Part shown: one piece after another, positions 1 through 35,744 of the stretch
How positions within the stretch are numbered: position 1 is the first letter of the stretch
Layout: each line of letters begins with the position of its first letter
Source: an uncultured Lachnospiraceae bacterium
Lineage (GTDB): Bacteria > Bacillota > Clostridia > Lachnospirales > Lachnospiraceae
NCBI GenBank assembly: GCA_944381535.1
Contig: CALWLN010000219.1
Coordinates: 1-35,744 of the forward strand
DNA: 35,744 bases
Direction: 5' to 3'
Translations under genes and position numbers: made by a program
Notes under the pieces: model-generated
What the model was told of the DNA's origin: nothing
The model's input: only the letters and a program-made list of their open reading frames with translations
The model's database searches: none

Positions 1-2
1 AG

Positions 3-419
3 GACATAAATCTTCAGATGGAGTATATCAAGTGCAAAGACGCCCACAAGGAGCGGATCATTCCTTTTGGAAATGTCGCCAGAGAGGCGGTCTTCCGGTA
101 TCTGGATCAAGGACGGACAGAATTTGTGAAGGAGAAGGAGAGTCCATGGCTGTTTACCAACTGTTCCGGACAGCCCATGAGCCGTCAGGGATTTTGGAAG
201 CTGATTAAAGGGTATGGGAAGAAGGCGGGGATTCGCCATGAGATTACGCCCCACACTCTCCGGCATTCCTTTGCGGCTCATCTGGTACACAACGGAGCGG
301 ATCTGCATGCGGTACAGGAGATGCTGGGGCATTCGGATATCTCCACCACTCAGATCTATGCGCGGATGAATCAGAGCCGTATCCGGGAGGTTTATGCCAA
401 GGCACACCCCAGGGGATAA
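3..419 (+). CDS. xerD: Tyrosine recombinase XerD, C-terminal part (cut by window start)
   Basis: Catalytic domain of a XerC/XerD-type tyrosine recombinase, which resolves chromosome dimers at dif by strand exchange. The frame is open to the window edge (the codons before the first Met at 18 read D-I-N-L-Q), so the N-terminal DNA-binding domain and the first catalytic Arg lie outside. Visible are the HTLRHSFAAHL box (catalytic His and Arg), the LGHSDISTTQIYAR box (second His and the nucleophile Tyr) and the short tail HPRG. The spacing and the tail resemble XerD more than phage integrases, and no phage or attachment genes follow. It ends just before an intrinsic terminator. The assignment to XerD rather than XerC is by resemblance. 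Confidence 0.85.
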   Translation, partial: DINLQMEYIKCKDAHKERIIPFGNVAREAVFRYLDQGRTEFVKEKESPWLFTNCSGQPMSRQGFWKLIKGYGKKAGIRHEITPHTLRHSFAAHLVHNGADLHAVQEMLGHSDISTTQIYARMNQSRIREVYAKAHPRG

Positions 420-437
420 ATGCAGAGTTACGGTAAG

Positions 438-470
438 CCCTCCAGTGTTATTTTGGAGGGTTCTTTTATT
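438..470 (+). terminator. Intrinsic terminator after xerD
   Basis: A 7-bp perfect stem (CCCTCCA at 438-444, TGGAGGG at 454-460) with a 9-nt loop is followed by the T-rich run TTCTTTTATT. It lies 19 nt past the xerD stop and closes that transcription unit. Confidence 0.8.
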
Positions 471-488
471 CTATAATAGAGGAGATTT

Positions 489-761
489 GTGAAAATGAAT
501 TATTTGAAAAAACTGGGACCGAAAAAATGCCGGAGGATCAGTCTGGCTTTTGTATGGATTGGAGTTATTATGGTAGTCGCCGGGGCTTTGATGGGGAAGG
601 GGCTTGGGACGAATTTCCTTCTTTGGATCGGACTGGGGCTTTTTGTGATTGGCGTTGTGTTCGGCGGAGTGACGGTGCGGTGTCCTCAGTGCGGAGAAAT
701 GCTGGTGGGGCACAGGCCGTTTCCAAAGGTCTGTCCCAACTGTGAGTGGAAGATAAAATAG
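489..761 (+). CDS. Small membrane protein with C-terminal zinc ribbon
   Basis: A protein of about 90 residues, function unknown. The N-terminus is basic (KKLGPKKCRR). Two hydrophobic segments follow (about residues 19-37 and 43-60), and the tail carries two Cys pairs (CPQCGE and CPNCEW) that form a zinc-ribbon-like knuckle. The start is either GTG at 489 or ATG at 495; AGAGGAG at 478-484 is 4 nt from the GTG and 10 nt from the ATG, so both are possible. It is the first gene after a terminator and is followed by mtnN. Small double-membrane-span plus zinc-ribbon proteins are common in Lachnospiraceae without a known role. Confidence 0.7.
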   Translation: MKMNYLKKLGPKKCRRISLAFVWIGVIMVVAGALMGKGLGTNFLLWIGLGLFVIGVVFGGVTVRCPQCGEMLVGHRPFPKVCPNCEWKIK

Positions 762-842
762 GAAATAGTTATGTGGGAGCCGGATTCGTGACAATCTGCT
801 CGGGTCCGGTAACGGTATTTTTGCCCGGGAAAGGAATATGAA

Positions 843-1523
843 ATGAGGAAAATCGGAATTTTGTGTGCAAGTGATTCGGAATTGGAGCCTTTTTTTTCGT
901 ATATAAAGGACAAAAAGGTGACCGAGAAGGCCATGCTGAAATTTTATGAGGGAACCATCCACGGAGTGGAGGTGGCTGCGGTGTACAGCGGAGTTGGAAA
1001 GGTGAACGCCGCCATTGCCACCCAGGCATTGATTGATCATTTTTTCGTGACGGCGGTAATCAACGGCGGAACAGCCGGAGGAATGGCAAAGGATGTAAAG
1101 CTATTTGATACGGTTATCACAGAGCGGACGGCCTTTCATGATGTGGATGGGAGCATTCTGACAGAGTTCCACCCATGGCTTTCGACCCCTTATTTTCAAG
1201 GGGATCGGGAGTTGCTGGATCGTGCCAGGGAATATGGGAATATTTCAGAGTACCCCATTTTGTTCGGGACAATCGTCACCGGGGACCGTTTCATTGCGGA
1301 GCAGGGACGGGAGGAAATCAATGAGAGATTTGCGCCTCTGGCAGTGGATATGGAGACGGCTGCGGTGGCCCATGTCTGCTATGTGAATCAGATTCCCTTT
1401 TTGGCGGCGCGTACCATTACGGATACGGCGGACCATGCAGGTGTGGAGAATTTTGAGAAAAACTGTGAGAAAGCCTCTGAGATATCGGCGGAAATTGTGG
1501 TGGGAATTATTGGCAGACCGTAA
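843..1523 (+). CDS. mtnN: 5'-methylthioadenosine/S-adenosylhomocysteine nucleosidase
   Basis: Hydrolyses MTA and SAH to adenine and the thioribose sugars, clearing by-products of methylation and polyamine synthesis in the cytosol. The 226 residues match the usual length. The N-terminal beta strand and catalytic acid (KIGILCASDSELEP, E13 by alignment), the SGVGKVNAA and NGGTAGG loops, VTGDRFI, and AVDMETAAVAHVC followed by the TITDTAD box (catalytic Asp) are all present. An AAAGGA Shine-Dalgarno sits just upstream. It is probably co-transcribed with the flanking + strand genes. Nothing looks broken. Confidence 0.92.
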   Translation: MRKIGILCASDSELEPFFSYIKDKKVTEKAMLKFYEGTIHGVEVAAVYSGVGKVNAAIATQALIDHFFVTAVINGGTAGGMAKDVKLFDTVITERTAFHDVDGSILTEFHPWLSTPYFQGDRELLDRAREYGNISEYPILFGTIVTGDRFIAEQGREEINERFAPLAVDMETAAVAHVCYVNQIPFLAARTITDTADHAGVENFEKNCEKASEISAEIVVGIIGRP

Positions 1524-1582
1524 AAGAGAGAATTGCACAGGCAGAGGAACGTTGTGAAAATGGATTTTTCGGGAGGTAAGTC

Positions 1583-2035
1583 ATGGAGCTGCGGGCATAC
1601 CGGCCGTCGGATTGCGAAACGCTGGCGCGGCTTTTTTACGATACGGTGCATACGGTGAACGCAAAGGATTACCGTGAGGAACAGTTGCGGGTGTGGGCCA
1701 CCGGAGAGGTGGATTTAGAAGCGTGGAATCAGTCTTTTCTGGAGCATCACACAGTGGTCGCCCTGGTGGGGAATGTACTGGCGGGCTTTGGAGATGTGGA
1801 CAAAACGGGATATTTGGACAGGCTGTACGTCCATAAGGATTATCAGGGACAGGGAATCGCAACGGCTATCTGCGATGAACTGGAGGGGGCCTATGTGGTG
1901 GAGAAAATCACCACCCATGCTTCCATCACCGCGAAGCCCTTTTTTCTGGGCCGTGGGTACCGGGTGGCGCGGGAGCAGCAGGTGCTCCGGCAGGGAATTG
2001 CTTTGACAAATTTTGTCATGGAAAAATATGTTTGA
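1583..2035 (+). CDS. GNAT family N-acetyltransferase
   Basis: A 150-residue single-domain acetyltransferase that transfers an acetyl group from acetyl-CoA to an unknown amine. It starts with the GNAT opening ELRAYRPSDCETLARLFYDTV. The acetyl-CoA pyrophosphate loop is seen as LYVHKDYQGQGIATAI (R/Q-x-x-G-x-G/A type), and beta 6-7 ends in FFLGRGYRVARE. It resembles the YafP-like group. A good Shine-Dalgarno, GGGAGG, lies 6 nt before the ATG. It sits 59 nt after mtnN in the same direction. The substrate cannot be read from the sequence. Confidence 0.85.
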   Translation: MELRAYRPSDCETLARLFYDTVHTVNAKDYREEQLRVWATGEVDLEAWNQSFLEHHTVVALVGNVLAGFGDVDKTGYLDRLYVHKDYQGQGIATAICDELEGAYVVEKITTHASITAKPFFLGRGYRVAREQQVLRQGIALTNFVMEKYV

Positions 2036-2099
2036 ACTTTGGCAGCACATGATTTGAAAATAGATAGCGGTCCATAGAAAGAGCGGAGGGAGAGCAGTT

Positions 2100-2903
2100 T
2101 TGCAGTATCAACATCTATTGGAGGAATTTGTCGCCAGCGCGAAAGAGACAATGGGGGCGGCGTTGACGGGTGTGTATCTGCACGGTTCCCTGGCCATGCA
2201 TTGCTTTAATCCGGATAAAAGCGATATCGATTTGCTTCTTGTGATTGAAAAGGAAATATCGGACGCCGTAAAAATGGAGTTTATGAAGCATGTTTTGCGG
2301 TTAAACGGGCAGGGACCGGCAAAAGGGCTAGAGCTTAGCGTTGTAAGGCGGGAAGTTTTAAATCCGTTTGTATATCCTACGCCCTTTGAACTGCATTTTT
2401 CTTTGCGGCATCAAAATTGGTTTTTGGAAAATCCGGAGGATTATGTAAAATGCATGAAGGGCGTGGACAAGGATTTGGCGGCCCATGTTACCATGATAAA
2501 TCAATATGGAATCACGCTGTTTGGGGAACCAATCGGGGCCGTATTTGCCCCGGTGCCAAAGGAGGCTTATGTGGACAGTATTTTACTGGATGTGGAGCAT
2601 GCAAAAGACGACATTCTCGACCAGCCTGTCTATATGACGCTGAACCTGTGCCGGGTGCTGGCATTTTTAAAGGACGGCCTGTATCTTTCCAAGCGGGAGG
2701 GAGGAAAATGGGGGCTGCGGCACTTGCCGGGATTTTTTCGGCCGCAGATTTTACAGGCGTTGGAGTGTTATGGGACAAGTCAGACCATGAGGCCGGAGTC
2801 AGAGCTGGCGGAACAGTTTGCGGACAGGATGCTGGAGTGGATAGAGGAAGCGAAACAACAGACGGAGCGTGTGCCGGACGAAAATGAAAACGGCAGTTGT
2901 TAA
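2100..2903 (+). CDS. AadA-like aminoglycoside nucleotidyltransferase family protein
   Basis: 267 residues. The N-terminal nucleotidyltransferase fold carries GS(29-30) and DIDLLL with D42 and D44, plus a likely third carboxylate in GLELSVV (E78). The C-terminal part has the AadA/DUF4111 helical block (DLAAHVTMI, LFGEPI, PVYMTLNLCRVLAFLKDGL, SKREGGKWGLRHLP). Enzymes of this family adenylylate streptomycin and spectinomycin, but chromosomal relatives often have no proven resistance role. The start is TTG at 2100, chosen because GGAGGG at 2085-2090 precedes it and the first internal Met (residue 18) would cut into the fold. No mobile element lies next to it, so this looks like a resident gene. 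Confidence 0.8.
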   Translation: MQYQHLLEEFVASAKETMGAALTGVYLHGSLAMHCFNPDKSDIDLLLVIEKEISDAVKMEFMKHVLRLNGQGPAKGLELSVVRREVLNPFVYPTPFELHFSLRHQNWFLENPEDYVKCMKGVDKDLAAHVTMINQYGITLFGEPIGAVFAPVPKEAYVDSILLDVEHAKDDILDQPVYMTLNLCRVLAFLKDGLYLSKREGGKWGLRHLPGFFRPQILQALECYGTSQTMRPESELAEQFADRMLEWIEEAKQQTERVPDENENGSC

Positions 2904-2921
2904 GGGAAAGGAATCTTGAGC

Positions 2922-3287
2922 ATGAGTAATGAAAAAGTATACGGGATGAAGCTTTCTAAGCTATATCCTCTTCTGGTGGAAAAAGCCAGGAAAAAAGGAC
3001 GTACCCGGGAAGAAGTGGATGAGGTCATCCGGTGGCTGACCGGGTATGAACAGAAAAAATTCGAAGAACTTGTGGAATCTGATATAAGCTACGGGGATTT
3101 TTTTCGGAACGCGCCAAAGCCCAATGAGAACAGAAAGCTGATCAAGGGCGTTGTGTGCGGTGTGCGGGTGGAGGACATAGAGGAGCCCCTTATGCGGGAA
3201 ATCCGCTATCTGGATAAGCTGGTGGACGATCTGGCGAAAGGAAAGTCGATGGAGAAGATTTTACGGAAGCAGGAGGAAGAATCATGA
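2922..3287 (+). CDS. DUF2200 family protein
   Basis: A 121-residue protein that matches the DUF2200 pattern: [24 protein letters not shown], then VIRWLTGY, then a central [32 protein letters not shown] and a helical tail [21 protein letters not shown]. The biochemical role is unknown. ATG at 2922 is preferred over an in-frame TTG at 2916 because AAAGGA at 2907-2912 is correctly spaced for the ATG. The stop overlaps the start of the next gene (ATGA, 3284-3287), which suggests translational coupling with the amidase. Confidence 0.85.
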
Positions 3288-4162
3288 ATATACTAAAGGT
3301 AGCTTTATTACAAATTTTGCCGGGGAATTCCTGGAAGGAAAATATGGAAATAGGAATAGAAGCCTGCCGAAAGGCCAAGGCATCAGGCGCAGATATTGCC
3401 CTGTTCCCGGAAATGTGGAGCAACGGGTATCATGTCTGGGCGGAAGCAGATAAGCTGAGGGCGGACGCAGTCCCGGCCGACAGCGAATTTGTTCAGGCCT
3501 TCGGAAAACTGGCCGGGGAGCTTAAGATGGCCATAGCCATAACGCTTCTGGAAAGCTATGAGCCAAGTCCAAGAAATACCGTAATCCTCTTTGACCGCCA
3601 TGGAAAACGGGTGCTGACCTACACCAAGGTTCATACCTGCGATTTTGACGTTGAGCGGGGACTGACGCCGGGAGAGGACTTTTATGTGACGGATTTGGAT
3701 ACCGCCCTGGGTGTGGTGAAAGTGGGCGCCATGATCTGTTATGACCGGGAATTTCCCGAAAGCGCCAGAATTCTAATGCTGAAAGGCGCTGAGCTTGTGT
3801 TGGTTCCAAACGCCTGTCCAATGGAGATAAACCGCCTGTCCCAGCTGCGTGGCCGTGCCTTTGAAAACATGATGGGTATTGCAACCTGCAATTACCCGGC
3901 GGGACAGCCGGACTGTAACGGACATTCCAATGCCTTTGACGGTGTGGTGTATTTGCCGGACAGTGACGAATCCCGGGATACCTGCATACTGGAAGCGGGG
4001 GAAGAAGAGGGCATTTACGTGGCTGAATTTGATATGGATGTGCTGCGGGAATATCGCAGAACGGAGGGCCATGGCAATGCCTACCGGCATCCAAGAAAGT
4101 ATGGTCTTTTGACGGAGGAGCAAATCAACGAACCTTTCATTCGGGAAGATTACAGAAGGTGA
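3284..4162 (+). CDS. Carbon-nitrogen hydrolase (nitrilase superfamily)
   Basis: 292 residues that split a C-N bond in an unknown amide or nitrile substrate. The triad is clear: Glu43 in ALFPEMW, Lys115 in YTKVHTC and Cys152 in [26 protein letters not shown] and the substrate-pocket strand that follow are typical of the amidase and carbamoylase branches. The ATG overlaps the DUF2200 stop by 4 nt. Candidates such as N-carbamoylputrescine amidase or omega-amidase are possible but not distinguishable here. The chain is complete. Confidence 0.88.
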
Positions 4163-4207
4163 AGGGGAAATTTGTATATAAAATAGGCGCAGGCAGGAGG
4201 ACAGCGC

Positions 4208-4810
4208 ATGAACTTAGAAGATGTGAGGGAAAAATACAAACGAAAAAATCAAGTGCTTTTCAACAGAGAAAGTGTCTGCCTGCAGGAACTGCTTTCTATG
4301 ATACGACAGCAAAAACACAGAACACTCGTGATGTGGGCATTTGAATGTGCGGAACCTGTTGTGGATCGTCTGCGGGAGCGTTATCCCAAAGACCACAGGC
4401 CGGAGGAAGCCCTTCGATTGTGCAAGCTCTGGGCAAGGGGAGAAATAAAAATGCCTGAGGCTAAACGAGCCTTGCTGCAGACCCACGCTATGGCAAAGGA
4501 GATTGACAATCCCGCAGACATTGCCCTCTGCCATGGAGTGGGACAGGCCTGCGCTTCCGTCCATGTAGAAACCCACGCCATAGGTCTTGTCTTATATGAG
4601 CTGACCGCCATTGTCCGGGAAGTCGGCATAGACCAGTGCGAGAATGCAGTTGCGGAGAAGATCGACGATTATATTTCCCGCCTGAAATTCTGGCAGCGAG
4701 AGATTGACAGAGAGCCACGCCAGTGGGCTGCCTTTTTACTGGACGACAGCCGGCCAAATAAAGAACAGCTTTTATATGAGAAATATCGAAAAAATCACCC
4801 TGAAACATAG
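4208..4810 (+). CDS. Imm5-like putative immunity protein
   Basis: A 200-residue, mainly helical protein. The middle (about residues 38-145) has the repeated pattern of the Imm-5-like family: LVMWAFECAEPVVDRLRERYP, DHRPEEALRLCKLWARGEIKMPEAKRA, then AHAMAKE- and HVETHAIGL-type helices. Members are predicted immunity partners of polymorphic toxins, mostly by context and without biochemistry. No toxin gene is visible beside it, so it is an orphan here. The Shine-Dalgarno GGAGGA at 4197-4202 sits 5 nt before the ATG. Recognition is from memory of the family pattern. Confidence 0.65.
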   Translation: MNLEDVREKYKRKNQVLFNRESVCLQELLSMIRQQKHRTLVMWAFECAEPVVDRLRERYPKDHRPEEALRLCKLWARGEIKMPEAKRALLQTHAMAKEIDNPADIALCHGVGQACASVHVETHAIGLVLYELTAIVREVGIDQCENAVAEKIDDYISRLKFWQREIDREPRQWAAFLLDDSRPNKEQLLYEKYRKNHPET

Positions 4811-4826
4811 TTTGGAAAGGATAACG

Positions 4827-5270
4827 ATGATTAAAACAGTATTTTTCGATATGGATGGAACCTTGTACGATGAAGCATACCCAAAAGTCAGAGCCGAACT
4901 ATTGACGTCAGAATATATTCATGAGAGAACCCAGGTTGGTGTCTGCGAGATTTATGATACATTCAGAAGGGTAAAGTCTGTTTTTACCAAGTCCTGTTCC
5001 GACGCAATGCGCAAAAATAACAGAAAAATGTGGTTTGATGAAACGCTGAGAGAGTTAAATATCTCGGGGATTACGGGGGAAGAGGCCGGTGAATATTACT
5101 GGAGCGCACTATTAAAGGAATTATTTGACTTTGCGCTCTCCGTCTGGTTGACAATTGAAATCGTTCGCTTTTATTGCTATAATAACACGGTAAAAGATTT
5201 TTCTGCATTTAATATAGAGAGGAAGCGAGAAGAATATGACAACACAACATCCGCAGGAAAAAATTATTAA
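4827..5270 (+). pseudogene. Truncated HAD-family hydrolase (N-terminal fragment)
   Basis: The start at 4827 has a good Shine-Dalgarno (GGAAAGG at 4814-4820) and reads MIKTVFFDMDGTLYDEAYP, the HAD motif I with its nucleophile Asp. About 100 residues of helical cap domain follow up to SALLKELFDF. After this the frame continues only as unrelated sequence (residues about 103-147) that covers the promoter and start of the next gene. Motifs II, III and IV are missing, whereas complete HAD enzymes of this type have over 200 residues. The simplest reading is loss of the 3' half by deletion or replacement. An in-frame extension upstream to 4704 overlaps the previous gene and is not supported. Confidence 0.75.
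5155..5183 (+). promoter_or_regulatory. Sigma-A promoter with extended -10 for the GyrI-like gene
   Basis: TTGAAA (5155-5160), a 17-nt spacer and TGCTATAAT, with a perfect -10 at 5178-5183. It lies 53 nt before the ATG at 5236 and inside the open tail of the truncated HAD frame, which supports that tail being non-coding. Confidence 0.75.
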
Positions 5271-5796
5271 GACTTATGATTACAATGGAGTAAAAGTGGA
5301 TTTAGTAGAATGGAAGGAAACTTTTTGGTGTGGAAAAATCGGGTATGCGGCAAATAATATGGATGAGCCGAATATCGACAAAATTATGAGTGATTTCTTA
5401 GCGGTAAATGATTCTGCAATAGCTGCCAATGAACGCGAAGAAGGCTGGGATGTATGTATTAGCTTGAACTATCTCTCTAGCGAAAGGCCTAATGGGGTGA
5501 TGTTTGGTTTTTTGGTTGGTACGGAAAATCAGCCCGACTGTTTTGATGTTATTAAGTTGCCTTCAGCATTATACATGAGGGTTCAAATATGTGATGAAAC
5601 ATCAACGTCTCTGGGCTGTGAGCCATGGAAGGGTGGGGTACCGCCATATGAATGGATTACGAAGCGTATTGCGCCAAATTATGGTTATAAAAATGGAGAT
5701 GATACATTGCCTGTATTTGAATATTATGGTTACTATGATCCGGACAAAAACGAACATAAATTTTGCTATTTATATGTTCCTGTTATAGAAGAATAG
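5236..5796 (+). CDS. GyrI-like / effector-binding domain protein
   Basis: 186 residues without a DNA-binding domain. The layout fits a stand-alone AraC-type effector-binding (GyrI-like) domain: a strand with a paired aromatic near residues 18-33 (KVDLVEWKETFWCGKIG), a Trp/aromatic-rich centre (GVPPYEWITKR) and the closing YYGYYDPDKNEHKFCYLYVPVIEE, where the last strand I/V-P-V is characteristic. Such proteins bind small hydrophobic cations or, in GyrI, protect gyrase. The domain assignment is moderate. Codon use is more AT-rich than most of the window, like its neighbour purC. It has its own strong promoter. Confidence 0.6.
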   Translation: MTTQHPQEKIIKTYDYNGVKVDLVEWKETFWCGKIGYAANNMDEPNIDKIMSDFLAVNDSAIAANEREEGWDVCISLNYLSSERPNGVMFGFLVGTENQPDCFDVIKLPSALYMRVQICDETSTSLGCEPWKGGVPPYEWITKRIAPNYGYKNGDDTLPVFEYYGYYDPDKNEHKFCYLYVPVIEE

Positions 5797-5910
5797 TTGG
5801 TTATAGACCACATAGTATTATGATTACTGAAATAAATCGCTAAGTGATGATATTTTTTGCGGGATTTCCGGTATAATAGGAACCAGCGAATAGAAAGGGA
5901 TGGTTAGCTT

Positions 5911-6762
5911 ATGAAAAAAATAATTTCGGGAAAAGTACGGGAAGTTTTTGAGGTGGATGAATCCAGCCTTGTGATTGTTACGACAGACCGCATTTCTGCT
6001 TTTGACGTAATACTTGACAGCGAAATTCCGGGAAAGGGTACCGCATTAAATTTGCTTTCGAATTTCTGGTTTTCGTACACGAAAGATATCATTCCCAATC
6101 ACATAATTTCAACCTCAATAGAGGATCTGCCGGAGGAGTTTAAACAAAATGCAGCCTATTACCAGGACAGGACGGTTCTTGTGAAAAAGCTGGATATGCT
6201 TCCTTATGAATTTATTGTCCGTGGATATATATTTGGAAACATGTGGGAGGCATATCGAAAGGGCGACGAGTTCTGCGGGCATAAAATAATCGGAAATTAC
6301 CAGCAGGCGGAAGTGCTGGCCACCCCCATTGTCACTCCTTCCAAAAAAGTAAACGAAGGGCATGATGAATATATTTCTCTGGAACAGCTTTCATGTGAAA
6401 TAGGAGATGACCTGGCAAAACAACTCTGTGATCTGTCCCTGGCTTTGTATCAACGCTGCTATGCGTATGCGAAAGAACGGGGCATTCTGATAGCAGATAC
6501 AAAATTTGAATTTGGATTTGACCAATCAGGAGTTCTCACCCTTGGGGATGAGATTTTTACTCCCGATTCAAGTAGATTCTGGGATGCTTCCTGTTACCGG
6601 ATAGGCGAATCTCCAAAATCTTATGATAAGCAATTTGTTCGGGACTGGCTGATCAAAGAAAATCTGAATGGAAAGAGGCCTGCTCCCACCCTTCCGGATG
6701 AAATTATTGAGAAAACCGCTCAGATATACCAGGCGTGTTTGGAAAAAATCCTGAATCCGTAA
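5911..6762 (+). CDS. purC: SAICAR synthase (phosphoribosylaminoimidazole-succinocarboxamide synthase), long form
   Basis: Joins CAIR and aspartate with ATP to SAICAR in purine synthesis. 283 residues with the full set of family signatures: SGKVREVFEVD, TTDRISAFDVIL, the IPGKGTALN loop, EFIVRGYIFGNMWEAY, IADTKFEFGFD and FTPDSSRFWDASCY. It is the longer type also found in yeast and proteobacteria, not the 235-residue Bacillus form. It stands alone, away from other pur genes, and is AT-richer than most of the window, which is compatible with acquisition. A TATAAT at 5872-5877 could be its -10, but no good -35 was seen. It ends at a bidirectional terminator. Confidence 0.93.
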   Translation: MKKIISGKVREVFEVDESSLVIVTTDRISAFDVILDSEIPGKGTALNLLSNFWFSYTKDIIPNHIISTSIEDLPEEFKQNAAYYQDRTVLVKKLDMLPYEFIVRGYIFGNMWEAYRKGDEFCGHKIIGNYQQAEVLATPIVTPSKKVNEGHDEYISLEQLSCEIGDDLAKQLCDLSLALYQRCYAYAKERGILIADTKFEFGFDQSGVLTLGDEIFTPDSSRFWDASCYRIGESPKSYDKQFVRDWLIKENLNGKRPAPTLPDEIIEKTAQIYQACLEKILNP

Positions 6763-6768
6763 AAACGC

Positions 6769-6814
6769 AAACAGGCTGCCTCTAAGCAGATATGGTTTAG
6801 AGACAGCCTGTTTT
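6769..6814. terminator. Bidirectional terminator between purC and aroF
   Basis: Long inverted repeat: AAACAGGCTGCCTCTAA (6769-6785) pairs with TTAGAGACAGCCTGTTT (6797-6813), with one C/A mismatch. A-rich sequence on the left and TTTT on the right allow it to end both purC (+) and the convergent aroE-aroF transcript (-). Confidence 0.85.
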
Positions 6815-6840
6815 GCGGGAATTTACGGTTTTAACGGTTC

Positions 6841-7872
6841 TTACTGATTCATCTCCGCAATATCATAGATCAATCTCTCCGATTCCTCCCATCCCAGGCA
6901 GGGGTCGGTGATGGATTTCCCGTACACGTGCTCGTGGACGCTCTGGCAGCCCGGCTCGATGTAGCTTTCAATCATGACGCCCTTGACAATATTGTGGATG
7001 GGCTCCGACAGACGGCGGTTGTGCATAACCTCCTTCACGATCCGTATCTGCTCTTCGTACTGCTTATTGGAGTTGGAGTGGTTGGAATCGATGATCGCCG
7101 CCGGATATTTCAAATCCATCTGTTCATACATTTCAATCAGCCGCACCAGATCCTCATAATGATAGTTTGGAATACAAACGCCCCGCTTATTTACGGCTCC
7201 CCGGAGTACCACGTGGGTCAGCTCGTTTCCGGTGGTCTCCACCTCGTAGCCCCGGTAAACAAAATGATGGCGGTGCTGGGCCGCGTACACGGAGTTCAGC
7301 ATGACGGAGTAATCACCGCTGGTGGGATTTTTCATGCCGGCGGGTACGTCGAAGCCGCTGACGGTCAGGCGGTGGTGCTGGTCCTCTACGGACCGGGCGC
7401 CGATGGCCACGTAGGAGAGAAGGTCCTCCACATAGAGCCAGTTCTCCGGGTACAGCATTTCGTCCGCCGCAGGCAGGCCGAAATCCTCAATGGAACGCAT
7501 GTGCATACCCCGCATGGCAATGAGCCCCGCCACCAGGTCCGGTTTTTTCTCCGGGTCTGGCTGATGGGCGATGCCCTTATAGCCCTCCCCGGTGGTCCGG
7601 GGCTTGTTGGTGTAGATACGTGGAACGATCAATACCCGGTCCGCCACTTTTTCCTGAACCATGGCCAGACGTCCGATGTAATCGCAGACTGCTTCCTCGT
7701 TGTCGGCGGAGCAGGGACCGATGATCACCAGAAATTTGTCGCTGGCTCCGGTGATAATGTCCCGGATTTCCTTGTCGCGCCGCTTCTTTATGTCCACTGC
7801 CCGCTGAGATAGAGGGTATTGGTCCCGGATTTCCTGCGGGGTTGGCAATTCCTTTAAAAATTTGAAACTCAT
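6841..7872 (-). CDS. aroF: 3-deoxy-7-phosphoheptulonate (DAHP) synthase, class I
   Basis: First step of the shikimate pathway: condenses phosphoenolpyruvate and erythrose-4-phosphate. 343 residues from ATG 7872, of the AroFGH type, with LVIIGPCSADN, VPRIYTNKPRTTGEGYKG, RSVEDQHHRLTVSG, GMKNPTSGD, IDSNHSNSNKQ and GVMIESYIEPG. The start at 7872 is chosen because AAGGGAG lies 8 nt upstream; an in-frame ATG at 7890 overlaps the aroE stop and lacks its own site. It is the second gene of an aroE-aroF pair. No leader peptide or aromatic amino-acid attenuator is obvious. The paralogue name (F, G or H) cannot be decided from sequence. Confidence 0.92.
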   Translation of the reverse strand: MSFKFLKELPTPQEIRDQYPLSQRAVDIKKRRDKEIRDIITGASDKFLVIIGPCSADNEEAVCDYIGRLAMVQEKVADRVLIVPRIYTNKPRTTGEGYKGIAHQPDPEKKPDLVAGLIAMRGMHMRSIEDFGLPAADEMLYPENWLYVEDLLSYVAIGARSVEDQHHRLTVSGFDVPAGMKNPTSGDYSVMLNSVYAAQHRHHFVYRGYEVETTGNELTHVVLRGAVNKRGVCIPNYHYEDLVRLIEMYEQMDLKYPAAIIDSNHSNSNKQYEEQIRIVKEVMHNRRLSEPIHNIVKGVMIESYIEPGCQSVHEHVYGKSITDPCLGWEESERLIYDIAEMNQ

Positions 7873-7886
7873 AATAAACGCTCCCT

Positions 7887-8756
7887 TCATGAATTAAAAT
7901 ATTTTTCCCTTATAAGCTCCACCGGCATTTCCTGGCCGGTCCAGCAGCGAAAAGATTCCGCCCCCTGGAAGAGCAACATGTAAAGCCCGTTAAAAGCAGG
8001 GCATCCGGCTTCCTTTGCCTGCCGCATGAGCAGGGTCTTGCGGGGATTGTAAATGATGTCGGATACCACCAATCCGGGGTGGAGCAGCGAAATATCCGGC
8101 AGAGGACTTTTGTCTGTATCCGGGGCCATGCCCACGTTGGTGGCGTTGGTCAGAAGAACGCTTTCAGAAAGACTTTTCCTTAACTGAGTGGTATCCCCAA
8201 TGTCAAAGAGGCGAACCGTACATCCGGTCTCGTCCGCCAGCTTCCGGAAAAAAGCGTCCGCTTTCGCGAAGGATCCGTTGTTCCGCTTAAATACATCGAT
8301 GGCCGCGACACCATCCAGGGCTGCCTGCACGCAGATGGCGGTGGCTGCGCCTCCGGCCCCCAGCAAAGTCATTTTCCTGCCGGGAATATGGTAACCGGCA
8401 TATTCCACGGAACGCATATAGCCCACGCCGTCCGTGGTGTGGCCGATGTATTTTCCATCCCTTAGAAAGACTGTATTTACGGCCTCGGCCAATCGCGCGG
8501 CGGGGGTAAGTTCATCCAACAGAGGCAGGATTGCCGTTTTCAAGGGCATGGTCAGATTAAACCCCTTGATGCCAATGGCTTTTAAGCCCGCAAAGGCATC
8601 CTTTAAATGCTGTGGTGTGACATCAAAGGCCAGATAGACGTAGTCAAGACCCAGCTGTCGAAAGGCTTCGTTGTGCATTTGGGGAGAAATGCTGTGGCCC
8701 ACGGGACTGCCCAGGAGAGCGGTCAGACCGGTATGCCCTGTTATCTCGTAATTCAT
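7887..8756 (-). CDS. aroE: Shikimate 5-dehydrogenase
   Basis: NADPH-dependent reduction of 3-dehydroshikimate to shikimate. 289 residues. The substrate domain has LLGSPVGHSISPQMHN and GFNLTMPLK with catalytic Lys73, then AVNTV (N94) and TTDGVGY (D109). The nucleotide domain has the glycine loop LLGAGGAATAICVQAALDG, and the end has NGLYMLLFQGAESFRCWTG. It is the first gene of the minus-strand pair; its stop overlaps a possible upstream ATG of aroF. The Shine-Dalgarno is weak (GGGTGA) and the leader holds a strong hairpin, so translation may be modulated. Confidence 0.93.
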   Translation of the reverse strand: MNYEITGHTGLTALLGSPVGHSISPQMHNEAFRQLGLDYVYLAFDVTPQHLKDAFAGLKAIGIKGFNLTMPLKTAILPLLDELTPAARLAEAVNTVFLRDGKYIGHTTDGVGYMRSVEYAGYHIPGRKMTLLGAGGAATAICVQAALDGVAAIDVFKRNNGSFAKADAFFRKLADETGCTVRLFDIGDTTQLRKSLSESVLLTNATNVGMAPDTDKSPLPDISLLHPGLVVSDIIYNPRKTLLMRQAKEAGCPAFNGLYMLLFQGAESFRCWTGQEMPVELIREKYFNS

Positions 8757-8788
8757 GGTATCACCCGATTCTTAAATTGGCGGTTTAA

Positions 8789-8830
8789 GTCTCTTCCCTT
8801 GGTTCGGAGCGTCCGGACCAAGGAAGAGAC
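8789..8830 (-). other. Strong hairpin in the aroE leader
   Basis: An almost perfect 42-nt stem-loop lies between the predicted start of transcription (about 8842) and the aroE ATG. The outer arms GTCTCTTCC(C)TTGGT and ACCAAGGAAGAGAC pair with one bulged C; an inner CGGA/TCCG stem closes on a GCG loop. No U-run follows on the minus strand, so it is not a simple terminator. It could stabilise the mRNA or take part in control; no known riboswitch was recognised. Confidence 0.6.
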
Positions 8831-8848
8831 AGATTTTACGCTTTTCTT

Positions 8849-8877
8849 ATATTAAAGGATTCTAAAAAATATGTCAA
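8849..8877 (-). promoter_or_regulatory. Sigma-A promoter of aroE-aroF
   Basis: On the minus strand, TTGACA (8877-8872), a 17-nt spacer and TAATAT (8854-8849). The -35 is perfect and the -10 matches four of six positions. Confidence 0.65.
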
Positions 8878-8917
8878 TGACTTGCAAGCCATCTTTTTTT
8901 GAAGTAAGATAGAAGAG

Positions 8918-8979
8918 GTTACTTTTCACGGGATGGGGAAATATACAACTGGTAAAATTTTTTTTGTTTCCTCACCCCG
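8918..8979. repeat. Remnant of the 29251-29562 palindromic element in the aroD leader
   Basis: Positions 8918-8956 match 37 of 39 bases of the right end (reverse strand) of the 312-bp element at 29251-29562, starting with GTTACTTTTCACGGG. At 8967-8979, TTTCCTCACCCCG resembles the inner half of the opposite terminus. The whole interior is missing. The remnant lies between the divergent aroE promoter and the aroD start and ends 27 nt before the GTG. Confidence 0.75.
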
Positions 8980-9005
8980 CAATATGGAAAGCGAGGAAAC
9001 AGAGC

Positions 9006-9764
9006 GTGGAGATAAAAGGACATGTTTTCGGAACCAGCGGCCCGGTTCTCTGTGTGCCGGTGGTAGAGCGGACGTCGGAGGACATTTTAAAGACGGTAAA
9101 AAAGATGACTGGCCGTGGCGTTGCCATGATTGAGTGGCGCATGGACTGGTTTTCGAAGGTGGAGGATATAGCGGCCGTTTCGGCGGTGCTTAAGGAACTG
9201 GAGCCATACCTTGGAACGACGGTGTTTTTATGCACCTTTCGAAGCAAAGCCCAGGGAGGCGAGCGCTCGCTATCCAAAGAAGCCTGCCGGGAGCTAAATC
9301 GTGAGGTGGCAAAAAGCGGCGTGGCGGATCTGGTGGATCTGGAATTTTTCGAGACGGACAATCCCGGCCATGAGATAAAACGGCTCAGACAGGAGGGCGT
9401 CAGGGTGGTATGCTCCAACCACAATTTTCAAAAGACCCCTTCTGTCCGGGAGATGAAGGAGCAACTCCTTGAAATGGTGAAGGCCGGTGGGGATTTTGCC
9501 AAGCTGGCGGTCATGCCGGAGGAGAAAAGGGACGTGCTGGATCTGATGGTTGCGGTGATGGAGGCAAAAGAGCAGTGCCCGGGCAGCCATCTGATCGCCA
9601 TGTCCATGGGGAAGGAAGGCACGATCTCCCGCCTGCTGGGAGGCTGGTATGGCTCGGAGGTGACCTTTGCTTCCTTTGGAAAAACCTCAGCCCCCGGGCA
9701 GCTGGATTACGAAAAGGCGATGGAGCTTTTGGAGAAAATGAAGGAGTGCGCAGGGGAATGGTAG
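9006..9764 (+). CDS. aroD: 3-dehydroquinate dehydratase, type I
   Basis: Dehydrates 3-dehydroquinate to 3-dehydroshikimate through a Schiff base. 252 residues from a GTG start. The start is chosen because the family begins (M)EIKGHVFG-, and GAGGAA at 8993-8998 is 7 nt upstream; an in-frame ATG at 8964 lies inside repeat DNA. Motifs: MIEWRMDWF, the catalytic His139 in CSNHNFQKTP and the Schiff-base Lys166 in GGDFAKLAVMP, then AMSMGKEGTISRLLG and the lid SAPGQL. It overlaps aroK by 7 nt, so the two are coupled. Confidence 0.92.
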   Translation: MEIKGHVFGTSGPVLCVPVVERTSEDILKTVKKMTGRGVAMIEWRMDWFSKVEDIAAVSAVLKELEPYLGTTVFLCTFRSKAQGGERSLSKEACRELNREVAKSGVADLVDLEFFETDNPGHEIKRLRQEGVRVVCSNHNFQKTPSVREMKEQLLEMVKAGGDFAKLAVMPEEKRDVLDLMVAVMEAKEQCPGSHLIAMSMGKEGTISRLLGGWYGSEVTFASFGKTSAPGQLDYEKAMELLEKMKECAGEW

Positions 9765-10294
9765 AAAGAAATATATTTTTAATCGGCTTTATGGGAACGG
9801 GGAAAACCACAGTGTCCCGGCAGCTTGGACAGCTGCTGCGTTATCAGGAACTGGATATGGACCAGGAGATTGAGCGGCGGGAAGGACAGAAAATCAGTGA
9901 AATTTTTGAAAAAAAGGGAGAGGCGTATTTTCGGGCTCTGGAGACAGCGCTGATCGGCGAGTTCCGGGGAAAATCGGGTTATCTGATATCCTGCGGCGGG
10001 GGAGCGGCTCTTCGTCCGGAGAATGTGGAGCAAATGAAGAAAAGCGGAACCGTCGTACTTCTGACAGCCAGCCCGGAGACGATTTTTGTCCGTGTGCGCC
10101 ATGGCGGGGACAGGCCCCTGTTAAACGGAAATATGAATGTTTCTTACATCGCAGGCCTGATGGAACAGCGAGCTCCCTTTTATGAGGCTGCGGCGGACAT
10201 CACCATAGTCACGGATGGGAAAAATCCCAAAGAAATCGCGGAGGAAATCCTTGGAAAACTGAAGCTTACATCCAATGAAGCCGGAAAAAAATAA
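9758..10294 (+). CDS. aroK: Shikimate kinase
   Basis: Phosphorylates shikimate with ATP. 178 residues. The Walker A loop is GFMGTGKTT (residues 10-18), the shikimate-binding acids are in ELDMDQEIE, followed by SCGGGAALRPEN and the lid arginine in GDRPLL. The ATG at 9758 overlaps the end of aroD; upstream-extended frames run through aroD and are shadows. With aroE and aroF next door, four of the seven shikimate steps sit in 3.5 kb; aroB, aroA and aroC are not in this window. Confidence 0.92.
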   Translation: MVERNIFLIGFMGTGKTTVSRQLGQLLRYQELDMDQEIERREGQKISEIFEKKGEAYFRALETALIGEFRGKSGYLISCGGGAALRPENVEQMKKSGTVVLLTASPETIFVRVRHGGDRPLLNGNMNVSYIAGLMEQRAPFYEAAADITIVTDGKNPKEIAEEILGKLKLTSNEAGKK

Positions 10295-10331
10295 AAAAAA
10301 ATAAAAAACTTATAAAATTTGAAAAATTCTT

Positions 10332-10360
10332 TTGCTTTTTTGAAAAAAATGTGCTATACT
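10332..10360 (+). promoter_or_regulatory. Promoter of tRNA-Arg
   Basis: TTGCTT (10332-10337), a 17-nt spacer and TGCTATACT (extended -10, 10355-10360). It lies about 30 nt before the tRNA. Confidence 0.7.
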
Positions 10361-10388
10361 ACATTCGTTGCCGCTGATAGGGCAGCAG

Positions 10389-10460
10389 GCACCCATAGTC
10401 TAATGGATAAAACATCAGATTCCGGTTCTGACGTTGTGGGTTCGAGTCCCGCTGGGTGCA
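10389..10460 (+). tRNA. tRNA-Arg (anticodon CCG)
   Basis: A complete cloverleaf of 72 nt: acceptor GCACCCA/TGGGTGC with discriminator A, the D-loop AGTCTAATGGAT, anticodon stem TCAGA/TCTGA with loop TTCCGGT (anticodon CCG, reads CGG), and the T-arm GTGGGTTCGAGTCCCGC. CCA is not encoded. A short spurious reading frame crosses it. Confidence 0.95.
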
Positions 10461-10515
10461 TTGGAACGAAATTCACTTTTTTACATATATGGACAACTGA
10501 ATAGAGGAGGTATAT

Positions 10516-11880
10516 ATGAAGTTTGCAGGTTGGGACAAGCATGGAATTGATTGGAAACGTATTGTAGAATTTTGCAGAACCAATATTAGATATATATCGT
10601 CCGGCGTCGTCGTAGTTATTTTAGTCGTTGTATTGGCTGTGACGGCGGAAGGACAGGGCAAGGGACAGGATACGGACACGAGCAAACAGGAGAATGGCCA
10701 GGAGTCGGAGCAGGAACAGGCGCAGAACCAGGGGCAGGAACAAGATACCGAGAATCAGACAGAGACGACGACTTTTTCTGTAGATGCCATTCCGGAGATT
10801 AATACCTTAATACAGAGTTATTACGGGGCGTATGCGGACGGAGATACCGCCGCATTGGAGACATATGCGACCCCTATTTCTGATTTGGAGAAAAAATATA
10901 TCGCTGTGATGAGCCAGTATGTGGCCGGATATGAGAACTTGACATGTTATACCGAGGAAGGAATCTCCCAGGGAGAATACGCGGTAATGGCGATTGCGGA
11001 TACGCGCTTCGAGGGCGTAGAGACCACAGCGGCCAGTCTTGAGTTTTTTTATGTGAGGCAGAACGAGAGCGGTTCTTATTATATTGATAACCTGTACAGC
11101 ACGTTTAATACAGCCAATCAGGAACTGGAACAGGACAGTCAGATAGCGGCGTTAATCACGGAGTATGAACAACGGGAAGACGTTATTAAGCTGGTAGAAG
11201 ATGTACAGGCGAAATACACGGAAGATTTGAATTCCGATGAGAATCTCAAGACCATGGCAGAGGTGACGATCCCGGAGGCTTTGAAAGCCTGGGTGGCACA
11301 GGTTGTGGCGGAGGCGGATGGAACCACTACCGGGGAAACTGCCGATACCACAGACCCTGCGCAAACTACAGGGGAGACCACAGACCCGGCCCAGACTACG
11401 GATGAGACCACAGATACGGCACAGACTACGGAGCCGGCAGATTCCGGTCAGAGCACATCCACTTCTGAGACGGTTTATACCACCAGCAATGTGAATATCC
11501 GCAGGGAGCCCAGCGAGACCGCCGAGCAGGTAGGAAGCGCAGTGGCGGGACAGTCTTTCACGAGGACGGCCAATACCGATGGCTGGAGTCAGATTGAATA
11601 TAACGGAGGGACGGCATATATCAAGAGCGATTATCTGAGCACCGAAGCGCCGGCGGAGAGCACTGGAACCGGCGTGAACTGGGTGAATCCGGGAACCGAG
11701 CTTACCTTGAGCAGAGCTCTGAACGTGAGAAAATCCATGAGCGAGACGTCAGAGCTGATGGGAACCGCCCAGATGGGCGAGAAGGTAACTGTGGTGCTGA
11801 GTTATGCGGAAGGCTGGACCAAAGTGGAGTGGAACGGTAAGACCGGTTACATATTGACGGAACTTTTGTTGAATAATTAA
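10516..11880 (+). CDS. Membrane-anchored protein with two SH3b domains
   Basis: 454 residues, probably on the outer face of the membrane. A basic N-terminus leads to one hydrophobic segment (about 27-44). Then come a Gln/Glu-rich linker (QEQAQNQGQEQ-type), a globular region (about 80-270, NTF2-like in feel but not assigned), a Thr-rich linker with near repeats of TTGETTDPAQ (about 272-312) and two bacterial SH3 domains (about 317-373 and 395-452) with the NVNIRREPS and ALNVRKSMS signatures. SH3b domains commonly bind peptidoglycan, so a role at the cell wall is an inference. No catalytic domain is seen. The Shine-Dalgarno AGAGGAGG is very strong. Confidence 0.85.
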   Translation: MKFAGWDKHGIDWKRIVEFCRTNIRYISSGVVVVILVVVLAVTAEGQGKGQDTDTSKQENGQESEQEQAQNQGQEQDTENQTETTTFSVDAIPEINTLIQSYYGAYADGDTAALETYATPISDLEKKYIAVMSQYVAGYENLTCYTEEGISQGEYAVMAIADTRFEGVETTAASLEFFYVRQNESGSYYIDNLYSTFNTANQELEQDSQIAALITEYEQREDVIKLVEDVQAKYTEDLNSDENLKTMAEVTIPEALKAWVAQVVAEADGTTTGETADTTDPAQTTGETTDPAQTTDETTDTAQTTEPADSGQSTSTSETVYTTSNVNIRREPSETAEQVGSAVAGQSFTRTANTDGWSQIEYNGGTAYIKSDYLSTEAPAESTGTGVNWVNPGTELTLSRALNVRKSMSETSELMGTAQMGEKVTVVLSYAEGWTKVEWNGKTGYILTELLLNN

Positions 11881-11902
11881 AAAGTAACAATGCAGAAAAT
11901 AG

Positions 11903-11960
11903 AAATATTGATAAAGAGACGGTAGGGACGTATTTGCCGGGTTCTTTATCAATATTTTTT
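11903..11960 (+). terminator. Intrinsic terminator after the SH3b gene
   Basis: A perfect 15-bp stem (11903-11917 with 11943-11957, AAATATTGATAAAGA and its complement) around a 25-nt loop, running into a T-rich stretch. Confidence 0.85.
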
Positions 11961-12000
11961 TATTCTATAGGAAAGTTCTTCGAACCTCCCTATAGAATAA
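11960..12000. repeat. Second inverted repeat stacked on the terminator
   Basis: TTATTCTATAGG (11960-11971) and CCTATAGAATAA (11989-12000) form a perfect 12-bp stem with a 17-nt loop. It begins in the T-run of the preceding terminator. It could be a back-up terminator or a protein site; the U-run after it is poor. From 12001 to 12132 no further gene or clear promoter is seen. Confidence 0.6.
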
Positions 12001-12132
12001 TTTAGAAACATCCTCATTTGCCGGAGAAATTTTCTGATGGGAGATTTTTCCCTGCGGCCAAGATGTATTTTACATGTATAAAAGGCCCAAAAAGAATCAC
12101 TCTAATCATAAGAACGCAAAAGGAGGTTACTT

Positions 12133-12567
12133 ATGATTAGCAATGAGGAAGCGGACGTGCTGCACGAAACCTGCAGAAATACCAGAATGGCCCTGGATTC
12201 CATTCATACGGTTTTAAATAAGGTGTACGATGAAGATCTTGCCTACGATCTGAACTGCCAGGCCAACAAATACCGGGAACTGGAACGCAAGGCCGAGCGG
12301 GCTATGATGAAGGAGGGGATTCTTCCACGGGAAGGCTCCAAGCTGGAAAAAGCCATGCTCTGGTCCTCCATCCAGGCCAACACACTCTTAAACACCAGCA
12401 CCGCCCACGTAGCCGATATGATGATTCAGGGAAATACCCGCGGTATCACAGAGTTAATGAAAGCCACCCACAACAACAAAATAAAAAACAGCCACGCCAA
12501 CGAACTCGCCAACGAACTCATGGATTTTGAAGAGAAGAATATTGAAAAATTGAAAAGTTATTTATGA
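12133..12567 (+). CDS. Conserved clostridial helical protein of unknown function
   Basis: 144 residues, almost wholly alpha-helical by composition, with no signal peptide or membrane span. The second half holds the block KAMLWSSIQANTLLNTSTAHVADMMIQGNTRGITELMKA, which I recognise from small conserved proteins of spore-forming Clostridia that look like a four-helix, ferritin-like bundle. The function is not known. A near-perfect Shine-Dalgarno (AAAAGGAGGTT) suggests strong expression. The last codons carry a promoter for the region downstream. Confidence 0.7.
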   Translation: MISNEEADVLHETCRNTRMALDSIHTVLNKVYDEDLAYDLNCQANKYRELERKAERAMMKEGILPREGSKLEKAMLWSSIQANTLLNTSTAHVADMMIQGNTRGITELMKATHNNKIKNSHANELANELMDFEEKNIEKLKSYL

Positions 12568-12578
12568 TGTGTTATACT
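12550..12578 (+). promoter_or_regulatory. Strong sigma-A promoter at the 3' end of the previous gene
   Basis: TTGAAA (12550-12555), a 17-nt spacer and TGTTATACT (extended -10, 12573-12578). Transcription would start near 12585, a few bases before a terminator-type hairpin. Confidence 0.65.
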
Positions 12579-12591
12579 ATGAGCAGTGCCG

Positions 12592-12645
12592 AAAAAAGCC
12601 GGAAGCAACCCGGCTGCTTGCAGACAGGGGGGCTTCCGGCTTTTT
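12592..12645. terminator. Intrinsic terminator (bidirectional form)
   Basis: AAAAAGCCGGAAGC (12593-12606) pairs with GCTTCCGGCTTTTT (12632-12645), 14 bp, with a 25-nt loop. There is an A-run on the left and a T-run on the right. It ends the gene at 12133-12567 and would also end any RNA started at about 12585. Confidence 0.85.
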
Positions 12646-12655
12646 GAAGATAGGG

Positions 12656-12834
12656 CGATAGCCCGCAGCGAGTGAGCAAAGCTCACGAGCGGCACTGCGG
12701 GTTAGAGAAAGAGAAAACCTTAATCGTAGTGGCTCGATAGCCCGCAGCGAGGAAGCAAAGCTTCCGAGCGGCACTGCGGGGTAGAGGACAAGAAAACCTT
12801 AATCGTAGTGGAAGACATCCCGCGGCGAGGAAGA
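12656..12834 (+). repeat. Tandem structured repeat: two full 77-bp units and a broken third
   Basis: Unit 1 is 12656-12732 and unit 2 is 12735-12811. Each has an outer stem CCCGCAG/CTGCGGG, an inner hairpin, the linker GAGCGGCA and an identical tail AGAAAACCTTAATCGTAGTGG. The inner hairpin is GTGAGC-AAA-GCTCAC in unit 1 and GGAAGC-AAA-GCTTCC in unit 2, so both arms changed together. A third unit begins at 12812 (ATCCCGCGGCGAGGAAG) and breaks off at 12834, just where the rluF Shine-Dalgarno AAGGAG begins. Confidence 0.85.
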
Positions 12835-12844
12835 AGGAGTAATC

Positions 12845-15624
<2,780 letters not shown>

Positions 15625-15626
15625 GT

Positions 15627-16559
15627 ATGCCAATTAAGACACAGAGCGATCTGCCCGCCAGGGAGAGCTTAGAGAGAGAGAATATATTTGTGATGGATGA
15701 GAACCGGGCCGTGCATCAGGACATCCGTCCCATCGAGATCGGAATATTAAATCTCATGCCTTTAAAGGAGGAGACGGAGTTGCAGCTTCTGCGGGCTCTG
15801 TCCAACACGCCTCTGCAGGTGGACGTCACCTTTATCATGGTGTCCGATCATGAGTCAAAAAACACGCCTACCAGTCATCTGAATAAATTTTATTATACCT
15901 TCAAGGAGATAAAACACCGGAAATTTGACGGCCTGATCATCACCGGCGCTCCTGTGGAGCAGATGGCCTACGAGGAGGTGGATTACTGGACAGAGTTCGA
16001 AGAGATCTGTGAATGGACGAAAACCAACGTCACCTCCACCATGCATCTGTGCTGGGGCGCCCAGGCCGGTCTCTATTATCACTACGGAATTCCTAAGCAT
16101 CCCCTTGCGCACAAGATGTTCGGGGTGTTCAGTCATCGGGTGATGAACCGGAAGGTGCCCCTGGTGCGGGGGTTTGACGATTATTTTATGGCCCCACATT
16201 CCCGTCATACGGAGGTGCGCCGGGAGGACATCGAAAAGCACCCGGAGCTGACCATACTGGCGGAATCGGAGGAGGCCGGGGTATTTCTCTTAATGGATAC
16301 TGACGGCAAGAAGATTTTCGTGATGGGACATCCGGAGTACGACAGGGTGACCTTACATAACGAGTATATGCGGGATAAGGGAAAGGGACTCCCCATTGAA
16401 CTGCCGAAAAATTACTATCCGGGGGACGACGACACGGCCCGGCCCAATCTTCAGTGGCGTTCCCATGCCAATAATCTGTATACTAACTGGCTTAATTACT
16501 ATGTGTACCAGCAGACGCCCTATGAGTATACCAATATTGAGGATATTGTAGGGAAATAG
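15627..16559 (+). CDS. metAA: Homoserine O-acetyltransferase (MetA family)
   Basis: Activates homoserine for methionine synthesis. 310 residues. The catalytic residues are Cys142 (HLCWGAQ), His235 and Glu237 (MGHPEYD). Residue 111 is Glu (TGAPVEQM); in this family Glu111 goes with acetyl-CoA and Gly111 with succinyl-CoA, so acetyl transfer is predicted although tools often name it succinyltransferase. It starts 2 nt after ligA, an odd partner, and the tight spacing suggests co-transcription. No SAM riboswitch can fit before it. Confidence 0.93.
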
Positions 16560-16687
16560 ATTCGATGGAAATGCCGGGCTTCATTCAGAGAAAGGGTTGA
16601 AAATCGTCATCGGGAAAAACATGTCTGTAATCATGGTATGAGTTAAAAAAATCACGGGATACTAACAGGAAAAGATGAAAACTTATC

Positions 16688-16716
16688 TTTGCAAAACAGG
16701 AATATTCTGTTATAAT
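16688..16716 (+). promoter_or_regulatory. Promoter of the Asp23 gene
   Basis: TTTGCA (16688-16693), a 17-nt spacer and TGTTATAAT (extended -10, 16711-16716), 31 nt before the ATG. The 188-bp gap after metA otherwise shows nothing clear. Confidence 0.7.
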
Positions 16717-16747
16717 AGACAGGAATAAATCATTAGGAGGCAGGAAC

Positions 16748-17125
16748 ATGGCTGAAGATAGAAAAGCATATATGATAAAAGATGATAACCTGGGTGAGGT
16801 TCGCATTGCCGATGAGGTGATAGCTATCATTGCGGGACTGGCGGCCACCGAGGTGGAGGGTGTAAGCTCCATGGCCGGCAATATCACCAACGAGCTGGTG
16901 AGTAAGCTGGGCATGAAGAATCTTTCAAAAGGTATCAAGGTAGAGGTGACCGACAACACCGTCAGTGTGGATGTGGCTTTAAACATTGCCTTCGGCTATG
17001 CCATTCCGGATGTATCCGCCAAGGTTCAGGAGAAGGTGAAAACCGCCGTTGAGAATATGACAGGTCTTACCGTGACCAGCGTCAACATTCGCATTGCCGC
17101 CGTGGATTTAGGGAAAAATAAATAG
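16748..17125 (+). CDS. Asp23/Gls24 family envelope stress protein
   Basis: 125 residues. Matches the Asp23 domain from end to end: DDNLGEVRIADEVIAIIAGLAATEVEGV, then VSVDVALNIAFGYAIPDVSAKVQEKVKTAVENMTGL and VTSVNIRIAAVDL. Members sit at the membrane or help cell-envelope homeostasis in Firmicutes; the detailed role is not settled. It is commonly found just before nusB in Clostridia, as here. GGAGG lies at the right distance from the ATG, and it has its own promoter. Confidence 0.93.
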   Translation: MAEDRKAYMIKDDNLGEVRIADEVIAIIAGLAATEVEGVSSMAGNITNELVSKLGMKNLSKGIKVEVTDNTVSVDVALNIAFGYAIPDVSAKVQEKVKTAVENMTGLTVTSVNIRIAAVDLGKNK

Positions 17126-17131
17126 CATAAG

Positions 17132-17179
17132 AAGGGGTGTTACAAAATAAACGAATCGGATTATTTTGCGGCACCCCTT
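17132..17179 (+). other. Hairpin between asp23 and nusB
   Basis: AAGGGGTG (17132-17139) pairs with CACCCCTT (17172-17179). Inside, a second block CAAAATAA pairs with TTATTTTG across a small internal loop. No T-run follows (GAAACATATG), so it may attenuate or process the RNA rather than stop it. The 130-nt gap is otherwise featureless. Confidence 0.55.
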
Positions 17180-17255
17180 GAAACATATGTTTACAGTTCA
17201 TTTGCGGTACAGGCCCGCCCGGACTGTTATGACATATGGCAAAAAAGGAGTCAGG

Positions 17256-17651
17256 ATGAAGAGAAGCGAACTGAGGGAGCAGATATTCAAAATGCTGTTT
17301 CGCGCAGAATTTTACGAGGAGAGCGAGCTGCCCCAGCAGCTGGCCCTGTTCTTTGAGGAACTGGACCAAAAAGAAGAGAAGGATACGGATTATATTCAGA
17401 AGAAATTCGAGGCCATTGTGTCCCGCTTAAGTGAGATTGACGCAATGATCAATGAGGCGGCCAAGGGCTGGAAAACCAGCCGTATGGGAAAGGTGGATCT
17501 GACGATTATCCGCCTGGCCGTGTATGAAATGAAATTTGAAGAGGATATTCCCACGGGAGTGGCCATCAACGAGGCCGTGGAGCTGGCCAAGGCTTATGGC
17601 ACCGACGAATCGGCTTCCTTTGTGAACGGAATATTGGCAAAATTAGTATGA
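17256..17651 (+). CDS. nusB: Transcription antitermination factor NusB
   Basis: 131 residues. Joins NusE in the rRNA antitermination complex. It is all helical and has the family marks KRSELREQIFKMLFRAEF, RMGKVDLTIIRLAVYEMKF, the IPTGVAINEAVELAKAYGTDESASFVNGIL block. The start at 17256 has AAAGGAG 5 nt upstream; a longer frame back to 17166 lacks both homology and a ribosome site. Its stop overlaps the xseA ATG (ATGA). Confidence 0.94.
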   Translation: MKRSELREQIFKMLFRAEFYEESELPQQLALFFEELDQKEEKDTDYIQKKFEAIVSRLSEIDAMINEAAKGWKTSRMGKVDLTIIRLAVYEMKFEEDIPTGVAINEAVELAKAYGTDESASFVNGILAKLV

Positions 17652-18859
17652 ACAACAACCGGAATGTATATACTGTAAGCCAGGTCAACGGCTATATCAA
17701 AAATATGTTCGCCCAGGATTTCATGATGAACCGGATCTATGTCAAGGGCGAGGTTTCCAACTGTAAATATCACCCTACCGGGCATATATATTTTACCTTG
17801 AAGGATGAGACGGGAGCCTTACAGGCAGTTATGTTTGCAGGCAGCCGCAAGGGGCTGGCCTTTCCCATGAAAAATGGGGACAACGTGATTGCTCTGGGCT
17901 CTATTGCTGTTTATGAGAGGGACGGGAAATATCAGCTCTACGCCAGAGAGATCATCCTGGACGGCGCAGGGCTGTTGTATCAGAAATTTGAGGCTTTAAA
18001 GCAGGAGCTGGAGGAGATGGGCATGTTTGCCAAAGAGTACAAGCAGCCCATTCCAAAATACGCCCGCCGTGTGGGCATTGTCACCGCCTCCACCGGGGCG
18101 GCCATCCGGGATATTCAGAATATTGCCGCCCGGAGAAACCCTTACGTGCAGCTCATTCTTTACCCGGCGCTGGTGCAGGGGGAGGGGGCGGCTGCCAGTA
18201 TCGCCCGGGGGATCAAGGCCTTGGATGAGGCCGGTGTGGATGTGATCATCGCAGGCCGGGGTGGAGGCTCCATGGAGGATTTGTGGGCCTTCAACGAGGA
18301 GATCGTGGCCCGGGCGATTTTTGATTGTAAGACGCCCCTTATCTCGGCGGTGGGCCACGAGACGGATGTTACCATTGCGGATTTTGTGGCGGACCTGCGG
18401 GCGCCTACCCCGTCGGCGGCGGCAGAACTGGCGGTGTATGATGTCAAGGAACTGCTGGAACAGCTGCTGCTGTTGAAATTGAATTTAAACCGGGCCGTAA
18501 ACTTAAAGCTGGAAGCCGCCAGGGAACAGGTGGCCGGGTGCCAGTCAAGAATCTATCTTCTGCGTCCCGAAAGCCGGCTCAACGACCGGCGGCAGTATTG
18601 CGGGGATCTACAGCTCCGCCTTGGGGACTGCATGCAGCGGAAGCTGACGGAGGCCCGGCACCGGCTGCAGCTGTGCGCCCAGGGGCTGGAGGCCTTGTCA
18701 CCGGCCAGAAAGCTGAGCCAGGGATACTCCGTGGTCACGGACCGGGAGGGAAAAAGCGTCACCCGTATCGGGCAGGTACAGCCCCGGGACAGCCTGTACA
18801 TTCATGTGCTTGACGGAGAGATAGAGGCACGGGTGGAGAAGGTGACGGCCAAGGTTTGA
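17648..18859 (+). CDS. xseA: Exodeoxyribonuclease VII large subunit
   Basis: Catalytic subunit of ExoVII, which degrades single-stranded DNA from both ends. 403 residues, slightly shorter than the usual 440-450. The N-terminal OB domain (VKGEVSNCKYHPTGHIYFTLKD) is followed by the nuclease core VGIVTASTGAAIRDI, IIAGRGGGSMEDLWAFN and SAVGHETDVTIADFVADLRAPTPSAAAE, then a long coiled-coil segment. The ATG overlaps nusB and xseB follows, the normal order. Confidence 0.95.
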   Translation: MNNNRNVYTVSQVNGYIKNMFAQDFMMNRIYVKGEVSNCKYHPTGHIYFTLKDETGALQAVMFAGSRKGLAFPMKNGDNVIALGSIAVYERDGKYQLYAREIILDGAGLLYQKFEALKQELEEMGMFAKEYKQPIPKYARRVGIVTASTGAAIRDIQNIAARRNPYVQLILYPALVQGEGAAASIARGIKALDEAGVDVIIAGRGGGSMEDLWAFNEEIVARAIFDCKTPLISAVGHETDVTIADFVADLRAPTPSAAAELAVYDVKELLEQLLLLKLNLNRAVNLKLEAAREQVAGCQSRIYLLRPESRLNDRRQYCGDLQLRLGDCMQRKLTEARHRLQLCAQGLEALSPARKLSQGYSVVTDREGKSVTRIGQVQPRDSLYIHVLDGEIEARVEKVTAKV

Positions 18860-18880
18860 TGAGAGAAAGGACAGGAAGCC

Positions 18881-19135
18881 ATGCAAGAGGAAGTAACCAT
18901 ACTGGATAAGAGCAATGCAAAGGAACCGGAAACAGCCGGGAACGATGACAAATCTCTGGAAGAGGTTCTCGGTGAGGTGGAAGCCATCATCCAGCAAATG
19001 CAGCAAAAGGACATCTCCTTAGAGGACTCCTTTCTGTTGTACCAGAAGGGGATGGAGGGCTTAAAGGTCTGCAATGAAAAAATCGACGCCGTGGAGAAGA
19101 AGCTGATTTTGCTGAATGAGGAACCGGAGGAATGA
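18881..19135 (+). CDS. xseB: Exodeoxyribonuclease VII small subunit
   Basis: 84 residues, longer at the N-terminus than most homologues (about 70). The family core is SLEEVLGEVEAIIQQMQQKDISLEDSFLLYQKGMEGLKVCNEKID, two helices that bind the coiled coil of XseA. It lies 21 nt after xseA. Its stop codon is 3 nt before the ispA start. Confidence 0.92.
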   Translation: MQEEVTILDKSNAKEPETAGNDDKSLEEVLGEVEAIIQQMQQKDISLEDSFLLYQKGMEGLKVCNEKIDAVEKKLILLNEEPEE

Positions 19136-19138
19136 GAC

Positions 19139-20026
19139 ATGGAACTGGTACAGGAGATAAATAAAAGAGTAGAAGCCATCGAGGCTATCATCCGAACGTA
19201 TCTGCCCAAAGAAGAGGGCTATCAGAAAACCGTCATCGAGGCCATGAATTACAGTATTCTCGCAGGCGGAAAACGCCTCCGTCCCATGCTCATGCAGGAA
19301 ACCTACCGGCTTTTTGGCGGAAAATCCCGGGTCATTGAGCCCTTTATGGCGGCTATAGAGATGATACATACCTACTCTCTGGTCCACGACGATCTGCCGG
19401 CTATGGATAACGACGAGTACCGGAGGGGCAGAAAGACCACCCATGTAGTGTATGGGGAGGCCATGGGAATTCTGGCCGGAGACGGGCTTTTGAATTTTGC
19501 CTTTGAGACGGCAATGAAAGCCTTTGACCTGGAACCGGAAAATGTCAACATCCCCAAGGCCTTAAAAATTCTGGCCAAAAAGGCCGGTATCCATGGCATG
19601 ATCGGCGGGCAGACCGTAGATGTGGAGTATGCGGGAAAGCCTCTTAATAAGGAGCGGCTGGATTTCATCTATCGCCTTAAGACAAGCGCCCTTCTGGAGG
19701 CCTCCATGCTTATCGGAGCCGTGCTGGCCGGGGCTACCAGGAACGAACAGCGGCTGGTGGAGCAGGCGGCGGCAGATCTGGGACTGGCCTTCCAGATTCA
19801 GGACGATATTCTGGATGTGACCGGTACCCAGGAGACGCTGGGGAAACCAATCGGCAGTGATGAGAAGAATCAGAAGACTACCTATGTGACCCTTATGGGA
19901 ATCGACAGAGCCAGAGCGGATGTGGCGGAATTGTCTCAGCGGGCAGTGAAATGTCTGGAGGGGCTGGTTGTAAAGAATGAATTTCTGGTACAGCTTATGC
20001 TGTATCTGATTCAGAGGGAGAAGTAA
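19139..20026 (+). CDS. ispA: Polyprenyl (farnesyl/geranyl) diphosphate synthase
   Basis: Adds isopentenyl diphosphate units to make short prenyl diphosphates. 295 residues with both Asp-rich Mg-binding motifs: SLVHDDLPAMDNDEYRRGR and AFQIQDDILDVTGT, plus AGGKRLRPM and GGQTVDVE. A strong GGAGGA is found inside the xseB end. It is next to dxs, giving a local isoprenoid module. Chain length (C15 or C20) cannot be fixed by eye. Confidence 0.93.
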   Translation: MELVQEINKRVEAIEAIIRTYLPKEEGYQKTVIEAMNYSILAGGKRLRPMLMQETYRLFGGKSRVIEPFMAAIEMIHTYSLVHDDLPAMDNDEYRRGRKTTHVVYGEAMGILAGDGLLNFAFETAMKAFDLEPENVNIPKALKILAKKAGIHGMIGGQTVDVEYAGKPLNKERLDFIYRLKTSALLEASMLIGAVLAGATRNEQRLVEQAAADLGLAFQIQDDILDVTGTQETLGKPIGSDEKNQKTTYVTLMGIDRARADVAELSQRAVKCLEGLVVKNEFLVQLMLYLIQREK

Positions 20027-20045
20027 ATCCCAGGGAGAGCGGCAT

Positions 20046-21911
20046 ATGGTACTGGAGAAAATAAACAAACCCAATGATATAAAGCAATTAAAGTCCTATG
20101 AGTTGGAACTGCTGGCGGAGGAAATCCGGCAATTTCTGATTGAGAAAATATCAAAGACCGGCGGACATCTGGCTTCCAATCTTGGAGTGGTGGAACTGAC
20201 CATGGCCATGCACCTGGCCTTCGACCTGCCGGAGGATAAAATTATCTGGGATGTGGGGCACCAGTCCTACAGTCATAAGCTTTTGACCGGGCGGAAGGAG
20301 GGCTTTGACCGGCTGCGGAAATACGGCGGGATGAGCGGCTTCCCAAAGCGGAAGGAGAGCAACTGCGACTGTTTTGATACGGGGCACAGTTCCACCTCCA
20401 TCTCGGCGGGCCTTGGTTACGCCCAGGCCCGGGAGATCACCGGGGCCAGTTATAAGGTGGTGTCGGTGATCGGCGACGGAGCTCTCACCGGCGGCATGGC
20501 CTACGAGGCCTTAAACAATGCCTCCAGGCTGGATTCCAACTTTATTATCGTGCTCAACGACAACAATATGTCCATCTCCGAGAATGTGGGAGGTATGTCC
20601 AGGCACCTGTCCAATCTGCGGACCGCGGACGCCTACCGGGAGTTAAAAACCGGAGTGACCAATTCCCTGAACCGGATTCCGGTGTACGGGGAGCGGATGG
20701 TGGAGCGGATCCGAAAGACCAAGAGCAGTATCAAGCAGCTGTTGATTCCGGGAATGTTTTTTGAAAATATGGGAATCACCTATTTGGGGCCGGTGGACGG
20801 CCATAATATTCCGGAGCTGGTGAAAATCTTGAAGGAGGCCTCCAAGGTGAAAGGAGCCGTTTTGGTTCACGTCATCACCAAGAAAGGCAAGGGCTATCTG
20901 CCGGCGGAGCGCCATCCGGCCCGGTTCCACGGCACGGACGCCTTTGATGTGGATACGGGGCTTCCGGTGAACAAACAGCGGAAGGCCAACTACACAGACA
21001 TTTTTTCCACGGTCATGCGCAAGATGGGGGACCGGGATGAGAAGGTGGTGGCCATCACGGCAGCCATGGCGGACGGCACCGGTCTGAAGCGGTTTCGCAA
21101 CATGTTTCCTCAGCGGTTTTTCGATGTGGGAATTGCGGAGGAGCATGCGGTTACCTTTGCGGCGGGACTGGCGGCGGCGGGATTAAAGCCGGTATTTGCG
21201 GTATATTCCTCCTTCCTGCAGAGAGCCTATGACCAGATTCTCCATGACGTGTGCATCCAGGATCTGCCGGTGGTGTTCGCCGTGGACCGGGCGGGGCTTG
21301 TGGGCAGCGACGGGGAAACTCATCAGGGAATTTTTGATTTATCCTATCTGTCTTCTATCCCCGGTATGACGATTCTGGCCCCCAAGAACAAATGGGAGCT
21401 GTCCGATATGCTGAAATTCGCCATCAATTTTGAACATCCCATTGCGGTCCGCTATCCCAGAGGGGAAGCCTTTGACGGTCTGAAGGAGTGGCGCACGCCT
21501 GTCCGCTACGGAAGAAGCGAAGTGATTTATGATGAGAGCGACATCGCCCTGGTGGCGGTGGGCAGCATGGTGAAAACGGCTTTGGAGGTACGCGGCCGCC
21601 TGCGGGAGGCGGGTTATTCCTGTACCCTAATTAACGCCCGGTTTGTAAAGCCCCTGGACGAGGAGCTTTTGCGTACGTTGGCCGCAGAGCACAAGCTGGT
21701 GGCAACGCTGGAGGAGAATGTGTTAAGCGGCGGCTTCGGGGAGCATGTGACGCAGTATTTAAACCAGTGCGGCGCAGACGCGAGAATTGTGAATATTGCC
21801 ATTCCCGACGAGTACGTGGAGCATGGCAATGTGGATATTTTAAGAAAGGAAACCGGTATCGACGCGGATTCAATTGTAAAGAAGCTGATTGCGGAGTATA
21901 TCGGACTGTGA
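20046..21911 (+). CDS. dxs: 1-deoxy-D-xylulose-5-phosphate synthase
   Basis: Thiamine-diphosphate enzyme that joins pyruvate and glyceraldehyde-3-phosphate, the first step of the MEP isoprenoid route. 621 residues. Motifs: HLASNLGVVELTMAMH, WDVGHQSYSHKLLTGR, the TPP site GDGALTGGMAYEALN to NDNNMSISENVGGMS, the domain II glutamate in FDVGIAEEHAVTFAAGLA, and DRAGLVGSDGETHQG. All three transketolase-type domains are present. tlyA starts 1 nt after the stop. Confidence 0.96.
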   Translation: MVLEKINKPNDIKQLKSYELELLAEEIRQFLIEKISKTGGHLASNLGVVELTMAMHLAFDLPEDKIIWDVGHQSYSHKLLTGRKEGFDRLRKYGGMSGFPKRKESNCDCFDTGHSSTSISAGLGYAQAREITGASYKVVSVIGDGALTGGMAYEALNNASRLDSNFIIVLNDNNMSISENVGGMSRHLSNLRTADAYRELKTGVTNSLNRIPVYGERMVERIRKTKSSIKQLLIPGMFFENMGITYLGPVDGHNIPELVKILKEASKVKGAVLVHVITKKGKGYLPAERHPARFHGTDAFDVDTGLPVNKQRKANYTDIFSTVMRKMGDRDEKVVAITAAMADGTGLKRFRNMFPQRFFDVGIAEEHAVTFAAGLAAAGLKPVFAVYSSFLQRAYDQILHDVCIQDLPVVFAVDRAGLVGSDGETHQGIFDLSYLSSIPGMTILAPKNKWELSDMLKFAINFEHPIAVRYPRGEAFDGLKEWRTPVRYGRSEVIYDESDIALVAVGSMVKTALEVRGRLREAGYSCTLINARFVKPLDEELLRTLAAEHKLVATLEENVLSGGFGEHVTQYLNQCGADARIVNIAIPDEYVEHGNVDILRKETGIDADSIVKKLIAEYIGL

Positions 21912-21912
21912 T

Positions 21913-22713
21913 ATGAAGGTACGTTTGGATGTTTTACTGGTACAGCGAAATCTGGCGCCCTCCCGGGAGAAGGCCAAGACCATGATCATGGAGGGGATCG
22001 TCTTTGTGGACGGTGCCAGGGAGGACAAGGCGGGGGCTTTCTTTGGAGAGGATGCTGTCATTGAAGTACGGGGCAGTACCCTAAAGTATGTAAGCCGGGG
22101 CGGTCTGAAGCTGGAGAAGGCCATGGCGAATTTCGGCATTTCCCTGGAAGGAAAAATCTGTATGGATATCGGGGCCTCTACCGGGGGCTTTACCGATTGT
22201 ATGCTGCAAAACGGGGCGGCAAAGGTCTATGCGGTGGATGTGGGCTATGGGCAGTTTGCCTGGAAGCTTCGGCAGGACCCCCGGGTGGTCTGCATGGAGC
22301 AGACCAATATCCGCTATGTGACCCCGGCGGATATTGGGGATGTGTTGGATTTTGCATCGGTGGATGTATCCTTCATCTCCTTGACCAAGGTGCTGGGGCC
22401 GGCTCGGGAACTGTTAAGTGACCAGGGTGAGATGGTGTGCCTTATCAAGCCCCAGTTTGAAGCGGGACGGGAGAAGGTGGGCAAGAAGGGCGTGGTCCGG
22501 GACCCGGCGGTCCATAAGGAGGTCATCGACAAAGTAATGGAATTTGCCGAAGGGTTGGAATTTTCTGTGGAAAATCTGGACTTTTCTCCCATCAAGGGGC
22601 CGGAGGGAAATATCGAGTATCTGATTTATCTGAAAAAAGGAAAAAGAAAGTCGAGGGAGGAGCGGGTGGACAGCGGCCGGATCGTTCGGATGGCCCATGA
22701 GACACTTACCTGA
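21913..22713 (+). CDS. tlyA: TlyA family rRNA (cytidine-2'-O)-methyltransferase
   Basis: 266 residues: an N-terminal S4 RNA-binding domain (RLDVLLVQRNLAPSREKAKTMI) and a FtsJ-like methyltransferase domain with the SAM loop DIGASTGGFTDCML (85-), AVDVGYGQ, VDVSFISL and IKPQFEAGREKVGKKGVVRD. Relatives methylate 16S and 23S rRNA; the hemolysin label is historic. The ATG at 21913 directly follows the dxs stop; a 24-nt longer frame overlaps dxs. The ribosome site is weak, so coupling to dxs is likely. Confidence 0.92.
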   Translation: MKVRLDVLLVQRNLAPSREKAKTMIMEGIVFVDGAREDKAGAFFGEDAVIEVRGSTLKYVSRGGLKLEKAMANFGISLEGKICMDIGASTGGFTDCMLQNGAAKVYAVDVGYGQFAWKLRQDPRVVCMEQTNIRYVTPADIGDVLDFASVDVSFISLTKVLGPARELLSDQGEMVCLIKPQFEAGREKVGKKGVVRDPAVHKEVIDKVMEFAEGLEFSVENLDFSPIKGPEGNIEYLIYLKKGKRKSREERVDSGRIVRMAHETLT

Positions 22714-22716
22714 CGT

Positions 22717-23586
22717 ATGAAGCATTTTTATATTATAACCAACGAACAAAAGGATAAGGGGCTGGCTTTGACGGAAGCCATTGAGACCTATATTCGGGAC
22801 AAGGGCGGCAGCTGTCAGAGCGGACTCAACCGGAAGGCCGGGGCGGAGGGGTATCAAAATCTTTCCCCCAAGGAGCTGCCGGAGGATACGGAGTGTGTTA
22901 TCTGCGTAGGCGGGGATGGCACCATGATACGGGCTGCCAGAGACCTGGTGGAGACGGGGGTTCCGGTCATAGGTGTCAACCGGGGCCATGTGGGATATCT
23001 CTGTGAACTGGATTCCGATACCGTGTATGCTGCCATTGATAAGCTGATAGAGGACTGTTACGTGGTGGAAAACCGTATGCTTTTAAGCGGTTACTGCGTG
23101 AAGCAGGGAGAGCGCAGGCCCTCCGAGCAGGCCCTCAATGACATTGTGATTCATCGCTCGGGTTTTCAACAGGTGGTGAACTTCATCATTTTCGTCAACG
23201 GAGAGTATCTGAATACATACAGCGCGGACGGCATGATCATTGCCACCCCTACCGGTTCCACCGCCTACAGCATGTCGGCGGGCGGCCCAATTGTGGATCC
23301 CAAGGCGGAGCTCCTTCTGATCACGCCCATCTGCCCCCACGCCCTCAATTCCAAGAGCATTGTGCTGGGCGGGGAGGATGAGATTGAGGTGGAGATCGGC
23401 GCAAGGAGCGAGGAGGGAACCGAGGAAGTGGAGGTCAGTTTTGACGGAGACCAGGTCATCCGGCTTTCGGCGGGAGACAGAATCGTGATACAGCGGGCTA
23501 AGGCCAGGACCCGGATTTTGAAGCTGAATAAGCTCAGCTTTCTGGAGATATTGCGCAGGAAAATGCAGGAAGGAGGGGGAGGATGA
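22717..23586 (+). CDS. nadK: NAD kinase
   Basis: Phosphorylates NAD to NADP. 289 residues. VGGDGTMIRAAR with catalytic Asp67, NRGHVGYLCELD, LNDIVIHRS, and TPTGSTAYSMSAGGPIVDP with the NAD-binding loop are all present. It is 3 nt after tlyA and overlaps argR by ATGA. This placement between tlyA and argR is the standard Firmicutes order. Confidence 0.94.
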   Translation: MKHFYIITNEQKDKGLALTEAIETYIRDKGGSCQSGLNRKAGAEGYQNLSPKELPEDTECVICVGGDGTMIRAARDLVETGVPVIGVNRGHVGYLCELDSDTVYAAIDKLIEDCYVVENRMLLSGYCVKQGERRPSEQALNDIVIHRSGFQQVVNFIIFVNGEYLNTYSADGMIIATPTGSTAYSMSAGGPIVDPKAELLLITPICPHALNSKSIVLGGEDEIEVEIGARSEEGTEEVEVSFDGDQVIRLSAGDRIVIQRAKARTRILKLNKLSFLEILRRKMQEGGGG

Positions 23587-24026
23587 AGACCAGGCGGCAC
23601 GCAAAAATATTGGAACTGGTGCAGAAATTCGAGATAGAGACCCAGGAGGAGTTGTCGGAGCGCCTGATTGCCGAGGGATTTCCGGTGACCCAGGCCACTG
23701 TGTCCCGGGATATCCGAGAGCTTCGCCTGACAAAGGTGTCCCGGGGCGGAAAGCAGAGATACGCTGTGCTTTCCGAGGGCAATACGGACATGAGTGAGAA
23801 ATATACCCGGGTATTTCGGGAAGGGTTTGTCTCTATGGATATGGCCCAGAATATCCTGGTGATCAAGACCGTATCCGGTATGGCCATGGCGGTGGCTGCG
23901 GCCCTGGACCACATGGATTGCCATGAGATCGTGGGGAGCATTGCCGGGGATGACACCATCATGTGCGCGGTGCGCACCGTGGAGGATACCGTAAGCCTGA
24001 TGGAGCGTTTAAGAAAGATTGTGTAG
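23583..24026 (+). CDS. argR: Arginine repressor ArgR/AhrC
   Basis: 147 residues. An N-terminal winged helix (RRHAKILELVQKFEIETQEELSERL, then QATVSRDIRELRLTKV) binds ARG boxes. The C-terminal hexamer domain has the arginine-contact motif GSIAGDDTIMCAVRT. The ATG overlaps the nadK stop, and recN follows. No arginine genes lie in the window, so its targets are elsewhere. Confidence 0.95.
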   Translation: MKTRRHAKILELVQKFEIETQEELSERLIAEGFPVTQATVSRDIRELRLTKVSRGGKQRYAVLSEGNTDMSEKYTRVFREGFVSMDMAQNILVIKTVSGMAMAVAAALDHMDCHEIVGSIAGDDTIMCAVRTVEDTVSLMERLRKIV

Positions 24027-24053
24027 TGGTAAGAGAGTAGAAGGAGATAGGAA

Positions 24054-25733
24054 ATGCTACTTAGTCTGCATGTAAAAAATCTGGCTTTGATCGAGGAGGC
24101 GGAGGTGGACTTCCACCGGGGCCTCAATATTTTATCCGGTGAGACCGGCGCGGGAAAATCAATTCTCATCGGTTCCCTGAATCTGGCCCTGGGGGAGAAG
24201 GTGCCAAGGGAGCTGCTGCGGGAATCTGCGGACTACGCCCTGGTGGAACTGGTATTTTCGGTGGAAAACGACTATCAGCGCAGGCAGCTGGAGGCCCTTG
24301 AGGTGTTCCCGGAGGAGGACATGGTCATTATGTCTCGGAGGGTTACCGCCACAAGGAGCGTGGGAAAAATCAACGCCGAGAGCGTGCCCGCCCAGAGAAT
24401 GCGGGAGGTGGCCGCCCTGCTCATCGACATTCACGGACAGCATGAGCACCAGTCCCTGCTGCAAAAGAAAAAGCATTTAGAGATTCTGGACGACTACGCA
24501 AAAGAGGATTTAAAGGGAAGTAAGGAAGAATTGGCACGGCTGTATCGGGAGTACCGGGGCCTGGAGAGGGAGATGGAGGAGGCCGTCACCGACGAGAACC
24601 AGCGGGCCCGGGAGGTTTCCTTCCTGGAATATGAGATTCAGGAGATTGCGGAGGCAGCTTTGACCGTGGGCGAGGACGAGGAACTGGAGACGGAATACCG
24701 GCGCCTGAGCAACGGTAAACGGATTCTGGAGGCTGTGGGAATCGTCCATGAACTCTGCGCAGGGAGTGATGGCGGCGCAGATTCCCAGATCGGACGGGCT
24801 CTGAAGGAGTTGTCCTCCGTGACAGCCTATGATGAGACTTTAGAGGGCCTGAACGGGCAGCTTCTGGATATAGATAACCTTCTGAACGACTTTAACCGGG
24901 AGCTTTCCGATTATGAGGCGGACGCGGAATTTTCCGAGGAGGACTTTTACCGGGTGGAGCAGCGTCTGACGGAGATAAACCGGCTGAAAGCCAAGTACGG
25001 GAATTCCATTGAAAAAATTTTGGCGGAAAAAGAAGCCAAAGAAAAACGGTATGAAACCTTAAAGAACTACGAAGAATATTTAGAGGGCTTAAGAATGCGC
25101 TTAAAGGAGGCGGAGAGCCGCTTAAAGACGCTGTGTGAGGCTGTGTCCGCCATCCGCGGAAAACGAGCGGCCGGGCTGGCCCACGAGGTGGAAAAGGCAT
25201 TGGTGGATTTGAATTTCCTGGATGTGGTATTTCAGGTAGAATTTACCAGGGCGGCGGATTATACGGTTCTCGGCACCGACGAGGTGGAATTTTTGATCTC
25301 CACCAATCCCGGAGAGGCGCCAAAGCCCCTTGGAAAAGTGGCCTCCGGCGGAGAACTGAGCCGGATCATGCTGGCTTTAAAGACGATTCTTGCGGAGAAT
25401 GATCTGATCTCTACAATGATTTTTGATGAGATCGACGCGGGAATCAGCGGACGGACCGCCCAGAAGGTGGCGGAGAAGCTGAATGTTATCGGAAGAACCC
25501 ATCAGGTGATCTGCATTACCCATCTGCCGCAGATTGCGGCCATGGCGGACCATCATTATCTCATTGAAAAGTCGGTGGTAAATCAGACCACTATTTCCAC
25601 CATTCATGAACTGAACCAGGAGGAGAGTGTAAAGGAACTGGCCCGCATGATTGGCGGCGTGAAGGTCACCGATACGGTGAGGAAGAGCGCGGAGGAAATG
25701 AGAAACCTGGCCCTTTCGATGAAAAAGAACTAA
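24054..25733 (+). CDS. recN: DNA repair protein RecN
   Basis: SMC-like ATPase for double-strand break repair. 559 residues. Walker A GETGAGKS (29-36), IDIHGQHEHQSLL, a long central coiled coil (about 150-390), the signature SGGELSRIMLAL, Walker B IFDEIDAGISG and the H-loop region CITHLPQIAAMADHHYLIEK. Intact and in its usual place after argR. Confidence 0.95.
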   Translation: MLLSLHVKNLALIEEAEVDFHRGLNILSGETGAGKSILIGSLNLALGEKVPRELLRESADYALVELVFSVENDYQRRQLEALEVFPEEDMVIMSRRVTATRSVGKINAESVPAQRMREVAALLIDIHGQHEHQSLLQKKKHLEILDDYAKEDLKGSKEELARLYREYRGLEREMEEAVTDENQRAREVSFLEYEIQEIAEAALTVGEDEELETEYRRLSNGKRILEAVGIVHELCAGSDGGADSQIGRALKELSSVTAYDETLEGLNGQLLDIDNLLNDFNRELSDYEADAEFSEEDFYRVEQRLTEINRLKAKYGNSIEKILAEKEAKEKRYETLKNYEEYLEGLRMRLKEAESRLKTLCEAVSAIRGKRAAGLAHEVEKALVDLNFLDVVFQVEFTRAADYTVLGTDEVEFLISTNPGEAPKPLGKVASGGELSRIMLALKTILAENDLISTMIFDEIDAGISGRTAQKVAEKLNVIGRTHQVICITHLPQIAAMADHHYLIEKSVVNQTTISTIHELNQEESVKELARMIGGVKVTDTVRKSAEEMRNLALSMKKN

Positions 25734-25742
25734 AAAATCCCA

Positions 25743-25772
25743 GATTGAAGGACCGTATATTGTCACATACTA
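25743..25772 (+). promoter_or_regulatory. Candidate sigma-G (forespore) promoter of spoIVB
   Basis: A -10-like CATACTA (25766-25772) identical to the sigma-G consensus, with GATTG (25743-25747) 18 nt upstream as a four-of-five match to the -35. Transcription would begin near 25779, downstream of recN and before the preferred start at 25830. Confidence 0.5.
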
Positions 25773-25829
25773 GAGGGTGTAAAGAGGATGGCTTTTAGCT
25801 GTCAAACGCACCGAAAGGAATGTGGAGAT

Positions 25830-27104
25830 ATGTGGTATAAAAAATTCCAGAAACGGTGCAGATGGCTGGCCTTGACAGGGTTGGTTTTCATCTGCATTTT
25901 TTCTTATGCGCTGCTGCTGGCTTCAATCCCGGATACCATACGGATTGTGGCCGGCAGAGAAGAAACCTTTGATCTGAAGGTGCCGGTGACGGGCGAGGTA
26001 CAGAATCAGGAGGCGGAGGTATTCACCAATCATAGCCCCCTGGTGGACAGCGGCAGCCTTCATATAGATATGAATGACACTTTTACGCTGCAGTCGGAGA
26101 CGGAAGGTAAATTTTCCATTGTCTGTAAGCTGTTTGGAATTTTTGACGTAAAGGAAGTCTCCGTGGAGGTGATCAACGAACAGATGGTGGTCCCCTGCGG
26201 GATACCCATTGGCATTTACGTGAAAACCGACGGGATTCTGGCCATCGGAAGCGGCCCGGTGACAGGGATGGACGGCATGAACTATGAACCGGCCTATCAT
26301 CTGATAAAAAGCGGGGACTACATTAAGACGGTAAATGATGAGGTGGTGAGCACCAAGGAAGACCTGATTGACAAGGTGAACCGTTACGGAGATGAGGACA
26401 TTATTCTCGGAATTATGCGGGACGGAAGTTTCACCAAACTCCGCGTCCGTCCGGTACAGACCGGGGAGGGGGAATACAAGATCGGAATCTGGGTCCGGGA
26501 TGATATGGCGGGGGTGGGAACCATGACCTACTATACGGCAGACAAACATTACGGCGCCCTGGGACATCCCATCAGTGACGCGGATACCAGCACCACCATA
26601 CGGCTTGGCGAGGGTCTTTTGTATGAGACGGACATTGTGGGAATCACCCGGGGGGAAAAGGGAAAGCCCGGGGAACTGGCCGGCGTCATTGACTATGGGG
26701 ACCGCTATTGTCTGGGAACCGTGGCCGGCAACTCTCAGACCGGAATTTACGGAGTGCTGAATAAAATTCCGGGAGAGCTTACCGACACGGAATATATGGA
26801 GGTGGGCTTAAAGCAGGAGATGGAAGCGGGGCCTGCAAAAATCATCAGCTATGTGTCCGGCCGGCGGCAGGAGTATGACATTGCCATCACATCTCTGGAC
26901 TATAACAGCCCCAGCGCAAACAAGGGGATTCAGTTCCGGGTGACGGACCCGGCCCTTTTAAGCCTCACCGGGGGCATTGTCCAGGGAATGAGCGGCAGCC
27001 CCATAATACAGGACGGTCAACTGGTGGGGGCTGTGACCCACGTATTCATCCAGGACCCCACCCGGGGATATGGGGTTTTCATTGAGGAAATGTTGGAGCA
27101 TTAG
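25830..27104 (+). CDS. spoIVB: SpoIVB peptidase (S55 family)
   Basis: Secreted from the forespore; in Bacillus it triggers processing of pro-sigma-K in the mother cell. 424 residues: one N-terminal membrane anchor (about 12-33), a PDZ domain (about 105-195, GIPIGIYVKTDG to MRDGSFTKLRVRP) and the S55 domain with HYGALGHPISD (His) and GMSGSPIIQDG (catalytic Ser, about 390). ATG 25830 is preferred over ATG 25788 because the latter has no spaced ribosome site and lies too near the predicted transcript start; GGAG precedes 25830. recN-spoIVB-spo0A is the Bacillus order. Confidence 0.92.
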   Translation: MWYKKFQKRCRWLALTGLVFICIFSYALLLASIPDTIRIVAGREETFDLKVPVTGEVQNQEAEVFTNHSPLVDSGSLHIDMNDTFTLQSETEGKFSIVCKLFGIFDVKEVSVEVINEQMVVPCGIPIGIYVKTDGILAIGSGPVTGMDGMNYEPAYHLIKSGDYIKTVNDEVVSTKEDLIDKVNRYGDEDIILGIMRDGSFTKLRVRPVQTGEGEYKIGIWVRDDMAGVGTMTYYTADKHYGALGHPISDADTSTTIRLGEGLLYETDIVGITRGEKGKPGELAGVIDYGDRYCLGTVAGNSQTGIYGVLNKIPGELTDTEYMEVGLKQEMEAGPAKIISYVSGRRQEYDIAITSLDYNSPSANKGIQFRVTDPALLSLTGGIVQGMSGSPIIQDGQLVGAVTHVFIQDPTRGYGVFIEEMLEH

Positions 27105-27213
27105 GTCCGGACATGACCGGGAGGAGTGCAGGCGGAAATAAGTGCCACGGTTTGACAAGAAAACAGAAAGAAAGACAAAGAAAACGGAAGAGTTGTCCGT
27201 AAAAAGATTGAAA

Positions 27214-27262
27214 TTCGACAAAAGAGACGCTAATAATAGGGAAAGAAAATTCTACTGTCGAA
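27214..27262. promoter_or_regulatory. Two inverted Spo0A boxes upstream of spo0A
   Basis: TTCGACA at 27214-27220 (complement of TGTCGAA) and TGTCGAA at 27256-27262. Both fit the 0A box TGNCGAA exactly; they face each other with centres 42 bp apart, close to four helical turns. They lie 20-68 bp before the -35 of spo0A. Binding is inferred. Confidence 0.6.
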
Positions 27263-27281
27263 AAAATAAGAATCATTTTGA

Positions 27282-27310
27282 TTGATTCCCGTCAGTAATA
27301 CGCTTATAAT
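27282..27310 (+). promoter_or_regulatory. Sigma-A promoter of spo0A
   Basis: TTGATT (27282-27287), a 17-nt spacer and a perfect TATAAT (27305-27310), 57 nt before the spo0A ATG. The Bacillus-style sigma-H promoter was looked for in 27200-27367 and not clearly found. Confidence 0.75.
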
Positions 27311-27367
27311 ACAAATAGTTTCGTTTTACGAGAAATTATTATGTAAAATAACAGGAGGGCTCCCTAC

Positions 27368-28168
27368 ATGGAAAAGCTAAACGTGGCAATCGCGGATGAT
27401 AACGAAAGAATGGTACACCTATTAAGTGATATTATAAGAGGTGATGACGAACTGGAGGTCGTGGGAACGGCGAAAGATGGAGAAGAAGCATGCGCAATGA
27501 TTAAGTCCAAGGAGCCTGACGTGGTTCTTCTTGACATCGTAATGCCCAAATTAGACGGCTTAAGCGTGATTGATAAGATGAAAAATGACAGGAATCTCAA
27601 GAAGCTTCCGGCATTTATCATGATAAGCGCCATCGGACAGGAAAAAATCACGGAGGATGCCTTTGCTCTTGGGGCAGACTATTATATCATGAAACCTTTC
27701 GACAATGATATGGTACTAAACCGTATCAAGCATGTGAGACGGCGGGGCAGCCGCATGATCGGAGAGGTGAAGAAGGTCAACGCCTATGAGCGGGGCGAGG
27801 AATACAAAGAGCGGAACTTAGAGAGCGAGGTTACGGTCATCATTCATGAGATCGGCGTACCTGCCCACATCAAGGGGTATCAGTATTTGAGGGAGGCGAT
27901 CATGATGTCCGTGATGGATATTGAGATGTTAAACTCCATCACCAAGATTCTCTATCCCACCATCGCCAAAAAGTACCAGACCACCCCAAGTCGGGTGGAG
28001 CGGGCTATCCGCCATGCCATCGAGGTGGCCTGGAGCCGCGGAAAGATGGATACCATCGATGAACTTTTTGGCTACACCATCAACAATGGCAAGGGAAAGC
28101 CCACCAACTCGGAATTTATCGCCCTGATTGCCGATAAAATACGCCTGGAATACAAGAACCGAGCTTAA
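27368..28168 (+). CDS. spo0A: Sporulation response regulator Spo0A
   Basis: Master regulator of sporulation. 266 residues. The receiver domain has the acidic pocket IADDNE (D10, D11), the phosphorylation site Asp56 in [14 protein letters not shown], and the conserved Lys in YYIMKPFD. The C-terminal DNA-binding domain has the sigma-contact and recognition helix [21 protein letters not shown]. Length and motifs are standard. Upstream 0A boxes suggest feedback control. No clear terminator lies in the 60-bp gap to the convergent DUF5688 gene. Confidence 0.97.
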
Positions 28169-28228
28169 CCACTGGGAATATGAAGGAAAGACCGGGACGG
28201 ACGATAAGAGAGCGGACTTATGGCCCCC

Positions 28229-29077
28229 TTACATGGTGATACGGTCGGAAGAGCGGCTGTAATAGTACACATGGTCCGATAGGATTTCCTCGGAGCTTAA
28301 CTGAGAACTGTTCACCTCCACAATCATCCGGTTGAAGTCCGCCGGCTTCATGTGGACGGTGGCGGGAACCAGAAGTACCTCGTGAACGCTGCTGGGAATG
28401 ATGTAAAGATCGGCGTCCAGACGGTCGGAAAGCTGTTTTAACAAATGGTTGTACAGAAGGCAGGAAGCGCCCAGATATCCGCTCTCATTGGTCAGCATGT
28501 ACATGGGGATGGGAGAGCTGACGGAGAAGGAGGTCTGCTCAAAGCGGGAGCCCAGAAGAAGGGGTGTATTTTCCAGGGCCAGCCTGTAGATGGCGTCCCG
28601 ATCGGTGTTCCAGAACCGCAGATGGTCGTTGGTCAACAGGATGGTGGCGTTGGTGGGGCCGCCGGATGTGACCAGGCAGTAAAATACGATGGCCAGGTCA
28701 AGAAAGGGAATGTGTGGAATCCCTAGTAACAGCTCCCGGTTTCGCTCATAGTGTATCAGCTTATAGGCAATGCGGGAGGAAACATTTTGAAATTTTTTGA
28801 AGAAAGAAAGGTCGATGGGTTCTGTGGGCCGATAGTGATAGTAGGTGTCAAGAATTTCCTGGAAAACGGAGGGGAAGCTCATTCCTCTCTGTAAGTCCTC
28901 GTAATATTCCTTCAGATAAATGGTGGGAGAGATATTAAATCCCGATTCTAAAATGGTTAAGCCCTCCACAGCCACCTGGTTGTTGCGCAGAATCCTGTGA
29001 ACCGTGATGGTAGTGTCCGGTGGGAAATGGCCCTTAAGCTCGGCTAAAAGGGTTGCCTGAAATGTTTCGTATGTCAT
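28229..29077 (-). CDS. DUF5688 family protein
   Basis: 282 residues, function unknown. It has the family outline I recall from Lachnospiraceae: TYETFQATLLAELKGHFPPDTTITVHRILRNN, ILESGFNISPTIYLKEYYEDLQ, LTNDHLRFWNTDRD, and DLYIIPSSVHEVLLVP near the end. No signal peptide or membrane span. The start at 29077 has AGGAGGT just upstream; a longer frame to 29248 runs through the promoter and terminator and is rejected. It may be expressed from the promoter at 29184-29212. Convergent with spo0A. Confidence 0.82.
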   Translation of the reverse strand: MTYETFQATLLAELKGHFPPDTTITVHRILRNNQVAVEGLTILESGFNISPTIYLKEYYEDLQRGMSFPSVFQEILDTYYHYRPTEPIDLSFFKKFQNVSSRIAYKLIHYERNRELLLGIPHIPFLDLAIVFYCLVTSGGPTNATILLTNDHLRFWNTDRDAIYRLALENTPLLLGSRFEQTSFSVSSPIPMYMLTNESGYLGASCLLYNHLLKQLSDRLDADLYIIPSSVHEVLLVPATVHMKPADFNRMIVEVNSSQLSSEEILSDHVYYYSRSSDRITM

Positions 29078-29147
29078 AGTACCTCCTGAATTCGTTTGGT
29101 CTTGGGGGAAAATCGAAGTGGGGGAGGGTATTTGAAGATATGGGATA

Positions 29148-29183
29148 GATAGAAAAATCCACGCAAATGATCTGCGTGGATTT
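29148..29183 (-). terminator. Minus-strand intrinsic terminator, overlapping a promoter
   Basis: AAATCCACGCA (29155-29165) pairs with TGCGTGGATTT (29173-29183), an 11-bp perfect stem with a 7-nt loop. On the minus strand it is followed by TTTTTCTATC. It would stop transcripts coming from potD. Its right arm touches the -10 of the next promoter. Confidence 0.8.
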
Positions 29184-29212
29184 ACTGTATCACGATTTTG
29201 AAAAAAATGCAA
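29184..29212 (-). promoter_or_regulatory. Predicted promoter of the DUF5688 gene
   Basis: On the minus strand TTGCAT (29212-29207), a 17-nt spacer and TGATACAGT (extended -10, 29189-29184). The start would fall near 29177, inside the right arm of the terminator, so its own RNA would lack the full stem and escape it. Confidence 0.6.
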
Positions 29213-29250
29213 GTGGTTTTTCAAGATTTGACTGCAGGCTTTCCGCAAGC

Positions 29251-29562
29251 GTTACTGTTCACGGGGTGGGGAAATTAAAAAAGTTTGTTCACGGAATCAG
29301 AAGGATTTTTAGGTTTTGTCTGGAGGTCGCCCTGGGTGGCGCATTTGTTAACGCAGACACGCTCCCGCTCAAATCAAGACGCAACGGTACTAGGCTCGCC
29401 GCCCGTAAACGGTCGGTTCGCCAAGTGCCGGCGTCTTTCCATGGTCTGCTTATAACAAATGCGCCATCCAGGGCTACTTTCCAGTCAAAAGCTAAAAAAG
29501 TTCAAACCTCCTGTGAAAACGGCTTTACTAGTTGTATATTTCCCCATCCCGTGAACAGTAAC
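29251..29562. mobile_element. 312-bp palindromic MITE-like element with 8-bp target duplication
   Basis: Both ends begin GTTACTGTTCACGGG and match at 24 of 25 bases in inverted orientation (29251-29275 and 29538-29562). CCGCAAGC flanks both sides exactly (29243-29250 and 29563-29570), an 8-bp target duplication. The inner arms are also complementary over about 120 bp (for example GCGCATTTGTTA near 29340 and TAACAAATGCGCC near 29453), so the whole element can fold into one long hairpin. It has no credible gene. Together with the promoter and terminator above it fills the 506-bp gap between potD and DUF5688. The parent transposase family is unknown; 8-bp duplications occur in several IS families. 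Confidence 0.85.
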
Positions 29563-29583
29563 CCGCAAGCTCCGGAAAAACCA

Positions 29584-30645
29584 TTAACCGGCAGACTTTA
29601 TTTCCTTCCACAGTTCGTTGTAGAGGTTGGTGGACTCCTCATCCAGGGATTTTAATACTTCGCAGTTCTCCAATACCTCCTGGGGCGGGAAGATGGTGGT
29701 GTTCTGTTGAAGCTCCGCATCCATGGTCTCGTACAGGGCCTTGTTGGGGGTTGCGTAGTATACATAGTCAAAGTTCAGCTGCGCAATATCCACTCGGCAG
29801 AGGAAATCCAGGAATTTCTCCGCATTCTCCTGGTGCTTGGCGGTCTTGGGCATGAACCAGGAGTCGATCCATACGTTGGAGCCCTCTTCGGGGATGGCAT
29901 AGCCAAGATTTTCGTTCTCCTCTATGGCCAGGCCCGCCTCGCCGGAGTAAACCAAAGCCATGGCGGCGTTTTCGGAAATCATCTCATCCTGAGCCTCATC
30001 CACCAGATAAGATTGCACCATGGGTTTCTGGTTGAGGAGGATTTCCTGAGCCTCCAGAAGTTCCGCTTCATCGGTGGTATTTAAGGAGTAGCCTAAGTAT
30101 TTTAGAGCTGCCATAAAGGAGTCCCGAACACTGTCCGCCATGATAACCTGGTCGCTGTATTTCTCATTCCACAGACAGGACCAGGTCGTTAAGTCGGCCT
30201 CATCAACCATGTTTTTGTTGTAGAGAATGCCTACCGTGCCGAAGAAGTAGGGCATGGAGTATTTGTTTTCCGGGTCGAAGGACTTGGAGAACTCAAAGTA
30301 GGTCTCGTCAAGATTCGCCACGTTGGGGATGTTGTCAAAATTCAGCTCCAGAACCTCGCCCTCGTTGATCAGCTTTTCCACCATATAATCGGAGGTACAG
30401 ATCAGATCATAATCGATGGAGCCGGCTTTATATCTGGAGTACACATCTTCCGGGGTCTCGGATTCGTCATATTTTACCTGGATTCCCGTCTCCTCCTCGA
30501 ACATGTCAAGGACCTCGGGGTCAATATACTTGCCGTAGTTTAATACGGTCAGGGTGTTTTCATCGTCGGTGCCGCCGCAGCCTGCAAGGGGCAGCGCGGA
30601 CAGGATTCCCACAGCCAGAAGCGCAATCATTTTTTTCATTTTCAT
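29584..30645 (-). CDS. potD: Spermidine/putrescine-binding lipoprotein PotD
   Basis: Captures polyamines outside the cell and delivers them to PotBC. 353 residues. Lipoprotein signal MKMKKMIALLAVGILSALPLAGC with lipidated Cys23. The periplasmic-binding fold begins LTVLNYGKYIDPEVLDMFEEETGI, and YFFGTVGILYNKNMVD and WIDSWFMPKTA are typical of PotD/PotF. AAAGGA lies 9 nt before the ATG; the gene starts 4 nt after potC. The MITE-like element begins 22 bp past its stop. Confidence 0.93.
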   Translation of the reverse strand: MKMKKMIALLAVGILSALPLAGCGGTDDENTLTVLNYGKYIDPEVLDMFEEETGIQVKYDESETPEDVYSRYKAGSIDYDLICTSDYMVEKLINEGEVLELNFDNIPNVANLDETYFEFSKSFDPENKYSMPYFFGTVGILYNKNMVDEADLTTWSCLWNEKYSDQVIMADSVRDSFMAALKYLGYSLNTTDEAELLEAQEILLNQKPMVQSYLVDEAQDEMISENAAMALVYSGEAGLAIEENENLGYAIPEEGSNVWIDSWFMPKTAKHQENAEKFLDFLCRVDIAQLNFDYVYYATPNKALYETMDAELQQNTTIFPPQEVLENCEVLKSLDEESTNLYNELWKEIKSAG

Positions 30646-30649
30646 TATG

Positions 30650-31447
30650 TTATATCCTTTCCCTCATTTTCATTTTTTCTTTCCGGGAGGAACCGAAGTT
30701 CATCGCCAGAAGTAATAGAAGCGCAATTAAAAATAATATCGTGGAGAGCGCGTACATCTCCGGGATGACGCCCCTTTTCATCTGGGTGTAGATCATGGTG
30801 GAGAGGGTGTTGACCCCGGCGCCCTTTGTAAAATAGGTGATGGAAAAATCATCCATGGACATGGTCATGGCCATCAGAAAGCCGGAAAACACCCCGGCCC
30901 GTATCTGGGGCCATATAATTTTGAAAAACGCGTACAGGGGCGTTGCGCCAAGATCCAGAGCCGCTTCATAGGTGTTCTGGTTACATTGTTTTAACTTGGG
31001 CAGTACGTTCAGTATCACGTAGGGAAGGTTGAAGGTGATGTGCGCGATGAGCACCGTGGCCATTCCCAGTTCAAGGTCCATGAACCTCACAAAAAGCAGC
31101 ATCATGGACAGTCCCGTCACGATATCCGCGTTCAACAGGGGGATGTTGGTGGCCCCAAGCATGATGGCCTGGTTCTTGGCCCGCATGGCGTGGATACCGA
31201 TGGCGGCCAGCGTCCCCAGGACGGTGGCAAGGAGAGCCGACGCCAGTGTGATAAAAATGGTGGTACCGAAGGCGTTCGTGATCATGCTGTTGTCAAAGAG
31301 GTTCTGATACCATTTTAAGGTAAAACCGCCCCACTGTACCCTGGTTTTGGAGTCGTTAAAGGACAGTACGATCAGTACCACAATGGGCAGATACAAAAAC
31401 AAAAATATCAGCCCCAGATAAATCCGCTCCGCAGTCTTTTTTACCAT
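30650..31447 (-). CDS. potC: Polyamine ABC transporter permease PotC
   Basis: 265 residues with six predicted membrane helices. The EAA loop that docks to the ATPase is EAALDLGATPLYAFFKIIWPQI. The N-terminus YLGLIFLFLYLPIVVLIVLSFN is typical. The ATG overlaps the potB stop by 7 nt, so translation is coupled. Confidence 0.93.
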   Translation of the reverse strand: MVKKTAERIYLGLIFLFLYLPIVVLIVLSFNDSKTRVQWGGFTLKWYQNLFDNSMITNAFGTTIFITLASALLATVLGTLAAIGIHAMRAKNQAIMLGATNIPLLNADIVTGLSMMLLFVRFMDLELGMATVLIAHITFNLPYVILNVLPKLKQCNQNTYEAALDLGATPLYAFFKIIWPQIRAGVFSGFLMAMTMSMDDFSITYFTKGAGVNTLSTMIYTQMKRGVIPEMYALSTILFLIALLLLLAMNFGSSRKEKMKMRERI

Positions 31448-32265
31448 ACGCCGGCACCTCCTCCCTCTTTGTCATGGGCGCTCATAAGCGCCATGCTGAC
31501 CACCACAAATATCATGAGCACAATGGACAGGCCAGAGCCTAAGTTCCAGTTAAATTGCTGGTTGAAGGCCTGCTCGATCACATTTCCGATCAACATGACC
31601 TTTCCGCCTCCCAGAAGGTCCGAGATGGCGAAGGAGGTCAGCGCCGGAACAAATACCATGATGATCCCGCTGATGACACCGGAGAGGGTCAGGGGCAGGA
31701 TGATCTTAAAAAATACGGTGACGCTTCCGGCCCCCAGGTCTCTGGCAGCCTCCACCACATCCTGGCTGATACGGGCCATGGAATTGTAAATGGGCAGTAC
31801 CATGAAGGGCAGAAAGTCGTATACCATGCAGAACACCACCGCAGTGGAGGTATTTATGATATTTAAGGTGGGAAGCCCCAAGGTCTCCAGCAGGGTATTG
31901 ATCACGCCATTGTTGTTAAGGAGCATGCGCCAGGCCAGGATTCGCAGCATGAAGTTCATCCACATGGGCAGGATAAAAATAAATACAATGAGGTTCTGCC
32001 GTTTCCTGCCTGTCTTATTCAGTATCATGGCCAGCGGGTAGGCCAGTATCAGACATATGACCGTGCAAACCACAGCCAGGCGCAGGGATAAAAACAGCGC
32101 CTTTAAATGAATGGGGTCCCCAATGGCCAGTATGTTGGAGAGGGTAAAGTCACCCTCTGAGTTGGTCAGCGCGAAATACAAGATCACCACCACCGGCAGC
32201 AGGATAAATCCGATGATCCAGACCAGGTAGGGTCCCGCCAGAAGCTGGCGTCCAAGTTTACGCAT
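31441..32265 (-). CDS. potB: Polyamine ABC transporter permease PotB
   Basis: 274 residues, six predicted helices, EAA loop [25 protein letters not shown]. The start at 32265 ([24 protein letters not shown]) gives a standard PotB N-terminus; the frame continues upstream to 32391 but that part is the shadow of potA. The start overlaps the potA end by 8 nt. It forms the membrane channel together with PotC. Confidence 0.93.
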
Positions 32266-33331
32266 CCATCTCCACCGCCCTTTCGTCACTGGATTCCGGC
32301 TTATGCATGATCTGAATGTTGAAGGGGTCCACCTTGATTCCCACATGGGAGCCCACCGGGTGCATCTGGGTGGTGTGAACCAGCCATTCATAGCCGTTTG
32401 CCATTACGTCAATCTCCCAGTGGACACCCTTGAAGATGAGGGAGGTCACATCCCCCTCAATAGTTCCATGTTCCGGGGCTACCAGTTCTACGTCCTCGGG
32501 GCGGATGACCACGTCCACAGGCCGGCGTTTTCCAAAGCCCACGTCCACACAGGGAAATTTAACGCCTAAAATTTCTACCAGCCTATCCTCCAGCATAAGG
32601 CCGTCGATGATGTTGCTCTCGCCGATAAAGTCCGCCACAAAGGCGTTGGTGGGCTCATTGTAGATATCCTCCGGGGTGCCGATCTGCTGGATGTAGCCCT
32701 GGTTCATGACCACAATGGTGTCGGACATGGTGAGGGCTTCCTCCTGGTCGTGGGTCACATAGACGAAGGTGATACCAAGCTCATTTTTCAGACGGATCAA
32801 CTCGTACTGCATATCCTGGCGGAGCTTTAAATCCAGAGCACCCAGGGGCGCGTCCAAAAGCAGCACCTTAGGCTCGTTGACGATGGCCCGGGCAATGGCC
32901 ACACGCTGCTGCTGACCGCCGCTTAAAGATTCCACGCCGCGATTTTCGAAGCCGTCCAGGTTCACCAATTTTAAGGCATATTTAATTTTGTCATTAATGT
33001 ACTTTTTGGACTTTTTCTTTATTTTCAGTCCGAAGGCAATGTTTTCCGCAATGTTCATGTGGGGGAACAGGGCGTATTTCTGGAACACCGTGTTGACCTG
33101 GCGCTGATTGGGGGGGAGTGCGGTGATGTCCTTATCGTCAAAAAGCACCCGGCCCTTGTCGGGAGTCTCAAAGCCGCCAATAAGGCGCAGCGTGGTGGTC
33201 TTGCCGCAGCCCGAGGGGCCAAGCAGAGTCAGAAACTCGTTCTCCCGGATATATAAATTCAAATCGTCCAAAACTAGGTTTCCATCGAAGGATTTGGAGA
33301 TATTTTCCAGGTTGATTAATCGCTTGCTCAT
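32258..33331 (-). CDS. potA: Polyamine ABC transporter ATPase PotA, Walker B Glu replaced by Ala
   Basis: 357 residues. Walker A GPSGCGKT (38-45), Q-loop Gln84, signature [14 protein letters not shown] (136-149), D-loop, H-loop His194 in VTHDQEEA, then a C-terminal TOBE domain. Walker B reads [12 protein letters not shown]: the catalytic Glu normally following Asp160 is Ala161 (codon GCG, positions 32849-32851). GAG to GCG is a single base change. Everything else looks functional. AAAGGAGG precedes the ATG. Second gene of the operon after the XRE/cupin regulator. Confidence 0.92.
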
Positions 33332-33347
33332 CGCTAGGTATCCTCCT

Positions 33348-33887
33348 TTAGAAGCTGGGGGGATTGGCCACCCATATCAGGGAAGCGGCGCGTCCTCCGT
33401 AGGCTTCTATATAATGTTTTTTGCCTGATTTAAAATAAAAGGATTCGCCCTGGCGCACCACGAAGGAGCGGGGGCCATAGTATAGTTTGATTGCGCCCTT
33501 AAGCACGTAGCCGAATTCTTCCCCCTCGTGGGGTTCGTGAATCTGGGAGGTGCCGCCGGGCATAAGCGTCAGCCGCAGGGGCTCCATGGCATTCTTCTGA
33601 GCATTTGGCACAATCCATTCCACCCGGCTTTTGCTTTCCTCGTCCTCTTTCTCAAAATAGTCCTCGGCCTTGAAGACGATCTGTTCCGGCTCCGAATCGG
33701 TGAAAAATTCCGCAGGGGTGGTGCCGAGACACTGGATAATGTCTAAAAGCGTGCCGATGGAGGGGGAAGTCAAGTTCCGTTCCAACTGGGAGATAAAGCC
33801 CTTGGACAGCTCGCTTCTATCCGCAAGCTCCTGCTGGGTCAGGCCGTATTGGATGCGCAGTTCCTTCATCCGGTTGCCGATATCCAT
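33348..33887 (-). CDS. XRE/cupin transcriptional regulator of the pot operon
   Basis: 179 residues. An N-terminal helix-turn-helix ([41 protein letters not shown]-, about 3-60) is joined to a C-terminal cupin domain (about 100-175, [26 protein letters not shown] and [14 protein letters not shown]). This PuuR-like layout is typical of polyamine regulators, and the gene is first in the potABCD operon. The cupin probably senses a polyamine. The inverted repeats in its own leader are candidate targets. AGAAGGA precedes the ATG. Confidence 0.9.
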
Positions 33888-33911
33888 GTTACATCCTTCT
33901 TTCTGGGGGGA

Positions 33912-33942
33912 GTGTACAGCTTTATAGAAGGAAAGCTGACAC
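33912..33942 (-). other. Hairpin near the start of the pot operon regulator
   Basis: GTGTACAGCTTT (33912-33923) pairs with AAAGCTGACAC (33932-33942), with one unpaired base. It lies 25 nt before the XRE/cupin ATG in the leader; it might affect translation. No U-run follows. Confidence 0.5.
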
Positions 33943-33991
33943 TATACTGTAAGTTTTATAGGCGAAAACAAAAGCTGATTGTAAATTGTAT

Positions 33992-34046
33992 GTTTAATAA
34001 TAGAAACTGAAGGTATTTATATATTTCAAGTTTAATATTATTAAAC
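33992..34046. promoter_or_regulatory. Inverted-repeat operators in the pot leader
   Basis: A perfect 8+8 inverted repeat GTTTAATA-T-TATTAAAC (34030-34046) sits at about +8 to +24 of the predicted transcript. A degenerate copy GTTTAATA-ATAGAAAC (33992-34007) follows about 38 bp further. The placement fits repression by the XRE/cupin protein. Inference from position and symmetry only. Confidence 0.55.
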
Positions 34047-34059
34047 ATAGACCAAGATT

Positions 34060-34087
34060 ATTATATACTGCCGGAGAGAAATGTCAA
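34060..34087 (-). promoter_or_regulatory. Sigma-A promoter of the XRE/cupin-potABCD operon
   Basis: On the minus strand a perfect TTGACA (34087-34082), a 16-nt spacer and a perfect TATAAT (34065-34060). It gives a leader of about 165 nt. The 333-bp gap 33888-34220 holds this promoter, the operators, a hairpin and the tRNA-Thr terminator. Confidence 0.8.
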
Positions 34088-34179
34088 TAGGATTTTTAGA
34101 AATATTTTATGTTTTTGGCGGGATGAATTGTGTATTTTATTGGATACAAAAAATTTGTTCATAATGAGAACAGCAAAAC

Positions 34180-34215
34180 AAAAGCGGTGATATTCTAAAA
34201 ATATCACCGCTTTTT
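34180..34215. terminator. Terminator after tRNA-Thr (bidirectional)
   Basis: AAAAGCGGTGATATT (34180-34194) and AATATCACCGCTTTT (34200-34214) form a perfect 15-bp stem with a 5-nt loop. On the minus strand it follows tRNA-Thr and ends in T-rich sequence. Confidence 0.85.
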
Positions 34216-34220
34216 ATACC

Positions 34221-34293
34221 AGCCAAAGAAGGGACTCGAACCCTCGACCTACGCATTACGAATGCGACGCGCTACCAACTGCGCCACTTTGGC
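34221..34293 (-). tRNA. tRNA-Thr (anticodon CGT)
   Basis: A complete cloverleaf: acceptor GCCAAAG/CTTTGGC with discriminator T, D-arm GGCGCAGTTGGTAGCGC, anticodon loop TTCGTAA (anticodon CGT, reads ACG), T-arm GAGGGTTCGAGTCCCTT. CCA is not encoded. Confidence 0.95.
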
Positions 34294-34319
34294 TTAGACT
34301 GAAAAATCAATCCTTAAGC

Positions 34320-34348
34320 ATTATAGCCGATTCTTATGTGTTTTGCAA
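34320..34348 (-). promoter_or_regulatory. Promoter of tRNA-Thr
   Basis: On the minus strand TTGCAA (34348-34343), a 17-nt spacer and a perfect TATAAT (34325-34320), about 27 nt before the tRNA. Its upstream flank shares 23 of 26 bases with that of the DUF5688 promoter. Confidence 0.75.
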
Positions 34349-34487
34349 GTGTTTTTTTAAAATTTGACTCTAACATTGAAGGCTCAAGGACGGAGACGAC
34401 GGAAGAAAAAAGGATGTCTTCACTTGAAAGATGCCAAAAGGCAGCCGTTTTTTGGCCCGGGCAGATAGTAAAATGTATGTAAAAATA

Positions 34488-34515
34488 TTTACTTTCAGGC
34501 AAAATATGATAAAAT
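34488..34515 (+). promoter_or_regulatory. Possible promoter of the lipoprotein gene
   Basis: TTTACT (34488-34493), a 16-nt spacer and TGATAAAAT (extended -10, 34510-34515), 62 nt before the ATG. A moderate match. Confidence 0.5.
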
Positions 34516-34577
34516 ATACGCAAAGACTGGCCCAAAAGGGCCTTGAAAATCGTGAAAATCCAGGAGAGGAGGATTTT

Positions 34578-35165
34578 ATGAGAAAATACATAAGTTTACT
34601 TCCGGTGCTTCTTCTGTGCCTGCTCCTTACAGGCTGCGGGGACAAGAACGGGGAGGTCCCGGAGGGAGAGAATGCGGAGGAGGAGACCCTCAGCCAGGAA
34701 CTTTTTTCCACCTGGATCGTTGGCAATGCGGAATTTTCCGTTCCCATTGACAGCGTGCCCATGAACATGAGGGAGGAGGGTGTGGAATACTGCGGGTTTC
34801 AGGCCGGAGAACTGTATGTTTTAGTGAGTGCCGTTCCTCTGAGGGGGCTGTTTTCCCTGTCTGATTTTGATAAGGAGGACGCGGACGCTTATCTGGAGGA
34901 ACTGAAGGCGCCGGATGAGTATGGCTACGCGCCGGTGACGGCGGAGCTGATCATCGCCGGGGAGCTTCCCTACTATCTGTTGGGCTATTCCTACGAGGAT
35001 ACGGGAAGCTGGGTTATCTTCCACACCATTCTGGACGGGGTAGCCTATGATTTCTGTGGCTGGCGGCCCGGTGACCGGATCGTGGAGGAGGATATAGAAT
35101 TTCTTTGGGGGACGGCTTCCACGCTTAAGGCCATTCCACTGGAAATGGAGGAGACGGAAGAATGA
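34578..35165 (+). CDS. Lipoprotein of unknown function
   Basis: 195 residues. A lipoprotein signal MRKYISLLPVLLLCLLLTGC with lipidated Cys20 and an acidic spacer (GEVPEGENAEEE), then a globular domain of about 150 residues rich in Tyr/Asp/Glu. I do not recognise the family. ATG 34578 has GAGGAGG 5 nt upstream; the longer frame to 34431 covers the promoter. Its stop overlaps the next start, so the two exported proteins are probably made together. Confidence 0.8.
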   Translation: MRKYISLLPVLLLCLLLTGCGDKNGEVPEGENAEEETLSQELFSTWIVGNAEFSVPIDSVPMNMREEGVEYCGFQAGELYVLVSAVPLRGLFSLSDFDKEDADAYLEELKAPDEYGYAPVTAELIIAGELPYYLLGYSYEDTGSWVIFHTILDGVAYDFCGWRPGDRIVEEDIEFLWGTASTLKAIPLEMEETEE

Positions 35166-35744
35166 GAAGAATAGGAAAAATGAGAAACAGGAAAAAATGG
35201 TTTTCTGCCTTTCTGGCAGTTGTTTTACTGTTGTCCGCTTCCGGAATGCAGGCGGGAGCGACGGAGGCGTCCTCCGAGACAATAGAGGAACCGGGGCAGA
35301 TAACCGCAATGGAAGAAGCAGAACAGGAAGCTCCGGCGGAGGAACCGGCGCCAGAAACTCCGGCGGAAGATACGGTTCCGCCTGCTGCCGGAGCGCCTGC
35401 GGATCAGTTTGCCCCGCCGGAGCCGGACCCCAATCTTCCGGCCGACACTCCGGCGGAACTGCTTCCGGTGCGGTATCTAAATCCGGGGTCCGCCGATCTG
35501 GAGGATATATGTTCAACGGTAACTTTGAGTGATGGAAAAGTATCTTTGAGAGACAATTTATACGGGTATTATTTGGGAAATGGTATGTATTTTTTCCTGA
35601 GTATCAATTCGAGCAATAACTATGGAGTCAAGTCCCCGGACAGTCCTTATGACGATGGCGAAGTAGACGAACTGATCGATATGGCGATGCAAACCGGAAT
35701 CGTGACGCCAAGAATGCTGTGCGCAAATCCGGAGGAACTGACGG
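35162..35744 (+). CDS. Secreted protein with Pro/Glu-rich linker (cut by window end)
   Basis: The frame starts at ATG 35162, overlapping the lipoprotein stop (ATGA), or at ATG 35180, and stays open to the edge. A signal peptide (KKWFSAFLAVVLLLSASGMQAGA) is followed by a low-complexity linker built from APAEEP / ETPAED-like pieces (about residues 45-100) and a domain beginning LNPGSADLEDICSTVTLSDGKVSLRDN that is not recognised. Linkers of this kind are common in surface-exposed clostridial proteins. The C-terminus is not available. Confidence 0.75.
   Translation, partial: MRRIGKMRNRKKWFSAFLAVVLLLSASGMQAGATEASSETIEEPGQITAMEEAEQEAPAEEPAPETPAEDTVPPAAGAPADQFAPPEPDPNLPADTPAELLPVRYLNPGSADLEDICSTVTLSDGKVSLRDNLYGYYLGNGMYFFLSINSSNNYGVKSPDSPYDDGEVDELIDMAMQTGIVTPRMLCANPEELT

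Follow-up and report, generated by a model that had tools for sequence, protein, structure and literature searches.

What is the long palindromic block that lies behind potD in the window (the whole stretch of 35,744 nt analysed here), which transposon does it derive from, and does its fold act as DNA or as RNA?

Structure of the window element

The element (29251–29562) is an inverted-repeat block of 312 bp, bounded by exact copies of the octamer CCGCAAGC at 29243–29250 and 29563–29570 (no strand assigned, scored 8/8). Comparison of the two 25-nt ends showed that the left terminal inverted repeat (GTTACTGTTCACGGGGTGGGGAAAT, 29251–29275, plus strand) and the right one (29538–29562, minus strand) are complementary at 24 of 25 positions (96%). 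The first-pass annotation had reported both the 25-bp ends with 24 matches and the exact 8-bp target duplication, and both reports were confirmed. Inside the ends, a left hairpin arm (29276–29351, plus strand), common to the MITE copies of the own genome (G000) and of a congener (G005), and a right arm placed by the fold (29450–29537, plus strand) are MITE-specific. They enclose a conserved core hairpin of 98 nt (29352–29449, plus strand). The arms had been described as complementary for about 120 bp; the long pairing is there, but it covers about 100 nt on each side, is interrupted and surrounds a separate central structure. RNA folding, a check proposed with that description, gave a result far beyond chance for the 328-nt stretch (-170.1 kcal/mol, z -14.3, equalled by 0 of 100 shuffles), and the single-stranded DNA fold of the 312-nt element was similarly extreme (-93.1, z -16.9, 0 of 100 shuffles).

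The block had also been said to hold no ORF. A mechanical ORF of 162 aa (29167–29655, plus strand) does cross it, yet no reading frame is preserved: across nine MITE copies, the longest plus-strand run without a stop varies from 47 to 104 codons, and the copy lengths of 310, 312, 317 and 319 bp differ by frame-breaking amounts. Therefore, this ORF is not gene-like.

potD (29584–30645, minus strand) encodes a protein with an SBP_bac_8 domain, and its stop codon lies 21 bp from the element. On the other side stands a DUF5688 gene (28229–29077) with the same reading direction as potD. None of 67 loci with potD relatives carries the core. At the nearest relative (L072, 88% identical), the potD stop is followed by the same leader region that flanks the window element, and in L072, L074 and L075 the stop leads directly into the leader of the next gene, without the block. 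Syntenic loci without the insertion, which had been proposed as a check, therefore exist, yet the search gave no empty allele exact to the base, because the target octamer is missing from all 13 downstream stretches of relatives that were checked. The leader of the DUF5688 gene contains a stem-loop with a T-rich tail (29155–29183), which is kept in L072–L075, the relatives that lack the element.

Copies and target duplications

In the own genome, at least 41 places are related to the window element, by a hand count from 83 alignments, in which the arms match on both strands, with 40 of 59 candidates scored. At least 20 of these places end no more than 2 bases from a contig end, which indicates that the repeats disrupt assemblies. 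The congener G005 also has full copies. Among 145 genomes searched, nine matched the element, and the seven other than G000 and G005 matched around the core only.

When 20 copies were tried, 12 were two-ended and eight lacked one end. When the highest-scoring combination of candidate ends was chosen for each copy, six of the 12 (L001, L002, L005, L018, L021 and L065) had exact duplications of 8 bp, each with its own sequence, and L032 matched at 7/8. By eye, a shift of one base brings the duplications of L050 and L062 into register, and that of L014 reaches 7/8 with a shift, while no target duplication was found for L003 and L004. The inverted ends, the 8-bp duplication that varies from site to site, the short non-coding sequence, the many copies and a full-length element with the same ends (described below) are the features of a MITE, so 29251–29562 is a real non-coding mobile element of this type, although movement itself was not seen. 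The MITE-like form seen by the first-pass annotation thus holds, and the search for other copies that it proposed was positive. Its view that the insertion is fairly recent is supported by the other copies, the same-ended element and the unfilled syntenic loci.

Several variants of the element were noticed. The window itself contains, at 8918–8990, a short remnant that shares the end of the MITE (GTTACTTTTCACGG) and has a mirrored end close by, but lacks a core; it is a relative of the MITE that is either decayed or core-less. Three own-genome copies, L014 (1501–1850), L193 and L196, have a further stem-loop, about 40 bp long, in the same core loop, a hairpin nested within a hairpin, and the three inserts are nearly identical in sequence. 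L036 (G000:C16:30992) and L048 (C218:4368) are palindromes of about 27 bp in which two MITE-like ends stand nearly back to back with almost nothing between them. At L047 (G000:C215:1–144), a MITE end lies shortly before the start of an ORF that resembles a large serine recombinase, and the contig ends there.

The probable parent transposon

A full-length element with the same ends, another of the proposed checks, was found in G005 (L304:304–2611). It is 2308 bp long with an open transposase frame of 581 aa, and its two ends are identical over the first 20 nt. The left end of the MITE is 96% identical to it over 25 nt at one end and over 23 nt at the other. The 581-aa frame matches DDE_Tnp_IS66 (PF03050) with 64.4 bits, and a second transposase of this branch scored 71.8 bits (cut-off 23.1 for both). 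Neither reached the NCBIfam IS66 equivalog cut-off of 180 (137.1 and 172 bits). A 100-aa ORF adjoining the transposase gene matched no Pfam family, and this parent element contains no core.

Matches to the G005 transposase at E <= 1e-20 occur in at least 12 of 299 family genomes, with as few as four candidates scored per genome and with some matches partial or only 25–28% identical; one of the 12 genomes has a 28% match as its sole match. Of the 14 transposase loci, 13 were examined; among these, GTTAC was present on both sides in six, at one end in four (one of them GTAAC) and on neither side in three; the ends of the branch read GTTACWGTTCA. Duplications were readable at five branch loci and were exact (8/8) at two of them (L340 and L345), while the others showed none (G005 L304/L338, 4/8; L339 and L344, 2/8). 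The only branch match of the own genome is a 315-aa frame beside a single GTTACTGTTCA end.

IS66 family ends start with 5'-GTAA. Nine ordinary IS66 loci in these genomes have GTAA ends (GTAAGCG, GTAAACG and GTAAATG, from a search that took in GTAA and GTTA starts only) with 8/8 duplications. The branch shares with the family the 8-bp duplication, the IS66 DDE transposase domain and ends starting GT-A. It differs in its ends, which are GTTACTGTTCAC rather than GTAA (the MITEs of G327 have GTAAC), and in transposases that fall below the NCBIfam IS66 cut-off. Ordinary IS66 elements were ruled out as the parent by their GTAA ends. Judged from the shared ends and the transposase homology, the parent is most likely the IS66-like branch with GTTACWGTTCA ends. 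These results indicate that the MITE belongs to a divergent IS66 branch and that, in itself, it adds to an established kind of element.

The core is a separate and widely spread structure

Matches in other genera are confined to the centre of the element. In an alignment of 21 core sequences from seven genera, 98.0% of 441 cells were paired, a value that is flattered since the structure was read from the same alignment. Two-sided changes were found at 14 of 21 pairs, with a covariation score reached by none of 500 shuffles, and the signal vanished when the pairing partners were slid by 1–3 columns. The number of further pair types (16) was below the shuffle mean (19.6). Twenty-five alignment columns are invariant among the 21 sequences.

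Searches with covariance models (R1 and R2) located the core in at least 117 of 299 family genomes (apparently Lachnospiraceae), scoring no more than 13 candidates in each genome. The own genome has 38 cores with the first model and 35 with the second. In a sample of the phylum, the core was present in five of 398 genomes: four belong to the own family, including the own genome, and one (G714) to another family. Among 40 chosen genomes, for which up to 109 candidates were scored, 18 family genomes had from 3 to at least 109 copies (G021, at least 109; G327, at least 107), G714 had nine, and 21 had none (18 picked after empty earlier searches, plus three congeners). Within one genus, G000 and G005 are core-rich and G001–G003 are core-free. 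By these sequence comparisons, the core is a separate conserved structure with a far wider spread than the MITE.

Phage or plasmid cargo was ruled out by the following searches. Against plasmids, blastn with the element returned five records without a full match; two of them, from Lachnospira eligens, match the core only, and L139, taken from one of these, holds three cores. The G064 core and the transposase as queries gave no plasmid match. Against phages, the element gave a single chance-like match, and a strict core pattern had zero matches in a viral contig collection.

Arms and ends around the core

The copies of the core within a genome were compared with their arms. Among the 10 copies of G070, the core is 0.92 identical and the two arms of a copy pair with each other at 0.81, while arms of different copies are 0.58 identical, against 0.51 for shuffled sequences. 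G070, G347 and G159 together show core similarities of 0.81 to 0.92, own-arm pairing of 0.75 to 0.86 and between-copy arm identities of 0.56 to 0.58 (shuffled 0.50 to 0.56). Arms are less divergent between copies in G021 (0.70), G064 (0.70) and G327 (0.76), with shuffled values of about 0.5. At L192 (G000:C74), the own genome also has a core that lacks GTTAC ends and whose unrelated arms are complementary to each other. The core is thus not tied to this MITE: it is found with other arms and ends even in the own genome.

The block could still be an ordinary IS66-type MITE and nothing more, with the wider core matches being older MITEs of the same transposon. The core elements of G327 fit such a history: they have GTAACAGTTCAG ends and 8-bp duplications that are 8/8 in three of seven (one by a one-base shift) and 7/8 in one. 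However, the arms are near-unrelated in G070, G159 and G347, the core elements of G064 and G021 have other ends, and the IS66-like branch occurs in at least 12 of 299 genomes against at least 117 for the core. These observations already favour core-rich genomes in which GTWAC ends were never part of the elements. We consider this explanation improbable, and the reading of the core as a family of its own is preferred.

One core element of G064 (L209, G064:C107) has an 11-bp direct repeat, GCTCTTTTGAG, just beyond its TAG..CTA ends. This hints at a different transposase in the G064 lineage; by eye, the repeat is absent at the other G064 copies.

The arms might also be complementary purely through template switching at imperfect palindromes, which would make the core a functionless relic of old MITEs. 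Template switching is reported to create and maintain hairpins (PMC8794818). Correction of this kind would be expected to leave only a weak G-U preference, as was found (see below). It should also erase the conserved bulge and the internal loops. In the 21 core sequences, however, 25 columns stay invariant, and the core remains similar in G070, G347 and G159 while the arms become nearly unrelated. Such an origin for the whole pattern is unlikely.

Pairing and orientation

RNA helices accept G-U pairs but not A-C pairs, so the two mismatches were counted in arms and cores. Two of the 83 distinct arms had fewer than 13 pairs and were set aside; in the remaining 81, the inner 18 pairs contained 20 G-U and 33 A-C. 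The 90 distinct cores contained 31 G-U and 18 A-C, and 22 of the G-U cells fell at one pair, which had U-G in 22 cells and A-C in none; without this U-G-rich pair, the core counts were 9 G-U and 18 A-C. In longer gapped alignments of the arms of 91 elements, G-U exceeded A-C (84 versus 58). The controls, which are small sets, gave 13 G-U and no A-C in 10 tRNAs, and 37 G-U to 18 A-C in terminator-like hairpins. The elements (51:51) differed clearly from the tRNAs (Fisher P 0.0005; P 0.00006 to 0.013 over all versions of the count) and slightly from the terminator-like hairpins (P 0.04).

Orientation was read for the 70 of 85 elements that are flanked by called genes on both sides: 25 are sense to both genes, 22 are antisense to both, 17 lie between convergent genes and 6 between divergent genes. 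Sense and antisense were balanced (25:22, binomial P 0.77).

These counts bear on whether the core is a structured RNA, either cis-acting or a small RNA, that has spread through the family, with the MITE copy being a passenger RNA gene or 3' UTR element. Conserved unpaired stretches together with compensatory pairs do resemble RNA families, and the absence of A-C at the U-G-rich core pair and the G-U excess in the long arm alignments are what an RNA would show. In contrast, A-C outnumbers G-U in the inner arms and in the rest of the core, and the orientation is even. Rfam 15 had no match on the element at the gathering score, and a relaxed search over 29200–29620 gave an unrelated lncRNA model as its best hit (18.3 versus 60 bits, E 0.11), with none credible. 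A structured RNA is unlikely, though it carries more weight than the other alternatives discussed here. Because wobbles are hardly favoured over A-C and the orientation is even, the evidence leans to DNA pairing: action of the core as DNA is the most likely reading, although the pairing and orientation data do not settle it. The suggestion in the first-pass annotation that the fold may matter as RNA found no support, with G-U hardly exceeding A-C and cores facing both ways relative to genes.

Possible partners and a proposed mechanism

A Y1 transposase was considered as the partner of the core. Y1_Tnp matches were present in 63 of 117 core genomes and 112 of 182 others (odds ratio 0.73, P 0.23), and 54 of the 117 core genomes, some of them incomplete, had no match; this lack of co-occurrence ruled the candidate out. 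A partner gene flanked by cores was also looked for: in the six of 20 stretches whose ORFs were listed and judged by eye, from their first residues only, the ORFs were mostly host-gene-like and none was transposase-like.

As the probable joint explanation, we favour a MITE from a divergent branch of the IS66 family, together with a separate core family that would act as a DNA hairpin. An IS66-like transposase would act on the GTTACTGTTCACGG ends of the MITE and leave 8-bp target duplications, and the window copy would have been inserted in this way immediately behind potD. The interior of the MITE is a long palindrome with the 98-nt core hairpin at its apex, the MITE having either captured the core repeat or grown around it. 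The core hairpin may extrude on single-stranded or supercoiled DNA, where a putative trans-acting factor would recognise it through the conserved bulge and loops. The arms would need only to pair and could drift in sequence, and either selection or correction through template switching would maintain their complementarity. That the core would act as DNA is suggested by the pairing statistics, the orientation and the nearly all-or-none distribution.

Relation to known repeats

The core resembles REP/REPIN repeats with RAYT in being dispersed, intergenic and palindromic, sometimes with inverted neighbours. It differs in a much longer hairpin, in another conserved motif and in having no link to a Y1 transposase. 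A reading in which a single-strand transposase of the RAYT/REP type uses the core as its signal, and in which the family as a whole is a large kind of REPIN, would explain the many intergenic copies, the inverted neighbours spaced by a few hundred bases and the near all-or-none presence. However, Y1_Tnp is independent of the core, the hairpins are well over 100 nt against 20–40 bp, and the window copy has 8-bp duplications, which together make this the least probable of the alternatives, and a very unlikely one. Mobile-looking repeats with a conserved fold are also known in bcr1 of Bacillus cereus and similar repeats, which belong to a different bacterial group; the likeness lies in this general form.

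No description of the core repeat was found among the papers listed from an open-licence PMC library, and PMC3733652 and PMC6006769, searched for Clostridia, gave no passage on such repeats. The novelty rests in the core, which has no Rfam entry and which, in a large family, can number about a hundred in a single genome. Tentatively, the core may represent an undescribed class of large DNA-hairpin repeats, kept by a putative trans-acting factor, present in over a third of the family genomes with tens to more than 100 copies in many, moving or renewed with changing arms, and picked up by IS66-like MITEs. If so, it would form a REP-like system whose recogniser is of a new kind. The core poses the puzzle that some species are core-free and others have about a hundred copies, and that it changes little within a genome while the arms, in some genomes, change almost entirely and yet pair. 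A factor confined to some species should exist, and it could be searched for by comparing core-rich with core-free relatives.

Outside the family, the cores of G714 are dispersed and have their own arms (L313, L317, L321, L325, L329 and L333), which points to transfer or to an older origin.
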